Origin: Bacteroidaceae bacterium
GTDB lineage: Bacteria; Bacteroidota; Bacteroidia; Bacteroidales; Bacteroidaceae
Direction: 5' to 3'
Assembly (NCBI GenBank): GCA_017465905.1
Contig: JAFTVE010000008.1
Span: 1 to 64,000, forward strand
Length of the DNA stretch: 64,000 nucleotides
In this document: piece by piece, positions 1 through 64,000 of the stretch
How positions within the stretch are numbered: the stretch's first letter is position 1
Layout of the letters: each line of letters begins with the position of its first letter
Translations under genes and position numbers: made by a program
Notes under the pieces: model-generated
Databases searched by the model: none
Told to the model about the DNA's origin: nothing
The model's input: only the letters and a program-made list of their open reading frames with translations

Positions 1-56
1 AAGTACCCAAACCATCATCCATCGACTCTCAATCCGCAGCTCCGCAGCCCAGTTTT

Positions 57-79
57 CGTTAACGTTATCGTCATCGTTG
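57..79. repeat. CGTTAACG-type intergenic repeat, copy 1
   Basis: A short array of CGTTAACG/CGTTATCG/CGTCATCG units. The same unit recurs at 9977-10002, 10736-10769, 10811-10824 and 46777-46792, which makes it a dispersed repeat family in this genome. No function is visible. Confidence 0.6.
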
Positions 80-205
80 CAGCGGTGCGAATGCTCCGCT
101 GCACTCTGCCAGGCCAAAAATAAAAATCGTTTACACCGCTCCCGAACTACAAGTCTGTACCAAATCTGCTACATACATCTACTGCCAGCGGTATGCACAT
201 AAACC

Positions 206-233
206 ATCAAAGCCTTCTGCAGAAGGCTTTGAT
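206..233 (-). terminator. Perfect 28-nt palindrome, possible terminator
   Basis: All 14 base pairs of the palindrome match (ATCAAAGCCTTCTG and its complement). It lies about 75 bases past the stop of the minus-strand lipoprotein gene. The hairpin is strong but no clean T-tract follows on either strand, so termination is an inference; a binding site is the alternative. Confidence 0.45.
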
Positions 234-307
234 TAGTTCGTTAGGCTGAATAAATATTTTGTTAAGTACTTTTCAGCTCGCGCTTAGTACAATTTATTTT
301 TCGCTTA

Positions 308-883
308 CTACTTTTCGTACCTCTTCCTCACCTCTTCATACGGCGGCCACATCTTCATGTCGCGCATGGCTTCGGTGGGTGGGAAGGGGACGATATGGTT
401 CTTAAAGCTTAGCACATCATTCTTTGACAAATCATAACGCACTACAATATTATTATCGGCACATATCCGCTCCCATGAATATTGACGTACAGTGTCAGCA
501 TGAAGTACAAAGACAGACAAGGTGTCATGAGGAAGATCTGCGAACAACCTATCCAATGGATCGTATTCTATACATTCTACGTAAGATTTATCTCCGGGTT
601 CTACTATAAATAAAAGGGGATTGTAATATGCTGCACTATCCAGTTCTTCTTCAAATGAAGAAGAGTAATACTGAGCAGGGAGTAAGGTGTCTGTGCGTGC
701 AATCAAATCTGGTATGTAATATGAAAAGCAATAATTCCAGCATACCACTATACCATGTTCGCTTTTATTTTCCAAGTATGCTGCAGATTCAAGACCTACA
801 GGTGACTCTTCATCATAGAAACAGCTCCCTAAAGACATCAACATAAAAATCAATGCTGTAAATCTAATATATTTTTTTTTCAT
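308..883 (-). CDS. Small lipoprotein downstream of RHS protein
   Basis: This is a 191-residue protein with a signal sequence and a lipobox ending LGSC, so it should be lipid-anchored in the envelope. I do not recognise a named domain. The tail (residues about 125-160, around DTLSVFVLHADT and SWERI) resembles small lipoproteins common in Bacteroides genomes. It is the last gene of the RHS operon, starting 29 bases after the RHS stop. That is the position an immunity gene would take, but the sequence itself gives no evidence of immunity function. The start has a normal signal peptide directly behind it. Confidence 0.75.
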   Translation of the reverse strand: MKKKYIRFTALIFMLMSLGSCFYDEESPVGLESAAYLENKSEHGIVVCWNYCFSYYIPDLIARTDTLLPAQYYSSSFEEELDSAAYYNPLLFIVEPGDKSYVECIEYDPLDRLFADLPHDTLSVFVLHADTVRQYSWERICADNNIVVRYDLSKNDVLSFKNHIVPFPPTEAMRDMKMWPPYEEVRKRYEK

Positions 884-912
884 AATTTGCTTTTATAACA
901 ATCATAAAACTC

Positions 913-3900
913 CTAATAATAGAATGATTCTAATGGATAATAGATATGCAAGGGAAGACTTCTTCCTTCTTTTCTAAAGCGATCCCGTTCCCAATCCACG
1001 TCTTCATACTTACCGAAATATTTCGCGGCTAAGCGATTGGCCCAGGTTTCTGTCCAATGGTCGCTTGATACAGGTATACCTTCCCAGTAATTGTATGTCG
1101 TGGTTTTACCCTTATTTTTCAAAGTATGCCATCCGCTAGATATTGCAGGGAATATATACAGCGGACCCAACTTTTGGCTTTGGATGTAATGTCCATATTC
1201 ATGCATATATGTTGGATTATACGTTACATACTCTCCAAAGGGTCTGTCTATTTCTCCATCTATACCAATTCCTATGTATGTGCCAAAAGAGATTCCACTA
1301 CCATCCTTTTTGTTTTCATTGGTTATAAATGTCGCACCACCATAATAGTCAACCCTATCAACCTTTCCAATGATGTTCATGAAAAGATGTGCGTATACAT
1401 ATCCGACAATAGTCTGTAAACCTTCCCACGTAAATCGATTAATAAATTGTGTAGCTTTACCTCCAAAGTCTAAATTAGAATCGGTTTTAAGTAATCCTTT
1501 GGAAATTTGTACAGCTTTATTAGTCTTTGACCAAGGTGCAGTAGGATCAAACTTTCGCCAAGCATTTAGCCATATTTGTTTGTTAAAGTTTAGTCCTCCG
1601 TTGAAAAGGGTGGAAGTAAAATCAATCACCCCCGTTAATAATATTCCAACTAATTTTCCCGAAGGATCAGTATACCGCGTCGGATTATTATAGCAATACG
1701 CATAGCGGTTGTAGTTGAGCCAGTTGCCGGCATCCTGTATGTATGGGTCGGGCGAGAGGAACTGCGCCACGGCAGGGTCGTATACACGGCCGTTCATATT
1801 GATGAGGTCAAACTCATCGAGATGCTCGTGCATGGTGTAGCCGCGGTCGATATTGAGCGTAGAGGTATAGGTGGGACTGAATGCCCAATTAGCAGCCCCC
1901 ACACGCTTGCCCCACGGGTCGTAGGCATAGCGGGCAATCACGTTGCCGGAGTTGTCTGTCAATGCTATCAAAGAACCTTGGGCATCGTAGTAGCCATGAT
2001 AGAGCGTCTTGGTGCCGGCTGCTTTGTCATAGACTGCTATCGAACCGTTGCAAAGATAGATAATATAGGTTTCTTCTCCAAGCGAATTGACTACAATCTC
2101 GTGATTGGGCATGTAATAACGCGTAGTAGTGGTTCCTGATACGGTCTTTTGTGTGCGGAAGCGCTCCTTCTCCACACCATAGAAAATGTCGTAACTGTTT
2201 GTCCCGCGCTGTATAGACTTCACTTTGCTGAAGTCGGTATAGGCTATGGATACGTCCGTGTCGCCCCAGCTGGTTCCCGAGATTCCGCTTACACCACGCA
2301 GCGCATGAGGCTTCGATGAACTGTTGTAGCTGAACTGTGATGATGTGCCAAGGTCGGTCTTGCTGATGATGTTGCCCGTAGTGGCATCATAGGTGATGGA
2401 TTGTGTGTTGTTGTCGTTCACGGTCCATGACACGAGGCGCATCAGGTGGTCGTAGGTATATTCTATACTCTGGTTGTTGATGGCATCGGTCTTTGTAAGC
2501 ATGTTGCCTTGTGCATCATACGTATAATGCAGACTTACGATATTGGGGGCAACAATGGAGGTCACCCTGCCACAATTGTCGTATGTATAGGTGGTAACAA
2601 CGCCTCCCTTGCGCTCGCGCAGCACTTGGCCTCGGGCGTTCTGCTCCAGGAGCTCCCAAGCTACGGTTGAGTTGAATTTCTCGGTTGTCAGGTTGCCATA
2701 GTTGTCATAAGTGTAGTGAATAATGCTACTGGCGTAGGTTAGTTGATTCTTCGTGATTAGGTTCTTGTCATAATAGCTCCTAAGGCGCGTTGACTTTCCC
2801 TTGTAGCTCTTTTGATAAACCTCTGCATTCCCGAAATCATCGTATGTGTAAGAAGAATATCCTCCATCGCCCATGATTCTATATGGTTTGTCCTTGAAGG
2901 TGCTATTGTATGAATAGGACGTAGTTATGGCAGTGTCACCCACTACAGTTTCGCTGCTTAACAAACCGCTCGATGCGTTGTAACTATATGTAGTCACTAC
3001 TGGCGCACTGTTATGTATGCTTTGCGAGCGAGTGAGAAGCTGGCCGAATGCATTATAGGTATTGTTGACTGTTCCAGCATCGGGGTCTATCAGCTTAGTT
3101 CGGTTGCCCTGCACATCGTATTCCATTGTGACAGCACTGCCACCGTCAGGCGTAGCAGTCTTTACCTGGCCTGTGGGATAGTAGGTATAGGAAACTTTCT
3201 TGTATATATCTTCGAATGAGGGAGGGGTTGATAAAGTCAAGGGCATAGGGCCACGGCCTATCTGTTCGTATTCCGTGAATCCCGAAGAGTTCAGCTTGGT
3301 AGTCTTCTGCATGGCTTGTGCATTGACAATGGTGGTCAACCCATTATATGTATATAGAGTGCTACCTTGGGGACTCACTACACGAAGGGGACGATGGTAA
3401 TCATCGTATGAATAGATTGTCGCATTGTCTGATGTGAATGTTTGTGAGGCAGCAACCGAGATGCCTGTGCTAAAGTAGGGCTCAGACACGCTCTTTTCTT
3501 GCCCATTGGGATAGTAGGTGTAGGCTGTATAAATCTGTTTGTTGTTATGCCCCATCTTCATCTTGTATAATACCTTACCTGCGGCATTGTAATAGGTAGT
3601 AACCGGCGAACTGTTGGTGCGTGTCTCGTATGCCATATATCGTACATTTGGTACGTTTGAAACGAACTGCGACGATACTGTATAGATGACGCTATCGGGA
3701 TATACCGTCTTGTAGAGTCTGCCGAAAGCATCATAGCTGTTTCTTGTGGTTCCAGCATTGGTCGTCTGGGTGAGCAGGGTACCCCAATTGGAGTCATAAG
3801 TATTGGTCGTTGTCTGCCCCAGCTCATCGGTTGAGGTGAGAAGAAAGCGTCCGTCCGTTGAATATGCATACGTGCGTGTTCTTGTCTGCCCACTACCGGC

Positions 3901-6615
3901 AACAGTTTCTTTAGTGACATTGCCAAACTTGTCGTAGGTATACTGATGCACGATTCGATAGTTGGCATTCAACGAGTCAACAACCTGCCGTATCATATTG
4001 CCACGATTATCATATCGATGGTGTGTACGACGATAGGGTGATGTTTCTCCATTATACGTGCTATAAGTATAGGTATTATCAAGACGATTAGGGCACCATG
4101 AACCAGCTGTTGTATAATAGTATTTGGAGTATTCCATCCTGTTTCCCCTAGTTCTTGTTTGATTATCAAGATTACCGTCATTGTCATACATACTTATTAC
4201 GGTCTCTTTGATACCTGTAAGATGGTCGGTATATTCATATCCCGAGTGATGAGGAAAGATACGTACACCTCCCATTTCGCGCACTGTATACCGATACTTC
4301 AGATAGGATATGGTGTCGCCATCAATGGTTGTGGTTGTGGTACTATACGGATAGTAACACAAGTGTGCATCTGTAATGTAGCAGATGTCTTTCTTGCGTG
4401 TCTGATTGAGATTATCAGTAGTAGTTACTTCTTCAAAGCCAAATAACCCCTTACCTTGCGTGTGGTAACGACCATTCTTGTAATGATAGGAAAGTGATGT
4501 ATAGGGAGCTGTGAAGTCAGAAACGACATAGAACGGACTGACAAGAGGCAATACTCCTCCACCACCAACCCGAGTGTTGGTATATACATTACTATTGGTT
4601 ATAGACTTGTAAGCAAAGTTGTAGGTATTGCCCATACCGTCGGTAACTTTGTCAACAAGCATTGTTCCCTCGGCATACAACTGTTTGGATACAACAGAAT
4701 TATCGTCTCTAATATATATAAAGTCGCATGCTCCAGTACCGTACATGTCTTTATAAAAATAAGAGTCATCTATATCTGTACTCGAAGAATAGGAAGCCAG
4801 TACTTGATTGTCATATACAAAACTTTCTCCATTGCTAATTCCCACGCATATATATGCTTTGTTTTCCACTGTATGTGTTGCCAGATGAATAAGGTCATCC
4901 ATGCCATCTTGGTTTATATCAGCAACTTGAAGTGTCGGAGCTACACCTTCTACTGTGCATGCTTGAAGAACTCCACCATAAAATACCGTTGCAAGAAGTG
5001 AGTAGTTTTCATCCTCATAGATACTAAGCAGGTCGGTCTTGCCATCGCCATTGAAATCACCAAATCGGATGTTGGAAAGTCCAGATGAAGAGTATATGGA
5101 AGATAAGGTTGAGTAATATTTTTGTTGTAACGAAGCGGTATTGCTATTATACTCGAAGATATAGTAATGACTAGAGGTGGTAAGGAGAATATCGGTTTTC
5201 CCATTTCCGTTAAAGTCCAATGGAACACAATTTGCTCCCATTGAATATAGTCGTCCTCCTGCATTACTCCATACGTTTATCTGAGGTAAGGTGATATCAT
5301 CCTTTTCAAAAGAATACATCTTGTAGTCTCCAGGGGACATAATTTCATCACATCCATCTCCATCAAAATCACCTACAAGAAATGTTGTATCAGCGAGTGA
5401 GAGTTTATCTGGATAAGTCGTAAAGGTCGTTCCGCTCGCAATAAGAATGGCAACTTTATTATTGTTGTTCGCGACATATCTGCCTACTAAATCTGTTCGT
5501 CCATCACCATTATAATCTGCAGCCCGTAAATCATGGAATAGGTGCCCGCTATTAAAGGTGGTGCTCTGGAAACTTAACACACCATTATTGGTTGTGTTTG
5601 TATATACGACAAGTGTTTGGCTATTGGAACCGTATGATATGAAATCTGTTTTGCCATCTTGATTGAAGTCACCAAATATAAATTTGTCTTTATGGCTCTG
5701 TGGTAAGGGGGTTGTTACTTCTGGCTTGTTTGTTATGGTATTCCATGTTATAATAGTAGCTGGATATTTATCTCCATTATTTGCCGTCTTTTCAACAGAA
5801 ACTAATCGAGGCTGTATACCATTCGTGTTATAAAGGAAATCATATGAGTATAAAATATTATTTCCATATTTTATGTTGATTTTCGATAATAATTTGGTTT
5901 GACTAAAGGGAAATCCAGGAGGAGTCTCCCCTATATAGCGTGTTCTTGCAACAGGGCATTCAATATACCTGAACTCTACGGTGTAGTTCCCTTGGGAACT
6001 ACTATTGTGTGTATATTTTATTTTGTTTATAGTAATTTCTTGATTGGTGTTGCTATAGTTGTAATCATAGGTCATATAATTGCCATTTGCATCTGTCACT
6101 TGCGATATGTATGCAGACAGATTGTTAGTGGTTGCGCCATATAGTGCAGTACGACCATCTTTAGATTGTACAGAGAAGTAAAGTCCTCCTAAACAGGTTA
6201 TTTGATTAAAACTCTCGTGTTCTGTTCGATAAGTGGAATTACCAAATAGGTTATTTCCAGAAGTTAGTATAAGCCTTTCTCCATCAAGCTGTAGGTTGTC
6301 AGAATCTGAAAAAGAAATTCCACTGATTTTTCCGTCATGATAAAATGTGTTCCCTGTACGCTGTATTGAGGATATGCCTGCTAAATCCCAGCCCCAGCCC
6401 GCAAGCCCATACCCACTATGGCTATTATAAACCAGAGCGAGGTCGGGCTGGATGCCATTCACTCCTGCAGGAACTTCAATGGGTATAGTTATAGATGCTC
6501 CACCTATCTGGTCTACGGTGGCTGACATGTTGATGTCGCCAACAAGAAGTTCATTGTCGGCAAATAGGGATGTGCCAAGCATGAGGCTCAGCACCATAGT
6601 GAAGAGTCTTTTCAT
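913..6615 (-). CDS. RHS/YD-repeat secreted protein with SpvB-like N-terminus and HEYGH tip
   Basis: This 1900-residue protein has a Sec signal peptide (1-19) and then an SpvB/TcdB-like start (about 25-300, with SGYGLAGWGWDLAGIS). Integrin-type FG-GAP repeats follow (about 315-570, motifs such as DFNGDGKTDLL), then long YD repeats (about 830-1560) and the RHS core (1562-1650: YAYDPWGKR, GRVYDPAVAQFLSPDP, NNPTRYTDPSGK). RHS cores form shells that enclose and present a variable C-terminal tip. Here the tip is residues 1651-1900 and carries HEYGH at 1805-1809, with a later His1853/Glu1856 in a TETWANRLA context that could supply the third zinc ligand. The tip is therefore probably a metallopeptidase-like domain; whether it is a toxin is unknown. 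It is the fourth gene in an operon of secreted proteins. Confidence 0.9.
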   Translation of the reverse strand: MKRLFTMVLSLMLGTSLFADNELLVGDINMSATVDQIGGASITIPIEVPAGVNGIQPDLALVYNSHSGYGLAGWGWDLAGISSIQRTGNTFYHDGKISGISFSDSDNLQLDGERLILTSGNNLFGNSTYRTEHESFNQITCLGGLYFSVQSKDGRTALYGATTNNLSAYISQVTDANGNYMTYDYNYSNTNQEITINKIKYTHNSSSQGNYTVEFRYIECPVARTRYIGETPPGFPFSQTKLLSKINIKYGNNILYSYDFLYNTNGIQPRLVSVEKTANNGDKYPATIITWNTITNKPEVTTPLPQSHKDKFIFGDFNQDGKTDFISYGSNSQTLVVYTNTTNNGVLSFQSTTFNSGHLFHDLRAADYNGDGRTDLVGRYVANNNNKVAILIASGTTFTTYPDKLSLADTTFLVGDFDGDGCDEIMSPGDYKMYSFEKDDITLPQINVWSNAGGRLYSMGANCVPLDFNGNGKTDILLTTSSHYYIFEYNSNTASLQQKYYSTLSSIYSSSGLSNIRFGDFNGDGKTDLLSIYEDENYSLLATVFYGGVLQACTVEGVAPTLQVADINQDGMDDLIHLATHTVENKAYICVGISNGESFVYDNQVLASYSSSTDIDDSYFYKDMYGTGACDFIYIRDDNSVVSKQLYAEGTMLVDKVTDGMGNTYNFAYKSITNSNVYTNTRVGGGGVLPLVSPFYVVSDFTAPYTSLSYHYKNGRYHTQGKGLFGFEEVTTTDNLNQTRKKDICYITDAHLCYYPYSTTTTTIDGDTISYLKYRYTVREMGGVRIFPHHSGYEYTDHLTGIKETVISMYDNDGNLDNQTRTRGNRMEYSKYYYTTAGSWCPNRLDNTYTYSTYNGETSPYRRTHHRYDNRGNMIRQVVDSLNANYRIVHQYTYDKFGNVTKETVAGSGQTRTRTYAYSTDGRFLLTSTDELGQTTTNTYDSNWGTLLTQTTNAGTTRNSYDAFGRLYKTVYPDSVIYTVSSQFVSNVPNVRYMAYETRTNSSPVTTYYNAAGKVLYKMKMGHNNKQIYTAYTYYPNGQEKSVSEPYFSTGISVAASQTFTSDNATIYSYDDYHRPLRVVSPQGSTLYTYNGLTTIVNAQAMQKTTKLNSSGFTEYEQIGRGPMPLTLSTPPSFEDIYKKVSYTYYPTGQVKTATPDGGSAVTMEYDVQGNRTKLIDPDAGTVNNTYNAFGQLLTRSQSIHNSAPVVTTYSYNASSGLLSSETVVGDTAITTSYSYNSTFKDKPYRIMGDGGYSSYTYDDFGNAEVYQKSYKGKSTRLRSYYDKNLITKNQLTYASSIIHYTYDNYGNLTTEKFNSTVAWELLEQNARGQVLRERKGGVVTTYTYDNCGRVTSIVAPNIVSLHYTYDAQGNMLTKTDAINNQSIEYTYDHLMRLVSWTVNDNNTQSITYDATTGNIISKTDLGTSSQFSYNSSSKPHALRGVSGISGTSWGDTDVSIAYTDFSKVKSIQRGTNSYDIFYGVEKERFRTQKTVSGTTTTRYYMPNHEIVVNSLGEETYIIYLCNGSIAVYDKAAGTKTLYHGYYDAQGSLIALTDNSGNVIARYAYDPWGKRVGAANWAFSPTYTSTLNIDRGYTMHEHLDEFDLINMNGRVYDPAVAQFLSPDPYIQDAGNWLNYNRYAYCYNNPTRYTDPSGKLVGILLTGVIDFTSTLFNGGLNFNKQIWLNAWRKFDPTAPWSKTNKAVQISKGLLKTDSNLDFGGKATQFINRFTWEGLQTIVGYVYAHLFMNIIGKVDRVDYYGGATFITNENKKDGSGISFGTYIGIGIDGEIDRPFGEYVTYNPTYMHEYGHYIQSQKLGPLYIFPAISSGWHTLKNKGKTTTYNYWEGIPVSSDHWTETWANRLAAKYFGKYEDVDWERDRFRKEGRSLPLHIYYPLESFYY

Positions 6616-6634
6616 AGTAGTAGTGTTTTTTTTG

Positions 6635-7078
6635 TTAGAGACGTATGATTTTGAAATCCTTCGTGTAGTTCTTGTATTGTATGCGCATGATGTAGATGCC
6701 TGCAGGGCAATCGGTAAGGTCGGCTATCGTAGGATTCTCTGTTGTGTTTCGATTGACTATGACCTTACCCGATGTGCTGGCTATAAGCAGATGATAACTG
6801 GCTCCATCAGGGAATCCTTGTAGCTCAATCTTTAGTTCGCCATGCGTTGGATTAGGATATACATGCAGCTGATAGTCTGCAAAAATATCTGTGTAGGGTT
6901 CTGTCATTGTTGTATCATTGGCTTCAACCGCACGGGTTTGTGACATTGAAGCCAAAACAATAGCTCTACCGATGCGATTTCCTGCATTGTCGTAGGAGAA
7001 CTGGACGCTGCGCGTTTGTGCATAACCTTCTATTACCATAATAAGAAGTAATGCAAGAATAGAAAAGTGTTTTCTCAT
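6635..7078 (-). CDS. Short T9SS-sorted secreted protein
   Basis: This 147-residue protein has a signal peptide (about 1-20), a short piece resembling a YD repeat (FSYDNAGNRIG, about 28-38), and a T9SS type A sorting domain over the last 75 residues (VYPNP start, CPAGIYIMRIQ, then a basic-hydrophobic end). It should be exported through the type IX system and its C-terminal domain cleaved or anchored at the surface. It lies 19 bases upstream of the RHS gene and is surely co-transcribed. The shared YDNAGNR piece suggests that it and the RHS protein are companions. Confidence 0.85.
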   Translation of the reverse strand: MRKHFSILALLLIMVIEGYAQTRSVQFSYDNAGNRIGRAIVLASMSQTRAVEANDTTMTEPYTDIFADYQLHVYPNPTHGELKIELQGFPDGASYHLLIASTSGKVIVNRNTTENPTIADLTDCPAGIYIMRIQYKNYTKDFKIIRL

Positions 7079-7158
7079 AGCAATATGTTTTATTAGATTA
7101 GTTGTCTAAATCCCCCATTTTCCCGATGAAAACGAGGAGAATGGGGGGATGAAGGGTG

Positions 7159-7503
7159 TTATTCTGCAATCTCAAACTCTCCAATGTAGAAGTTGTCACC
7201 TTGCTCTATTTCCAGTTGATACTCACCATCGGGAAGAGCAGGTAGATTGACCACAATCTGATTGTTTGTGAACGAACCGTTATACACCACTACTTGTGTG
7301 CCTTGACTAATGACCGTGATTTGCGATGCTGTAGCTTCGCTAAACTCGATGGTTAATACTTGGCCGTCAATGGAAGCGGTGGGTGTCTGTACAATACTCT
7401 TGCCTGGCCTGGGTTTGGGTGGACTTAATGTGATGGACTTCTTGTCTGCATACAAGCTGAATGCGAACAAACATAGCACAACTAATAAAAACAATTTTTT
7501 CAT
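7159..7503 (-). CDS. DUF3244-type small secreted protein
   Basis: This 114-residue protein has a signal peptide (1-19) and a single beta-sandwich-like domain. The pattern fits DUF3244 (ending LPDGEYQLEIEQGDNFYIGEFEI), a family of small Bacteroidales secreted proteins of unknown function. It is the first gene of the run that continues into the T9SS protein and the RHS protein (80-base gap), so it probably marks the operon start. Confidence 0.8.
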   Translation of the reverse strand: MKKLFLLVVLCLFAFSLYADKKSITLSPPKPRPGKSIVQTPTASIDGQVLTIEFSEATASQITVISQGTQVVVYNGSFTNNQIVVNLPALPDGEYQLEIEQGDNFYIGEFEIAE

Positions 7504-7530
7504 AACAATTCAACATTTTAGTTTCACTCA

Positions 7531-7538
7531 CAAAAATA
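7531..7538 (-). promoter_or_regulatory. Candidate -7 box upstream of the RHS operon
   Basis: Read on the minus strand this is TATTTTTG, matching the Bacteroidetes -7 element TAnnTTTG, 28 bases upstream of the DUF3244 start. No TTTG is present at the expected -33 distance, so the promoter may be weak or need an activator. Confidence 0.4.
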
Positions 7539-7634
7539 TGGAATTGTCTTTTTTATTGTTGAATTTATTAGCTGCAAAAACGCTGCAAATGACAATATGT
7601 GTTTACTATGTTGATATTCAGGATACTTTAAAAA

Positions 7635-9269
7635 TCATTCAGGGAAGAAAATTGGCAAGATATCCTCGGGAAGTTTTCTTTTTGCACGTGTTTTACGTGA
7701 AGTGTGCGTACTATATGGAGACAAAGTACAAATCATGATTACATTGGAACGATAATGCATGGCTGATAAAATGCATGTAATTATTTCTTCAGGGTTTAAA
7801 CTGCCATGTGATTCGGTATGTAGATTGGATATGCTCTCGGCGAAACAATCAAAAATGGCTTGGATGATTAGCTCGCGCTCTGCATTCTTCATCACAGAAA
7901 AGTCTTTTTCTTTCGTGTTAGTTAGTCTATCAAGATTTTTGGAGCGTGATGACTGTCTAAATAACTGTTCTCCCAGTAAAAGATTCTTTCTATAGAGATC
8001 AAGCACTTGTACTCTATTTACTTCACCCTTATCATATGCATTTATGGAACTTCTTTCAAACTGTAAAGCGTGTAGCTCTTTTTGGTTGTTGCGTAGTTGA
8101 TTCTGTAGCAAAATTATGGCTTGTTTCTGCTTATTCCCTTTCCGTAACATATATAAAAGTATTATTGCGATTATAATAGTCGAGAATAGGACCGCCAGTA
8201 TTATTATGATTTGAATACGCTTTGTCGCTTGTTGCTTATGCTGTTCTATTTCATGCTCTTTGTGGATGTTATTAATCTCTGTGCGTCGCTCATAATTAGA
8301 GATAGAGTCATATAACATTTCAAACTGATGTACATAATGATTTTGAGTGGGAAGGATTGTAGAGTCCAGCGAAAGATACATTAGCTCACGTGTACAGCTG
8401 TAATCTAGGTATATATCAGAACTGTATTGCAGCGCTTGTAAATATGCATAGGAGGCCTCTGAGTATCTTTTCTGCGTGTTGGCGATTTCCCCCTTAAAGA
8501 AGTGTATCAAAGGAATAATAGCCATCTCACCATATGCTATCGCTAAGTCAAAAAAGTCATTAGCTTTATTGTAGTCGCACCTATATGCATATTCTATTTT
8601 CCCAAGTTCAAAATAAATATTGCTTAAATAAAGGGAATCCAATTCTTCTTTTTGTTCTAATAAGGATTTTAATATGTCTTCTGCCATTACAAACTTTCCT
8701 GTATAGATAAGAATGCTTGCTATATTAAGGTCGGCATACAATAAGTCTGCATCATTAGCTACATTCTTAAAGGCCATAAAAGCTTCCATTGACTCCTTGT
8801 ACATTCTTTTATTCATGTAATGCCGGCCTAAGTTTTGATTACACAACAGATGATAGCGTACCGTGGTGTCGGGAAAAAGGGTCTTAGCATGCAGGTAGGC
8901 ACGGATGGCCTCTTCGTTGTCACCTAACTCTGTGTATACACAACCAAGTGAGTAGTGGGCCATTGCTGCACGATAGTCTGGATGCGAAGTCTGGTAATAG
9001 TTTACTGCATGACGAATCAAAGTGTCAGTGGTAAGAGGAAGATCGCACTTATAGTCGGCCTGCGTGCGCAGTATGGCATAGAGTGCCCGCTCCTCATCGC
9101 CGAGCGAGGCGAAAGGGATGCTGTCGAGCGCGAGGCGCACGGCCTCGGGCGCGGTATCGAGCTGCGCCTCCAAGCGCTCCAGCTGGCGCATGTGGCCATG
9201 CCCGCCACACCCCATGCAGAGGGTGGCGAGAAGGAGCAGATATATTACGGTGCGAAACCTCGTAGTCAT
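7635..9269 (-). CDS. Lipoprotein-TPR-transmembrane protein with HTH-like C-terminus
   Basis: The 544 residues begin with a lipoprotein signal (TLCMGC). A tetratricopeptide array follows (about 60-310, for example YSLGCVYTELGDNEEAIRAY). One membrane span lies near 352-375, followed by a coiled coil. The last about 60 residues (from LNPEEI, ending RKTRAKRKLPEDILPIFF) look like a degenerate LuxR-like helix-turn-helix. The layout is a periplasmic TPR sensor, one span and a cytoplasmic DNA-binding-like tail, as in a family of Bacteroidales membrane regulators. It lies just upstream of the RHS operon and may control it; that role is inferred from position. Confidence 0.75.
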   Translation of the reverse strand: MTTRFRTVIYLLLLATLCMGCGGHGHMRQLERLEAQLDTAPEAVRLALDSIPFASLGDEERALYAILRTQADYKCDLPLTTDTLIRHAVNYYQTSHPDYRAAMAHYSLGCVYTELGDNEEAIRAYLHAKTLFPDTTVRYHLLCNQNLGRHYMNKRMYKESMEAFMAFKNVANDADLLYADLNIASILIYTGKFVMAEDILKSLLEQKEELDSLYLSNIYFELGKIEYAYRCDYNKANDFFDLAIAYGEMAIIPLIHFFKGEIANTQKRYSEASYAYLQALQYSSDIYLDYSCTRELMYLSLDSTILPTQNHYVHQFEMLYDSISNYERRTEINNIHKEHEIEQHKQQATKRIQIIIILAVLFSTIIIAIILLYMLRKGNKQKQAIILLQNQLRNNQKELHALQFERSSINAYDKGEVNRVQVLDLYRKNLLLGEQLFRQSSRSKNLDRLTNTKEKDFSVMKNAERELIIQAIFDCFAESISNLHTESHGSLNPEEIITCILSAMHYRSNVIMICTLSPYSTHTSRKTRAKRKLPEDILPIFFPE

Positions 9270-9313
9270 AGCTTTCCCATTTGCGTTCCGCTAAGGTCTG
9301 ACGGGGCGTGGAG

Positions 9314-9937
9314 TTACTTTATCGTGACATACACCACCTTCTTCTCGGCAAAGTAGGGCTCGCGGAAGTAGTCTTTCAGGTTGGTGAGCTCTACGATATG
9401 CTTGTAGGCACGTGTCTCGTGCTGTAGCTCGCCGCCCTTGAGGCAGAAGAGACCGTTGGGGTAGCTGTTGTGTTGCTCCTTCGCGATGTTCTTGCGGCAT
9501 ATCTTAAGCAGGTCCTCGAGGGGCATGACGGCACGGCTCACGGCGAAGTCGAACAGGCCCTTCTCCTCCTCGCAGCGGCAGTGGCGGAAGGTGACATTCT
9601 CCAGCCCGATGCTTTGGGCCACCTCGGTGGCAACACGTATCTTCTTGCCGATGCTGTCGACGAGGTGGAACTGTACCTCGGGGAACATGATGGCCAGGGG
9701 GATGCCGGGGAATCCGCCCCCAGTGCCGATGTCGAGAATGCGGGTGCCGGGGGTGAAACGTATGACCTTGGCTATGCCGAGCGAGTGGAGCACATGGTGC
9801 TCGTAGAGGTTCTCGATGTCCTTGCGTGATATGACATTGATCTTTGAGTTCCAGTCGGTGTATAGGTCGTAGAGCTGGGCATATTGTGCCTGCTGCTTCT
9901 CGGTGAGGTCGGGGAAGTATTTGAGGATGGTGTTCAT
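9314..9937 (-). CDS. rsmG: 16S rRNA (guanine-527-N7)-methyltransferase
   Basis: RsmG (GidB) methylates N7 of G527 in 16S rRNA using S-adenosylmethionine; loss gives low-level streptomycin resistance in other bacteria. The 207 residues match the usual length. The SAM-binding motif ILDIGTGGGFPGIPLA is at about 68-83, followed by VDS of the second motif, and the start region (LTEKQQ, INVISRKDIENLYEHH) is typical. It sits 44 bases upstream of the TPR gene and downstream of the GDSL gene, separated from it by a composite repeat. Confidence 0.96.
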   Translation of the reverse strand: MNTILKYFPDLTEKQQAQYAQLYDLYTDWNSKINVISRKDIENLYEHHVLHSLGIAKVIRFTPGTRILDIGTGGGFPGIPLAIMFPEVQFHLVDSIGKKIRVATEVAQSIGLENVTFRHCRCEEEKGLFDFAVSRAVMPLEDLLKICRKNIAKEQHNSYPNGLFCLKGGELQHETRAYKHIVELTNLKDYFREPYFAEKKVVYVTIK

Positions 9938-9944
9938 TTTTTTT

Positions 9945-10002
9945 AATTGAAAATTGAAAATTATAACAGACTGTTTCGTTATCGTTATCGTTAACGTTAA
10001 CG
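9945..10002. repeat. Composite repeat (AATTGAA array plus CGTTATCG array), copy 2
   Basis: AATTGAAA heptamer-like units at 9945-9962 are followed, after a spacer containing CTGT, by CGTTATCG/CGTTAACG units at 9977-10002. The second array overlaps the 3' end of the GDSL gene, whose TAA stop lies inside a GTTAAC unit, so the repeat has set the end of that reading frame. Confidence 0.65.
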
Positions 10003-10713
10003 CTTCCTATTGCTACGTGCCATCTTGTGTGCAGCCTTCTGGCGACGCTTGATGGCTTTAGGGTCCTTCTCGTTGAGCACGGTGGCTATCTCATGCGCAA
10101 TAATGGCGGCTCCGTCGGGATTGGGATGGATTTGGTCGGGCATGAGGTGACGATAGGGCATGAAGGCGGTGTACAGGTCTATGATGGGCAGATTCATCTC
10201 TGTGGCTACCTCTTCGATGTAGGGAATGACGTGGTGCAGTGTTGTGCTGTCGTTGATGCCCCAGCTCCAACGTGTGCCAGGGATAGGGTAGCATAGGTAT
10301 ATTTGCGGATGGCTGTCGAGCTCCTGGAAACTGCGGATGAGTGTGCGCAGGTCGTCCTTGAACTCTGCATGATGTTTCCAATTGTAGGGCTTGGAGTCGT
10401 TGGTGCCGAGCTTGATGGTCACGATGTCGGGTTCGAAGGCCAGTGCGTCGCGGTAGGCCTGCTCCTTCATGTAGGGATGGTCGCCCTTGTTGAGCAGAGT
10501 GCGTGCACCTACACCATAGTTGCGCACGTCGTACTTGTCTTTACCCAGCAGGCGGTTGAGCACGGCAGGGTAGCTGTCGTTGGCACGGTCCTTGGTGCCC
10601 GAGCCATAGGTGATGCTGTTGCCTATGCAAGCAATCTTTATCTTCTCGGTCTCTTGCGCTGTAGCTATACCTATATATAATAGGGTGCATAGCAGTAGTA
10701 TGGTCTTTTTCAT
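9997..10713 (-). CDS. SGNH/GDSL-family esterase, secreted
   Basis: The 238-residue protein has a signal peptide (1-19) and the four SGNH blocks. These are IACIGNSITYGSG (block I, catalytic Ser), GVGARTLL (block II Gly), LGTNDSK (block III Asn) and DQIHPNPDG (block V, Asp/His). It is probably a periplasmic carbohydrate esterase or acetylesterase; the substrate cannot be told. Composite repeats flank it on both sides (9945-10002, 10736-10769 and 10811-10865). The C-terminus is basic (RSNRKR) and the stop lies in the downstream repeat. Confidence 0.88.
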   Translation of the reverse strand: MKKTILLLCTLLYIGIATAQETEKIKIACIGNSITYGSGTKDRANDSYPAVLNRLLGKDKYDVRNYGVGARTLLNKGDHPYMKEQAYRDALAFEPDIVTIKLGTNDSKPYNWKHHAEFKDDLRTLIRSFQELDSHPQIYLCYPIPGTRWSWGINDSTTLHHVIPYIEEVATEMNLPIIDLYTAFMPYRHLMPDQIHPNPDGAAIIAHEIATVLNEKDPKAIKRRQKAAHKMARSNRKR

Positions 10714-10735
10714 TTCAAAACGACCTTTAGCTGTG

Positions 10736-10769
10736 ACGATAACGTTAACGATAACGATAACAGCCGGAT
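10736..10769. repeat. Composite repeat, copy 3
   Basis: ACGATAACG/GTTAACG units run into AACAGCCGGAT. This is the reverse-complement form of the CCGG-CTGT-CGTTAACG order seen in copy 5. The AT-rich arm that follows (TTTAATTATTAATG) is degenerate. It lies just upstream of the GDSL gene start. Confidence 0.6.
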
Positions 10770-10810
10770 TTAATTATTAATGTTTATTTCACAAGCAGCC
10801 TTTGGCCGTA

Positions 10811-10865
10811 ACGATAACGTTAACAGCCATCCGGATGGCCAACTTTCAACTTTCAATTTTCAATT
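10811..10865. repeat. Composite repeat, copy 4
   Basis: An ACGATAACGTTAAC array (10811-10824) is joined to AGCCATCCGGATGGCC (a 12-base palindrome CCATCCGGATGG at 10827-10838). A heptamer array AACTTTC/AATTTTC follows (10841-10865) and ends next to the uxaA stop codon. It is the most complete copy in the window. Confidence 0.7.
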
Positions 10866-10866
10866 C

Positions 10867-12357
10867 TCACAGCGTCACTCCCGTCTTGAATATGGCTATC
10901 TCGCGGTAGTTCTTCTTCTCATTGTTCACCTCTTCGCCACTGGCCACACGGATGATGTAGTCGATGAAGCGCTCGAGGGTGGCGCTCATGGGCTCATCCT
11001 CGACGATGACGCCAGCGTTGAAGTCGATCCACGTAGGCTTATTCTTGGCAAGCGTGCTGTTGGTCGATATCTTCATGGTGGGGACGAAGGTGCCGAACGG
11101 CGTGCCGCGTCCTGTGGTGAAGAGCACGATGTGGCATCCACAGGCAGCGAGGGCTGTTGATGCTACAAGGTCGTTGCCCGGTGCCGAGAGCAGGCTGAGA
11201 CCCTTCACGCTGAGGCGGTCGCCATAGCCCATGACGCCCGACACGTAGCTCTTGCCGCACTTCTGTGTACAGCCCAACGCCTTTTCCTCAAGGGTCGATA
11301 TGCCACCTGCCTTGTTGCCTGGTGAGGGGTTTTCGCCCACTGGTTCGCCGTGGCTTAGGAAGTAATCCTTGAAGTCGTTGATGAGGTGTACGGTTTGTTC
11401 GAAGAGGTCGCGATTCTCGCAACGGTTCATCAATATAGTCTCTGCACCAAACATCTCGGGCACTTCGGTGAGTACTGAGGTGCCGCCTTGTGCGATGAGG
11501 AAGTCCGAGAACTCGCCCAACAAGGGGTTGGCTGTGATGCCCGAGAATCCGTCGGAGCCACCACACTTGAGACCTACGCGCAACTCTGACAGAGGAATAT
11601 CGGTGCGCACATCCTTGCTTGCTAGATTGTATATCTCGCGCAGTAGACTCATGCCCTCGCCAATCTCATCCTCGCTCTTCTGTGCCACCATGAACTTGAT
11701 GCGGCTCTCGTCGTACTCGCCCACAAACTCGCGGAACACGTCGGGCTGGTTGTTCTCGCATCCGAGACCTACGACAAGCACGCCGCCAGCGTTGGGGTGT
11801 AACACCATGTCGCGCAGAATCTTCTTTGTGTTTTCGTGGTCGTCGCCCAGCTGTGAGCAACCATAGTTGTGGGGGAAGGGCACGATGGCGTCCACTCCCT
11901 TGGCGCCAGTCTCCTGCTGCAGCAGAGCAGCCAGTTGGTTGACAATACCATTCACGCAACCCACGGTAGGGATAATCCATATCTCGTTGCGGATACCTAC
12001 CTCGCCATTGGCGCGGCGATAACCCTTGAAGGTCAGCTCCTTCTTTGCTATATCGAGTGCTACGGGGTGGGGCTCGTAAGTATAGTCGAGCAACCCGGCG
12101 AGGTTGGTCTTCACGTGGTTCTCGTTTATCCAATCGCCCTGTTTTACAGCCTTGATGGCGTGGCCTATGGGGTAGCCATACTTGATGATGTTCTCTCCTT
12201 CGGCAAAATCTTTCAATGCCACCTTATGTCCGGCAGGAATATCCTCGTTGACGGTTATTGTGTCGCCAGCAACGATGATTTGTTGGCCAGCCTTGAGCGG
12301 TTCGATAGCTACGGCAACATTGTCGGCCGCATTGATCTTGAGATACGTGGTTTTCAT
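10867..12357 (-). CDS. uxaA: Altronate dehydratase
   Basis: UxaA dehydrates D-altronate to 2-keto-3-deoxygluconate in galacturonate catabolism. The 496 residues contain the N-terminal SAF-like domain (about 10-90, NVAVAIEPLKAGQQI) and the catalytic UxaA body (about 105-490), with the family motifs GVRNEIWIIPTVGCVNG-like at 120-137, PHNYGCSQLG, GLGCENNQ and CGGSDGFSGITANP. Full length is normal. It is divergent from kdgK-eda, whose enzymes take the product onward, so the three genes form one pathway. The iron-dependent activity is family knowledge, not visible here. Confidence 0.95.
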   Translation of the reverse strand: MKTTYLKINAADNVAVAIEPLKAGQQIIVAGDTITVNEDIPAGHKVALKDFAEGENIIKYGYPIGHAIKAVKQGDWINENHVKTNLAGLLDYTYEPHPVALDIAKKELTFKGYRRANGEVGIRNEIWIIPTVGCVNGIVNQLAALLQQETGAKGVDAIVPFPHNYGCSQLGDDHENTKKILRDMVLHPNAGGVLVVGLGCENNQPDVFREFVGEYDESRIKFMVAQKSEDEIGEGMSLLREIYNLASKDVRTDIPLSELRVGLKCGGSDGFSGITANPLLGEFSDFLIAQGGTSVLTEVPEMFGAETILMNRCENRDLFEQTVHLINDFKDYFLSHGEPVGENPSPGNKAGGISTLEEKALGCTQKCGKSYVSGVMGYGDRLSVKGLSLLSAPGNDLVASTALAACGCHIVLFTTGRGTPFGTFVPTMKISTNSTLAKNKPTWIDFNAGVIVEDEPMSATLERFIDYIIRVASGEEVNNEKKNYREIAIFKTGVTL

Positions 12358-12510
12358 TTTTATATTTTTTAAAATGTTGTGTTATTCAAATTGAGCACGA
12401 ATATACGGAAAGTTACGTTGCGGTGAAAGTTTTTATCCAATTTTATCAAAAAAAGATATAAAATACAAACCGAACGATTGTCGTGGGGGTGAGTTTTTTC
12501 TGTATTTTTC

Positions 12511-12541
12511 TTGGATGATAGGTTTATAACATTTATCTTTG
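12511..12541 (+). promoter_or_regulatory. Promoter of kdgK-eda
   Basis: CTTG (TTG at 12511-12513), 20 bases, then TATCTTTG (12534-12541). This matches the Bacteroidetes -33/-7 pattern at the usual spacing. The predicted start site gives a leader of about 80 bases before kdgK. The rest of the 269-base uxaA-kdgK gap is AT-rich; I saw no clear operator. Confidence 0.65.
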
Positions 12542-12626
12542 TGATTGCTTTTATGTGTTAATTGTCGCAAAATGGCTTAACATGTATTAAAACAGGAACT
12601 ATACAGAACTTATAATAACGTTTGTT

Positions 12627-13649
12627 ATGGCAAAAATTGTAACCTTAGGAGAGATTATGCTCCGCCTGTCCACACCCGGACAGACTCGTTTTGTTCAAAC
12701 TGATGTGTTTGATGTTGTTTATGGTGGTGGCGAAGCCAATGTGGCTGTTAGCTGTGCCAACTATGGACACGATGCTTACTTTGTGACCAAGCTGCCTAAG
12801 CATGAGATTGGCCAGTCGGCAGTGAATTCACTCCGTCAGTTTGGTGTAAAGACTGATTTTATTGCTCGTGGTGGAAACCGCGTAGGTATCTATTATTTGG
12901 AGACAGGCGCTTCAATGCGTCCTAGCAAGGTTATCTACGACCGTGCCGGCTCTTCTATTGCTGAAGCCGACCCACAGGACTTTGATTTTGATGCTATCAT
13001 GGAGGGTGCGGATTGGTTCCACTGGAGTGGTATCACTCCTGCTATCAGTGACAAGGCTGCAGAGCTCACCCGCCTTGCTTGCGAAGCCGCCAAGCGTCAT
13101 GGCGTAACAGTATCGGTAGACCTCAACTTCCGCAAGAAGTTGTGGACTAAGGAGAAGGCTCAGTCTATCATGCGTCCCTTGATGCAATATGTAGATGTAT
13201 GTATCGGTAATGAAGAGGATGCTGAGCTTTGCCTCGGATTCAAACCCGATGCAGATGTTGAGGGTGGACACACTGATGCTGAAGGCTACAAGGGCATCTT
13301 CACTCAGATGGCCAAGGAGTTTGGCTTCAAATATGTAATCTCTACATTGCGTGAGTCATACTCTGCTACTCATAATGGTTGGAAGGCAATGATCTATAAC
13401 GGCTCGGAGTTCTATGTGTCAAAGCACTACGACATTGACCCCATCATCGACCGTGTGGGCGGTGGCGATTCATTCTCAGGTGGTGTTATTCACGGACTTC
13501 TCACCAAGGCTACTCAGGGTGAGGCACTGGAGTTTGCGGTAGCAGCATCGGCACTCAAGCATACTATCCCTGGTGACTTCAATATGGTATCAGCAGAGGA
13601 GGTAGAGGCATTGGCTGGTGGTGATGCCAGTGGACGTGTGCAACGATAG
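12627..13649 (+). CDS. kdgK: 2-Keto-3-deoxygluconate kinase (PfkB family)
   Basis: It phosphorylates KDG to KDPG. The 340 residues show the PfkB fold, with N-terminal VTLGEIMLRLSTPG, YGGGEANVAV, the substrate region ISD...LNFRKKLW (about 160-172), and the PfkB C-terminal signature DRVGGGDSFSGGVIHGLL (about 276-293, Asp of GGGDSF as catalytic base). The next gene is eda and uxaA is divergent, which supports KDG as the substrate over other sugars. A few extra residues at the C-terminus (ASGRVQR) are unremarkable. Confidence 0.93.
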   Translation: MAKIVTLGEIMLRLSTPGQTRFVQTDVFDVVYGGGEANVAVSCANYGHDAYFVTKLPKHEIGQSAVNSLRQFGVKTDFIARGGNRVGIYYLETGASMRPSKVIYDRAGSSIAEADPQDFDFDAIMEGADWFHWSGITPAISDKAAELTRLACEAAKRHGVTVSVDLNFRKKLWTKEKAQSIMRPLMQYVDVCIGNEEDAELCLGFKPDADVEGGHTDAEGYKGIFTQMAKEFGFKYVISTLRESYSATHNGWKAMIYNGSEFYVSKHYDIDPIIDRVGGGDSFSGGVIHGLLTKATQGEALEFAVAASALKHTIPGDFNMVSAEEVEALAGGDASGRVQR

Positions 13650-13658
13650 AATTTAAGC

Positions 13659-13699
13659 TTTTGAGTTTGTCAGTTGTTTCGTTGCTTACAAACTCAAAA
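13659..13699. repeat. Inverted repeat between kdgK and eda
   Basis: Arms TTTTGAGTTTGT (13659-13670) and ACAAACTCAAAA (13688-13699) pair perfectly over 12 bp with a 17-base loop. The words resemble the AACTCAAAAACTCAT repeats at 22692-22835. It could be an RNA processing or partial-termination hairpin inside the operon. Confidence 0.6.
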
Positions 13700-13725
13700 A
13701 CTATTAAACTTAAAAAACTCAAGAA

Positions 13726-14397
13726 ATGGCAAAATTCAATAAACTTCAGGTGCTCTCGGTGATGAAGAGTACTGGTATGGTTCCTGTTTTCTATCATAGC
13801 GACGTGGAGACAGCTAAGCAAGTAGTTAAGGCTTGTTACGAAGGCGGTGTACGTGCTTTCGAGTTTACCAATCGTGGCGACTTCGCTCACGAGGTGTTCG
13901 GTGAGCTCAACAAGTGGGTAGCCCGCGAGTGCCCCGAGATGGTGATGGGTGTAGGTTCAATTGTTGACCCTGCTACTGCAGCATTGTATATCCAGTTGGG
14001 TGCCAACTTTATCGTTGGTCCGCTCTTCAACCCCGAAGTGGCGAAGGTTTGCAATCGCCGTCTTATCCCCTACACACCCGGTTGTGGCTCAGTAAGCGAG
14101 ATTGGTTTCGCTCAGGAGTGTGGTTGCGACCTTTGTAAGGTATTCCCTGCAGGTAATGTAGGTGGTCCCTCGTTTGTAAAGAACGTGAAGGCTCCTATGC
14201 CTTGGTCTATGCTGATGGTAACAGGTGGCGTGGAACCTACCAAAGAGAACCTTACCGCTTGGATTAAGGCAGGTGTTACTTGTGTAGGCATGGGTAGCAA
14301 TCTGTTCCCCAAGGATGTTGTAGCTGCCAAGGACTGGGCATGGATTAGTGCCAAGTGCCAAGAGGCTTTCGGCTACATCGCTGAGGCTCGTGGATGA
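13726..14397 (+). CDS. eda: KDPG/KHG aldolase
   Basis: Bifunctional 2-dehydro-3-deoxyphosphogluconate / 4-hydroxy-2-oxoglutarate aldolase. It splits KDPG to pyruvate and glyceraldehyde-3-phosphate and completes the uxaA-kdgK route. The 223 residues match the class I Eda family: [13 protein letters not shown] near the start, FEFTNRG with the catalytic Glu (about 45), [22 protein letters not shown], and the Schiff-base lysine in [14 protein letters not shown] (Lys about 139). It lies 76 bases after kdgK. Confidence 0.95.
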
Positions 14398-14453
14398 TTT
14401 CTGTAATTGAAAAGAACATTCTGATAGGAATCCTAATCCACAGATTGTATATA

Positions 14454-14481
14454 AGGGGCTTGCTTTGCAGGCCTCTTTTTT
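14454..14481 (+). terminator. Intrinsic terminator of kdgK-eda
   Basis: A hairpin AGGGGCTTG / CAGGCCTCT (9 pairs, two G-U) with loop CTTTG is followed directly by a T-run. It is 57 bases past the eda stop. Confidence 0.85.
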
Positions 14482-14489
14482 CATATAAT

Positions 14490-14524
14490 AAAAAGCTACT
14501 CCCCTTATCACTAAGAAGAGTAGC
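14490..14524 (-). terminator. Intrinsic terminator of the ileS-lspA operon
   Basis: On the minus strand GCTACTC (14524-14518) pairs with GAGTAGC (14501-14495), and TTTTT follows (14494-14490). It faces the kdgK-eda terminator back to back and isolates the two convergent units. The intervening 14525-14686 holds nothing I recognise. Confidence 0.75.
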
Positions 14525-14686
14525 CGAAAGATTGAATGATTAAGAAAAAGTTATTTATGTAAGGTAGCAGCTTGTGCTGTTGCTCGACAATATAACATCG
14601 GGAGCAGGGAAATGGTTCAGTCACAAGCTCTTTTTGCTAAAGTGTAGGGACGATTACGTTAACCATGAGAAACTGAATTGGGATGC

Positions 14687-14992
14687 TTAGAGCCTTTTGG
14701 CTGTAAAGCGTTCGCCTGCACATGAGGAACAGGGCGTCAGGGCATATGCATATATGGTGGCGTCGGTGGATGTGGTGTCGCGAAGTGCCCATGTTAGTTG
14801 GGATAGTGCGACGGTTTTGCCCTCTAAATCGCTTCTGTAACTTAGCAGGATAGGCTTCTCTATATAGGTGGTTGAATGAATCTCTCCCACAAAGGGGTAG
14901 TAGGAGAGTTGATTCCCATTGAACTCTACAATGAAGTCCTCAAGATGACTCTCGTCGGGTAGTATGATTAGGTGGGAATAGTAGCGAGCCAT
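14687..14992 (-). CDS. Small conserved-looking protein at end of ileS operon
   Basis: This 101-residue soluble protein has no signal peptide. It starts MARYYSHLIILPDE and has the central segment NGNQLSYYPFVGEIHSTTY. I recognise no named domain, although short proteins of this shape follow the DUF4296 lipoprotein in Bacteroidales. It is 10 bases downstream of that gene, so it belongs to the ileS-dksA-lspA transcription unit. A CSSC pair sits near the C-terminus (about 88-91). Confidence 0.7.
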   Translation of the reverse strand: MARYYSHLIILPDESHLEDFIVEFNGNQLSYYPFVGEIHSTTYIEKPILLSYRSDLEGKTVALSQLTWALRDTTSTDATIYAYALTPCSSCAGERFTAKRL

Positions 14993-15002
14993 AATGATAT
15001 TG

Positions 15003-15875
15003 TTATTTACGCTCTTCCTGCTCGGTAGGAATGCTTGCGTCAGTAACTGTGACGGAATCGATGCGGGTATGAATAGAGTCAGTGAATAATGTGTCTGTAG
15101 GCTCTATATAGCGATATCGCATGAGCTCTATCTGATGTAGCAGAACGCCAGATGTGACGGTATCGTTGTTCTTGTAGTAGACATTGCCATACAGTTTGTT
15201 GAGCTGCATGCCGGCAGTATCTGCAATTTGCAGGTGGAATGAACCTGTGGTATAAAGCACTGTGTCTACTGACAACAGGGAGTCGTTGGCAAACTCTGCT
15301 GTAAAGGCCAATTGTAGGTAGCGATTCAGTGAGTCGGCTTCTGCATGTAGGAATTGGACTTCTCCGTTCCACGCCAAGCGGTCGTTGGCCTTGAAGTTGG
15401 TGTCGTTGGGTATAATGAAACTAAAGTGGTTGGTGAGTTCTGAGGGGTGAAGCTGAATAAGACGGGTATCGTACCACAGGTCTGCAGAATCTCCTTCCAC
15501 AGCTTTTGCCGCGCGAACTTTTGCCAACTGTTTCTCATGCTCTATATGCTGAATGTTGCGCTCAATGCGTGATGACAATCTTGTATAGATGTCCGACAAG
15601 TCTTCTGGGTAGCGGGCATAGTATACCAAAGAGGAATCGATTTGGTCTTTGGTTACTCCATGCTTGTCGTAAATATAGTCGAAGTAGAGATCCTTCTTAT
15701 AACGCTCCGAGGAAGGCAGGTCGCTGATCATGACTTGTGCCAAATGGTAATCGTACAATATGGACTCTAGTTTCTTGGGAGGAATGACATCAGAACGTTT
15801 GTCCTCTCCGCATGAAACTAGGGTCAGCATCGCTGCGGTGATTGCCAATAGGCTATTTCGAAGCTTTCTTTTCAT
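15003..15875 (-). CDS. DUF4296 lipoprotein
   Basis: This 290-residue lipoprotein has the lipobox LVSC with Cys22. The DUF4296 region is about 33-120 (PKKLESILYDYHLAQVM, YIYDKHGVTKDQIDSSLVYYARYPEDL), and a longer beta-rich C-terminal half follows. The function of DUF4296 is unknown. Its start overlaps the end of lspA by 23 bases, so translation is probably coupled. The neighbour fits, since LspA is the peptidase that would mature it. Confidence 0.88.
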   Translation of the reverse strand: MKRKLRNSLLAITAAMLTLVSCGEDKRSDVIPPKKLESILYDYHLAQVMISDLPSSERYKKDLYFDYIYDKHGVTKDQIDSSLVYYARYPEDLSDIYTRLSSRIERNIQHIEHEKQLAKVRAAKAVEGDSADLWYDTRLIQLHPSELTNHFSFIIPNDTNFKANDRLAWNGEVQFLHAEADSLNRYLQLAFTAEFANDSLLSVDTVLYTTGSFHLQIADTAGMQLNKLYGNVYYKNNDTVTSGVLLHQIELMRYRYIEPTDTLFTDSIHTRIDSVTVTDASIPTEQEERK

Positions 15876-16509
15876 CTATAGCATTGTTGGGTCCTTCTAT
15901 TCCCCAGTTCATACATTTACTATAAAACAGCAATACGGCTATGACGGCACAGCTGATGCAGGCATCGGCAAAGTTGAAGATGGGGCTGAAGAAGATGAAG
16001 TGCTCACCTCCGATAAAGGGGAGCCAGTCGGGCCAATTCCACTCTACCAAGGGGAAGTAAAACATATCCACCACCTTACCCTTGAGCAGAGGAGCATATC
16101 CATCGCCCCACGACACCATCTCAGAGACAGCATAGGGCGTACTCTCCGAAAACAGGGGGCCATAGAACACACAGTCGAAGATGTTACCTGCCGCACCCGC
16201 AATAATCAAGGCCACACACGCAATATATCCTCGCGGAAAACCCTTGCCGCGTATCTTATAAAGGTAATACACGAAACACCCTACGGCAATGATACGGAAG
16301 AGCGTCAGGAAAATCTTCCCGAATATCTCCATGCCGAATGCCATGCCGGGGTTCTCGGTGAAGTAGATGTAAAACCAGTCTGTGACATGAATACTCTCAT
16401 ACAAGCGCATGTTGAGCTTCACCGCCAACTTGATTACTTGGTCTATAATAAGGCAGATGGCCACTATAAGAGCAGCCATTCGCCCTTCGGATAGTTTTAG
16501 CTTCATCAA
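15853..16509 (-). CDS. lspA: Lipoprotein signal peptidase
   Basis: LspA removes the signal peptide of prolipoproteins in the inner membrane. The 218 residues carry four hydrophobic spans and the two catalytic aspartates in GAAGNIFDCVFYG (about 118-130) and FNFADACISC (about 184-193). It is longer than the about 165-residue proteobacterial enzyme because of an extra loop around the second periplasmic segment (VSWGDGYAPLLKGKVVD), usual in Bacteroidetes. The gene lies 8 bases after the DksA-like gene. Confidence 0.95.
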   Translation of the reverse strand: MMKLKLSEGRMAALIVAICLIIDQVIKLAVKLNMRLYESIHVTDWFYIYFTENPGMAFGMEIFGKIFLTLFRIIAVGCFVYYLYKIRGKGFPRGYIACVALIIAGAAGNIFDCVFYGPLFSESTPYAVSEMVSWGDGYAPLLKGKVVDMFYFPLVEWNWPDWLPFIGGEHFIFFSPIFNFADACISCAVIAVLLFYSKCMNWGIEGPNNAIDEKKASK

Positions 16510-16517
16510 TTATTCTT

Positions 16518-16895
16518 TTATTTCTTTCCCTGCTTGGCCTCGATGCTCAGCGTAGCGTGAGGAACAGCACGGAGACGGCCTGCGGGGATGAGCTTGCCTG
16601 TCTCGCGGCAGATGCCATACGTCTTGTTCTCGATACGCACGAGAGCTGCCTGCAAGCTCTGGATAAACTTCATCTGACGCTGGGCCAGACGCATGGTCTC
16701 CTCCTTGGAGAGCGTGTTGGCACCCTCTTCCAGAATCTTATAGGTAGGAGCCGTGTCGTTGTCCGTATTATTGTCACGGTTGCTCAACGAGCCCTTCAGG
16801 TTGTCGTAGTCGCGTTGGGCCAGTTCCAGTTTCTCTAAAATGATGGCGCGGAACTCTTCCAGTTCCTCGTCAGTGTAGCGTGTTTTTTCTGCCAT
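16518..16895 (-). CDS. TraR/DksA-family protein lacking most zinc-finger cysteines
   Basis: The 125-residue protein has an N-terminal coiled coil (about 5-90) and a C-terminal DksA-like motif YGICRETGKLIPAGRLRAVP. DksA relatives bind RNA polymerase through the secondary channel. Of the four zinc-ligand cysteines of the classical finger, only the first is present; the others are replaced (TG, AT, EA). The family assignment rests on the overall pattern and on the ERLRAVP-like signature. It is encoded between ileS and lspA, with short gaps on both sides. Confidence 0.85.
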   Translation of the reverse strand: MAEKTRYTDEELEEFRAIILEKLELAQRDYDNLKGSLSNRDNNTDNDTAPTYKILEEGANTLSKEETMRLAQRQMKFIQSLQAALVRIENKTYGICRETGKLIPAGRLRAVPHATLSIEAKQGKK

Positions 16896-16949
16896 AGTTT
16901 TTAGTTGTTTAAGAGGGTTAGGGCCGAAGCCCTAACCTATATGTTAATA

Positions 16950-19900
16950 CTAAATCTTTTCTACTTTTGCCAGCAGGGTGAATCCGTCAAACTCGAGTGC
17001 GGTACCGTCGGTCACCTCACCTATAGTAAGGCTGTCGGCAAGCACCTGGTTGCAGATGTATGCCTTGTGCTCCTCGATGGCAGCATCACTGTTCTCATTG
17101 CTGCTCAAGGTCACGGCGATACGGTCTACAATCTCGAAGCCGCTCGACTTACGGATATTCTGAATCTTGCTCACAAGCTCACGGGCTATACCCTCGCGAC
17201 GCAATGCATCGGTCACGGTCACGTCGAGCGCTACGGTGAGTACACCCTCGTTGGCTACTACCCAGCCGGGGATATCCTCGCTGTAGATTTCTACCTCGCC
17301 AGCCTCAATCTCGGCAGGTGTACCGTTCAGGTCGAGGGTGAGACGACCGGCTGTCTCCAGCTCGGTGATCTGCTCTTGAGTCATGGCACCCACAGCTGCA
17401 GCTACCTGCTTCATCAAGGGACCGAACTTCTTACCCAAGATCTTGAAGTTACACTTCACCTTCTTCACGAGGATGTCCGATGCGCCCTCCACGAAGTCAA
17501 TCTCCTTCACGTTCACCTCGTTCATGATGAGCGGTTTCACAGCCTCGAGGCGTGCCTTCAGCTCGGCATCTACGGGAATCATCAGCTTCTGCAAAGGCTG
17601 CTTTACGATGATGTTTACCTTCTTGCGCAATGCCAAGCCCATGGACGACACCTTTTGTGCCAGCTCCATACGCATCTCGAGCTCCTTGTCTACAAGCGAC
17701 TCGTCGCATACGGGGAACTGTGCCAAGTGTACAGAGTCTACCGTGTCGCGGCCAGTTGCGCCCACAAGGTCCATGTAGAGCTTGTCGGCATAGAAGGGAG
17801 CGATGGGGGCCATCAGCTTCACCACGGTCTCAAGACAGGTATACAGTGTCTGGTAGGCGGCCAACTTATCCTCGGTATAGCCAGCGCCCCAGAAGCGCTT
17901 GCGGCAGAGGCGTACATACCAGTTGGAGAGGTTGTCGTTGACAAAGTCGTTGATGAGACGTCCGGCACGAGTAGGCTCGTAGTCGGCATAGCAGGCATCC
18001 ACATTCTTTATCAGGGTGTTCAGCTCAGAGATGATCCAGCGGTCAATCTCGGGGCGCTCGGCTACAGGCACCTCGGCCTCACCGTAGTGGAAACCGTCGA
18101 GGTTGGCGTAGGGAGCAAAGAACTTATAGGTATTGTGCAGTGTGCCGAAGAACTTGCGCATCACCTCCACTACACCCTCTTCGTCGAACTTGAGGTTGTC
18201 CCAGGGCGATGAGTTGGTAATCATATACCAGCGCAAGGGGTCGCTACCATACTTCTCGATGGCACCGAAGGGGTCTACGGCATTGCCCAGACGCTTCGAC
18301 ATCTTGTTGCCGTTCTTGTCGAGCACAAGACCATTGGAGATAACGTTCTTGTAGGCCACGCTGTCGAATACCATCGTAGCAATGGCATGCAAGGTGAAGA
18401 ACCATCCACGGGTCTGGTCCACACCCTCGGCGATGAAGTCGGCAGGATAGTAGGAGCGGTCGTCCACGATCTCCTTGTTCTCGAACGGATAGTGCAGCTG
18501 TGCATAGGGCATGGCACCCGAGTCGAACCATACGTCAATGAGGTCGAGCTCGCGCTTCATGGGCTTGCCGCTCTCCGACACGAGGATGATGTCATCCACA
18601 TAGGGGCGGTGGAGGTCAATCTTGTCGTAGTTCTCCTTATTATATACGCCTGGCTCGAAGCCCATCTCCTTATAGGGGTTCGCGGTCATGAAGCCGGCGG
18701 CGATTGATTTCTCTATTTCATTGTACAGCTCCTCTACCGAACCGATGCAGAGCTCCTCGCCCTCCTCGCTGCGCCAGATAGGCAGCGGAGTACCCCAGTA
18801 ACGCGAGCGGCTGAGGTTCCAGTCGTTGAGGTTCTCGAGCCACTTGCCGAAGCGGCCTGTACCGGTACTCTCGGGCTTCCAGTTGATGGTCTTGTTGAGC
18901 TCCATCATACGCTCCTTCACTGCGGTAGAGCGGATAAACCATGAGTCGAGCGGATAGTAGAGCACAGGCTTGTCGGTGCGCCAGCAGTGCGGATAGTTAT
19001 GCACGTGCTTCTCTATCTTGAATGCCTTGTTGGCACCCTTCATATTGAGGCAGATGTATACGTCGAGCGACTCGGCAGCGGCAGCGGCCTTCTCGTCGTA
19101 GCGGCCATCGACCATGAACTGCGGGTCGTAGGCGTTCTTCACCCAGCGGCCCTCATACTCCTTATAGAGTTCCTGGTTGACGCATGTGGCGAGGAACTGC
19201 TCGTCGAGCTCCTCCATGAGGTAGAACTTACCGGTGAGGTCCACCATGGGGCGTGTCTCTCCCTTCTTGTTGATCATGAAGAGCGAGGGGATGCCTGCTG
19301 CACGGGCCACAAAGGCGTCGTCGGCACCGAAGGTGGGAGCGATGTGTACGATACCCGTACCATCCTCAGTGGTCACATAGTCACCGGGGATTACGCGGAA
19401 GGCCTGTGCTGAAGCATCCTTCCACTGTCCGTTCTCGTCAATGCTCACGGGCTTCACCCAGGGGAGCAGCTGCTCATATTCCATACCCACGAGGTCGGTA
19501 CCCTTGTACTCGCCCACCACCTTGTAGGGCACGAGCTTGTCGCCGGGCTTGTAGTCCTCGAGTGCGAGGTCAGCAGCCTTGGGGTTGAAGTGCATGCCGA
19601 GGAGCGCCTTGGCCAATACCACGGTCATCTTCTCGCCAGAGTAAGCGTTGTAGGTCTGCACGGCCACATAGTCAATCTTGGGGCCTACGCAGAGCGCCGT
19701 ATTTGAAGGCAGTGTCCAGGGTGTGGTGGTCCATGCAATGAAGTACGGTGTACCCCACTCAGCCATCTCGGGCTTGGGGTTCTTCATGCGGAACTGACCC
19801 ACAACGGTGGTGTCCTTCACGTCGCGATAGCATCCGGGCTGGTTGAGCTCGTGTGAGCTGAGTCCCGTACCTGCAGCAGGCGAATAGGGCTGTATGGTGT

Positions 19901-20432
19901 ATCCCTTGTAGAGCAGGCCCTTGTTGTAGAGCTGCTTGAGGAGCCACCACAGGGTCTCTATATAGCGGTTGTCGTAGGTGATATAGGGGTCGTCGAGGTC
20001 TACCCAGTAACCCATCTGGTGGGTGAGGTCGGTCCACTCCTCGGTAAACTTCATCACATCCTTGCGGCAGGCAGCGTTATAGTCGGCCACGGAGATGGTC
20101 TTGCCGATGTCCTCCTTGGTGATGCCCATGGCCTTCTCCACGCCCAGCTCTACAGGCAATCCGTGGGTGTCCCAACCCGCCTTGCGCTTTACCTGAAAAC
20201 CCTTCATTGTCTTGTATCGGCAGAACACGTCCTTGATGGTACGTGCCATCACATGGTGAATACCCGGCATACCGTTTGCCGAGGGAGGACCCTCATAGAA
20301 CACAAACGAGGGGCATCCCTCACGTTCGGTCATACTCTTGGTAAACACATCCTTCTCATCCCAGGCCTTCAGCACCTCTTTGTTCACATCCGAGAGGTTT
20401 AACTGGCCATATTCGGTAAATTTCTTGTCCAT
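16950..20432 (-). CDS. ileS: Isoleucyl-tRNA synthetase, type 2, with GIHH motif
   Basis: It charges tRNA-Ile. The 1160-residue class I enzyme has the editing domain (about 190-400), WDTHGLPVE and KMSKRLG, the last typical of the eukaryote-like IleRS2 type. At the first signature the sequence reads ANGMPGIHHVMAR (53-65), so HxGH is replaced by Gly57-Ile58-His59-His60. This GxHH variant is, as I recall, associated with very high mupirocin resistance in some IleRS2 enzymes. I chose the start MDKKF over an upstream in-frame ATG because the promoter at 20472-20503 would place that ATG too near the start site. It is the first gene of an operon with dksA-like, lspA and two small genes. Confidence 0.96.
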   Translation of the reverse strand: MDKKFTEYGQLNLSDVNKEVLKAWDEKDVFTKSMTEREGCPSFVFYEGPPSANGMPGIHHVMARTIKDVFCRYKTMKGFQVKRKAGWDTHGLPVELGVEKAMGITKEDIGKTISVADYNAACRKDVMKFTEEWTDLTHQMGYWVDLDDPYITYDNRYIETLWWLLKQLYNKGLLYKGYTIQPYSPAAGTGLSSHELNQPGCYRDVKDTTVVGQFRMKNPKPEMAEWGTPYFIAWTTTPWTLPSNTALCVGPKIDYVAVQTYNAYSGEKMTVVLAKALLGMHFNPKAADLALEDYKPGDKLVPYKVVGEYKGTDLVGMEYEQLLPWVKPVSIDENGQWKDASAQAFRVIPGDYVTTEDGTGIVHIAPTFGADDAFVARAAGIPSLFMINKKGETRPMVDLTGKFYLMEELDEQFLATCVNQELYKEYEGRWVKNAYDPQFMVDGRYDEKAAAAAESLDVYICLNMKGANKAFKIEKHVHNYPHCWRTDKPVLYYPLDSWFIRSTAVKERMMELNKTINWKPESTGTGRFGKWLENLNDWNLSRSRYWGTPLPIWRSEEGEELCIGSVEELYNEIEKSIAAGFMTANPYKEMGFEPGVYNKENYDKIDLHRPYVDDIILVSESGKPMKRELDLIDVWFDSGAMPYAQLHYPFENKEIVDDRSYYPADFIAEGVDQTRGWFFTLHAIATMVFDSVAYKNVISNGLVLDKNGNKMSKRLGNAVDPFGAIEKYGSDPLRWYMITNSSPWDNLKFDEEGVVEVMRKFFGTLHNTYKFFAPYANLDGFHYGEAEVPVAERPEIDRWIISELNTLIKNVDACYADYEPTRAGRLINDFVNDNLSNWYVRLCRKRFWGAGYTEDKLAAYQTLYTCLETVVKLMAPIAPFYADKLYMDLVGATGRDTVDSVHLAQFPVCDESLVDKELEMRMELAQKVSSMGLALRKKVNIIVKQPLQKLMIPVDAELKARLEAVKPLIMNEVNVKEIDFVEGASDILVKKVKCNFKILGKKFGPLMKQVAAAVGAMTQEQITELETAGRLTLDLNGTPAEIEAGEVEIYSEDIPGWVVANEGVLTVALDVTVTDALRREGIARELVSKIQNIRKSSGFEIVDRIAVTLSSNENSDAAIEEHKAYICNQVLADSLTIGEVTDGTALEFDGFTLLAKVEKI

Positions 20433-20471
20433 ATATCGTATGTATATTATACACCTATTTATATTAAGGTG

Positions 20472-20503
20472 CAAAATTAATGTAAACGGAACGGATATGC
20501 AAA
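20472..20503 (-). promoter_or_regulatory. Promoter of ileS
   Basis: On the minus strand it reads TTTG (20503-20500), 20 bases, TAATTTTG (20479-20472), an exact Bacteroidetes promoter. The spacer contains a GAACG word, as in the glnS, dnaX and nanA promoters. Confidence 0.8.
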
Positions 20504-20532
20504 TTTATTTGGGTATTTCCGATAACAAGAAG

Positions 20533-20572
20533 ATTGCGGGGCCGCATACAATCAGTATGTCAACTCCGCAAT
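20533..20572 (-). terminator. Hairpin between dedA and ileS
   Basis: ATTGCGG (20533-20539) pairs with CCGCAAT (20566-20572), and inside it CATAC (20545-20549) pairs with GTATG (20555-20559). It lies between the dedA stop and the ileS promoter. There is no long T-tract, so it is only a possible terminator. Confidence 0.4.
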
Positions 20573-20609
20573 TATCTTATCATGCCCTTTGGGACTTTTA
20601 CGGCATGTC

Positions 20610-21239
20610 TTACTTTTTCTTCACTCCTTTATATATAATATATCCGAGTGCGAGGGTTACGACGGCGATGATCACGTAGCCTATCTCGTGGCTATATTCA
20701 GTGACAGTACCGATGAGTTGGTCTTCGGGTACGATAGCTTCGAGATACCAGCCGAGGGCAGCCAGAACGCTATTCCACAAGCCTGCGCCGAGGGCGGTGA
20801 AGGCAATGAACTTGGCTATGCTCATCTTGGCCAATCCGGCAGGGATTGAGATGAGCTGGCGCACAGCAGGGACAAGACGTCCGATGAGTGTGGCGATGAC
20901 TCCATGCTTGCGGAAGAATCTCTCGGCGGTCTCTACCTTCTCTTGGTCGAGCAGGCACATGTGGCCGATGCGGCTATTGGCAAATTTGTATACGATGGGC
21001 TTTCCTAACCACAAGGCAAGGTAGTAGTTGGTGAGAGCACCGATGATGGCTCCCACGGTGGCAAAGAAGATGACGAGCCATACGCTGAGTTCACCAGTTG
21101 CTGCAGCCTTGTATGCGGCAGGAGGCACTACGACTTCAGAGGGGAAGGGTATGAATGAGCTCTCGATAGCCATCAGCAGGGTAATGGTCCAGTAATTTAG
21201 GTTGTCTAAGCACCATTGGATGAATTGTACGGATTCCAT
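20610..21239 (-). CDS. DedA-family membrane protein
   Basis: This 209-residue polytopic inner-membrane protein is of the DedA/VTT family, thought to act as lipid scramblases or flippases (undecaprenyl phosphate or phosphatidylethanolamine recycling). The family signature is visible: FIPFPSEVVVPPAA (about 30-43), a GALTNYYLALWLG region, the FxRxxP-like GRLVPAVRQLISIPAGLA (about 122-139), and GAGLWNSVLAALGW. It lies 27 bases downstream of the TPR gene and likely shares its transcript. Confidence 0.92.
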   Translation of the reverse strand: MESVQFIQWCLDNLNYWTITLLMAIESSFIPFPSEVVVPPAAYKAAATGELSVWLVIFFATVGAIIGALTNYYLALWLGKPIVYKFANSRIGHMCLLDQEKVETAERFFRKHGVIATLIGRLVPAVRQLISIPAGLAKMSIAKFIAFTALGAGLWNSVLAALGWYLEAIVPEDQLIGTVTEYSHEIGYVIIAVVTLALGYIIYKGVKKK

Positions 21240-21266
21240 GTCGTGTTTGTGAATTTGAATAGTTGG

Positions 21267-22691
21267 TTATGGTTGTTTAATAGCTTTGAGTCGTTGTATC
21301 ATGTTATCGGCACTCTCTCCTTGAGCGGGCTCGAGTGTGAATATCTCATAGGTCTTCTGTGGACATTGCACAAGGGCTTCGGAGAGTGTCTCCTTGAATT
21401 GCTCCTCGTTGAGAACCCATTCGCACATGCACAGGTAGGGGTAGAGTACCGAAGGGTCTATCTCGGGGTTGTCCTTGAGCTGTCGCAGTATGTAGTAGCT
21501 CATGCTGTAGAGGCCGTTCTCGAGCATGGATACGCCGATGAGGAAGAGCGAGCGCTCGGCATTCTCGGTACTGTTGTTGAGTGCTTCGACGAAGGCTTGG
21601 TTGCTCTCCTCGAAGTGGCCTTGGCACAGTAGCTCGTGTCCCTTCATGATAATCAGTTCCTGATTGTCGGGGTATATTTTCAGTGCCTCTTCTATGTAGG
21701 TGACTGCCTTCTTGTGCTCTCCCTTTCGGCTGAAGATGAGTGACAGCTGGCTGTAAATCTGGCCCTGCTCCTCTGTGCCGTCGGTCGTCTCGACGAGTGC
21801 TTCGGTCAGGTATTCCAGCGCCTTGTCGTCATCATTCATGTTTATGCGGCAGATGCCCATGTGGTATAGTGCATTGACTGCTCCCGGATAGTCGTGGCTG
21901 ATGTGCTGGTAATACTCCTCGGCTTTCTCGTAGTTGCCTATGTTGAAGTAGCTGTTGGCTATGGCATGCATAGCGAAGTAGCAGTCGTTGTCGTTGATGG
22001 CTATGGCAAACTCGAAGGATTCGATGGCCTTGTCGTACTGCTCGGTCTGGAAATATATCTTGCCCAGCTCTTCCCAATAGGCGATGTTGTAGGCATCGGT
22101 ATCGAGCAGGCGGTTGTATATGTCAATGGCTTCGGTGAACTGCTTTTTCAGGATGTGGCAATAGGCGGCCGACTCCAGCAGTTGGGGATTCTCAGGGTGT
22201 CGTGCGATGGCCTCTTCGAGCCAGAGAGTGGCCTGCTTTTCTTTCTGGTTGTCGAGCAACAGGTCGATGATGTCGACATAGGTGTTGGCGCTGTATCTCT
22301 CCAGTTCGATGAGAGCCCTGAGTATGTCGTTGGCCTTGTGCTCCTTCTCTGTAGCCATCATAAGTTCCGCTCTTAGGAAGAGCACCTCCCGATCGTTGTT
22401 GTCGGTAAGCTTCTCGGCTATCTGTATGGCCTCACCCACCTGTCCGTTGATGAGCCGTGCACGAGCTTTGAATATGAGGGCATCAATGCTGTCGGGGTGT
22501 AGTCGCAGGGCATAGTCGAGTGCTCCTTCAGCCCCAAGCGAGTCGCCCAGCATGGCGTAATATTCGGCGATGTCGGTCAGCTCGGAGTCTTCAAAATAGT
22601 AGTTGGCTCCGTTCTGCAGCATCTCCTCATAGCGGGTTAGGATATGCTTGAACTCTGGTTTATCGAAATATGATGCGAACTGTTCTTTCAT
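21267..22691 (-). CDS. Tetratricopeptide repeat protein
   Basis: This 474-residue cytoplasmic protein (no signal peptide) is made almost wholly of TPR units, for example YWEELGKIYFQTEQYDKAIESFEFAI (about 204-229) and the following copies up to residue 440. TPR arrays mediate protein-protein contacts; no catalytic domain is present. It is upstream of dedA. The gap to glnS is filled by AACTCAAAAACT-type repeats. Confidence 0.88.
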   Translation of the reverse strand: MKEQFASYFDKPEFKHILTRYEEMLQNGANYYFEDSELTDIAEYYAMLGDSLGAEGALDYALRLHPDSIDALIFKARARLINGQVGEAIQIAEKLTDNNDREVLFLRAELMMATEKEHKANDILRALIELERYSANTYVDIIDLLLDNQKEKQATLWLEEAIARHPENPQLLESAAYCHILKKQFTEAIDIYNRLLDTDAYNIAYWEELGKIYFQTEQYDKAIESFEFAIAINDNDCYFAMHAIANSYFNIGNYEKAEEYYQHISHDYPGAVNALYHMGICRINMNDDDKALEYLTEALVETTDGTEEQGQIYSQLSLIFSRKGEHKKAVTYIEEALKIYPDNQELIIMKGHELLCQGHFEESNQAFVEALNNSTENAERSLFLIGVSMLENGLYSMSYYILRQLKDNPEIDPSVLYPYLCMCEWVLNEEQFKETLSEALVQCPQKTYEIFTLEPAQGESADNMIQRLKAIKQP

Positions 22692-22835
22692 ATGGTTTTA
22701 AGTTTTTGAGTTTATGAGTTTTAAGTTTGTGAGTTGCTGCCACTGCCATAGTGAATTTTAAGTGGTAACAAATAACAAGGAAACTTTGTTTAATTTAAGT
22801 TATCAGACGCTAATGAACTCAAAAACTCATAAACT
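22692..22835. repeat. GAGTTT/AACTC repeat region between TPR gene and glnS
   Basis: Words of the type AAGTTTTTGAGTTTATGAG at 22700-22735 recur inverted at 22815-22835. An exact 14-base inverted pair (AGTTTATGAGTTTT at 22709-22722, complement at 22822-22835) could form a long hairpin that takes in the glnS stop. The family also appears at 13659-13699. Confidence 0.6.
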
Positions 22836-24574
22836 TACTTATTCATTTTGCTCCAGGTATCCTTGAGCGATACGGTGCGGTTGAATACGAGGTGCTCTGC
22901 GGTAGACTCCTTGTCGACGTTGAAGTAGCCGATGCGGCGGAACTGCAGGTAGTCGAGCGGCTTGGCCTCGGCCAGGTAGCGCTCCACGTAGCACTCGGTG
23001 AGCACTTTCAGTGAGTCGGGGTTGATCATCTCCTGCATGGCCTCCAGTGCGTCGCAGCCCTTGGCTTCGCGGATGGCTGCCATCTCGTCGCGCGGGTTCT
23101 CTACCTTCCACAGACGGTCGTAGAGGCGTACCTCGGCCTTCAGACAGTGGGCGCAGCTCACCCAGTGGAGTGTACCCTTCACTTTGCGGTTGCTGCCGGG
23201 CATGCCGGTCTTGGTGTCGGGGTCATACTCGGCGTATACCTTGGTGACGTTACCCTCGTCGTCTTTATCGCATTTTATGCACTTCACGATGTAGGCATTC
23301 ATCAGGCGCACCTCCTGGCCGGGAGTCATGCGGAAATATTTCTTCGGGGCATCCTCCATGAAGTCTTCGCGCTCGATCCACAGTTCGCGGCTGAACTCGA
23401 TGGTGTGTGTGCCAGCTTCGGGGTCCTCGGGGTTGTTGATGGCCTCCATCACCTCTACCTGTCCCTCGGGATAGTTGGTGATGACGAGCTTCACGGGGTT
23501 GATGACGGCCGATACTCGTGTGGCGCGGGTGTTGAGGTCTTCGCGCACGGCGCTTTCGAGTAGGGCAAAGTCGTTGAGCGCGTCGTAGGTGGTGTAGCCA
23601 ATCTTGTCCACGAAGTTGCGGATCGATTCGGGCGAGTAGCCACGGCGACGGAATCCGCAGATGGTCGGCATGCGAGGGTCGTCCCAACCGTTGACGAGGC
23701 CCTCCTTTACTAATATAAGGAGGTTGCGCTTGCTCATGAGGGTGTAGTTGAGGTTGAGCTTGTTGAACTCATACTGGCGGGGACGGTTGTCGTCGAGGTC
23801 CTGGCCGTTCTTCACCCAGTCCACGAAGAGGTCGTAGAGGGGGCGGTGAGGCACAAACTCCAGTGTGCAGAGCGAGTGGGTGACGCCCTCGAAGTAGTCG
23901 CTCTGTCCGTGAGCGAAGTCATACATCGGGTAGGCCTTCCATGTGGTGCCTGTGCGGTGGTGCGGATGGTTCACTACGCGGTATATGATGGGGTCGCGGA
24001 AGTGCATGTTGGGGTTGGCCATGTCGATCTTGGCACGCAGCACCATGCGTCCCTCCTCGATCTCGCCGCGGTTCATCTTCTCGAACAGCTCCAGGCTCTC
24101 CTCTACGGGGCGGTTGCGGTAGGGGCTCTCGGTACCGGGCTGTGTAGTGGTACCCTTCTGTGCTGCAATCTCTTCGGACGACTGCTCGTCGATGTATGCC
24201 TTGCCCTGCTTGATGAGGTCAACGGCAAAGTCCCACAACTGCTGGAAGTAGTCCGATGCGTAGTACTCGTTGCCCCACTGGAAGCCCAGCCACTGGATGT
24301 CCTCCTTGATAGCCTCTACATACTCCACATCCTCCTTGGTGGGGTTGGTGTCGTCGAAGCGCAGGTTGCATACGCCGCCATATTTCTGCGCCATGCCGAA
24401 GTCGAGGCATATTGCCTTGGCGTGTCCTATGTGGAGATATCCGTTGGGTTCGGGCGGGAATCGTGTCTGCACTTTTCCGCCGTTCTTGCCCTCGGCGAGG
24501 TCGTTTACTACTATCTGCTCAATGAAGCTCAGACTCTTTTTCTCTGTATTTTCGCTTACTGTCTGTTCAGCCAT
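22835..24574 (-). CDS. glnS: Glutaminyl-tRNA synthetase
   Basis: It charges tRNA-Gln directly. The 579 residues have class I signatures: PPEPNGYLHIGHAKAICLDF (about 42-61) and the MSK loop in LMSKRNLL (about 275-282), with VNGWDDPRMPTICGFRRRGY typical of GlnRS. The anticodon-binding beta-barrels fill the C-terminal half. GlnRS in Bacteroidetes sits with direct glutaminylation, so no GatCAB is needed for this tRNA. It has its own promoter (24601-24632), with a leader of about 20 bases. Confidence 0.97.
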   Translation of the reverse strand: MAEQTVSENTEKKSLSFIEQIVVNDLAEGKNGGKVQTRFPPEPNGYLHIGHAKAICLDFGMAQKYGGVCNLRFDDTNPTKEDVEYVEAIKEDIQWLGFQWGNEYYASDYFQQLWDFAVDLIKQGKAYIDEQSSEEIAAQKGTTTQPGTESPYRNRPVEESLELFEKMNRGEIEEGRMVLRAKIDMANPNMHFRDPIIYRVVNHPHHRTGTTWKAYPMYDFAHGQSDYFEGVTHSLCTLEFVPHRPLYDLFVDWVKNGQDLDDNRPRQYEFNKLNLNYTLMSKRNLLILVKEGLVNGWDDPRMPTICGFRRRGYSPESIRNFVDKIGYTTYDALNDFALLESAVREDLNTRATRVSAVINPVKLVITNYPEGQVEVMEAINNPEDPEAGTHTIEFSRELWIEREDFMEDAPKKYFRMTPGQEVRLMNAYIVKCIKCDKDDEGNVTKVYAEYDPDTKTGMPGSNRKVKGTLHWVSCAHCLKAEVRLYDRLWKVENPRDEMAAIREAKGCDALEAMQEMINPDSLKVLTECYVERYLAEAKPLDYLQFRRIGYFNVDKESTAEHLVFNRTVSLKDTWSKMNK

Positions 24575-24600
24575 AATATTCCAATTTGTTTAATATTTCG

Positions 24601-24632
24601 CAAAATTAGTGCAAGCCGAACGAAATATCAAA
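24601..24632 (-). promoter_or_regulatory. Promoter of glnS
   Basis: On the minus strand it reads TTTG (24632-24629), 20 bases, TAATTTTG (24608-24601). The promoter is identical, including the spacer, to that of dnaX (26576-26607). Confidence 0.85.
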
Positions 24633-24736
24633 TTTATTTGAATATTTCTGAGGTGCCGCCTAATTTCTGTGCTTGCGTAGCAAGGACTAAAATTAGTGCA
24701 AACCGCGAGGAGAACAAAATAAATTCATTTATTTTT
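24601..24736 (-). repeat. Promoter-bearing intergenic repeat, glnS copy
   Basis: Positions 24601-24691 match 26576-26666 with 2 mismatches in 91 bases. A second 30-base block (24707-24736) matches 26756-26785 exactly and ends on the dnaX stop codon. Between the blocks is a second, decayed promoter-like unit (TTAGTGCAAACCG). Confidence 0.85.
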
Positions 24737-26556
24737 TACTCCAAGTCCAGTTCCAGACTCTCCTTGAGTTTGCGCAGTATGGGGTTTCGTTGTTCCAGTG
24801 CCTGGTACTGCTCCACGCGGCTCAGTATACGGTGTGTCTGCAGTGTCTCCTCCAGCACGATTTGTATGTTGATCTGCTGGTTCTGCATCTGCTGTCTGAG
24901 GTATTGCTCTATCGAGGGTTTCATGGTCCCGAGGTCTTGTGCCACAATCTTGTTGTCGATGGTGACGATGACGTTCGTCCCCTCCTTGAGTGCCGGGCGT
25001 ATGTTCATGAGACGTCCTGCCATGGCCGATTCCTCTTTGGGCAGCGAGGAGGCAAACTGTTTCCAGCAGATGCGGAGTCCCTCTTCGCTGACGGGCAGGT
25101 CTTCGAGTATAACCTGCTGAGGGGTCTGTGGCATCTGTGTAACTGTGTCTGTGGCCTTTTCGGTAGCTTGGCTCGCCGTGCGGTTGATGCTGGCATGAAT
25201 GGAGAATCCTTGCGGGCGGCGCATGGTGGCGGTCTTTCCGCTGAAGGTTCCCAGCCTGTCGATGGGGCTTCCCGTGGTGGCTGTTGGCGATGGCTGTTGG
25301 CTGTTGGCTATGGTTGCATGTGCTGCAGGCTGTGTTGTGCTTGCAGTGGTGGGCGATGCCGGTCTACTGCTCTTCGGCTGGCTCGCTGTGGCGGTGGCTA
25401 CCGCCTTGTGGAATAGGGGTTTCAGCTTCTTAGGGCCACGCCCCGAGCCTATCTCGTCGGGGTCGCCGGTGAGCTGTGCCAGCTGTATCAGGGTGAGCTC
25501 CACGAGCAGTCGCTTGTTTTTGCTGACGCGGTAGTTGAGGTCACAGTCGTTGCATAGCTTGATGGCGTGTATGAGCATCCGTTCGGGACATTTCTGTGCC
25601 TGTTCGCGGTAGCGTTCGCGCACGTCGTGGCTCACCTCCAGCAGGGGTAGGGTAGCGGGCTCGCGGCTCACGAGCAGGTCGCGCAGGTGTGCGGTGAGGT
25701 TGGTGATGAAGTTGCCCCCGTCGAAACCGCGGCGCAGCACCTCGTCGAAGAGCAGCATCGTCTCGCTTATCTTATGCTCCAGGAAGAGGTCGGTGAAGCG
25801 GAAGTAGTAGTCGTAGTCCAGTATGTTGAGGCTACCGATGACGCCCTGGTAGGTGATGTTTCCCTGTGTGTAGCTCACCATCTGGTCGAAGAGCGAGAGT
25901 GCGTCGCGCATGCCACCGTCGGCCTTCTGTGCTATGATGTGCAGTGCAGCCTCCTCGGCGGCCACTCCCTCCTTGGCGGCAACCTTGGCCAGGTGCTCCA
26001 CGATGTCCGTCAGCTCGATGCGTGTGAAGTCATACGTCTGGCAGCGCGAGAGGATGGTGGGCAGCACCTTGTGGCGCTCGGTGGTGGCGAGGATGAAGAT
26101 GGCGTGGCGTGGCGGTTCCTCCAGTGTCTTGAGGAAGGCATTGAAGGCGGCTGTCGAGAGCATGTGCACCTCGTCGATGATGAACACCTTGTACCGGCCT
26201 ATCTGTGGCGGTATGCGCACCTGGTCGATGAGCTCGCGTATGTCGTCAACGGAGTTGTTCGACGCGGCGTCCAGCTCGTGTATGTTATAGGAGCGCTGCT
26301 CGTTGAAGGCGCGGCACGACTCGCACTCGTTGCAGGCCTCGCCCTCGGGGGTGAGGTGCTCGCAGTTGATTGACTTGGCGAAGATGCGTGCACAGGTGGT
26401 CTTGCCTACGCCTCGCGGACCGCAGAACAGGTATGCGTGTGCCAGCTTCCCGGTGAGTATGGCATTCTTGAGAGTCACGATGAGGGCCTTCTGTCCCACC
26501 ACCGTATCAAACGTGGCTGGACGGTACTTACGGGCCGATACGATAAAATTTTCCAT
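24736..26556 (-). CDS. dnaX: DNA polymerase III subunit gamma/tau
   Basis: DnaX is the clamp-loader ATPase of the replicase. The 606 residues have Walker A GPRGVGKTTCARIF (about 45-58), a zinc-binding Cys set (CEHL, CNECESC, about 65-85), the DExH-type IIDEVHMLS (about 124-132), and the sensor in TTERHKVLPTILSRCQ. The C-terminal third (about 385-480) is Ser/Thr/Pro/Ala-rich and probably flexible, followed by a tau-like domain. I saw no obvious slippery frameshift site, so a separate gamma form is not supported here. Confidence 0.96.
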   Translation of the reverse strand: MENFIVSARKYRPATFDTVVGQKALIVTLKNAILTGKLAHAYLFCGPRGVGKTTCARIFAKSINCEHLTPEGEACNECESCRAFNEQRSYNIHELDAASNNSVDDIRELIDQVRIPPQIGRYKVFIIDEVHMLSTAAFNAFLKTLEEPPRHAIFILATTERHKVLPTILSRCQTYDFTRIELTDIVEHLAKVAAKEGVAAEEAALHIIAQKADGGMRDALSLFDQMVSYTQGNITYQGVIGSLNILDYDYYFRFTDLFLEHKISETMLLFDEVLRRGFDGGNFITNLTAHLRDLLVSREPATLPLLEVSHDVRERYREQAQKCPERMLIHAIKLCNDCDLNYRVSKNKRLLVELTLIQLAQLTGDPDEIGSGRGPKKLKPLFHKAVATATASQPKSSRPASPTTASTTQPAAHATIANSQQPSPTATTGSPIDRLGTFSGKTATMRRPQGFSIHASINRTASQATEKATDTVTQMPQTPQQVILEDLPVSEEGLRICWKQFASSLPKEESAMAGRLMNIRPALKEGTNVIVTIDNKIVAQDLGTMKPSIEQYLRQQMQNQQINIQIVLEETLQTHRILSRVEQYQALEQRNPILRKLKESLELDLE

Positions 26557-26575
26557 ATTTTCTTCTTTGTGAAGA

Positions 26576-26607
26576 CAAAATTAGTGCAAGCCGAACGAAA
26601 TATCAAA
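26576..26607 (-). promoter_or_regulatory. Promoter of dnaX
   Basis: TTTG, 20 bases, TAATTTTG on the minus strand, the exact Bacteroidetes consensus, about 20 bases upstream of the ATG. Confidence 0.85.
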
Positions 26608-26785
26608 TTTATTTGAATATTTCTGAGGTGCAGCCTAATTTCTGTGCTTGCGTAGCAAGAACTAAAGATACAACAACTGACGCATGAGCGAGCAAGAGCC
26701 AAGCTTGCTTAGGCTCTTTCAGCGAGCGAAAAGGAAGAAAGCGGAGCTAAGCCGAGAGGAGAACAAAATAAATTCATTTATTTTT
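26576..26785 (-). repeat. Promoter-bearing intergenic repeat, dnaX copy
   Basis: This is the second copy of the element upstream of glnS. Here the two conserved blocks (26576-26666, 26756-26785) are separated by about 90 bases. These include an AAGAGCC/GGCTCTT hairpin around AAGCTTGC and the word GAGCGAGCAAGAGC. The element fills the gap between the kinase stop and dnaX. Confidence 0.85.
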
Positions 26786-26797
26786 CGCCTCTTCCCT

Positions 26798-28411
26798 CTA
26801 CAAATCCCCGATGAGGGTCATGTCGCGCCAGTGCTGTGCATTGCGGTATTTCTCTACCGAAGCTGCGGGGACGTGCAGGGTGATATCCTTGCGGTTCACT
26901 ATTCTTGGGATGTCCTGCGGTTCGGGGGAGTGGTTGTAGATGTGCTTCAGGCTGTCGCAGTGGAAGAATGCATATTCACCTATTGTGGTGAGGCCGGCTG
27001 GGAGGGTTATCTCCTTCAATTTACTGCATTCCCAGAATACGCCTCGGCTTATTGTTTTCAGGGTTGATGGGAGTGTTATCGACTCCAAAGCCTTGCAGTT
27101 GCCAAAGGCATCGACTTCCAGCGACTCCACTCCCTCGGGGATGATGACCTCTTTCAAGTGCCGGTTGTCGACGAATGTGGCGTTCCCGATGCGGCGCAGG
27201 CTTCGGGGGAGCTTCACGCTTCTCAGTCCAGTGCCGCGGAAACAGTGGTTGCTCAGTGCCACTATTCCTTCGGGGATAGTGGCGTAGACCAGTGATGTGT
27301 CGCCATGGAAGGCCCAATCGCCAATCTCCCGCAGTGTCGGTGGGAAGCTTACACTGGCTATGTCGGGATACTCGCTGAAGGCCGCTTCGGCAATCTTCGT
27401 CACTTTGTATAATTTGCCGCGTATTTCTACTTCTTTGCTCAGATAGATGATGACATCGCCTGTCTCTTTGTCTTTTGCCAGCTTGCGTTGCCTTCCTATG
27501 GCCATGCAGGTGGCGCTGTCTTCTGAGGTGATTACATAGTACAGGCCTCCCACCTCGGCATCCTTCTCTATGTACATCATCAGCTGTCTGTGGCTTTCGG
27601 TGCCTTCAAACTGTTTCCACCCCCATACGGCAGCTATGATGGTGGCGATGCAGCCTACCGCTACGAGGGTCTTTATGGTCCTGCTTTTCCGGTTCAATGC
27701 ACGGCTCATCTCCTTGGCGCTCTCAAACCGTTCTTGCTTCTGCTCTCTCAGGCATTGTTGCATGATGCGTTCCAGGCGGCGCGAATACTTCACCTTTGCC
27801 TGCTCCTTTATATATAGCATCAGACGGCCTACGGCATAGATGTCGGTTCGTGCATCCACCTCGCCCATTCGTCCTTCGGCAAGTTCGGGTGCTGCGAACC
27901 CCAGTGTGCGGCCTGCTGTGTGGCTATATCCGTCGGTGAAGCTGAAGCCGAGGTCTATGATCTTTACCTCGTTTGACACTTGGGTGAGCATCACGTTGTC
28001 GGGCTTGAGGTCGAGGTAGGCAACGTTGTTGCTGTGCAGTGCCTCCAGTCCATCGAGCAGTTGCCGCAGCAGTCGCTCCACGTGCTTCTCGTTGGCAAAC
28101 CACTCCGGTTCATGCTTGATTTTCTCGTCCAGTGTCTGCCCGTTGACATGCTCCATCAGCAGGTACAGTCCGTCGGCATTCTCGCCAATGCTTTCATAGT
28201 GCAGGATGTGTCGGTTGCTGATGCGTCGGCCCGTCTCATACTCCTTATAGAATGCGGCACGGTAGCGCAGCTCACTGGCATATTCGGGGCGTAGCTGCTT
28301 CATGAAGTACTGTTTTCCCTCGACACGCACCACGTATGATAGCGATGTGGCTCCTATGTAACCTGCGGGTTCCTGGAATTCGATGTTGTCGACAAGTCCC
28401 GAAATGTTCAT
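26798..28411 (-). CDS. Membrane Ser/Thr protein kinase with C-terminal BspA-type LRR domain
   Basis: The 537 residues begin with an N-terminal Hanks-type kinase domain (about 10-240). The ATP-binding lysine is Lys38 in YFMKQL, the catalytic loop reads YLDLKPDN (Asp134; the usual HRD is YLD), the metal-binding motif is DLG at 153, and APE is present at 174-176. The glycine loop is poorly conserved. One membrane span lies at about 247-265. About 270 residues of LRR_5 repeats follow (for example IPEGVESLEVDAFGNCKALESITLP), placed in the periplasm by topology. It is a receptor-like kinase in inverted order. It is 15 bases downstream of a small putative regulatory gene and divergent from an LRR lipoprotein. 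Confidence 0.88.
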   Translation of the reverse strand: MNISGLVDNIEFQEPAGYIGATSLSYVVRVEGKQYFMKQLRPEYASELRYRAAFYKEYETGRRISNRHILHYESIGENADGLYLLMEHVNGQTLDEKIKHEPEWFANEKHVERLLRQLLDGLEALHSNNVAYLDLKPDNVMLTQVSNEVKIIDLGFSFTDGYSHTAGRTLGFAAPELAEGRMGEVDARTDIYAVGRLMLYIKEQAKVKYSRRLERIMQQCLREQKQERFESAKEMSRALNRKSRTIKTLVAVGCIATIIAAVWGWKQFEGTESHRQLMMYIEKDAEVGGLYYVITSEDSATCMAIGRQRKLAKDKETGDVIIYLSKEVEIRGKLYKVTKIAEAAFSEYPDIASVSFPPTLREIGDWAFHGDTSLVYATIPEGIVALSNHCFRGTGLRSVKLPRSLRRIGNATFVDNRHLKEVIIPEGVESLEVDAFGNCKALESITLPSTLKTISRGVFWECSKLKEITLPAGLTTIGEYAFFHCDSLKHIYNHSPEPQDIPRIVNRKDITLHVPAASVEKYRNAQHWRDMTLIGDL

Positions 28412-28426
28412 GCTCTCTCTCCCTCC

Positions 28427-28987
28427 TTACAATAATCTGTATTTCACACCGCCAACCTTGCCGCATACATAGTTCACCGGCTGTCCGCCTTCATGCACCA
28501 GGCATTGCAGGTAGAGTGGCTCTCCTTCGATGATCTGCCCTGCGTGGAAGGTGTCGCCCACGGATAGTTTGCTGTTCTCCGACGCTACCACCGTAAACAT
28601 GTCGTGCCCCTCGAAGCGTACCGTTACCACACGGTCGGGGTGCCACCTCAGTTCCATTAGGCAGCCTGTGCTCATGGAGCTGACGTAGATGTAGTTGTTG
28701 AGCACGAAATCGCTCTCGGCCACGCCTCCTGCGCTCGATTCCTTGACGAAGGATTCCCAGTCGGTGTAGCCTACAAACTGTGCCAGGATATTGAGCGTTG
28801 ATATGCGTGGCTTGCTCTCGTCGGAGCCTACATATCCCCACAGTCGCTTCAGTGTGGAGGGGCTGACTTGTGTCTTCGTGTTGTCGAATATGCGCATCGA
28901 CAGGTAGTCAAAGTCACGCGGCGTACGTATCGTTCGCCCCACGCGCTTTTCTATGCGTTCACACAATATCCTGTGTATCTGTTCCAT
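28427..28987 (-). CDS. Small HTH-like protein partnered with the LRR kinase
   Basis: From the start MEQIHRILCERIE the protein is 186 residues. The N-terminal 75 residues (DFDYLSMRIFDNTKTQVSPS, then TLKRLWGYV) match a helical module I have seen at the start of many Bacteroidales putative regulators; it looks HTH-like but the fold is unproven. The C-terminal half (about 90-186) is beta-rich (HPDRVVTVRFEGHDMFTV) with no named domain. An upstream in-frame ATG exists, but its leader peptide is unconvincing and a -7 box lies at 29038-29045, so I use the internal start. It is 15 bases upstream of the kinase, likely translationally linked and a possible substrate or partner. Confidence 0.75.
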   Translation of the reverse strand: MEQIHRILCERIEKRVGRTIRTPRDFDYLSMRIFDNTKTQVSPSTLKRLWGYVGSDESKPRISTLNILAQFVGYTDWESFVKESSAGGVAESDFVLNNYIYVSSMSTGCLMELRWHPDRVVTVRFEGHDMFTVVASENSKLSVGDTFHAGQIIEGEPLYLQCLVHEGGQPVNYVCGKVGGVKYRLL

Positions 28988-29037
28988 GATGTCCTTTCTT
29001 GTCTTTTTTTCGATTGGCTGCAAAATTGCAATGTTTG

Positions 29038-29045
29038 CAAAATTA
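29038..29045 (-). promoter_or_regulatory. Candidate -7 box for the kinase operon
   Basis: The minus strand reads TAATTTTG, 51 bases upstream of the chosen ATG. No -33 TTTG at the normal distance. It supports the internal start of the HTH-like gene. Confidence 0.45.
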
Positions 29046-29144
29046 TAAAAAAATATATTCCTCTCTGTATCTCTTGCCGATAAATATTGGTTGGTGTGGG
29101 TGAAAAGAACCAATTTGAACCAAAGGGGTTAGCGTAAAAGGATG

Positions 29145-29152
29145 TATCTTTG
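29145..29152 (+). promoter_or_regulatory. Candidate -7 box for the LRR lipoprotein gene
   Basis: TATCTTTG, 22 bases upstream of the ATG at 29174. The -33 region has TTTG at 29114-29117, seven bases further than the ideal 20-base spacing. Confidence 0.5.
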
Positions 29153-29173
29153 AAAAAAAATTAAACAAGTATT

Positions 29174-31189
29174 ATGAAAAAGACATTTTCTCTCTTGACA
29201 CTTTGCTTAGGCTTGTGTTGTGTGTCGTGTTATGATGACACTGCGTTGGTACAGCGTATCGAAGCTCTGGAAACGACTCAGATTGCTTCCATTAATGAGC
29301 AGATTGGTGCAATAAGGTCGTCTATTGCTGATTTGGAGGCAACTGACAGGGAACTGGATGCTGTCATTAAGGTATTGGAAGGGCAGGATGCTGCTCTGCA
29401 GGCCGATGTGGAGGAACTGAAGGCTGCTGATGCAGCTCTGGATGACAGAATTGCAGAGTTGAAGGCGTATGCCGAGGCTGAACTGGCATCAACGAAGGAT
29501 TGGACAAGCGCTACGTTCGCTACTCTCGATCAGTATGAAGCCACGTGTGCCGAGGTGGCAGCGGTCAAGGTGCTCATCGATGACTTGGCGACAAGCCTCA
29601 AGCAGTCTATTGCCGATGCGGTAGCTGCATCAGAGGCGGGACTGAAGGATTGGGTGAACGAACAACTGACCGGTTATTGGACTATTGCCGAGACGCAGGC
29701 CAAGCTTGACGGACTGAGGGGCGATGCCGAAAAGGAGTTTGCAGCCATTGAGGCCGACCTGCGGACTGCCGCCGATGAACTCACTGCTGCCTACAAGAGC
29801 GCTATCGCCGAGGCCATTGCGACCTCGGATGGCAAGTTGTCGACAAAGATTGACGAGGTAAATGCTGCGTTGGAAAAGGATATCGCCGATATTGAGGCCA
29901 GGCTGACTGCCGTAGAGGAAAAGCTGGCTGTGCTCACCCGCGAGTTTGCCATCACGTTTAACGATACGGAGATAGGCGTTGTTGCCGGTGGAGTGACATC
30001 GGTAGGTTATACGATTATAGGAGCTACGGATAAGACTACCGTTAAAGCATTTGGTCAGAATGGCTGGAGTGCACGCGTCGTTCCCGACGGGACGGACAAG
30101 GGAACCATCACTGTCACCGCTCCCGACCCGATTACCGATGAGGAGATCATCGTGCTGGTATACGATGGTGAGTATCGTACCATTATGAGTACTGTCAGCT
30201 TCGCGAAGGGGTATGCCACGCCATCGCGAGCCGCAGTAGAACTTGGTGCCGAAGCCGACACTGTGAGTATTGAATTGACTTCGAACCTCAGCTGCCACGT
30301 GTCTATTCCCGAGGATGCCCAAAGCTGGTTGTCTGTAGTGGAGCCCGATGCTACTCGTGCTGTCAGGACGGAGACAATCCATTTTGCCTGCACTGAGTGT
30401 ATCGGTGGCATTCGCAAGGCGACAGTGACGTTTGCGGACGATGCTGGTGTTGCTATCTCTACCATGGTGTTTGTTCAGCAGGGAAGCGCTGTAGAGGTTA
30501 CCTTGACTGAGGCCGGTACCTTGGAATCAAAGATTGATGCGAGCCTTTATCGTGATATCAAGGGGTTGGTAATCAATGGCCCGATAAACGGTACGGATAT
30601 TCCTGTCATTAGAAAAATGATAAACCTCGAAATCCTTGATATGAGCAATGCAACGATTGTAGCGGGAGGCGATGCATATGTCGAAAATTATTATACAGAA
30701 GATGATGTCATTGGCGACTATATGTTTGCAAGAGTTGGATTGATAGAAGTTATACTCCCATCTACAGTGGCGAGGATAGGTGAATACGCATTCTTGGAGT
30801 GTAAATCATTGGAATCAATTAATATTCCATCATCTGTGAAGGAAATTGGTGTCAGTGCGTTTTGGGATGCATATGCTTTAAAATATTTTACATTGCCGGA
30901 AGGGTTGGAGGTTATTGGAGACGTATCATTGGGCTCTTCAGAGGTGTTGGAAAGTTTGGTAATCCCTAGTACTGTAAAATATATAGGAGCAAATGCTTTT
31001 ACTTTTGCTAGTATTGGAGAAATTCACCTTAAAGCGTTGCCTGAAACATTGACAGAGATACATGAAAACATATTTGGATATTGTCAAACTAACGTGTACG
31101 ATGAGGCGATACTTTATATCCCTAAAGGAACGCTTGATGCATATTCGGGTACCGACTTTGGACGGTTCAAGAATATTGTCGAGGAATAA
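29174..31189 (+). CDS. Lipoprotein with coiled coil and BspA-type LRRs
   Basis: The 671 residues carry a lipoprotein signal (VSC, Cys19). A long acidic coiled coil runs about 22-255 (IASINEQIGAIRSSIADLEA and similar), resembling the N-terminal region called PL29-lyase N-terminal/DUF4988 in Bacteroides surface proteins. Beta-sandwich segments of about 260-480 (FAITFNDTEIGVVAGG; a BACON-like stretch ending FVQQGSA) come next, and LRR_5 repeats at about 500-671 (IPSSVKEIGVSAFWDAYALK). There is no lyase domain. It is probably surface-exposed, acting in adhesion or display. Codon and base use drop to AT-rich over the LRR part (about 30600-31190), so that part may be of different origin. Confidence 0.85.
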   Translation: MKKTFSLLTLCLGLCCVSCYDDTALVQRIEALETTQIASINEQIGAIRSSIADLEATDRELDAVIKVLEGQDAALQADVEELKAADAALDDRIAELKAYAEAELASTKDWTSATFATLDQYEATCAEVAAVKVLIDDLATSLKQSIADAVAASEAGLKDWVNEQLTGYWTIAETQAKLDGLRGDAEKEFAAIEADLRTAADELTAAYKSAIAEAIATSDGKLSTKIDEVNAALEKDIADIEARLTAVEEKLAVLTREFAITFNDTEIGVVAGGVTSVGYTIIGATDKTTVKAFGQNGWSARVVPDGTDKGTITVTAPDPITDEEIIVLVYDGEYRTIMSTVSFAKGYATPSRAAVELGAEADTVSIELTSNLSCHVSIPEDAQSWLSVVEPDATRAVRTETIHFACTECIGGIRKATVTFADDAGVAISTMVFVQQGSAVEVTLTEAGTLESKIDASLYRDIKGLVINGPINGTDIPVIRKMINLEILDMSNATIVAGGDAYVENYYTEDDVIGDYMFARVGLIEVILPSTVARIGEYAFLECKSLESINIPSSVKEIGVSAFWDAYALKYFTLPEGLEVIGDVSLGSSEVLESLVIPSTVKYIGANAFTFASIGEIHLKALPETLTEIHENIFGYCQTNVYDEAILYIPKGTLDAYSGTDFGRFKNIVEE

Positions 31190-31199
31190 TCACTGATTC

Positions 31200-31245
31200 A
31201 TTGGCGGAGCTGAACAGTTGAAACTTGCTGTTTGGTTCCGCCAAT
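31200..31245 (+). terminator. Hairpin after the LRR lipoprotein gene
   Basis: ATTGGCGGA (31200-31208) pairs with TCCGCCAAT (31237-31245), with further weak pairing inside (GAACAG with CTGTTT). Only a short T-rich tail follows, so termination is likely partial. Confidence 0.55.
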
Positions 31246-31284
31246 TAGTTTATCGATATCATAATAAACCCAGAAATAACAATT

Positions 31285-34200
31285 ATGAAGAGACAAGTAC
31301 TATGGATCGCTGTTGCTATGTTGGCTGCATCAACATCGCTTGTTGCACAATCGAGCAACAATGTGGACGAAGTCGTAAGGATTGAACGTCACACTGCACG
31401 GAATTACCGTGAGGGAGAGATGATTGTCAAGTTCAAACCTACTGGCGCAGCACGCATGCAATCGCTTACTCGCGGTGTTAGTGCTGGAGTAAACAAAGTG
31501 GATGAGGTGTTCAGCGAACTGGGTGTCACTGCCAGTGAGCAGTTGATGCCACTGAGTGGAACCAAGGTGATGCCGCGTGCCAAAGCTTTACGCTCGGTAA
31601 GTGGAAAGAGTATCGAGGATAGTGATATGAGCCAGCTCTACCGACTCACTTTCGATGCAACAAAGGTCAATGTATATGAAGCTGTGGACAAACTGGCCGC
31701 TCTCGATGAAGTAGAGTATGCCGAGCCTAACTATGTGGTGTATGCGCTCTCTACGGGCGAGGTCACTGCTGCCGATAAGGCCGATGATCCATTGAAGGGC
31801 GAGCAATGGGGTCACGGCCAGCTGAAGCTCGACTTCCTTCAGAAGCAGAAACCCCTTACCGACAAGCGCCCCGTGATCGCTATCCTTGATACGGGTATTG
31901 ATATCGAGCATCCCGACCTGAAAGACAATATCTGGACCAACGAGGTCGAGCTCAATGGTGCCGAGGGTGACGATGATGATAACAATGGCTTTGCCGACGA
32001 CCTCCACGGCTGGGACTTTGTGAACCAGACTGCTCGCCTCGGTGATTGGAACGGCCATGGTACCCACTGTGCGGGTATTGCAGCAGCCGTAGGTAAGAAC
32101 GGTATTGGTATTACAGGTGCCAACCCCGATGCACTCATCATGCCGGTTACTGTGATGCAAAGTGATGGTACGGGTGATGTGGCTACCATTATCAAAGGTA
32201 TTGACTATGCAGCAGCCAACGGTGCCGACGTCATCAGTATGAGTATTGGTGGTTATGGATATTCTATTGCCGAGGAACAAGCCTTGGCCAAGGCTTACAG
32301 CACGGCGGTGCTGGTGGCTGCTGCAGGTAATGACTGTGTGGTAATAGGACCTCCCGATTCTCCAACAGGGACATGCTCCGTTTGTTATAAGCCTGGGGCT
32401 CCAATGTTTCCTGCTGCATTTACTTTTGTATTAGGAGTAGAAGCAAGCGACACCGAAAGTCATAGAGCAGGGTTTAGCAACTATGATCCTGATGGGCCAG
32501 TCTTTTCGTACTATTCTGAGGAAAAACTGTACAATTATGAACTCCGTGCTCCAGGCGCTTCTATCATGAGTACTTACCCTGGTGGTAAGTACAAGAAGCT
32601 CAGCGGAACTTCCATGGCCTGTCCTTATATAGCTGGTGGTCTCTCGCGTTTGCTTCAAACGAAGGAGTATAGCAGTTGGGAAGTGCTCTTCGGTGACTTG
32701 ATTCACACTCGTAAGTTGAATAATTATGGTGATGTAGACTTTGAGGCTGCCTATAAGATTACGGATGAAGACCGCAAACCTACTCTTTGGCTTGTAGGCT
32801 ACGAACTGAAGGATACGATTGAGGGAGATGGTGATGGTCGTCCCGATGCAGGCGAAACGATAGCATTTTATCCCATACTGCGCAACGACTGGGGACAAGC
32901 CGAAGATGTAACCTTCTCATTGGAAGTGGGGGAAAACGAAGACCCCACTATCGTGGAGATAATTGACACAGACGTTCCTTTGGGTAAGTCGTTGAGTAGT
33001 TATGCGAAAGCTAAAAGTACAAATCCATTGCGCTTCAAAGTAAATGCAGATTGTGCCGACGGTCGCCATATTCGTCTGGTATTACGCACGACTTGTGATA
33101 ATATCGCCGAAGAATTAGTTCAGGAAATTACTATTACTGTAGAAAATGGAGTAGAAATAGGTGGAATGATTACAGAAGATATGACATTATATCCGAATCA
33201 ACATTATATAGTCACTCGCCCATTGGCTGTTCCAGAAGGTGTTACATTGACGATAAAACCTGGAACGGTGTTGGAGTTCAGAGATGATATTGGACTCTCT
33301 GTTGCAGGAAAGATTGATTGTCACGGAGCGCCAGATAGTATAATCATATTTACCAATAACAATGCGAATGATATATGGTCTCCAGATGAATTCAATTTTG
33401 GCGTAGGGAATCATATATCATATGTGCAGTTTGATGGCTTAGAGGCCAATATCTTGGTAGAGAAAGCGACTGACTGTATCGTTATTAATAATTTTGGAAA
33501 AGAAAGTATTATAACAGGAGGACAATGGGACAGGACAAATTATTTTTATAATACTGCAATATCCTCAGTCGTTGTGGGAGAATCTTTTGGAAATAATAAT
33601 ATTATATCCAATACCTTATTGAATGGAGCCTTGAATAATCATAATGAAATGGAGATACAAACGAGGACTTCTTATAATAGCAATATTTTTAACAATATCA
33701 ATGAAGTAGGTGATGGGTATAATGCCGCAATAAAGTCTTCGACGCCGACAATTTTAGAATTAGCAAATATTTATTTAGGAAGTAAAAATGAGAATCATGT
33801 TCGAAAGGGAATTTGGGATATGTACCATCCTGTCTTTCCTGTAGGTTTTGGTATGATTGACTTTAATACTGCTTCTTCTGTTCCTTCTGCAGATGCTCAT
33901 GGCATCGTTTGGAAAGTTGTGGTTAATGGCTGCGATGCTCAAGATGAGTTTGATCAGGTGCCACCACTAGGTGTTGGTAAACATAAGTTTGAGGTATACT
34001 TCAATCGTCCGATGAATAAAGAGGTTGCACCGATAATTGCTATGGGCGTGCGTCCTCCCTATACATCACATACTATAGCTGAAGATGGTAGTTGGAACGA
34101 AGAGGGAACAATCTATACTGTATACCTGACAGTTACAGGTAAAACAGGAGCCGATGGACTTAACCGTATATGTGTGGCCGAAGCTGAAGATAATGAATAC

Positions 34201-35412
34201 TTTGAGATTCCGATAGAAAACATGCGTTTCAATGTAGAGGTTGCTGCTGCAGGAAGTATGGCGACTGGTCTGATGGCAGAGGCTGGACTTGGTAAAGTGT
34301 CTCTCACTTGGGAAACCGATGAAGAGGACTTTGCCGACCTATTGGGTTATAATATATATAGGTACACAGACCTTGTTGACTCTACATACGTAGAATGGGA
34401 CGAAGACGGAAATTGGATCGACCAATGGATTGTCACAGGCGATACTACAATTATTAATTCCGCAGTTCTCGACTCTGAAGAAACTTCTTTTGTAGACTAC
34501 GATGTGGAACCGGGTACAACATACTATTATGTAATCAAGCAACTTACCACTTCACTAAACAGTCATGCCTTGAGCAGTGCTGTGGCAGCCACACCGCTCA
34601 CCGCACAGAAGGGCGATGCCAACGGCTCCATGAATGTGGATATTGCCGACGTGGTGACCGAAGTGGCCTATATCACCTACCAAGACCCACAACCCTTTAT
34701 CTTCGAGGCTGCCGATGTGAACAGCGACCAGAAGGTGAACGTGCTTGACGTGGTGGGTACCATAGGTATCATTACTACTCCTGCCGAAATAGGCGTAAGT
34801 GGTATCGACAATGAGCCCGTGCGCTACTACGTGCAGGATGGTGTGCTCTATATGGAGAACACACAGCTGCTGGGCGGTGTGCAGGTCCGCCTTTGTGTAG
34901 CTAAGGGCACAGCGATTACGGCACTCGAAGCACTCGCAGGCATGGAGCAGACCAGCGTGTGGACCTCCGACGCTGAGTATCTCTTCCTCGCTTACTCGAT
35001 GAGCGGGCGCAGCATCCCTGCCGGTACACACGCTCTGTTGCAGATTGGCTCTGAGGCGGTAGTGACCGAGATGGTGCTCTCTGACACCAAGGGCAAGAAT
35101 ATCACTGCTGTAGATGGAAATGCCACCGGCATAGGCAAGGTAGAGGCCGTGCAGCTGCAGATGCCTTCGCCCAACCCCTTCACCACGCTGCTCCAGGTGC
35201 CCTACACCATAGGTAAGAGCGGTAGCCACGAGGTGACCATCGCCTTCAGCGATATGGCAGGCCGCACCATCGATGCATACCATACGGTGAACACACCGGG
35301 CGAGTATACCTATACTTGGAATCCCCGTGCATTGCAGAAGGGGCTGTATCTCGTGAGCCTTTATCTCGATGGCGAGCTGATGCAGACGGTGAAGGTGATT
35401 TGTAATAATTGA
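31285..35412 (+). CDS. Subtilisin-type (S8) peptidase with dockerin-like pair and T9SS signal
   Basis: The 1375-residue secreted protease has a signal peptide (1-21) and a propeptide-like domain (about 35-155, REGEMIVKFKP). The S8 catalytic domain has Asp202 (LDTGIDIEHPDL), His258 (NGHGTHCAGIAAA) and Ser443 (SGTSMACPYIAGG). A large beta region follows (about 500-1100), AT-rich in DNA over about 33100-33850. Next comes a tandem of EF-hand/dockerin type I-like repeats (GDANGSMNVDIADV from 1110 and DVNSDQKVNVLDV), a short cohesin-like stretch, and a T9SS sorting domain (PSPNPF near 1294 to the end). It should be secreted by T9SS. The next gene encodes cohesin-like domains 28 bases on, suggesting a surface complex. 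Confidence 0.9.
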   Translation: MKRQVLWIAVAMLAASTSLVAQSSNNVDEVVRIERHTARNYREGEMIVKFKPTGAARMQSLTRGVSAGVNKVDEVFSELGVTASEQLMPLSGTKVMPRAKALRSVSGKSIEDSDMSQLYRLTFDATKVNVYEAVDKLAALDEVEYAEPNYVVYALSTGEVTAADKADDPLKGEQWGHGQLKLDFLQKQKPLTDKRPVIAILDTGIDIEHPDLKDNIWTNEVELNGAEGDDDDNNGFADDLHGWDFVNQTARLGDWNGHGTHCAGIAAAVGKNGIGITGANPDALIMPVTVMQSDGTGDVATIIKGIDYAAANGADVISMSIGGYGYSIAEEQALAKAYSTAVLVAAAGNDCVVIGPPDSPTGTCSVCYKPGAPMFPAAFTFVLGVEASDTESHRAGFSNYDPDGPVFSYYSEEKLYNYELRAPGASIMSTYPGGKYKKLSGTSMACPYIAGGLSRLLQTKEYSSWEVLFGDLIHTRKLNNYGDVDFEAAYKITDEDRKPTLWLVGYELKDTIEGDGDGRPDAGETIAFYPILRNDWGQAEDVTFSLEVGENEDPTIVEIIDTDVPLGKSLSSYAKAKSTNPLRFKVNADCADGRHIRLVLRTTCDNIAEELVQEITITVENGVEIGGMITEDMTLYPNQHYIVTRPLAVPEGVTLTIKPGTVLEFRDDIGLSVAGKIDCHGAPDSIIIFTNNNANDIWSPDEFNFGVGNHISYVQFDGLEANILVEKATDCIVINNFGKESIITGGQWDRTNYFYNTAISSVVVGESFGNNNIISNTLLNGALNNHNEMEIQTRTSYNSNIFNNINEVGDGYNAAIKSSTPTILELANIYLGSKNENHVRKGIWDMYHPVFPVGFGMIDFNTASSVPSADAHGIVWKVVVNGCDAQDEFDQVPPLGVGKHKFEVYFNRPMNKEVAPIIAMGVRPPYTSHTIAEDGSWNEEGTIYTVYLTVTGKTGADGLNRICVAEAEDNEYFEIPIENMRFNVEVAAAGSMATGLMAEAGLGKVSLTWETDEEDFADLLGYNIYRYTDLVDSTYVEWDEDGNWIDQWIVTGDTTIINSAVLDSEETSFVDYDVEPGTTYYYVIKQLTTSLNSHALSSAVAATPLTAQKGDANGSMNVDIADVVTEVAYITYQDPQPFIFEAADVNSDQKVNVLDVVGTIGIITTPAEIGVSGIDNEPVRYYVQDGVLYMENTQLLGGVQVRLCVAKGTAITALEALAGMEQTSVWTSDAEYLFLAYSMSGRSIPAGTHALLQIGSEAVVTEMVLSDTKGKNITAVDGNATGIGKVEAVQLQMPSPNPFTTLLQVPYTIGKSGSHEVTIAFSDMAGRTIDAYHTVNTPGEYTYTWNPRALQKGLYLVSLYLDGELMQTVKVICNN

Positions 35413-35440
35413 CTATTGACAAATCACAATTGACAATTTT
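35407..35440 (+). repeat. AATTGAC heptamer repeat, intergenic copy
   Basis: AATTGACTATTGACAAATC continues to 35440 and leads directly into the ATG at 35441. The same word order occurs inside the coding part of this very gene at 38418-38450. Confidence 0.75.
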
Positions 35441-38400
35441 ATGAAACGAACGATTATAAGTTGCTTGATGGCAGTGGGCGTGTGGCTCACTGCCACAGCA
35501 GCCAACACCGTGACGTTGACCTCCGTGCAGGGACATCCTACCGATGAGGTAGAGGTGACCGTGACACTCACTGGCGAGTCGGCGGTGACGGCCATAGAAC
35601 TGCTGGTGCCACTGGGCGATATGCTGCGCTACGTAGATGACTCGGCTGTGCTCAGCACGGAGCGCGCCGACGGACACACCCTGACGGCTGCCGAGCAGGA
35701 TGGCAAACTGAGCATGGTGATATTCAGCCCAACCTTGGCGCCGCTCAAAGGAGTGGATGGTGAGCTGTGCCGCTTCAAGGTGAAATTAGGCAAGGAGCCT
35801 GCCGACTATACGCTGACTCCCGAAGTGGTGATGAGCGATGTCAGTGGCAACGCACTCACCTGCAGTGTGGAGAGCGGAGTGGTAACCCTGCTGTCGCCCA
35901 AGATAGAGGTGACTACACCCACCATCGACTATGGCCGCGTGCCCATACGCGACGAATATACCCATACGCTTAGCGTATATAATAGGGGTAACGAGCCACT
36001 GGAGATTACGGGCATCACCTTTGACAACAGCGACCTCACGGCATTGCCCGCGACCTACACCATAGCAGCCGGAAGTACACAGGACTTTACGCTCACCTAT
36101 GCCCCGCTACAGCGTGGCACGGTGACAAGCAACGTGACTATCACCAGCAACGCCATCAACCCCAAGGCGGGCAAGGCGGTGGTGACGGCACAGCCCTTCT
36201 CGGTGAACGAACTGCATGTGCAGCATGCCGAGGGTATATCGGATGAGGAGGTGACCGTGGTGCTGAAGATGAACAATATGGAGCCTATCGCCGGTGCGCA
36301 GTGCGAGTTCACCCTGCCCGAAGCACTGAAATATGTGGAGGGCAGCGCAGCGGCAGGAAACCGTTGTAGCGGCACCGACCACAAGGCTACGGGCGTGGTG
36401 CAAGGTGACAAGTTGACCCTACTGCTCTACTCGGTATCCAACGCTACGCTGCCCGAGGGTGATGGCGAATTGATGACTTTCCGTGTGCGCCTTGACGGGC
36501 AGAGCGGTTGGTATGAACTCAATCCGCAAGAGGTGGTGCTGAGCAATGCAACAATGGAGAATATGACTTCGGCAACTTCGGGCGAGTATGTGGTGATACA
36601 GAGCCCCTCGTTCAGTGGAAACAGCACGCTGGAGTTTGGCGACACGCCCGTCACACAAAAGGCTACAGCTACCTATGCTATATATAATAGTAGTGAGGTA
36701 AACCTGACGATAAACAAGGTAACCTTCCTCGCCGAAGGATATGCCGTGGAGCAGAGTCTGCCTCTGACCATCGCCCCTAGGGAAAGCAAGAAGCTGACAG
36801 TGGTGTATACTCCCACTACTGAAGGCGAGCACAAGACAACAATGCAGGTCTACACCAACGACCCGGACAATCGCATGAAGTCGGTGGCACTGTCTGGCAG
36901 GGTGTATGAACCGAACCATATCATTGTAAGTGGTGACAATACACGTGAGGGTTACCAATTTGCTTTCGCACTTGACAACTACACCGATATTGTAGCTATA
37001 CAGATGAATGTGAAGTGGCTGTCGGGGATGAAGACCTCAATGGATAAACTTAAGATTACGGAGCGATTAAAGGGACATTCGTATCTGGTTACGGACATTG
37101 GTGAGGGCAACTATCAGATATTGGTGTACTCAATGGCTAATGCTCCGATTACAGGAACAAACGGAACGTTGTTTACACTGGACTACATAGCGGAAGAGGG
37201 TGTAATTTATCAGGACACGGAACTGCGCGTGACGGATATCGTGCTGAGCGATGCGAAGGGCAATAACTATGTGTCGGACGGCGAAGTGGTTGCTGCAGCT
37301 ACGTTTACGAGTTTTACGTTGCGCTTTGTCGTGGAGGGTGAGACTGTCGGTGAGCAGTTTGTTAGGGCTGGTGCTGCGGTTGTTGCTCCCGAAGTGGAAG
37401 AGCGTGTAGGGCACTCCTTCGTATGGACAGGACTGCCACAAACAATGCCAGGCAATGATGTTACAGTTACCGGAGCATATACTGCTAACTCCTACACCGT
37501 AACCTATATGGTAGACGGTGAGCTGTACAAGACTGAAAGCTACGCTTACGGCTCTGCGATTACCGCTGCGGAGGCTCCCACCAAGGAGGGACACTCCTTC
37601 AGCGGATGGAGTGAAATTCCTGCCACAATGCCAGCGAAGGATGTAACTGTAACAGGCTACTTCACCATAAACAAGTACCTCGTGACCTTCAAGGTGGGCG
37701 ATGAGATGATAGCTGCCGATTCACTTGAATATGGTGCTGCAATCGTAGCACCCGATGCTCCCGACCGTGAAGGCTATACCTTTGATGGCTGGGGCGAGAT
37801 GGCAGAGACGGTGCCTGCCAGTGATGTGACATATGAGGGAAGCTATACCATAAATAGCTACCAGTTGACCTATGTTGTGGATGGGGAAACTGTAAAGAGC
37901 GACTCTGTGGTTTATGGTACGGCCATCGTGGCACTGGAAGAGCCCACCAAGGAGGGCCATACTTTCAGCGGATGGAATGAGGTGCATGCTACGATGCCAG
38001 CCAAGGATGTAACTGTAACAGGCTACTTCACCATAAACAAGTATCTCGTGACCTTCAAGATAGGCGATGAGGTGATAGCTGCCGATTCACTTGAATATGG
38101 TGCTGCAATCGTAGCACCCGATGCTCCCGACCGTGAAGGTTATACCTTTGATGGCTGGGGCGAGGTGGCAGAGACGGTGCCTGCCAGTGATGTGACATAT
38201 GAGGGAAGCTATACCGTAAATATATATAAGGTGTACTACTATGTAGACGAAGAATTGGTGCATACAGCAGAGGTCGCTTACGGAGAGCCTATTTCTGAAT
38301 ATGTATATGAGCCTACTGAAGAGGGCTACACCTTCCTTGGTTGGATAGGAGATACCTACGAGACGATGCCAGCTCATGATGTGACCTATACAGCGAATAT

Positions 38401-38539
38401 AGACAATGGCATAGAGCAATTGACAATTGACAAATCACAATTGACATTTTATGACCTCAAGGGCCGTAAGGTGACGGATACCGAGAATCTGATGGGTGGT
38501 ATCTATATCGTGAACGGCAAGAAGGTTGTGACTAAGTAG
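35441..38539 (+). CDS. Surface protein with cohesin-like, ASH-like and InlB-type repeats, T9SS tail
   Basis: The 1032 residues begin with a signal peptide (1-20). Three cohesin-like segments follow (about 20-150, 250-385 and 495-620; each ends in a motif like YTLTPEVVMSDVSGN), alternating with two ASH/choice-of-anchor-D-like segments (about 155-245 and 390-490: ITFDNSDLTALPATYTIAAG). Six Listeria-Bacteroides (InlB B-type) repeats of about 61 residues run about 623-986 (motif EGHTFSGWNEV, MPAKDVTVTGYFT). The tail is a sorting-like C-terminus (LTFYDLKGRKVTD...GGIYIVNGKKVV). It looks like a surface scaffold or adhesin. It follows the dockerin-bearing protease by 28 bases, so they are co-transcribed. 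The cohesin assignment is from pattern only. Confidence 0.82.
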   Translation: MKRTIISCLMAVGVWLTATAANTVTLTSVQGHPTDEVEVTVTLTGESAVTAIELLVPLGDMLRYVDDSAVLSTERADGHTLTAAEQDGKLSMVIFSPTLAPLKGVDGELCRFKVKLGKEPADYTLTPEVVMSDVSGNALTCSVESGVVTLLSPKIEVTTPTIDYGRVPIRDEYTHTLSVYNRGNEPLEITGITFDNSDLTALPATYTIAAGSTQDFTLTYAPLQRGTVTSNVTITSNAINPKAGKAVVTAQPFSVNELHVQHAEGISDEEVTVVLKMNNMEPIAGAQCEFTLPEALKYVEGSAAAGNRCSGTDHKATGVVQGDKLTLLLYSVSNATLPEGDGELMTFRVRLDGQSGWYELNPQEVVLSNATMENMTSATSGEYVVIQSPSFSGNSTLEFGDTPVTQKATATYAIYNSSEVNLTINKVTFLAEGYAVEQSLPLTIAPRESKKLTVVYTPTTEGEHKTTMQVYTNDPDNRMKSVALSGRVYEPNHIIVSGDNTREGYQFAFALDNYTDIVAIQMNVKWLSGMKTSMDKLKITERLKGHSYLVTDIGEGNYQILVYSMANAPITGTNGTLFTLDYIAEEGVIYQDTELRVTDIVLSDAKGNNYVSDGEVVAAATFTSFTLRFVVEGETVGEQFVRAGAAVVAPEVEERVGHSFVWTGLPQTMPGNDVTVTGAYTANSYTVTYMVDGELYKTESYAYGSAITAAEAPTKEGHSFSGWSEIPATMPAKDVTVTGYFTINKYLVTFKVGDEMIAADSLEYGAAIVAPDAPDREGYTFDGWGEMAETVPASDVTYEGSYTINSYQLTYVVDGETVKSDSVVYGTAIVALEEPTKEGHTFSGWNEVHATMPAKDVTVTGYFTINKYLVTFKIGDEVIAADSLEYGAAIVAPDAPDREGYTFDGWGEVAETVPASDVTYEGSYTVNIYKVYYYVDEELVHTAEVAYGEPISEYVYEPTEEGYTFLGWIGDTYETMPAHDVTYTANIDNGIEQLTIDKSQLTFYDLKGRKVTDTENLMGGIYIVNGKKVVTK
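37490..38221 (+). repeat. Recent 366-bp tandem duplication inside the InlB repeats
   Basis: Positions 37490-37855 and 37856-38221 encode the same pair of 61-residue repeats. The second half of each unit is nearly identical at DNA level (about 180 bases from GGCTACTTCACC on, with few changes), so the duplication or a gene-conversion event is recent. Slippage here would change the protein length by 122 residues and keep the frame. Confidence 0.85.
38418..38450 (+). repeat. AATTGAC heptamer repeat, coding copy
   Basis: It encodes the stretch QLTIDKSQLTFY at the start of the sorting-like tail. It is nearly the same as the intergenic copy at 35407-35440, including the following TTTTATGA. Confidence 0.8.
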
Positions 38540-38560
38540 TTCCTTATATAATATAGAATG

Positions 38561-38597
38561 AGGAGGGCTCAGTTTCGGCTGAGTCCTCCTTCTTGTA
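38561..38597 (+). terminator. Intrinsic terminator after the surface protein
   Basis: AGGAGGGCTCAG (38561-38572) pairs with CTGAGTCCTCCT (38579-38590), loop TTTCGG, followed by a T-rich tail. It is 22 bases past the stop. Confidence 0.8.
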
Positions 38598-38651
38598 TGT
38601 ATAACTTAATATATTTACAGCCAAATGATAGAAAGTCTCGTTTAAAAGCTC

Positions 38652-38659
38652 TATCTTTG
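38652..38659 (+). promoter_or_regulatory. Candidate -7 box upstream of divIC-like gene
   Basis: TATCTTTG in the gap after the terminator; no clear -33. It is followed by tandem GATGGGTTAAGGGT units (38665-38694) and C-rich words down to the gene, a repeat-rich 5' leader of about 120 bases. Confidence 0.45.
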
Positions 38660-38778
38660 TAGGGCGATGGGTTAAGGGTGATGGGTTAAGGGTATTCTAT
38701 CCCCCCCTAAACACTAAAACTCTCCCCCCATAACCCATGACCCAAGATCCCATAACCCCAAAAAACAAAAAAAACCAA

Positions 38779-39072
38779 ATGGGCAAGATAAAAGACGTTC
38801 TAGGGCGCATCGGGCGCTACAAGTATGCGATCACGATAGCGGTGTTTCTGGTGATAATATGTTTTCTCGACCAGAACAACTTGATGCTGCGCCTCGGGCA
38901 TCGGCAGCAAAAGGCAGCTCTGCTGCAGGAAATCGAGTATTATGAGGCTGTGCGCGACTCGAGCATCGAGCGGCTCAGGATGCTCGAAAGGGATAGCGGC
39001 AACATGGAGCGTATAGCCCGTGAGAAATACGGCATGCACCTGCCCGACGAGGAGGTGTTTGTCATACAATAA
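38779..39072 (+). CDS. Septum formation initiator family protein (DivIC/FtsB-like)
   Basis: From the start MGKIKDVLGR it has 97 residues: a short cytoplasmic end, one membrane span (about 15-33, YAITIAVFLVIICFLD), then a periplasmic coiled coil (LQEIEYYEAVRDSSIERLRML) and the family ending AREKYGMHLPDEEVFVI. Such proteins connect FtsL/FtsQ in the divisome. The upstream in-frame ATG (38737) falls in repeat sequence and would add 14 low-complexity residues, so I reject it. The next gene begins 24 bases on. Confidence 0.88.
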   Translation: MGKIKDVLGRIGRYKYAITIAVFLVIICFLDQNNLMLRLGHRQQKAALLQEIEYYEAVRDSSIERLRMLERDSGNMERIAREKYGMHLPDEEVFVIQ

Positions 39073-39096
39073 CCAGCCAAACGAAGATTCTGAAAT

Positions 39097-39435
39097 ATGA
39101 AGAAACTGTATAGCTTTATCTACATGTTGGGCGGCATCATGCTGGTCGTGGGAGCTGCCCTGTATATCACCAAGTGGGTGTGGGCACCCTATATCTATAT
39201 CGCTGGCTCACTGATGTTCGGGGCCATGCAGATGATGGACCGCTACACGGGTACCAACTGGATCGTCCGCCGCCTGCGCCGACAGCAGATTGTAGGCGCC
39301 ATAGCTCTGATGCTGACCGGTGTGCTCATGCTCGTATGCAAGCACAATGAGTGGATATTGTGTATGCTCGTCGGGTGCCTCATGCAGCTCTATACCGCAT
39401 TCCGCATACCGCAGGAGATGGAGAAGGAGGGGTGA
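39097..39435 (+). CDS. Small polytopic membrane protein
   Basis: This 112-residue protein has about four hydrophobic segments (about 6-25, 28-45, 66-84 and 87-103) and a basic loop RRLRRQQ between the second and third. No named family is recognised. It follows the divisome gene by 24 bases and is probably co-transcribed. Small proteins of this shape next to divIC occur in Bacteroidales, but their role is unknown. Confidence 0.75.
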   Translation: MKKLYSFIYMLGGIMLVVGAALYITKWVWAPYIYIAGSLMFGAMQMMDRYTGTNWIVRRLRRQQIVGAIALMLTGVLMLVCKHNEWILCMLVGCLMQLYTAFRIPQEMEKEG

Positions 39436-39436
39436 T

Positions 39437-39600
39437 GGAGAATTGACAATGGACAATGGACAATTCACAATTGAAAATTGACAATTCACAATTCATAATT
39501 CATAATTGACAATTAATGATGGGTACTCTAAACCCTAAACTCTAAACCCTCAACCATAATCTCTCAACCATAATCCCTCGGCCATCAACCCAAAAACTAT
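39437..39600. repeat. Mixed short-repeat intergenic region
   Basis: About 80 bases of AATTGAC/AATTCAC/AATTCATA heptamer-like units (39437-39515) are followed by CTAAACCCTAAACTC and TCTCAACCATAA words (39525-39580). No gene is visible. It is the longest AATTGAC-type array in the window. Confidence 0.7.
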
Positions 39601-39652
39601 AGAATAATCCTTAAATAATGATAAAAGGTTTTCTTGATTCAAGAATACCTCT

Positions 39653-39660
39653 TATTTTTG
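39653..39660 (+). promoter_or_regulatory. Candidate -7 box of the DUF4369 gene
   Basis: TATTTTTG, 26 bases upstream of the ATG at 39687, with a T-rich stretch at the -33 distance. It lies downstream of an alternative in-frame ATG at 39618 and therefore argues for the later start. Confidence 0.55.
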
Positions 39661-39686
39661 CAGTGATTTTTTTAGAAACAAACACG

Positions 39687-40406
39687 ATGAATAGGCTTCT
39701 GTATGTTTTGAGCTTGGTGTCGAGCCTCTTATCGCTTTCGTGCTCCGACGACTATCGCATCAAAGGCACGTCGAGCTTGTCGCATATTGACGGCAAGACG
39801 ATTACGCTGATGACATCTGTCGATAATGAGTGGCGCATGGTCGACTCGTGCGAGGTGCTGCACGGAAAATTCCAGATGAGGGGCGAGGCCGACTCGAACT
39901 TTATTGCTACACTCTTCATCGATGGGCAACCCTTGATGCCCATTATCATCGAGCCGGGCAAGATGGAGGTGCTTATCAATAACCTCACGTTCAAAGTCGC
40001 GGGTACGCCGCTCAACGATTCGCTCTACCAGTTCATCGCACGTAAGTATAGGCTCGATATGCGAGCCATGGAGGTCGACCGCATGGAGTCGCAGATGATT
40101 ATGGACGGATATCCGCAAAGTAAGGTTGAGGCACACCTCGACTCGGCCTACCAGGCGTTGGGCACGGCGATGGAGATACTCGTGAGAGACTTTATCGGGA
40201 GAAATTTCGATAATGTGTTGAGCCTATGCGGATTCTCGATGCTGTGTAACGGCTTGCCATACCCGACGATAACTCCGCTGATGCAGGCGGTCATCGATGA
40301 GGCTCCACGCGAGTTTCTGGAGCAACCGATGATTAGCAGGTTCTTGCAGACGGCACGCGAGAATATGGAAAAGCATGGCATGGCCGATGCCGTATGTGGA
40401 GAATGA
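39687..40406 (+). CDS. DUF4369 lipoprotein
   Basis: The 239 residues have a lipoprotein signal (SLSCSDDY). The DUF4369 region is about 25-125 (DGKTITLMTSVDNEWRMVDSCEVLHGKFQMRG, LPMIIIEPGK-type), a domain often found before a thioredoxin-like domain in Bacteroidetes. Here no thioredoxin domain follows, only a helical C-terminal half, so it is the short form. It is probably envelope-anchored. It converges on the minus-strand metH-like gene with 60 bases between. Confidence 0.82.
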   Translation: MNRLLYVLSLVSSLLSLSCSDDYRIKGTSSLSHIDGKTITLMTSVDNEWRMVDSCEVLHGKFQMRGEADSNFIATLFIDGQPLMPIIIEPGKMEVLINNLTFKVAGTPLNDSLYQFIARKYRLDMRAMEVDRMESQMIMDGYPQSKVEAHLDSAYQALGTAMEILVRDFIGRNFDNVLSLCGFSMLCNGLPYPTITPLMQAVIDEAPREFLEQPMISRFLQTARENMEKHGMADAVCGE

Positions 40407-40466
40407 GGTGGATTGGTTACGGGGAGGGAAGTATAGTATGCTGTTCTGTCTTACATGTTTCTTTGT

Positions 40467-41366
40467 CTATAAGTTGCTGACGAGAAAGTTGCGCAGCGTA
40501 TCTGCCGGGAGCCCCCGACGCAAGGAGTAGTCACGCAACTGATCCTCGCCAATATCTCCTACTGAGAAATAGTGGGCTTTGGGGTGCCCGAGCATAAACC
40601 CCGAAACACTGCTGTGTGGCCTCATGCCTCCATGCTCGGAGAGCCTGATGCCAATGTCCTCGAGTCGCAACAACTCGTCTATCAGGAAAATTATCGACTG
40701 GTCGGGTAGGCTGGGGTAGCCTATGGCAGGGCGTATGCCCTGAAACCTCTCGGCATGGAGCTCCTGTATCGTGAGTCGCTCATCCTTGGCATAGCCCCAA
40801 TAGTGCTTGCGCACCTCTTCGTGCATCCTTTCTGCTGTGGCCTCGGCAAGGCGGTCGGCAAGGAGGGAGTGGGTGAGGGTGCTTGGTTGGGGGGGTATGG
40901 ATGGTGGCTTATGGTTTATGGATGCTGCAAACACGCCTATCCTGTTGGCTATAGTGCCGTTTTCTGCTGGCGAGTCGCTGCGAGGGGCTACGAAATCGCT
41001 CAAGCACAGTGTGTAGCCGGAACAGCCTGCGTGTTGCTGGCGCAGGAAGGGGATGCGCTTGTCTGCGATGATGATGTCGTCGCCGTCGCTGTAGGCATCG
41101 GCAAGGAGAAACAGGGCGTGGCAGATGGGCTCGTCGGCCCACATGTTCAGCTGCTCCACGGCTTCCTGGTAGAGCTTGACTGCTTCCTGCGCCTTGGCTC
41201 GTTCGCTCATGTGGAACGAGGCTATCCATCCCGCACGGCACGAGGGGCAGTCGTGTATGTCGGCTATCGTGGCAAAGCGAGGCCCCATGCCCCAAGCGTG
41301 GAAATAGTATATCCAATTGATATAGGGCACCACCTCGCGGACGGTGTAGGTCAGCGCTCTTCTCAT
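40467..41366 (-). CDS. Stand-alone methionine synthase reactivation domain
   Basis: The 299 residues match the C-terminal S-adenosylmethionine-binding domain of cobalamin-dependent MetH, with LADRLAEATAERMHEEVRKH, the RPAIGYPSLPDQS motif (about 225-237) and SGFMLGHPKAHYFSVGDI. In MetH this domain rebinds SAM to re-methylate inactive cob(II)alamin. Here it is a separate gene, with no homocysteine, folate or cobalamin domain; those must be encoded elsewhere, if at all. A weakly conserved insert (about 120-175) precedes the typical helix. It overlaps dihydroorotase by four bases (ATGA), so translation is coupled. Confidence 0.88.
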   Translation of the reverse strand: MRRALTYTVREVVPYINWIYYFHAWGMGPRFATIADIHDCPSCRAGWIASFHMSERAKAQEAVKLYQEAVEQLNMWADEPICHALFLLADAYSDGDDIIIADKRIPFLRQQHAGCSGYTLCLSDFVAPRSDSPAENGTIANRIGVFAASINHKPPSIPPQPSTLTHSLLADRLAEATAERMHEEVRKHYWGYAKDERLTIQELHAERFQGIRPAIGYPSLPDQSIIFLIDELLRLEDIGIRLSEHGGMRPHSSVSGFMLGHPKAHYFSVGDIGEDQLRDYSLRRGLPADTLRNFLVSNL

Positions 41367-42703
41367 CTGTCAAACGTCAATCGCTCGCCCTTCACACGAT
41401 CGTCAAGCTGCCCATCTGCATATACCGCATGCCCGTTGACCCAGGTGTGGGTGATGTCCCAGCGGAAGGTATGTCCCTCGAAGGGGCTCCAGCCACACTT
41501 GCTGGCAATCTCCTCGGTGGTGACGGTGTGGGGGGCATCGGGCTTCACGAGTACGAGGTCGGCACGATAGCCTTCACGGATGAATCCGCGGCGCTCCACT
41601 TTATAGAGTGTAGCAGGGTTGTGTGCCATCATCCTCACTATCTCGGGCAGACTGATGATACCATCGTCGCTGAGCTCCAGCATCGCAGGGAGTACATATT
41701 GTATGGTAGGTATGCCCGAAGCTGCTTTTAAGCATCCGCCCTCCTTCTCCTTGGGTAGGTGTGGCGCATGGTCGGTGCCGATGACATCGATGAGTCCTTC
41801 GCGCAGTGCCTGACGCAATGCATCGCGGTCGGTGGCAGTCTTCACGGCAGGGTTGCACTTGATGCGTGTGCCGTAGGTGGCGTAGTCGGCATCGGTGTAG
41901 TAGAGGTGGGGCAGACACACCTCGGCAGTAATCTGCTTCTCCTTGATATCGCCCTGCTGCAGCAACTCCAGTTCGCGTGCGGTGCTGATGTGCATGATAT
42001 GTATGTGTGCACCGGTCTTCCTGGCCAGCTCTACGGCCTGGGCTGTCGATTGGTAGCACGCCTCTTCGCTGCGTATGAGCGGGTGGTACTTCACGTCGGG
42101 ATCGTCGCTCCGGGTCTCCTCCTTGTATTTGGTTGCGTTGGCCGATATGATGCTCTGGTCCTCGCAGTGCAGGGCGATGAGGGTGGGCGACTCACGGAAA
42201 ATGGTCTCTATACGTTCCTTCTTGTCTACGAGCATGCCGCCCGTGCTGCTTCCCATGAAGAGCTTCACTCCACATACGGTGCGAGGGTCAACACGGCGTA
42301 CCTCCCCGATATTGTCGGTCGTGGCGCCAAGGTAGAAACTGTGGTTGACGAGGCATTTCTCCTGCGCATCGGCAAACTTGGCCTCAAGGGTCTCGATGCT
42401 GGTGGTCTGCGGACTGCAGTTGGGCATATCCATTATCGAGGTGATGCCTCCTCGCGCTGCTGCGCGGCTCTCGCTGGCCATGTCGGCCTTGTGGGTGAGA
42501 CCCGGGTCGCGGAAGTGTACGTGGTCGTCGATACCTCCCGGTAGCAGATATTGTCCCGTAGCGTCTATTGTGTGGTCGGCTACTATATCCTTAATATCGG
42601 TGCCGCGGATGATGGCAGCAATCTTGTCGTCCTCGATGAGCAGACTGCCTGTGTACTGCTCGCCTTCATTGACGATGGTGGCGTTGTGGATGAGGGTGGT
42701 CAT
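41363..42703 (-). CDS. pyrC: Dihydroorotase
   Basis: It closes carbamoyl-aspartate to dihydroorotate in pyrimidine synthesis. From MTTLIHNATIVN it has 446 residues. The amidohydrolase metal motif is DDHVHFRDPG (HVH, about 60-62), later zinc-ligand regions are present (HALHCEDQ-like LIALHCEDQ, HIMHIST), and the catalytic Asp is in GTDHAPH. In-frame sequence upstream (to 42844) belongs to the glycosyltransferase end and has no conservation. The RBS and promoter must be within the glycosyltransferase transcript; the gap is 58 bases. Confidence 0.95.
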   Translation of the reverse strand: MTTLIHNATIVNEGEQYTGSLLIEDDKIAAIIRGTDIKDIVADHTIDATGQYLLPGGIDDHVHFRDPGLTHKADMASESRAAARGGITSIMDMPNCSPQTTSIETLEAKFADAQEKCLVNHSFYLGATTDNIGEVRRVDPRTVCGVKLFMGSSTGGMLVDKKERIETIFRESPTLIALHCEDQSIISANATKYKEETRSDDPDVKYHPLIRSEEACYQSTAQAVELARKTGAHIHIMHISTARELELLQQGDIKEKQITAEVCLPHLYYTDADYATYGTRIKCNPAVKTATDRDALRQALREGLIDVIGTDHAPHLPKEKEGGCLKAASGIPTIQYVLPAMLELSDDGIISLPEIVRMMAHNPATLYKVERRGFIREGYRADLVLVKPDAPHTVTTEEIASKCGWSPFEGHTFRWDITHTWVNGHAVYADGQLDDRVKGERLTFDR

Positions 42704-42761
42704 TTTCTGTCGTGTGTCTATAAGAAAAGCAGCACTCGTGGTACTGCTTTCGCAAGGTTGG

Positions 42762-43514
42762 TTAGCTGCGTGATACTCTCTTGGGATACTTGCGGAACCA
42801 TCCGTCCCATCTGAGGCGCATGACACCGAATACGGCTTCGCCAAAGATGCTGCTGTTCATCTTCGAGGTGCCAAGCTCACGGTTCACAAAGATGACGGGG
42901 ACCTCCTTGATCTTGAAACCGCACTTGTAGGCGGTGAACTTCATCTCAATCTGGAAGGCATAGCCCTTGAAACGCACCTTGTCGAGCTCGATGGTCTCCA
43001 GCACCTCGCGGCGGTAGCACTTGAAGCCTGCCGTGGTATCCTTCACCTTGATGCCTGTAACGAACTGTACGTACTTGGATGCGTAGTACGACATCAGCAC
43101 GCGACCCATAGGCCAGTTCACCACGTTCACACCGCTCACATAACGCGACCCGATAGCTACATCGTTGCCCTCATTGGCACATGCATTGTAGAGGCGCGGC
43201 AGGTCGTTGGGGTTGTGTGAGAAGTCGGCATCCATCTCGAAAATGTAGTCGTACTTATGCTCCACTGCCCATTTGAATCCGCAGATATAGGCAGTGCCCA
43301 GTCCTAACTTGCCGGTGCGCTCAATCATGAACAGACGCTCGGGAAACTCCTTCTGAAGCTCCTTCACGATGGCTGCTGTGCCATCGGGCGAACCATCCTC
43401 TATGATGAGGATGTGGAATGTCTTCTCCAGTCCAAACACGGCGCGGATGATGTTCTCTATGTTCTCCTTCTCGTTATAGGTGGGTATGATAACGATACTG
43501 TCGCTCTTTTGCAT
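42762..43514 (-). CDS. Dolichol/polyprenol-phosphate-mannose-type glycosyltransferase (GT2)
   Basis: The 250 residues have the GT2 fold: IVIIPTYNEKENIENII (6-22), the nucleotide-sugar Asp pair in IEDGSPDGTA and the metal DXD in EMDADFSHNP (about 94-103), and KDTTAGFKCYRREVL (about 158-172), typical of DPM1-like polyprenyl-monophosphomannose synthases. It lacks the C-terminal membrane domain, so it acts from the cytoplasmic face. It likely feeds lipid-linked sugars to O-glycosylation or surface polysaccharide, which is inference. Confidence 0.9.
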   Translation of the reverse strand: MQKSDSIVIIPTYNEKENIENIIRAVFGLEKTFHILIIEDGSPDGTAAIVKELQKEFPERLFMIERTGKLGLGTAYICGFKWAVEHKYDYIFEMDADFSHNPNDLPRLYNACANEGNDVAIGSRYVSGVNVVNWPMGRVLMSYYASKYVQFVTGIKVKDTTAGFKCYRREVLETIELDKVRFKGYAFQIEMKFTAYKCGFKIKEVPVIFVNRELGTSKMNSSIFGEAVFGVMRLRWDGWFRKYPKRVSRS

Positions 43515-43559
43515 ATTCGGTATAGATTTATCTTTGTTCTGTATTCTTTACAACTTTTG

Positions 43560-43567
43560 CAAAGATA
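43560..43567 (-). promoter_or_regulatory. Candidate -7 box of the glycosyltransferase-pyrC operon
   Basis: The minus strand reads TATCTTTG, 46 bases upstream of the start. The spacer region CACAAACGAACGG resembles that of the ileS/glnS/dnaX/nanA promoters, but the -33 box is not CAAA. Confidence 0.5.
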
Positions 43568-43632
43568 ACACAAACGAACGGAATAATGATTCTGTTAAGC
43601 CTTATTTTTTCTGATATAGTGTTTAAAAATGT

Positions 43633-44808
43633 TCAAGATTTGGCAGCTATGCGCTCCAGTGACTGGTACACCTGCATCAGGCCACGAGGTACGTGGAAGC
43701 AGCCTTTCCACTTGCCGCCTTTGAGGGTGAGCAGCACTTCGCCACGGCGGTTGAGGTACCCGTACCATTCGGGATACTCGGGGTCCATGAAGTGGCTCCA
43801 CACGTAGTCGTGTACGCGCTCAAACCATTCCAGACATTGGGCGTTGCCGGTGAGCTCGTAGCCCTTGATCATGGTGATGAGGGTCTCGATGTGTACCCAC
43901 CATAGCTTCTGGTCCCACTCGAGCTGCTGGAGCGGACGGCCCAGACGGTCCATGAAGTAGAAGATGCCGCCATACTGCTTGTCCCAACCATATTCCACTT
44001 CGGCCAAGGCTATCTTCACAGCTTTCTCTATCAGTGCTTGGTCGCCCAGGCGCTTGCCGAGGTCCATGATGAACCACATGGCTTCGATGGCGTGTCCGGG
44101 GTTGAGCTGACGGCCGTCCATGCAGTCTACCAACTGGTTGTCGGTGCCCAGGTGCTCTACGATGAGGCCCAGCTCGGGGCGGTAGAATACGTCCATCACC
44201 TCGTGCACGCAGGTCTCGATGGTCTTGTCGAGGAAGTCTTTCTCCAGGAGCGGCTCAATCTCGAGTGCCACATTGCACAGGATCATGGGTAGGGCAAAGC
44301 TCTTGAGCGAGCGTGCTCCGGGTGATGCTTTTGACCAGCGGCCCTTGGGATTGTCTACCTTGGAGAGCACGATGTCGAAGGTCTTCTTGGCTATGTCGGC
44401 ATACTCAGCGTTGCCTGTGGCAATGGAGAGCTGGCCGAAGGCGATGACAGCAAACGTGTAGGAGAAGATGTTGTAGGGCTCTACGAGTGGGTGCCCTTCG
44501 CGGTCGAGGGCGAAGTACCAGTTGAGGTTGCCGTCGTGGCCATACCGCTTGAGGAACTCGGCTCCCTGGATGGCGGCGTCGAGCCACTCCTGACGCTTCT
44601 CTACCTTGTTGTAGAGGGTGGCGAGCATCCATACCTCGCGGCCTTGGAGCCAGATGAACTTGTCGGTGTCGAACACCTCACCGTCGCGCTCAAGGCAGGT
44701 GAAGTAGCCGCCAAACTCGGTGTCTATACTCTTTTCCATCCAGAAGGGCATCACTCTATCGAGGAGCTCGTTCTTGTATTGCTGGGATAGTTGTTTGAAG
44801 TTGATCAT
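43633..44808 (-). CDS. N-acylglucosamine 2-epimerase (AGE/RenBP family)
   Basis: It interconverts N-acetylmannosamine and N-acetylglucosamine; in a sialic-acid operon it takes ManNAc from the NanA reaction. The 391 residues from MINFKQ form an alpha6/alpha6 barrel, with family motifs DKFIWLQGREVWMLATLY (about 50-67), RLLEHLGTDNQ-like IVEHLGTDNQ, and NPGHAIEAMWFIMDLGKR (catalytic His of the GH motif). It is the last gene after nanA and the symporter, 127 bases away with CTAGGAT repeats between. Confidence 0.92.
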   Translation of the reverse strand: MINFKQLSQQYKNELLDRVMPFWMEKSIDTEFGGYFTCLERDGEVFDTDKFIWLQGREVWMLATLYNKVEKRQEWLDAAIQGAEFLKRYGHDGNLNWYFALDREGHPLVEPYNIFSYTFAVIAFGQLSIATGNAEYADIAKKTFDIVLSKVDNPKGRWSKASPGARSLKSFALPMILCNVALEIEPLLEKDFLDKTIETCVHEVMDVFYRPELGLIVEHLGTDNQLVDCMDGRQLNPGHAIEAMWFIMDLGKRLGDQALIEKAVKIALAEVEYGWDKQYGGIFYFMDRLGRPLQQLEWDQKLWWVHIETLITMIKGYELTGNAQCLEWFERVHDYVWSHFMDPEYPEWYGYLNRRGEVLLTLKGGKWKGCFHVPRGLMQVYQSLERIAAKS

Positions 44809-44821
44809 AGTGCTTTTTCTT

Positions 44822-44935
44822 ATTGTCAACAGTCAACGGTCAACTGTCAACGGTCGATAGTTTTTTTTATTATTGGGGGCTAGGATTTTCTAGGATGCTA
44901 GGATATCCTAGGGATTTCTAGGTATTTTCTATGGG
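44822..44935. repeat. GTCAACTGTCAACGGTC and CTAGGAT repeats
   Basis: Between the symporter and the epimerase genes lie TGTCAACRGTCAACGGTC heptamer-like units (44825-44858), then CTAGGAT words (44881-44920) including the palindrome CTAGGATATCCTAG. They resemble in style, not sequence, the AATTGAC arrays elsewhere. No gene is seen. Confidence 0.6.
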
Positions 44936-47476
44936 TTATAGTTGGCTTTTCTTAAAGTATGTTCCTATTGATAGCAGCCAGGCTACTACGATGCTCACTA
45001 CCATGCCTGTGGCTCCGAAGAGGAAGAAGTTGGCATCGGTGCATTCGCTCATCCAGAACACGACGGCTTCGCCCACCACGAAACCGATGAGGGCGGCATA
45101 GCCCTTGACGCGCTTCATGAATACGGCGATGAAGAACAGACCGCCCAGGCCGCTGGTGAGCAGGCCTAAGGCTTCGTTGAAGAAGTCGAGGAACGACTGG
45201 ATGTCCCAAGTGGCCATGAGCAGGGCGAGGAGCAGACCTATCATGCCGCTCACCACGGAGGCCCAGCGGGCTACGACTACCAGCTGCGAGTCGGTAGTGC
45301 GGCGGAAGCGTTTCCAGAAGTCGATGGAGAAGGCGGTGGCCACACTGTTGATATTGCTGGATATGGTGCTCATGGTGGCGGCAAAGATGGCGGCAATCAA
45401 GGCACCGGCAATGCCGGCGGGCATCTGGCTCATCATGAAGAAGGGGAAGATGGCGTCGGACTGGGTCATGGTGACATCGAGCTCTGTGGGGTGGGTCTTG
45501 TAGAAGGTGTAGAGTCCGGTACCAATCATATAGAAAGCTACGGATACGAACACGCTCATCACGCCATTGACCAGGATGCCACGGCCGGCAGACTTCTCAT
45601 CGGGGGTGGTGAGGTAGCGCTGGATGACGGTTTGGTCGGAGGTGTAGGAAATGAGGTTATTGGCCAAGCCACCGATGATGATGACCCACCAGCAGGCTTG
45701 CGACCAGGAGTTGCTCCAGTCGAACAGGCGCAGCTTGTCGTTGGCCAAGGCAATGTCGATGCAGCCCATCACGCCGCCCTCGGTGTTGACAGCGAGGTAT
45801 ACCACGGCAAAGATGGCGCCGAAGACCAGTATCAGGCCCTGCACTACATCGCCCCAAATCACGGCTTCTACACCGCCCATGGTGCAATAGATGATGGTGA
45901 CCAAGCCCATGAGCACGATACACAGATAGATGTCGATACCTGTGACGGCTGTAAGGGCCAGTGAGGGCAGGTAGAGCACGATGGCCATGCGCACAATCAT
46001 GAAGATGCAGAAGAGCGTGGAGGCCAGCAGGCGGGTGAAGAGGTTGAAGCGCTGCTCCAAAATTTCATAGGCACTGGTGACGTTGAGCTTGCGGAAGTAG
46101 GGGAGATAGTATTTGATGACGGGGAAGCTGATGAGCAGTATCATCCACAGCATGGGGTAGTAGGTCCAGTCGGTGGTGTAGGCCTTGGCCGGGATGGTCA
46201 TGTAGGTGATGGCCGAGAGCATGGTGGCATAGATACTGATACCCGCTGCCCACCAGGGGATGCGACCGCCACCCTTGAAGAAGTCGTCGGCGCCGTTCTC
46301 CTTGCGCATGAAGTAGAAGCCCATGAGCAACATGCCCACGAGATATAGGACAAGGATGGTCCAGTTGAGCCAGCCGAAGCTCTTGTCGTTGGTAACCTCC
46401 ACGTGAGTGACATCGGCGCTGCGCACGCCCGGCATCAGTTCGCCGCCGCTATAGCTCCATCCTTTACCTCCCACCTCGGGGGTGAGGCAGGCACCGGCAC
46501 GAGCCAGCAACTCATCGCCAGGCAGGAGGCCCCACGAGTCGGTGATGGTGTGGTAGGTGAGCACGTCCTTGCGGAAGCGGTACCACTCGGGCTGGTGGCG
46601 CAGGTAGAGGCTGTCTTGCTGACCGCTGATGGCACTGAGGAAGATGTCGTGGTCGACTCCTCCAAAGAAGAGTACGTGGCTGTAGCCTGATGTGGCGCAG
46701 GTGCTGCCGACGATAGCCTGATATGAATTCTGGATCTTGAATTCTGAATTCTGAATTTCCTCCGGATGGCTGTCTTCGTTATCGTTAACGTTGACTATCG
46801 CTGGTGCTGTGCGCTTCCATGGGGTGGAATTGCCTTTCTTGAGGGCGGCAATGGGCATGTACACGCCGTCGGTGTGCACCAGGGCTTCTTGGCTCTCGGT
46901 CTTGGGTTGGTAGCCACCGAAGACAAAGAGGGCGTAGCCCGTAGCGGTGTTTTGTACGGCCACGCAGGGCTGCAGGCGACATTCGTCGGGAAGGGTGGCG
47001 GCAAGGGTCCATGCCGCAGCATTGCTGGGATAGGGTAGGGAGTAGATATCACGGTTGGGCACACCGTTGGTCTGTCCGCCGGCTACCCAGAGCATGCCGT
47101 TGTGGTAGGTGGCGGCAAAGTTGTCGAGCGGCTTGGGCAGTGAGGCGATGGGTGTACTGCTGCCGTCTGTGGCACTGAGGAATGTGCAGTCGCTGAGCGA
47201 TGCCGTAGCATCCATACCGCCAAGGTATACGGCACCTCCGGGCACCTGCACGCTGGCTCCGTAGGCTTTGGGGTAGTAGACCTTCTGGCCGCCGTCGGCG
47301 CAGGGCACGTCGGGGAAGTTGCATCCACCGTAGGTTGATAGCCCGCCCATCTGCCATGCGGCATAGTGGCCTGACACGGCATTGTCCATAGGTGTTGCCG
47401 GAGTCACGGATACTCGGTTCTGCCCCATGCAGAGCAATGAGCAGAGGAGTAGGGGGAGAAGAAGTGTGCGTTTCAT
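44936..47476 (-). CDS. Kelch mutarotase-sodium:solute symporter fusion (sialic-acid uptake)
   Basis: The 846 residues begin with a signal peptide (1-18). An N-terminal kelch beta-propeller of NanM type (cyclically permuted mutarotase) spans about 25-345, with blades WVAGGQTNGVP, LFVFGGYQP and LFFGGVDHD. A SSS-family symporter with about 13 spans follows (about 370-840; ITYMTIPAKAYTTDW, EILEQRFN, GGVEAVIWGDVVQG). NanM anomerises released sialic acid in the periplasm, and here it is tethered to its transporter. Residues 228-252 (NDNEDSHPEEIQNSEFKIQN) are encoded by a composite repeat inserted in frame. It lies between nanA and the epimerase. Confidence 0.9.
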   Translation of the reverse strand: MKRTLLLPLLLCSLLCMGQNRVSVTPATPMDNAVSGHYAAWQMGGLSTYGGCNFPDVPCADGGQKVYYPKAYGASVQVPGGAVYLGGMDATASLSDCTFLSATDGSSTPIASLPKPLDNFAATYHNGMLWVAGGQTNGVPNRDIYSLPYPSNAAAWTLAATLPDECRLQPCVAVQNTATGYALFVFGGYQPKTESQEALVHTDGVYMPIAALKKGNSTPWKRTAPAIVNVNDNEDSHPEEIQNSEFKIQNSYQAIVGSTCATSGYSHVLFFGGVDHDIFLSAISGQQDSLYLRHQPEWYRFRKDVLTYHTITDSWGLLPGDELLARAGACLTPEVGGKGWSYSGGELMPGVRSADVTHVEVTNDKSFGWLNWTILVLYLVGMLLMGFYFMRKENGADDFFKGGGRIPWWAAGISIYATMLSAITYMTIPAKAYTTDWTYYPMLWMILLISFPVIKYYLPYFRKLNVTSAYEILEQRFNLFTRLLASTLFCIFMIVRMAIVLYLPSLALTAVTGIDIYLCIVLMGLVTIIYCTMGGVEAVIWGDVVQGLILVFGAIFAVVYLAVNTEGGVMGCIDIALANDKLRLFDWSNSWSQACWWVIIIGGLANNLISYTSDQTVIQRYLTTPDEKSAGRGILVNGVMSVFVSVAFYMIGTGLYTFYKTHPTELDVTMTQSDAIFPFFMMSQMPAGIAGALIAAIFAATMSTISSNINSVATAFSIDFWKRFRRTTDSQLVVVARWASVVSGMIGLLLALLMATWDIQSFLDFFNEALGLLTSGLGGLFFIAVFMKRVKGYAALIGFVVGEAVVFWMSECTDANFFLFGATGMVVSIVVAWLLSIGTYFKKSQL
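46724..46792. repeat. Composite repeat inside the kelch-symporter gene, copy 5
   Basis: GAATTCT heptamers (46724-46758), CTCCGGATGGCTGT (46760-46773) and CGTTATCGTTAACGTT (46777-46792). It has the same order as copies 2 and 4, here within coding sequence and in frame. Confidence 0.75.
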
Positions 47477-47491
47477 GGTAGAATCTGTTTC

Positions 47492-48409
47492 TTAAAACTT
47501 ATTGCAGCGCTCAAAGAAGTTGATGGCCTCCAGCTCCTTGCGGCAGGCAGCCTCCTCTTCGTCGGTCATGTTCTGGAAAGGCGTGCGGTTGGGGCCAAGG
47601 TCCAGCCCGATGAGCTTCATGATGCGCTTGCCGCACACGATGTTGCCGCGGTAGTGGCAGATGACGTTGATGACCTCCTGCGAGAAATTCTGCAGTTCGC
47701 GAGCCTTCTCAATGTCGCCGGCATTCCATGCGTCGATGATGCCCACGAGGTTGCAGCCGTTGTAGTTGGTGGTGCCACCGATACCGCCCTGTGCGCCGCC
47801 CATGGCGAGCGAGGGGAGTATGGTCTCGTCTTGTCCGTGGAGCATGTCGTACTTGCCGTTCTTGTAGAGGCGGCACTGGTTGTACTCGTAGATACTCTCG
47901 AAGGTGTATTTGATACCGGCAAAGTTGGGGATGCGCCCGTCGACCGCCTTGAGGAAGTCGACCATAGAGAAGTAGGCGCCGTTGAAGGCCGGTATATGAT
48001 AGTAGTAGAAGGGGAGGTCGGGAGCTGCCGATGCTATCTCTTCGCAGTATTTCACCAGCTCCTCGATGCGCCCGATCTTGGGGAAGGGAGGTGCCATGGT
48101 GCCGATTCCGAAGGCGCCTATCTGCTGTGCATGAGCAGCCAGGCGGCGGGCACTCTTGACGCAGGTGCTACCCACATGTACGATGACCTTGAAATCTTTG
48201 GGTGCGGCATGCATCCACACCTCGGCAAGGTTGATGCGTTCCTCTTCGGTGAGCATATAGCCCTCGCCCGATGAGCCGTTGATGAACACGCCTTTGAGAC
48301 CGTTCTTCTGCAGCATCTCGGCATAAGCGGGGATGGGTTCATAGTTGACTTCGCCGTCGGCGTAAAAAGGGGTAAAGGGGGCATCGATAAGTCCGATAAT
48401 CTTTTCCAT
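47492..48409 (-). CDS. nanA: N-acetylneuraminate lyase
   Basis: It splits sialic acid into ManNAc and pyruvate. The 305 residues from MEKIIGLIDAPFTPF are of the DHDPS/NAL TIM-barrel family. The pyruvate-binding motif is INGSSGEGYMLT (about 43-54), the active-site Tyr is in FYYYHIPAFNG (about 132-142) and the Schiff-base Lys is in FAGIKYTFES (about 163-172). The alternative in-frame start at 48490 is upstream of the promoter and is rejected. It is the first gene of the nanA-symporter-epimerase operon. Confidence 0.93.
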   Translation of the reverse strand: MEKIIGLIDAPFTPFYADGEVNYEPIPAYAEMLQKNGLKGVFINGSSGEGYMLTEEERINLAEVWMHAAPKDFKVIVHVGSTCVKSARRLAAHAQQIGAFGIGTMAPPFPKIGRIEELVKYCEEIASAAPDLPFYYYHIPAFNGAYFSMVDFLKAVDGRIPNFAGIKYTFESIYEYNQCRLYKNGKYDMLHGQDETILPSLAMGGAQGGIGGTTNYNGCNLVGIIDAWNAGDIEKARELQNFSQEVINVICHYRGNIVCGKRIMKLIGLDLGPNRTPFQNMTDEEEAACRKELEAINFFERCNKF

Positions 48410-48447
48410 AGTATTATTCTTTTCTAAATATTCATATTCAATTAGGA

Positions 48448-48479
48448 CAAAGATAGTGCAAGGTGAGCGAAACACCAAA
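48448..48479 (-). promoter_or_regulatory. Promoter of the nan operon
   Basis: On the minus strand it reads TTTG (48479-48476), 20 bases, TATCTTTG (48455-48448), the exact consensus. The spacer GTGCAAGGTGAGCG resembles those of glnS/dnaX. It fixes the nanA start at 48409 with a leader of about 33 bases. Confidence 0.8.
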
Positions 48480-48505
48480 TTTTTTATCATCCACCAATAA
48501 TATAA

Positions 48506-49222
48506 TTATGATTTCTTTTCTGACAGATATTGCTGGAGAGGGATGATATTACGCACTGTAAGTACGTGATTGGCTACGGTGAAACGGATGTCGTAGTCTT
48601 CGTAGGGCATGCCGTAGACTTTCTCAGGTGCATCGTGGTATGAGGGGCGTGGGTCGAGAGAAAGTACACGTATGAGGGCACGCAGGCTCTCTGGACTGAA
48701 GGGAGATTGCAGATGTTGGGGAAACTCAACGGTGAGCTCTTGCCACGGACGTTCGTCGACGAAACCGCTACGAGCATTGGGGTGACTGTCTGCATAAGTG
48801 ACATAGGGCTTAATGTCATAGATGGGAGTTCCGTCCATGAGGTCGGCACCTAATACGTGGATGACGGGGCCTTCGGTGGCGCTAAGCTCAATGTGTTCAA
48901 TGCGTGCGGATGAGAGCCCTATGGGATTGGGACGGTAGGGTGAACGGGTGGCAAAGACGCCCATCTGCATGTTGCCTCCCAGGAGTGGCGGACGTACTGT
49001 GGGTTGCCACGAAGTGGCTCCTCGCTCCTCGCGTGACCGGTTTGCCGAGAACTCCCAAATTATCCATAGGTAATCGAAACCGTCGAGACCGCGGAGGGCA
49101 TCGATGTTACGGTATGCCGGCTCAAAGACTATACGGCCACGTAATTCGGTGACAATACCGCTTTGTCGCGGTATGCCGAACTTTGTGGGGAAGGCGCTGC
49201 GGAAATGGGCGATAGGATGCAA
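48506..49222 (-). CDS. trmO: tRNA (N6-threonylcarbamoyladenosine-37) methyltransferase TrmO
   Basis: TrmO (formerly TsaA/YaeB) methylates t6A37 of some tRNAs to m6t6A. The 238 residues show PTKFGIPRQSGIV (about 11-23), the SAM-binding GVFATRSPYRPNPIGLSS (about 87-104), and VLGADLMDGTPIYDIKPYV (about 123-141), typical of the beta-barrel family. The long C-terminal part (about 165-230) is also usual. It is encoded by itself on the minus strand, with about 50 bases to the next gene. Confidence 0.93.
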   Translation of the reverse strand: MHPIAHFRSAFPTKFGIPRQSGIVTELRGRIVFEPAYRNIDALRGLDGFDYLWIIWEFSANRSREERGATSWQPTVRPPLLGGNMQMGVFATRSPYRPNPIGLSSARIEHIELSATEGPVIHVLGADLMDGTPIYDIKPYVTYADSHPNARSGFVDERPWQELTVEFPQHLQSPFSPESLRALIRVLSLDPRPSYHDAPEKVYGMPYEDYDIRFTVANHVLTVRNIIPLQQYLSEKKS

Positions 49223-49271
49223 GGTTAATTAAAGATTACGAGTTGTGATAGACCTTTTGTGGCTACATTCC

Positions 49272-49910
49272 TCAAAGGTATGGGTTATACTTCATCTCAT
49301 CGGCAATCGTGGTAGGGGCACCGTGTCCAGGGTAGACAATGGTGTCGATGGGCAGTGTGAGCAGACGCCTCTGTATGGACTGGATGAGTTGGGCGTAATT
49401 GCCGTCAGAGAAGTCGGTGCGTCCGATAGAGCCTTGGAAAAGGGTGTCTCCTGCGATGAGGATTTTGCTGTCAGCCGCATAAAAACACATGCCTCCGGCC
49501 GAGTGACCAGGGGTGGAGATACACTCCAATTGGCTTGAACCTAAGGACAGTATGTCGCCGTCGTGCAGAGGATGACTCACAGGACGGGGCGCTCCGTTGG
49601 CACGAATTCCGAAGCGGGATACCGAATTGTCGAAATTGTCAATCCATGGGGCATCAGAAAGGTCGGCACTGAGCTTTACTCCAAAGGTGTCTTCCACAAA
49701 GGGGACACCGAAGATATGGTCGAAATGCAGATGAGTGCATAGCAGGTATTTCACCTGTAGCTCTTGGGTACGGATAAACTCGGTGAGTTGTTGCTGTTCA
49801 TTGGCCCAATAGAAGCCCGGATCAATGATGGCGGCTTCGCGCGATGTCTCATCATATACCACGAAGCAGTTTTCGTGGAGCATGTTGCAGATGAATGATT
49901 GTACTTTCAT
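49272..49910 (-). CDS. Metallo-beta-lactamase-fold hydrolase (glyoxalase II-like)
   Basis: The 212-residue enzyme has the metal motif THLHFDH (HxHxDH, about 60-66), TPGHSAGGMCFY (about 132-143) and DTLFQGSIGRTDF (about 155-167), the pattern of the YcbL/GloB-like subgroup that hydrolyses thioesters. The ending VYPGHGAPTT fits. The exact substrate is not shown. It starts 6 bases after the next MBL gene, so two hydrolases of the same fold are co-transcribed. Confidence 0.9.
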   Translation of the reverse strand: MKVQSFICNMLHENCFVVYDETSREAAIIDPGFYWANEQQQLTEFIRTQELQVKYLLCTHLHFDHIFGVPFVEDTFGVKLSADLSDAPWIDNFDNSVSRFGIRANGAPRPVSHPLHDGDILSLGSSQLECISTPGHSAGGMCFYAADSKILIAGDTLFQGSIGRTDFSDGNYAQLIQSIQRRLLTLPIDTIVYPGHGAPTTIADEMKYNPYL

Positions 49911-49916
49911 TGTAGC

Positions 49917-50720
49917 TTACTCGAATATGTAGAGTTCGGATGGGGTGGTGCGCTTCAGGGCTGATAGATAGAGATCTTTCCCTGGGATGATACCTACACC
50001 ACGGAACTCCCACTCAACGGTTTTGTAGGCGAGTTCGGGGTGGTTGTTCTCGCGGCTCAGATGGCATAGCCAGATATACTTGAGCTCTTCTGTGAGGTTA
50101 TTGGCTAGGAACTTGGCGGTTGCCTTGTTGCTGAGGTGACCGTTGGGACCCGAGATGCGTTCCTTGAGATACTGGGGGTAGGTGCCATGAGCAAGCATCT
50201 CCTCGTCATAGTTAGCCTCGATGATGAGGTATTGGGCGCGGGTGATGTAGCTGGCTACGGTGTCGGTGATGTGACCTATGTCTGTGATGAAGCAGAAGTG
50301 CTTGTCCTCAGCCTGGATGAAGTAGCCTACATTGTCGTTGCCGTCGTGGGGCACTTCAAAAGGGGTGATTTGGAAATCACGAAAGTTGAGCGTTACATCT
50401 TTCTCTACGTAACGCATGCATGATACGAGCTTCTGTGTCATGCAATAGTTCTTGTTGATGCCTACATGGGTTTCGCGGGTGGCATAAATAGGAATGTTGT
50501 ATTTCTCCCCCAGGGTGCCTAACGACTTGATGTGGTCGGCATGATCGTGGGTGACAAATACCGCAATTATGGACTCGAAGTCGATGCCGACATCTTTCAG
50601 CGCACCTTTGATGGTGCGTACGGGTATGCCTGCATCGATGAGGATACCGTATTTTTCGGTACCCAAGTAGAAGCTATTGCCGCTACTTCCACTGGCAAGG
50701 CAAATGAATTTTAGTTTCAT
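49917..50720 (-). CDS. Metallo-beta-lactamase-fold hydrolase (YycJ/WalJ-like)
   Basis: The 267 residues have SSGNSFYLG (about 11-19), FVTHDHADHIKSLG (about 55-68, HxHxDH) and ISGPNGHLSNKATAK (about 189-203), the marks of the YycJ/WalJ group. In other bacteria this group is linked to DNA or cell-wall stress and thought to be a nuclease-type MBL. No signal peptide, so cytoplasmic. It is the first of a two-gene unit with the GloB-like enzyme. Confidence 0.88.
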   Translation of the reverse strand: MKLKFICLASGSSGNSFYLGTEKYGILIDAGIPVRTIKGALKDVGIDFESIIAVFVTHDHADHIKSLGTLGEKYNIPIYATRETHVGINKNYCMTQKLVSCMRYVEKDVTLNFRDFQITPFEVPHDGNDNVGYFIQAEDKHFCFITDIGHITDTVASYITRAQYLIIEANYDEEMLAHGTYPQYLKERISGPNGHLSNKATAKFLANNLTEELKYIWLCHLSRENNHPELAYKTVEWEFRGVGIIPGKDLYLSALKRTTPSELYIFE

Positions 50721-50771
50721 ATATGTTCTTTTTTTGTTTTTTCTTCAATAATAACCTCGGCTTGCTCTTTA

Positions 50772-53087
50772 TCAGAAGGGATAACCGACAGCAAAGTGCC
50801 ATGCGAAGTCACGCCTTAGATTGGGATTGAGGATGGGGTAGTGGTCTTTTCCCTCAAAGGCTGGGTTTATGGCCTTCATGGCAATGTCGAAACGCAGTAT
50901 GAGGAAGTTGAGGTCGACACGAATACCCGTTCCGTAGGCTACAGCAATCTGATTGTAGAAATTATCCCACTGGAAGACACCGCCTGGTTGGTCGTCGTAG
51001 TCGTACATGGTCCAAATGTTACCAGCATCAATGAACAATGCTCCGTTGAACTTCCAAAACAGGTGCATACGGTATTCGAGGCTGAGGTCGAGTTTTATAT
51101 CGCCCGAATGATTGATGTAATCAATGGTGTTGTTACGATTGACATAGCTGCCTGGTCCAAGCTCGCGTACTGACCATCCACGTACTCCGTAAGCTCCACC
51201 AGCATAATATCGCTTCTCAAAGGGGAGCATTCGGGCATTGCCATAGGGGAAGGCTACGCCTGTCTCTATGTGGAAAAGGAGAGAATTGTATTGGTTGAAA
51301 TTCATCTCCATTGTCCATTGAAAGTCATTCTTTAAGTATTGCGCATAGGCGAGATTGAATATCCTGTATTGGCCCAACGAGTCGGTTCTCATGTTCATAC
51401 CTTTGGAGATTAGGTAAAGTAGGTTACCGGCACTCTCAATTCCTATACGTATGGAATGGGATATATCGAAGTGGTCTTTTGCGATACCCGCGTTCGGTGA
51501 GGTGTATTGGAAATTGTAGTTGCTGCGGAAGATAAACAAATCCTCGTAGTTAAACTTTAGGATAGAGTTCTTGCTGTTGTATTGGTTAAGGTAATCGTTG
51601 ATGAACTTCGGATCCTTGCGGGGTACGGATACAAAGTTGATTCCTAGCAGATCGAAACGATGGCGAATCTGCTGGTTGCTGTTCCACAAATATCCCCATG
51701 AGGCTGAGAATACATCGCGGTCAAACTCGGGGCGTTTCTGCGTATTGTACTGCAGGTCAAATTGGGTGGTGGCTTTGCTACGACGTTGTGTCTCGTTCTT
51801 GATGAACGGAACTATGAATCGCGGGAAGCTGATTCCCATGTCTATTCCGAATTCTTTGTAGGTCTTGGAGGTGTAGTCGGCTAGGTTGGCAATGTTTTCG
51901 TAGGCTCCGTGTCCTTTTATGGTGAAGGTCTCTGAACCACGGAAGAGGTTACGGTTGGTGAATGATAGGGCTGCTGACACTCCGTATCCGCCAGAGGTGT
52001 TGGTGAAATCAAGTTCTCCTCCTACTGATATTTTCTTGGTTGGGTGCAGGGCAATGAGGCAATCAAGGGTAGTGTCGCTAGTCTCGACAAATTGGATGTT
52101 GGTGTATTTCAGTGCATCGAGACGCCCGTATGAAAGGTATGAGTCCTTTACATTGCTGATATTATACAGTGTTCCAGGGGTTATCATGGATGCGTTTTTC
52201 AACGAACTAGGGCGTAGCAACATGTCGTTGTTGTACAGAAAATGGAAACCATTGTGATGGAGGGTGTCGGCAAAAGTGATACTCTGTAGGGATACCGATG
52301 AGATGGGGTGCATCAAAAATGATACGTTTGTAACCTTGTAGGGGTGTATGGGTGTGAACTGACGGGTATTCTCGTCAATGTATGTTACTTTTGATGAACG
52401 TACACGGACGTGCAAGTTGATGTCGTTTGAGTTGCGGGCAGTGTCGGCTAAGTAGGTGATGTGGTCCTTCTTGAAAGTATAGTAGCCATTCTTTTGCAGC
52501 AGCTCGGTTATGCGTGAGCGTTCTTCATCGAGCTTGTTGGCATTGAAGGTCTCGCCCTCATTTACCAATGCGTTGCCTTCATCTTTTTGGATGATGTTTA
52601 GGATTGACGAATCGGCGCATTGGTAGTCGATGGTGGCTATCTGATAGCGATCTTGTGGATTAATATAATAATTCACCTGTGCCTTGTGTCCATGAAAGAT
52701 GGTAGACGACGAAACTTTGGCTTTTAGGTAACCTTGGTTGATAAGTGCTTGCTCCATACGGTCGCAACTCTTGCGGGTCAACGATTCATCGTATATCTGA
52801 GGCTTCTCGCCAATCTTCTGAAGCGTACGGTTGATGTAGTTGTCCTTTACTCCAGACAAGCTGTAGATTCTTAGCGGTAGCCTGATGAGACCGAGAGTAC
52901 GTGTGTTGGGTTGTTGGCGTACGAGCGGTTTCAGTGAAGAAGCGAGCCGTTGGTCATGTTCTGAGATGAGGCTTACCTCATCCAATAGGTAGGAGTCATC
53001 GGGAAGATGGCGGGAAATAGAGCATGAGGACAAAGCACAGGCTATAATCCCTATGGTAAGCATGATGTATTTATTTGTTTTCCTCAT
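50772..53087 (-). CDS. TamA-like outer-membrane lipoprotein (TamL type)
   Basis: From MRKTNKYIML it has 771 residues. The signal ends with a lipobox (CALSSC), so the N-terminus is lipidated, which is unusual for BamA-type OMPs but known for the Bacteroidetes TamL. POTRA-like segments at about 80-310 (for example KLDEERSRITELLQKNGYYTF) are followed by a 16-strand Bac_surface_Ag barrel (about 350-771, with YYAGGAYGVRGWSVRELGPG and the ending FAWHFAVGYPF). It should help insert surface or OMP proteins. Its usual partner TamB is not in this window. An upstream ATG gives a poorer signal and is rejected. Confidence 0.9.
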   Translation of the reverse strand: MRKTNKYIMLTIGIIACALSSCSISRHLPDDSYLLDEVSLISEHDQRLASSLKPLVRQQPNTRTLGLIRLPLRIYSLSGVKDNYINRTLQKIGEKPQIYDESLTRKSCDRMEQALINQGYLKAKVSSSTIFHGHKAQVNYYINPQDRYQIATIDYQCADSSILNIIQKDEGNALVNEGETFNANKLDEERSRITELLQKNGYYTFKKDHITYLADTARNSNDINLHVRVRSSKVTYIDENTRQFTPIHPYKVTNVSFLMHPISSVSLQSITFADTLHHNGFHFLYNNDMLLRPSSLKNASMITPGTLYNISNVKDSYLSYGRLDALKYTNIQFVETSDTTLDCLIALHPTKKISVGGELDFTNTSGGYGVSAALSFTNRNLFRGSETFTIKGHGAYENIANLADYTSKTYKEFGIDMGISFPRFIVPFIKNETQRRSKATTQFDLQYNTQKRPEFDRDVFSASWGYLWNSNQQIRHRFDLLGINFVSVPRKDPKFINDYLNQYNSKNSILKFNYEDLFIFRSNYNFQYTSPNAGIAKDHFDISHSIRIGIESAGNLLYLISKGMNMRTDSLGQYRIFNLAYAQYLKNDFQWTMEMNFNQYNSLLFHIETGVAFPYGNARMLPFEKRYYAGGAYGVRGWSVRELGPGSYVNRNNTIDYINHSGDIKLDLSLEYRMHLFWKFNGALFIDAGNIWTMYDYDDQPGGVFQWDNFYNQIAVAYGTGIRVDLNFLILRFDIAMKAINPAFEGKDHYPILNPNLRRDFAWHFAVGYPF

Positions 53088-53194
53088 GCCGTTGTTTGTT
53101 CTATTCTTTCTATCCCAATACATCTCTGTTGTTCCGGCTACGCAAAAATGGAGTATTTTATATATTTGGACATACTCCGCGTAATTTAATCTTG

Positions 53195-53202
53195 CAAAGA
53201 TA
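53195..53202 (-). promoter_or_regulatory. Candidate -7 box of the TamL-like gene
   Basis: The minus strand reads TATCTTTG, 108 bases upstream of the ATG. No -33 box is clear in the AT-rich stretch. Confidence 0.4.
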
Positions 53203-53225
53203 GAAAAATAAATAAAAAATCTTTG

Positions 53226-53233
53226 TAGATTTG
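53226..53233 (+). promoter_or_regulatory. Candidate -7 box of the SpoU methyltransferase gene
   Basis: TAGATTTG, 43 bases upstream of the start codon, in an AT-rich gap shared with the divergent TamL gene. The -33 is not obvious. Confidence 0.4.
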
Positions 53234-53276
53234 CATTGATTTTTTTAGAAAACTCACCTCTATTAATTGATATAGT

Positions 53277-54035
53277 ATGTTAAGCAAAGCAAAAATAAAG
53301 CTTATTCAATCGTTGGAGCTAAAGAAGAAACGGAAGGAAGAACGTTTGTTTGTTGCCGAAGGCCCCAAAGTGGTGGGTGATTTGTTGCCACTTTTTGTAT
53401 GCCGCCTGATAATTGCTACGGAGGCTTGGCTGAAGGCACATCCCTACGTTCAGGCTGCAGAGGTAATTGAAGTGAGCGATGAAGAGTTGCGTAAAGCCAG
53501 TTTTCTGAAAGCACCGCAAGAGGTGTTGGCTCTGTTTGAACTTCCCGAGCCTATGACGTTGGCTGGAGTGGCTGAGAAGGAACTGTGCCTGGCTCTAGAC
53601 GATGTGCAGGATCCTGGGAATTTAGGTACAATCATACGTGTTGCCGATTGGTTTGGCATCAAGCATTTGATTTGTTCTATTGGTACGGTCGATGCCTTCA
53701 ATCCCAAAACGGTGCAGGCTTCTATGGGTGCTGTGGCTCGCGTTAATATCCATTACGTGGATTTGCCTGCATATTTGGCCGGCCTTCGTAGCTTGAGTCC
53801 TCAATTGCCTATCTATGGCACTTTCCTTGAGGGGAAGAATATCTATAAGGAGCCTTTGTCGACAAATGGTGTCATTGTTATGGGTAATGAGGGTAAAGGC
53901 ATCAGCAGTCATACGGGGCAGTACGTTACTCATAAACTGTTTATTCCTAATTACCCCGAAGGTGCCGAAACCTCCGAATCGCTCAATGTGGCCATTGCAA
54001 CTGCAATCACTTGTTCTGAATTCAGACGTCGATAA
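53277..54035 (+). CDS. TrmH/SpoU-family RNA 2'-O-methyltransferase
   Basis: The 252 residues have an N-terminal SpoU substrate-binding domain (KEERLFVAEGPKVVGD, about 20-35) and a SPOUT domain. The three SPOUT motifs are visible: VQDPGNLGTIIRVADWFG (about 110-127), GVIVMGNEGKGIS (about 198-210) and ETSESLNVAIATAI (about 230-243). It methylates ribose 2'-O in rRNA or tRNA; the target cannot be told. A six-nucleotide spacing before the ATG has no strong RBS, as is normal in this phylum. It runs 25 bases into the gap before the sensor kinase. Confidence 0.93.
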   Translation: MLSKAKIKLIQSLELKKKRKEERLFVAEGPKVVGDLLPLFVCRLIIATEAWLKAHPYVQAAEVIEVSDEELRKASFLKAPQEVLALFELPEPMTLAGVAEKELCLALDDVQDPGNLGTIIRVADWFGIKHLICSIGTVDAFNPKTVQASMGAVARVNIHYVDLPAYLAGLRSLSPQLPIYGTFLEGKNIYKEPLSTNGVIVMGNEGKGISSHTGQYVTHKLFIPNYPEGAETSESLNVAIATAITCSEFRRR

Positions 54036-54060
54036 TCCATTAATATTCTTGTCCTCTCGA

Positions 54061-57000
54061 ATGAAGTCTCGTTTCATATATCTAGTGCTTTGTCTGTGTG
54101 CAGTGTGGCTGATGGGGTGCTCATCGCACGGAGGACATGGTGCATCTACGCACCCGGCTGATGAACTGAACCGCAAGGCGTATACTTGGCGCTATCGCAA
54201 TTTGGACTCTACCGAGTACTATGCTCTGAGTGCGTATCAAGAGGCTGAGTACTATAAACACGGACGCACCATGGCATGCAATATGTTGGGCTTTGTGGCA
54301 TTCATGCGGATGGATTACGACGAAGCGTTGCTTTGGTATGATGAAGTGGATAGGCTCTCGGGGTGTGAACTGGAACGCTTGGTGTCCGATGTGGGGCGTA
54401 TGTATGTATATCTGCGAACGGCAGACAATCTGGCTTTCTACAACAATCGTGTGAAGGCAATGAAGCGTTTGGCTCACATTGAGGAGGAAAGCGAACTGTT
54501 TGCTCCTGTCGAACGAGCTCGACTGCAATCGACGGTGAACGACTTGTATATGATTTCAGCTTTGCATCACTATACGATTGGGCAACGTCCAGAAGCATAT
54601 GCTGAGATGGATAAGGTTCAGGACGATGAGGTGTTGCGCACTGATTCGGCGCAATGGCTCATGGCGCAGTATATGCGTGGTTCGGGCTTTGATGTAGAGG
54701 GTGATACCCGTGAGCAGCGTCTGTTACGCCGATACACTCATCTTAATAATTGTCTGCGTGAAAGTCGTGAGGGTGGGTATGTGTATTTTGTCGGACTTGC
54801 TCTTTCTGGATTGTCCGAGTTGTTGGCCGATTCAACACGTAGTGCCTATTTGGCTCAGTTGCGTCCCAACTCATTTGCACAGCTCACCAAAGGTCTGGAA
54901 GAGGCGGTTTTCTCATTGGTCTCAGAAGCCCAGAAGTGCCTGCAAACTTATGGTGACCGCTACGGCGAAGTGAATGCAAAGGTACAGACTGCCTCCCTTT
55001 ATAATCGAACAGGAGAATATGAAATGGCGCTCGATACTTTGTTGTGTATGTTGGAGGATAGTACCCTCGTGCCTGATGTGCTGTGTCGATTACATGAGGA
55101 AGCCAGTTTGGCCTATGCCGGATTGGGTGATAAGGCTTCGTCGGACCATCATCGAAATATCTATCTTGATTTGTTGGAAATGACTCGTCAAGATAAGGAG
55201 TTGGAGAATCGCTATTGGAAACTGATGCGTCAGCAGCGTAGGATGAATCTGCTCTTATGTGCTGTACTTGGTGGCATCGCTTTCTTTATTTTGCTCGTAG
55301 CATTCATGTCGCGTTACAAGCATCGTAAGGGCAATGGCTATGAACAGCATCTGCGCGACCTCTTGCAGGAAACGGAGAAAAGAGTATATTTACAGCAACG
55401 TCATATAGAAGCAGGTAAACGTGGCAATGTGGTGCGTAAGGCTACCTTCTCTATGGTGACGGGTATGATGCCCTATATCGACCGCATGGCTCGTGAGGTC
55501 GACCGTTTGCAGTACGATTCTGTATGGAATGATGCGGAACTTCGTACGCGTAAACTGGAGTATATAGGCGAGTTGGCCAGTGAAATCAACAGCCTCAATG
55601 AGGTACTCTCTCAATGGATCAAGACCACCCAAGGAGTGGTAAGCCTACATATAGAATCATTTTCCCTATCCGAGGTCTTCGATATGATAGCTCGCAGCAA
55701 TGCCTCCTTTGCATTGAAGGGGGTCACGCTCGATGTGTTGCCTACTGATGCTGTCGTCAAGGCCGATAAAGCACTCACCTTCTTTATGCTCAATACGCTG
55801 GCCGACAACGCCCGCAAGTTCACTTCCGAGGGAGGACGGGTAAGTATCGCTGCTGAGGTGTGTGGTGAGTATGTGGAATTGTCGGTATCTGACACTGGCG
55901 TCGGAATGTCGGCAGAGGATGTTTCTCATATCATGAGCGAGAAGGTGTATGATGTTGCCTCTATAGGTCAGGATATGCCTCTTCAGCGCAAGAATAAGGG
56001 CAGTGGATTCGGACTGCTCAACTGCAAGGGCATCATTGATAAGTATCGGAAGACCGACTCTCTCTTTGAGGTATGTCGTATGGGAATCGACAGTCGAGTG
56101 GGCGAGGGAAGTCGCTTCTGGTTTCGTTTGCCCAAGGGAGTGCGTCGCATGATGACATTACTGTGCTTGATTGCATTTCCTTCTTTGATGTCAGCAAACT
56201 TCCCATCTCCGGATGAGGGTGTCGGTGAGTCCTATTCTCCTCTACTACTGCAGGCTTCAGCTTATGCCGATAGCGTATATTATGCCAATATCGATGGTCG
56301 TTACGAGGCGGCTCTCTCCTTTGCCGATTCTGCTCTTTATTATCTAAATGTCCATCACCGTCGGTATGCCGACCCCTATATAGCTCCACTCACAGCCATA
56401 CGGGGCGAGGAGAGCGATGTGGAGATGCGCTGGTGGCTTAGCGACTTTGCCACCGACTACCACACCATACTTGATGTTCGCAACGAAATGGCTGTGGCCA
56501 ATCTTGCTCTGCGCCGTTGGGAGCATTACCGTTATAATAATCGTATCTACAATGACCTGTATAAACTCATTAGCGAAGACCGTTCGTTGGTAGACTACTG
56601 TAATCGTATGCAGCGTTATAATAGCAATATCTCCGTGGCCGTACTCTTCTGTGTATTGCTTGTGTTGGGTTATCTGACTGTACTGATCTATACCTTCATG
56701 GGGCGTGTAGAACATGTTTACCGTGATATTGAATCTGTTGAGGATGAAGAACGGCGTGCACGTCACGAGGGAAACCGCCTCCACGTACAGAATATGGTGC
56801 TCGATAACTGTCTCTCTACCATTAAGCACGAGACTGTGTATTACCCCAACCGAATCAAGCAGCTGGTGTCACGTCTTGATGCACAGGATGAGCGTCAGCA
56901 GATGAAAGAACTTGTCGACTACTACAGAGTTGTCTTCACAACTTTAGCCAATTGTGCTTCCCGACAGTTGGATGAGGTCACCTTCCGTCGCTCCGAGGTG

Positions 57001-57468
57001 CAGGCTGCAACGTTGCTCCATCGTGCCCAGCAGTATCATGCTAAAGCGATGCGTCAACATTCTGATGCTCCAGCACTCACCATAGATAATTGCGGTGATT
57101 TGTCAGTGTATTGCGATGCCGATTTAGTAGCGTTCCTTCTCGAACAACTGATTGATGCAGCTCTTTCTGCTTCACCTGCAGACAACCTCACTCTCAAGGC
57201 TAGTGCTGATGGCGATTTTGTGCGTTTCTCTCTGATTAATACTTCGCGTATCCTTGCTCCTGAAGCATTGCAGAGTCTCTTTTCTCCCTCTTATATGAGC
57301 AGTATCGAGGGTTCCCGGCTACAAGGAACTGAGTACATAGTGTGCCGTCAGATAATTCGTGAACACGACAGCTACTTCAACCATATCGGTTGTCGCATCA
57401 AAGCTGACTCGGTTCCTAATGGTTATGCCGTATGGTTCACTCTGCCATCACTTTCTTCCTTAAAATAA
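54061..57468 (+). CDS. Double sensor histidine-kinase-like protein (DUF5112/DUF5113 type)
   Basis: From MKSRFIYLVL (lipobox LMGC, Cys20) it has 1135 residues. A first TPR-like periplasmic region (40-390), membrane span 396-416 and cytoplasmic module 420-693 come first. The module's ATPase motifs are N583 (LADNARKF), DTGVGM 611-616 and GSGFGL 647-652. A second signal-like span (696-712), a second sensor (715-850), span 857-879 and a second module follow. The second module has an H-box-like TIKHET (His923) and an ATPase that has lost the DxGxG motif. So module 1 has the ATP site without the histidine and module 2 the histidine without an ATP site. The architecture is what I recall as DUF5112-DUF5113. 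The earlier in-frame ATG (53815) overlaps the methyltransferase and is rejected. Confidence 0.88.
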   Translation: MKSRFIYLVLCLCAVWLMGCSSHGGHGASTHPADELNRKAYTWRYRNLDSTEYYALSAYQEAEYYKHGRTMACNMLGFVAFMRMDYDEALLWYDEVDRLSGCELERLVSDVGRMYVYLRTADNLAFYNNRVKAMKRLAHIEEESELFAPVERARLQSTVNDLYMISALHHYTIGQRPEAYAEMDKVQDDEVLRTDSAQWLMAQYMRGSGFDVEGDTREQRLLRRYTHLNNCLRESREGGYVYFVGLALSGLSELLADSTRSAYLAQLRPNSFAQLTKGLEEAVFSLVSEAQKCLQTYGDRYGEVNAKVQTASLYNRTGEYEMALDTLLCMLEDSTLVPDVLCRLHEEASLAYAGLGDKASSDHHRNIYLDLLEMTRQDKELENRYWKLMRQQRRMNLLLCAVLGGIAFFILLVAFMSRYKHRKGNGYEQHLRDLLQETEKRVYLQQRHIEAGKRGNVVRKATFSMVTGMMPYIDRMAREVDRLQYDSVWNDAELRTRKLEYIGELASEINSLNEVLSQWIKTTQGVVSLHIESFSLSEVFDMIARSNASFALKGVTLDVLPTDAVVKADKALTFFMLNTLADNARKFTSEGGRVSIAAEVCGEYVELSVSDTGVGMSAEDVSHIMSEKVYDVASIGQDMPLQRKNKGSGFGLLNCKGIIDKYRKTDSLFEVCRMGIDSRVGEGSRFWFRLPKGVRRMMTLLCLIAFPSLMSANFPSPDEGVGESYSPLLLQASAYADSVYYANIDGRYEAALSFADSALYYLNVHHRRYADPYIAPLTAIRGEESDVEMRWWLSDFATDYHTILDVRNEMAVANLALRRWEHYRYNNRIYNDLYKLISEDRSLVDYCNRMQRYNSNISVAVLFCVLLVLGYLTVLIYTFMGRVEHVYRDIESVEDEERRARHEGNRLHVQNMVLDNCLSTIKHETVYYPNRIKQLVSRLDAQDERQQMKELVDYYRVVFTTLANCASRQLDEVTFRRSEVQAATLLHRAQQYHAKAMRQHSDAPALTIDNCGDLSVYCDADLVAFLLEQLIDAALSASPADNLTLKASADGDFVRFSLINTSRILAPEALQSLFSPSYMSSIEGSRLQGTEYIVCRQIIREHDSYFNHIGCRIKADSVPNGYAVWFTLPSLSSLK

Positions 57469-57521
57469 TCCTGATAGGGCAAATAATTAGGAGATTAGTC
57501 TTATTTGCGGAATAATTGCAT

Positions 57522-57529
57522 TATATTTG
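57522..57529 (+). promoter_or_regulatory. Candidate -7 box of the response regulator
   Basis: TATATTTG, 42 bases upstream of the ATG. There is a TTTG nearby (57504-57507) but at 14 rather than 20 bases. An own promoter in addition to the kinase transcript is possible. Confidence 0.4.
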
Positions 57530-57571
57530 CATCAAGCATGCTGAAGTTTTATATTAAACAGACAAGAACGT

Positions 57572-58285
57572 ATGTATAATGTAATAATTGTAGAAGACAT
57601 AAAACTCGAACTGAAGGGTACCGAAGAGATTTTTCGGAATGAGATACCTGAAGCACAGGTCATCGGTACGGCAATGACGGAGGAGGAGTTTTGGCCACTT
57701 ATGGAAGAACAGTTGCCCGATATGGTCTTGTTGGACCTCGGGTTGGGTGGTTCCACAACTATTGGTGTCACCATTTGCCGCACTATTAAGAAACGTTATC
57801 CTCAGGTGAAGGTTCTGATATTTACGGGTGAGATTCTGAACGAAAAGCTTTGGGTTGATGCTCTTGACGCTGGGGCATGCGGTATTGTGCTTAAAACTGG
57901 AGAGTTGCTCACACGTACCGAGATACAGAGTGTGATGGATGGAAAGCATTTGGTATTTAACCAACCTATACTAGAAAAAATTGTGGAACGTTTTCGTCGG
58001 GCTGTCAATGCTGAATCTATGCGCCAGCGTGCTGCAATTGCTTATGAAATTGATGAATACGATGAGCGATTTTTACGTCACTTGGCATTGGGCTATACCA
58101 AGGATATGATAGCCTCGCTACGTACAATGCCTTTTAGCCCCAAATCGCTGGAACGACGGCAAGCTGACCTCATTGCTCGTTTGTTTCCTGAAGAGGAGCA
58201 GCGTGGAGTTAATGTCACTCGCCTTGTTGTGCGTGCTATCGAACTGCACATCATTGAACCAGACAATCTGGTGGCTGATGATTAA
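57572..58285 (+). CDS. Response regulator with degenerate LuxR-type output
   Basis: The 237-residue REC-HTH protein has acidic Glu8/Asp9, phospho-Asp55 in VLLDLGLGG, Thr in VLIFTGE and the Lys in GIVLKTGEL. The C-terminal half (about 150-235) is a divergent LuxR-like HTH: YDERFLRHLALGYTKDMIA matches the LxxLAxGYxxxEIA helix pattern, but the recognition helix is unusual (PFSPKSLERRQADLI). It is the partner of the double sensor kinase, 103 bases upstream, and likely relays its signal to transcription. Confidence 0.85.
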   Translation: MYNVIIVEDIKLELKGTEEIFRNEIPEAQVIGTAMTEEEFWPLMEEQLPDMVLLDLGLGGSTTIGVTICRTIKKRYPQVKVLIFTGEILNEKLWVDALDAGACGIVLKTGELLTRTEIQSVMDGKHLVFNQPILEKIVERFRRAVNAESMRQRAAIAYEIDEYDERFLRHLALGYTKDMIASLRTMPFSPKSLERRQADLIARLFPEEEQRGVNVTRLVVRAIELHIIEPDNLVADD

Positions 58286-58317
58286 TATATAGTTTCTCAC
58301 CCTAAAGTGAATCCTTC

Positions 58318-59016
58318 TTGTTTACCACTATTTATATATGTCTCTTGTTGGTGCTGGTGTTCGTCTCATGGATTGCCAGTATATACGGACTCATGCTTCC
58401 TAATGGTGCAGTGATGCCCAGTTTGCTTAGTGCAGATAGCATGCGCTGGTTTGTACGGCATAGCATGGAGATTATCGAAGCTGCTCCTCTAGCACAGGTG
58501 CTGCTTATATTATTGATGGTGGGTACTATTCGTAGCTGTGGACTGATACGATATGTCGCGCATCTGATGCGTGAACATAAAGCTTTACCTTTGGTGCATC
58601 GCCAGAAACATGCCACACGCATTGCGTTGCTCGTATTTGGAGTGTTTGTGGCATTAGTGTTGTCGGGTATACTGACTCCTGACGGTAATTTGCTTAGTGT
58701 TACCGGACATATTGCTGGTGGCCCATTCTCACGGGGATGGCTCTTCTTGCTCTGTCTCGTGGTGTGTGTGCCTTGTTTGGTTTATGGCCGTTTGTCGAAC
58801 TTATGGCATACGGAGTATGAGCTGTTAGGATTTCTTACATCGGAGATTGCCCGCTGCTCGGGCTATTTTGTCACGCTTGTTGTGGCAGCCCTTTTTATGG
58901 CGGCTTTACACTATGTAGGATTGTTTGAGTTGCTAGGGTGGAGTGACAGCGTTGTCGCAATATTCTCTATGGTGTTGTATGGACTCCCCTTGGCTGTAAC
59001 TATATACAAGGATTAG
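58318..59016 (+). CDS. AbgT-like membrane protein, short form
   Basis: The 232 residues with about five spans begin at a TTG codon (58318); no ATG before the first span is in frame. The stretch PSLLSADSMRWFVRH, then APLAQVLLILLMVGTIRSCGLI resembles the start of AbgT-family transporters (p-aminobenzoyl-glutamate type), which are about 500 residues. The rest of that family is missing, so it is either a fragment with a new role or a separate family. It follows the response regulator by 32 bases and could be the output or a co-sensor of that system. It is convergent with yggS, with two bases between. Confidence 0.6.
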   Translation: MFTTIYICLLLVLVFVSWIASIYGLMLPNGAVMPSLLSADSMRWFVRHSMEIIEAAPLAQVLLILLMVGTIRSCGLIRYVAHLMREHKALPLVHRQKHATRIALLVFGVFVALVLSGILTPDGNLLSVTGHIAGGPFSRGWLFLLCLVVCVPCLVYGRLSNLWHTEYELLGFLTSEIARCSGYFVTLVVAALFMAALHYVGLFELLGWSDSVVAIFSMVLYGLPLAVTIYKD

Positions 59017-59018
59017 CC

Positions 59019-59687
59019 TTAATATTTCCTTTCACCAAATATCATGGAACCAATGCGTACGATTGTACTTCCTTCCTCGATGGCAATGGGGTAGTCGTCA
59101 GTCATGCCCTCTGATAGTTGACAGAATGAGGGCTCATCTACAAAGTAGGTACTCTTGAGTTCATCGAAGAGCTGTTTGATTTTGCGGAATTCATTGCGCA
59201 CCTGTTCTAAATCATCTGTGTTGCTTCCCATAGCCATAAGACCTGTAATGCGAATGTGCTGTAGTTCGCGCCAAGGTTCATTGGCAAGCAATTGTCGGCA
59301 TTCATCAACGCTTAGTCCGTATTTTGTCTCTTCCTGTGCTATGTGTATCTGCAGTAGACAGTCGATACAGCGTTCGTGTTTTGCTGCATGCTTGTTTATC
59401 TCACGTAACAAGCGGAAAGAATCTACTGCATGGATGAGGCTAACGAACGGGGCCATGTACTTGATCTTGTTTGTCTGTACATGTCCGGTAAAGTGCCATG
59501 CTATATCCTTAGGCAGTGCGGCAGCCTTGGCCGCCATCTCCTGTATATGGTTCTCGCCGAACATACGTTGCCCCGCATCGTAGGCCTCTTGCAAGGCCTC
59601 GATGGGTTGATATTTGGAGATGGCCAATAGGCTTACTCCTTCGGGCAACTCCTGATGCAGACGGCTTATTTGCTCGGCTATGTGCAT
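59019..59687 (-). CDS. PLP-binding YggS/PROSC-family protein
   Basis: The 222 residues match the PLP homeostasis family: the lysine that holds PLP in LLAISKYQP (about 20-28), FGENHIQEM (about 43-51), WHFTGHVQTNKIKY (about 64-77), and GLMAMGSNTDD and SEGMTDDYPIAIEEGSTIVRIGS towards the end. It is thought to buffer free PLP. It is the last gene of a rho-DUF4494-yggS unit; the DUF4494 stop is 2 bases away. Confidence 0.95.
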   Translation of the reverse strand: MHIAEQISRLHQELPEGVSLLAISKYQPIEALQEAYDAGQRMFGENHIQEMAAKAAALPKDIAWHFTGHVQTNKIKYMAPFVSLIHAVDSFRLLREINKHAAKHERCIDCLLQIHIAQEETKYGLSVDECRQLLANEPWRELQHIRITGLMAMGSNTDDLEQVRNEFRKIKQLFDELKSTYFVDEPSFCQLSEGMTDDYPIAIEEGSTIVRIGSMIFGERKY

Positions 59688-59689
59688 GC

Positions 59690-60142
59690 TTACTTTACTT
59701 CTATACTAGCATCGTAGGGATAGACGTCCATAATCATGGTTTCTGTCACGGATGCTATTTGGTAATCCATGATAGTACCCTTCATCTGCTCATCGAGGTA
59801 TTTGATGGCCTCGCGAAGGTCGCCCGCCTGTACCAAAGCGTATGAATTGCTTTTTTTCTCTGCACCACTCTTCTCGTCAAGGGTAATGAACGAGAGCTTG
59901 CACTTAAACCAGCGGTCAGCACTCTCGGCATCGCAAAAGAATACTTCGCTATAATTGGCACGCTTGATGTCCGAGATTACAAACTCACCCGTCATGAAAG
60001 GACGAATCTCCTCGATGATGCGTTTTTCTGCTTCAGTGAATGAAATGGCATCAACAAGATATGGCTCCGATACTTTCTTGGTCAGACCATTCTCCATGGT
60101 CTTCTCATATTTTACTTTACATTCAAACCAATTGTTCATCAT
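59690..60142 (-). CDS. DUF4494 protein
   Basis: This 150-residue soluble protein has the pattern of DUF4494 (NNWFECKVKYEKTMENGLTK, VDAISFTEAEKRIIEEI), a Bacteroidetes family of unknown role. It lies 27 bases downstream of rho and 2 bases upstream of yggS, so it is in the rho operon. Confidence 0.85.
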   Translation of the reverse strand: MMNNWFECKVKYEKTMENGLTKKVSEPYLVDAISFTEAEKRIIEEIRPFMTGEFVISDIKRANYSEVFFCDAESADRWFKCKLSFITLDEKSGAEKKSNSYALVQAGDLREAIKYLDEQMKGTIMDYQIASVTETMIMDVYPYDASIEVK

Positions 60143-60169
60143 AGTCGTATATGCTATTATAATTAATTC

Positions 60170-62245
60170 TTATGAGTTCATACTCATGAGGAACTCTTCG
60201 TTGTCCTTAGTGTTCTCCAAGCGTCCCTTGACGAAGTCCATGGCCTCGATGGGGTTCATGTCGGAGAGGAATTTGCGGAGTATCCACATGCGGTCGAGTG
60301 TCTGGCGGTCGTGGAGCAGGTCGTCGCGACGGGTGCTCGATGCTACGATGTTCACGGCAGGGAAGATACGCTTGTTCGAGAGGTTGCGGTCGAGCTGCAA
60401 CTCCATGTTACCTGTTCCTTTGAACTCCTCGAAGATAACCTCGTCCATCTTCGAACCGGTTTCAGTGAGGGCGGTGGCGATAATAGTGAGCGAACCTCCG
60501 TTCTCGATGTTACGTGCAGCACCGAAGAAGCGCTTGGGCTTGTGCAAAGCGTTGGCGTCGACACCACCTGAGAGCACCTTGCCTGAAGCGGGTGATACGG
60601 TGTTGTAAGCACGAGCAAGGCGGGTGATGGAGTCGAGGAAGATGACTACATCGTGCCCGCACTCTACCATACGCTTGGCCTTCTCGAGTACGATACCGGC
60701 AATCTTGACGTGACGCTCGGCGGGCTCGTCGAAGGTAGAGGCGATAACTTCGGCATTGACGCTGCGGGCCATATCGGTAACCTCCTCGGGACGCTCATCG
60801 ATGAGCAGCATGATCATGTATACCTCGGGATGGTTGGCTGCAATGGCATTGGCAATGTCCTTCAATAGTATGGTTTTACCTGTTTTGGGCTGTGCCACGA
60901 TGAGACCACGCTGTCCCTTGCCTATCGGAGAGAAGAGGTCAACCACGCGGGCTGACAGATTGTCGTAGTTGCCTGCACAGAGGGTGAACTTCTCCTCGGG
61001 AAAGAGCGGTGTTAGATGCTCGAAGGGTACGCGGTCGCGCACAACATTGGGCGAAAGTCCGTTGATGCGGCTTATCTTGACGAGGGGGAAATATTTTTCT
61101 CCTTCACGTGCAGGACGGATGGTACCTTCCACAACGTCTCCGGTCTTGAGTCCGTGGAGACGTATCTGATTCTGCGATACGTAGATGTCGTCGGGTGAAG
61201 CCAGATAATTGTAGTCGGCTGAGCGAAGGAAACCATAGTTATCGGGCATAATCTCGAGCACACCACTTACTTCGATGATGTCTTCAAAGTCGTAGAAGCG
61301 CTCAGGCTCGGGCTTGCGTTGCTGCTCCTGCTCTTTGGCTTCGGGTTGCTTGCCTTGGGTGGATTCCAGATAAGCTTCTGCATAACTACCCTTCTTGTGC
61401 TTGGCTTTCTTGGGCTCGTTCTGAGATTCTTCTTTGGAATGCTCATTGAGTTTGGTCGCTTCGAATTTGCCAATTAGCTCGGTGGGAAGTTCGGCTGACT
61501 CTGTGGGTAGGTCCTCGATGGGAATGAAATCATCGGTGCCAGCTGCTACGGGTGCGCCAATAGAGGCAGCTTCGCCCTGTGGCTCTTGCTTGCTTATCTC
61601 TTTCTCCTGGTCTGTCGTTTCGTCGGTCTTCTGTGCTTTAGGCTTGCGGCCACGTTTTTTAGGCTGCACAGGAACTTCTGCAGCCTCGGCATTAGTCGCA
61701 GTAGGTGTAGCCTTTGCCTCTTCTGCGTTCTGCTTGTTTGTGGCTGGTGCTGTTTCTTCAGTTGCCGATTGAGTCTCTTTCGTATCTTTTTCTTTAGCTA
61801 CTGCTTCTGCCTCTTTCTGTGCTTTCGCCTTGCGTCCGCGCTTCTTTGGTTGCGTTGGTTCTCCTATCTTTACCTCTTGCTGTGCTACAGTCTCTGTAGT
61901 GGAAGCTTGTGGCTCCTCCTTGGCTGTGACAGGGAGGGGACTTTTCTCTTCTATGGGGGTGGCAATGATTTTGGGCGTATCGTTGATTTTTTCAGCTTTG
62001 TTCTGGTCGGCTGAGTATACCTTGTTTGCTACCTCCTTCTTATTGATGCGTGTGCGCTGGCGACGTTCACTCTTGCCCTCTTCGGCTGCGACCTTCTTTT
62101 GTGCTCCGGCAATAGCTTGCTCATCGAGGATGCGGTAGATAAGGTCTTGGCGTTCGAGCGACTTTGTTCCTTTTATACCCATTTCATTGGCGATCTCTTG
62201 CAGTTCGCCTACTTCTTTGTTGTTCAGTTGGATAATGTTGTACAT
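60170..62245 (-). CDS. rho: Transcription termination factor Rho with long inserted disordered region
   Basis: The 691 residues contain an N-terminal helical domain (1-47), a Lys/Glu/Ala/Pro-rich insert (about 52-318), the RNA-binding cold-shock-like domain (from [13 protein letters not shown], about 322) and the RecA-like ATPase with Walker [34 protein letters not shown] and [18 protein letters not shown]. Rho stops untranslated transcripts. The insert contains two AT-hook-like motifs ([11 protein letters not shown] and [11 protein letters not shown]). Such an insert lets Rho of Bacteroides form condensates, as I recall. It has its own promoter at 62378-62408. Confidence 0.96.
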
Positions 62246-62377
62246 AAATGTGAATTTGTGATTTCATTGTTTTCGCACTCACATTTCACGCACTCTTTGC
62301 CCTGGGAAGAATGGGCATATGCCTGTATTTTCGATAAATAATGTTAGGAAAAACTATGTGAGTCGAATTTGACGCTA

Positions 62378-62408
62378 CAAAAGTAGACATTTTATTTATA
62401 TTGGCAAT
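62378..62408 (-). promoter_or_regulatory. Promoter of rho
   Basis: The minus strand reads ATTG (62408-62405, near TTTG), 19 bases, TACTTTTG (62385-62378). The leader to the rho ATG is about 125 bases, long enough for autoregulation, as known for rho elsewhere. Confidence 0.55.
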
Positions 62409-62487
62409 AAACTTTGGGCGTTTTTTTTGAAATTTATGGTTTTGTCAAGAATTTACTCGGCGCTCGCTGTGAAAAAATCAAAGTACC

Positions 62488-62519
62488 TTTGCTTTTCTCG
62501 CTCGCTTCTCGTAAATTTG
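62488..62519 (+). promoter_or_regulatory. Promoter of the DUF3805 gene
   Basis: TTTG (62488-62491), exactly 20 bases, TAAATTTG (62512-62519), the exact consensus, 33 bases upstream of the ATG. Confidence 0.8.
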
Positions 62520-62552
62520 TACCAATAAATCTTTACAGACAACAATTGACGT

Positions 62553-63374
62553 ATGAAAAAGTTTATAGCGCCCGGTTCGTGGTTTGCATTCTCGTATCCT
62601 GATACGTGGTTTGAGTTTAGCGAAGAGCCCGACTGCTTCCTCTTCTATAATCCCGAAAAGTGGGAAGGCAACTTCCGTATCTCGGCCTATCGCGACACAT
62701 CGGCTTCGTTTGGCGACAAGATGATGCGTGATGCGCTGAAAGCCCCCGGGGCGAGATTGCAGAAGGTAGCGCTGTGGGAGACTGTGTATACCGCCGAGAC
62801 CTTTACCGAGCAGCTCGTGGAGTATGTCACTCATCGCTGGACTATAGGCTATGGGCAGACTTGCGTGGAGTGCTCGTATACGGCTCAGCATGGTGAGCAT
62901 ATAGGGACGGCAAATGCTATCATTGCCTCTCTGGAGATCATGCAACCTCGTGAGAGTTTCCATAACCAATATATCCCTGTTCGCGTGGCCGAGGTGGAAC
63001 TCATCGAATCGTGCTACGCCACCGTGGAGGAGCTGGGTATGAAGCTCTTCAAGGAACGCTTCCGCGACTTTGATTATAATATCTGTCTGCTCCAGAAGTT
63101 GGCTCCCCGTGCCGAACTTACCAGGCAGCTGGGCAGCGATGTGGGTGCCGTGATGGGCATCACGCTGTGTGCCTTGCTGGCCGAGAGCATCGAGGGGCTG
63201 GAGTGGAATACTTATGTCAATGGTAATGTGGAGGCTCCTGTGCTGATGTATGGCGATACGTGCGTGGCACGTCCGATGCTTCTCTTTGGCAAAAAGGGCG
63301 AAATGTTGGCCGAGGCTGACGTGGCGAAGATTGTAGAGGATATACGTACGCGAATAGCTGAATCCGCATGCTGA
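62553..63374 (+). CDS. DUF3805 protein
   Basis: The 273 residues have a first half of DUF3805/PsbP-like type (GSWFAFSYPDTWFEFSEEPDCF, about 7-28, with RISAYRD) and a second half with an alpha/beta pattern (YATVEELGMKLFKERF). No signal peptide is visible. The function is unknown. Its end overlaps the start of the ABC-F gene by 7 bases, so the two are translationally coupled. Confidence 0.85.
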   Translation: MKKFIAPGSWFAFSYPDTWFEFSEEPDCFLFYNPEKWEGNFRISAYRDTSASFGDKMMRDALKAPGARLQKVALWETVYTAETFTEQLVEYVTHRWTIGYGQTCVECSYTAQHGEHIGTANAIIASLEIMQPRESFHNQYIPVRVAEVELIESCYATVEELGMKLFKERFRDFDYNICLLQKLAPRAELTRQLGSDVGAVMGITLCALLAESIEGLEWNTYVNGNVEAPVLMYGDTCVARPMLLFGKKGEMLAEADVAKIVEDIRTRIAESAC

Positions 63375-64000
63375 TACCTTACCTACAGGTCGATGGCCTG
63401 ACAAAGTCGTTTGGCGACCTGGTGCTCTTCGAGGGCATCTCCTTTGGCGTAGCCCAGGGACAGCGCGTAGGCCTCATTGCCCGCAACGGCGCTGGCAAGA
63501 GCACGCTGCTCGATGTGCTGGCTGGCATAGAGGGGCACGACAGGGGCTCCATTGTATATAAGAATGACTTGCGCGTAGGCTACCTTCGTCAACGCCCGGT
63601 ATATCCTGCTGGACTCACCGTGCTGGAGGCTTGCTTCCACGAAACCAACGATACGTTGCAGCTCATCCGTGAATATGAGCAATGCCTGGAGACACCAGGC
63701 AATCCCGGACTGGATGAGCTGCTCGACCGTATGGAGCATGCCGACGCATGGAATTACGAGCAGCGAGCCAAGCAGATACTCACCTCGCTCCATATCACCG
63801 ACTATGACCAGAAGGTGGAGACGCTATCGGGCGGACAGCTCAAGCGTGTGGCCCTGGCCAATGTGCTGATAGGCAACCCCGATATGCTTATCCTCGACGA
63901 GCCTACCAACCACCTTGACCTCCCGCTCATCGAATGGCTTGAGGACTACCTCACACGCAGCACCGCTACGCTACTCATGGTGACACACGACCGCTACTTC
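63368..64000 (+). CDS. ABC-F family ATPase, 5' part
   Basis: The reading frame starts at ATG 63368 (MLIPYLQVDGLTKSFGD) and stays open to the window end, so the gene is cut. The visible first ABC domain has Walker A ARNGAGKST (about 36-44; the first position is Ala where Gly is usual), signature LSGGQLKRVALA, Walker B MLILDEPTNHLDL and the H-loop THDRYF at the end. ABC-F proteins act on the ribosome as translation factors or resistance proteins (Uup, EttA and Vga-like). The Uup group is the most likely; the linker needed to decide is outside the window. Overlap with DUF3805 is 7 bases. Confidence 0.9.
   Translation, partial: MLIPYLQVDGLTKSFGDLVLFEGISFGVAQGQRVGLIARNGAGKSTLLDVLAGIEGHDRGSIVYKNDLRVGYLRQRPVYPAGLTVLEACFHETNDTLQLIREYEQCLETPGNPGLDELLDRMEHADAWNYEQRAKQILTSLHITDYDQKVETLSGGQLKRVALANVLIGNPDMLILDEPTNHLDLPLIEWLEDYLTRSTATLLMVTHDRYF

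Follow-up and report, generated by a model that had tools for sequence, protein, structure and literature searches.

Histidine kinases are normally homodimers, and the ATP site and the histidine are present on every chain. The question raised by the present locus is how a sensor kinase may work when these two elements lie in different halves of one gene. The window, a stretch of 64,000 nucleotides at the start of a contig from a Bacteroidaceae bacterium, contains a kinase gene that the original prediction read as two successive units of sensor, span and kinase-like part, the first keeping the ATP motifs and the second the histidine, together forming one two-input kinase in a single chain that feeds the adjoining response regulator. 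Re-reading the gene returned the same coordinates, length and motifs (N583, DTGVGM, GSGFGL and TIKHET with His923), and the features are collected in Table 1.

Table 1. Features of the two-unit kinase gene and its adjoining regulator, in window coordinates
Feature	Position	Strand	Basis
Two-unit kinase gene, 1135 aa	54061..57468	+	open frame in window
Lipoprotein-type N-terminal signal, residues 1-20, ending at C20 (LMGC)	54061..54120	+	hydrophobic segment 5-23; column conservation
DUF5112, residues 33-295, predicted to lie in the periplasm	54157..54945	+	Pfam E 4.3e-60, 203.8 bits (above cut-off)
Unit 1 DUF5113-like sensor	54889..55299	+	PF17140 E 3.4e-17
Unit 1 transmembrane helix, residues 397-415	55249..55305	+	hydropathy
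Unit 1 DHp-like helices without H-box His, residues about 448-545	55402..55695	+	profile comparison, alignment
Unit 1 catalytic ATP-binding (CA) domain, residues 560-692	55738..56136	+	HATPase_c; N583, DTGVGM 611-616, GSGFGL 647-652
Joint resembling an internal signal peptide, residues 692-712 (KGVRR, hydrophobic core, LMSA|N)	56134..56196	+	family evidence
Unit 2 DUF5113 sensor, residues 725-874	56233..56682	+	Pfam E 3.4e-62, 209.6 bits (above cut-off)
Unit 2 transmembrane helix, residues 857-875	56629..56685	+	hydropathy
Unit 2 DHp, residues 903-985, His923 in KHET (codon 56827-56829)	56767..57015	+	conservation in 119 ORFs
Unit 2 degenerate CA domain, residues 1012-1128	57094..57444	+	HATPase_c just above cut-off; model match to histidine kinases
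Response regulator, receiver (D55 codon 57734-57736) and DUF5932	57572..58285	+	Pfam, alignment, co-occurrence with kinase

Two units with complementary motifs

The family was examined in an alignment of 119 homologous ORFs from 25 genera. From one set of 40 loci, a contig piece without the kinase (L201), a contig-cut ORF of 458 aa (L202) and a single-unit relative (L210) were left out. Four ORFs touching the end of their locus (L026, L027, L032 and L121) were kept, of which L027 stops short of the unit 2 CA domain; L129 and L130 come from one genome. The frame is unbroken in the window gene and in the other 118 homologues, 4 of these being cut by contig ends, and the column of C20 holds Cys in 110 of the 119. 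Weak matches to DUF5113 outside the family were set aside in 6 of the 10 matching genomes (295 searched), where L012-L017 were read as TPR or unrelated proteins. One of these weak matches, in G120, lies above the cut-off once its pieces are summed.

By whole-unit profile-profile comparison of unit 1 with unit 2 (probability 99.8, E 1.4e-30) the internal duplication is real, and the two-unit layout first proposed is borne out by this and by the DUF5113 match in unit 1. An intact single-unit kinase with a DUF5932-type regulator is found elsewhere in the order. In a tree of kinase units the two units form a clade with support of 100 and the single-unit kinase falls outside both with support of 96; the unit 1 clade itself is weakly supported (44). 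We infer that the two-unit kinase descended from a single-unit kinase gene, which would have been duplicated in tandem and fused, after which the copies would have come to share out the work. We likewise infer, in line with the original prediction and consistently with hydropathy, that the kinase halves of both units are cytoplasmic.

The N, G1 and G2 ATP motifs are present in unit 1 only, and N583, D611, G613, G615, G649 and G651 are invariant in all 119 ORFs. The best HATPase_c match in a Pfam scan of the whole protein lies at residues 576-692 (E 3.2e-23), accompanied by a second stretch; the kinase end of unit 1 by itself reaches 60.1 bits. Profile comparison matches His923 of unit 2 to residue 467 of unit 1, which is Thr in the window protein; unit 1 has no H-box histidine. 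A homologue with a histidine in unit 1 or an intact ATPase in unit 2 had been named beforehand as evidence against this reading. For unit 1 such homologues occur in a weak form, with a lone His in this column in 10 of 119; the strong form, His followed by D/E, was seen in none of the 119 ORFs across residues 455-476.

Unit 2 presents the reverse picture. K922, H923, E924 and P929 are invariant (119/119), KHE occurs in this unit only, and no set of ATP motifs (N box, DxGxG, GxG) was found in any assessable unit 2 among the 119 ORFs. The constancy of His923 and of the ATP-site residues of unit 1 is well beyond chance expectation. Since the kinase end of unit 2 alone still exceeds the curated HATPase_c cut-off (28.9 bits vs 26.4, E 1.6e-06), an ATPase-type domain is present with its motifs absent. 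Judging from these motifs, nucleotide binding by unit 2 is improbable, though the score leaves it some likelihood. Compared with the PDB, a structure model of the unit (pLDDT 63.1) resembles histidine kinases of the DHp-CA type, at a best E of 1.6e-09. In no ORF do the histidine and the ATP motifs stand together in one kinase unit (0 of 119, L027 lacking the CA domain of unit 2 by contig cut), and the pattern of complementary loss holds throughout the family. Mean pairwise identity is 0.595 in the CA domain of unit 1, 0.788 in the H box of unit 2 and 0.338 in the CA domain of unit 2, the least conserved kinase block, and this order matches the roles proposed. We rate the division of labour between unit 1 and unit 2 as likely. 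The HE/DxxN/T motif, described as that of bifunctional kinase-phosphatases (PMC3591291), is absent from unit 2, residue 927 being Tyr in 113, Phe in 3, Trp in 2 and Ser in 1 of the 119 and never N or T.

The joint between the units

The joint resembles an internal signal peptide, a feature that was not part of the earlier reading of the gene. In the genera g2 and g3 a lipobox-like Cys follows a small residue at the joint in 36 of 36 scored genomes, within variable flanks; 37 genomes of these genera have loci, one of which (G661, L053) ends before the joint, and one locus missed by the pattern (L071) was scored by eye. The -3 position of these sites is Gly in 10 of 35, and Gly is not a usual lipobox residue. 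Elsewhere in the family, [AGS]|Q sites are in excess. A scanner located 87 of the 119 joints. Lipoboxes occur in 24 of the 87 vs 10 of 249 internal in-to-out segments (p 8e-9), and the [AGS]|Q pattern in 20 of the 87 vs 11 of 249 (p 2e-6), both p values overstating the significance because homologues are not independent. N-terminal segments give 18 and 27 of 111, respectively, and the frequencies at the joint are close to these. Against shuffled sequences, [AGS]|Q sites were counted in 23 of 82 joints vs 8.2; this share is lower than the more than 60% reported for signal peptidase I substrates of P. gingivalis (PMC5837995). The AxA cleavage rule was dropped as evidence, as it does not discriminate joints (51 of 87) from background (148 of 249).

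The window joint itself, LMSA|N, carries Met at -3 and fails the strict cleavage rule, as do 10 others of the 119, and its hydrophobic core is under the transmembrane threshold by hydropathy. Met697/698 in the window also raised the possibility that translation starts internally, at unit 2; this was judged unlikely because many homologues, inspected by eye, have no Met there. From its signal-peptide make-up, we take it as a good likelihood that the precursor is cut at the joint into two chains. The Bradyrhizobium fbcH precursor of cytochrome b and c1, also a bacterial protein, has a presumed cleavage site of this kind at an internal signal peptide, and it is not a signalling protein; a literature search found no paper on it.

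A proposed divided kinase and its alternatives

Taken together, the sequence evidence makes it somewhat more probable than otherwise that the gene encodes an obligate heterodimeric sensor kinase, with duplication, divided labour, a cut joint and a relay from His923 to D55 of the regulator. Unit 1, with its DUF5112/DUF5113 sensor, transmembrane helix, His-less DHp and intact ATP domain, would be the catalytic half, and unit 2, with its DUF5113 sensor, transmembrane helix, His923-bearing DHp and dead ATP domain, the phospho-acceptor half. The joint would be the leftover signal peptide of unit 2, and signal peptidase I (or II where the lipobox-like Cys persists) would cleave the precursor there, yielding two membrane-bound subunits associated via their DHp helices. 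Unit 1 may then phosphorylate His923 of unit 2, from which the phosphate would pass to D55 of the DUF5932 regulator. Of the original prediction, the roles of the two units, the two sensor inputs and the output to the adjoining regulator are supported by sequence; its single chain agrees with the one ORF and is made doubtful by the signal-like joint. Modelling of both kinase halves together, as had been suggested, was run with AlphaFold on residues 420-1135 with 7 sequences, and the model was too poor (pLDDT 52.5, pTM 0.32) for a heterodimer to be visible. No usable signal of contacts between the units emerged from mean-field coupling of the 119 sequences (Neff 107): pairs between the two DHp regions reached 0.55-0.69 of expectation, which is no enrichment, while the CA domain of unit 1 reached 1.4-1.6 with the DHp of unit 2 and 1.4-1.7 with the sensor of unit 2.

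The same division of labour could operate with the joint left as an uncut transmembrane helix, giving one chain with three such helices and an intramolecular heterodimer of the kind first predicted. The single open frame of the aligned ORFs, the poor -3 residue of the window joint and the frequency of AxA by chance in internal in-to-out helices (148/249) suit this reading, yet the Cys kept in every scored g2 and g3 genome and the excess of [AGS]|Q would then lack an evident reason, and we regard it as unlikely. It is more doubtful still that unit 2 is a phosphotransferase served by another kinase, unit 1 being regulatory or acting elsewhere. In Spo0B and ChpT a DHp is joined to a CA-like domain that makes no use of ATP, and phosphate comes from receiver domains. 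Unit 2, a DHp plus a CA domain without ATP motifs, shares the domain layout; however, the two-unit kinase holds a catalytic twin with complementary motifs in the same ORF, Pfam finds no receiver domain in the kinase protein, and the intact single-unit kinase exists with the same type of regulator. Signalling by way of a non-canonical residue in unit 1, such as the lone His of some clades, with unit 2 regulatory, is very improbable: column 467 is non-His in 109 of 119, D/E never follows the His, and the invariance of His923 would be left without explanation.

Known systems resemble the proposed heterodimer in part, and literature searches for a matching system found none. CheA3 and CheA4 of Rhodobacter sphaeroides are soluble. 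They form a split kinase with the ATP-using and His parts on separate proteins (PMC3591291). ATP use and histidine are likewise separated here, but the CheA histidine sits in a P1 domain and the system is neither one gene nor a duplicated membrane sensor, whereas His923 lies in the same ORF and in a predicted DHp-CA fold. In the Fas system of group A Streptococcus (PMC12675982), the kinase of one partner of FasB/FasC has been proposed to act on His246 of the other, which does not need a kinase domain of its own, and FasA is the single response regulator; FasB also has two candidate histidines, where phosphorylation was not ruled out. The likeness lies in the proposed trans phosphorylation of a partner histidine and the one regulator; FasB and FasC differ in that separate genes encode them as separate chains at the outset, with six putative transmembrane domains each and no fused duplication in one ORF.

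The regulator and the gut family

The kinase gene is followed by that of a response regulator with Asp55, as first claimed; the regulator carries D55, T85 and K108, and among 114 aligned regulators D55 is found in 113, with one gap, and T85 and K108 in all. In a sample of 399 genomes of the gut family (two full listings compared by eye) kinase and DUF5932 regulator occur together in 310, the kinase alone in 3, the regulator alone in 1 and neither in 85. They co-occur even when on different contigs, and in the single regulator-only genome the kinase end is cut by the contig. No paper turned up in a literature search on the names of the three domains.

All 119 ORFs carry the two activities on separate halves, unlike the usual homodimeric kinases, and for that reason the direction of phosphorylation would be fixed and cleanly assayable. 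If the joint is cut, this would be a bacterial signalling polyprotein. The full proposition, a kinase polyprotein cut by signal peptidase I or II into interdependent catalytic and acceptor subunits at a fixed 1:1 ratio, with two inputs and lacking the customary phosphatase motif, in most of the genomes sampled from a major gut family, stands at about even chances. Since 310 of the 399 genomes have retained both kinase and regulator, the signal read by this kinase probably matters to the gut family.

Complementary motif losses in a duplicated kinase

The original prediction of a 1135-residue open reading frame, with its motifs at specified residues, was correct. When the kinase ends are given alone, HATPase_c scores 60.1 bits in unit 1 and 28.9 bits in unit 2 (cut-off 26.4), and the opposite strand across the gene, surveyed down to frames of 90 aa, holds short frames only, up to 184 aa. 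The window genome (a 2.84 Mb draft, 79.7% completeness) contains one match to the kinase protein, and six relatives in a public collection are draft genomes assigned to Bacteroidaceae or Bacteroidales; the record titles of four mention a rectum or colon sample (sheep, deer, cattle or buffalo).

Features of the kinase locus and of the single-unit relative
Feature	Position	Strand	Remarks
Two-unit kinase ORF	54061-57468	+	1135 residues
DUF5112	residues 33-295	+	Pfam, whole protein
DUF5113	residues 725-874	+	Pfam, whole protein
Second DUF5113 match	54889-55299		unit 1, E 3.4e-17
HATPase_c	residues 576-692 (best)	+	Pfam, whole protein
Regulator C-terminus	57953-58282	+	DUF5932, by eye resembling a NarL/LuxR-type helix-turn-helix; no helix-turn-helix Pfam domain listed at E up to 1
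232 aa ORF	58318-59016	+	TTG start; partial AbgT transporter family match (PF03806, 1.1e-12), best over profile 247-360 of 502; far shorter than the family model
Single-unit intact kinase	L210:5757-8719		overlaps a DUF5932 regulator; outside the family

Both units carry DUF5113, and in two genomes (G258 and G165) each copy reaches at least 171 bits. Profile comparison based on the 82 homologues first gathered aligns the whole of unit 1 with the whole of unit 2 (probability 99.8, E 1.4e-30), and also their kinase halves (E 3.4e-17) and sensor parts (E 3.6e-18).

The comparison covers the window kinase, 81 loci collected first and 37 added later, 119 ORFs in all, which represent 118 genomes in 25 numbered genera; one of these loci (L027) ends before the unit 2 ATP domain, yet is counted. 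It had been expected that the complementary losses would persist in homologues, and this is upheld: N583, D611, G613, G615, G649 and G651 of unit 1 and K922, H923, E924 and P929 of unit 2 are present in 119/119. Regular expressions for the N box, DxGxG, GxGxG and GFG/GLG, applied from residue 940 onward, found the ATP-motif set in none of the second units that extend into that domain, with one isolated short match in each of nine ORFs. The expectation that unit 1 would have no histidine stood in part: H[DE] is absent from residues 455-476 in all 119 ORFs, and the column paired with His923 by profile comparison is a lone His, with no D/E after it, in 10 of 119, which counts against the simple reading. 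Mean pairwise identity is 0.595 in the ATP domain of unit 1 (CA1), 0.436 in its helices (DHp1), 0.498 in the unit 2 helices (DHp2), rising to 0.788 in their H box, and 0.338 in the unit 2 ATP domain (CA2). The proposed split-site mechanism, in which unit 1 would contribute the ATP half and unit 2 the His923 half, is well supported by these sequence comparisons.

Origin of the two units

Unit 2 reads as a degenerate kinase. At E 0.001 or better its profile finds matches in 265 of the 295 genomes sampled from the order, the four sampled family members included, and the best matches outside the family that were examined, L155-L160, prove to be histidine kinases bearing ATP motifs. The predicted structure of residues 885-1135 (six sequences; pLDDT 63.1, pTM 0.57) has 314 structure matches at E 0.001 or better, including CusS, HK853, DivL and ZraS (best E 1.6e-09), with TM scores by query length of 0.41-0.58 among the 50 listed.

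Outside the family, the unit 2 profile scores best on a 718-residue single-unit frame carried by G286 and G101, two genomes from a single other family. Its start is of lipoprotein type, and its motifs include the H box CLSIFRHDMSPYI, an N box, DTGCGIP and GFGLM. The regulator frame overlapping its end matches DUF5932 at 25.6 bits (cut-off 23.7) and the receiver domain at 20.6 bits, under the cut-off of 30.2. Used as a query in the same 295 genomes the single-unit kinase gave no further match of comparable strength, the next (E 3.1e-22) covering the kinase end only. A tree of 64 kinase ends, with 12 ordinary kinases as the root, joins units 1 and 2 in one clade (support 100) and places the single-unit kinase as its sister (96); branches are long and the unit 1 clade is weakly supported (44). 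By mean identity the single-unit kinase resembles the ordinary kinases more (0.292) than it does unit 1 (0.253) or unit 2 (0.205), so its placement rests on the tree and the adjoining regulator. It is possibly a living relative of the ancestor. The likely path leads from an intact kinase through tandem duplication with fusion to a division of labour that preceded the spread of the family.

A putative cleavage site between the units

Hydropathy suggests an N-out protein with a membrane helix, cytoplasmic DHp1-CA1, the joint (residues 692-712), periplasmic DUF5113, a second membrane helix and cytoplasmic DHp2-CA2; such alternation would give each unit the normal sensor-kinase layout. The joint, between the last CA1 strand (RLP) and unit 2, combines a run of basic residues with a short hydrophobic core and small amino acids. 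In two genera, g2 and g3, all 36 genomes scored have a Cys here, preceded by Ser, Gly or Ala (35 by pattern, one by eye; one more genome is truncated ahead of the joint and was excluded), with variable flanks and Leu (16/35) or Gly (10/35) at -3 in those tabulated. Among the 82 of 119 ORFs without a joint Cys, 23 match x-x-[AGS]/Q when the -3 position is restricted to permitted residues, against 8.2 expected from shuffling, and none of 1000 shuffles reached 23; the two other membrane helices have the pattern in 1/82 and 0/82. Such an excess is of the kind that the signal peptidase I Q-rule of Bacteroidetes describes, though PMC5837995 reports a share of over 60% for P. gingivalis.

With one scanner, a lipobox occurs in 24/87 joints versus 10/249 internal in-to-out and 18/111 N-terminal segments, and [AGS]/Q in 20/87, 11/249 and 27/111, respectively; the background segments come from the fetched loci, and the Fisher tests treat homologues as independent. 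AxA on its own is equally common in background and joints and was discounted as evidence. In the window itself the joint does not pass the strict cleavage rule (Met at -3), and its hydropathy is under the transmembrane threshold of 1.6. We propose that the precursor is probably cut into two chains at the joint, which would alter the originally predicted single-chain picture.

The regulator and the proposed phosphotransfer

At 74 of 82 loci the regulator lies downstream of the kinase in the same orientation, and so it does at L103, where ORF calling merged the frames. The remaining seven have no regulator in the kinase flank; in six of them a genome search placed it on a different contig (84-93% identity), and in G311 it was not matched. 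These six are members of the genus to which the window belongs (G295, G301, G302, G304, G307 and G298; loci L144-L148 and L150), only part of which shows this arrangement, and the regulator is absent from the roughly 6 kb kinase flank in G295, G301 and G302. D55 is found in 113 regulators, with one gap, and T85 and K108 in 114/114. When two listings covering 399 family genomes were matched by eye, 310 had both genes, three the kinase only, one the regulator only (a kinase end, cut by the contig, is present there) and 85 neither. G391 has two full copies of the pair (L129 and L130). Both genes are absent, among the entries listed, from genera g190, g194, g195, g197 and g208 of the same family.

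Residue 927, the Y of HExxY, is Tyr in 113/119. According to PMC3591291, N/T at the equivalent position is tied to phosphatase activity, so with Tyr927 the protein is predicted to be a kinase without an N/T-type phosphatase mechanism. A literature search on the kinase's domain names and on heterodimeric, tandem or internally cut kinases yielded no description, most subscription papers being outside it. Closest in logic is FasB/FasC, whose proposed pseudokinase partner supplies the histidine (PMC12675982), and CheA3/CheA4 is the studied split kinase (PMC3591291); as far as the accessible texts go, neither is one ORF made by duplication. In the simplest working unit DHp1 would pair with DHp2 as a four-helix bundle, CA1 would phosphorylate His923 of unit 2, and His923 would then serve D55 of the regulator.
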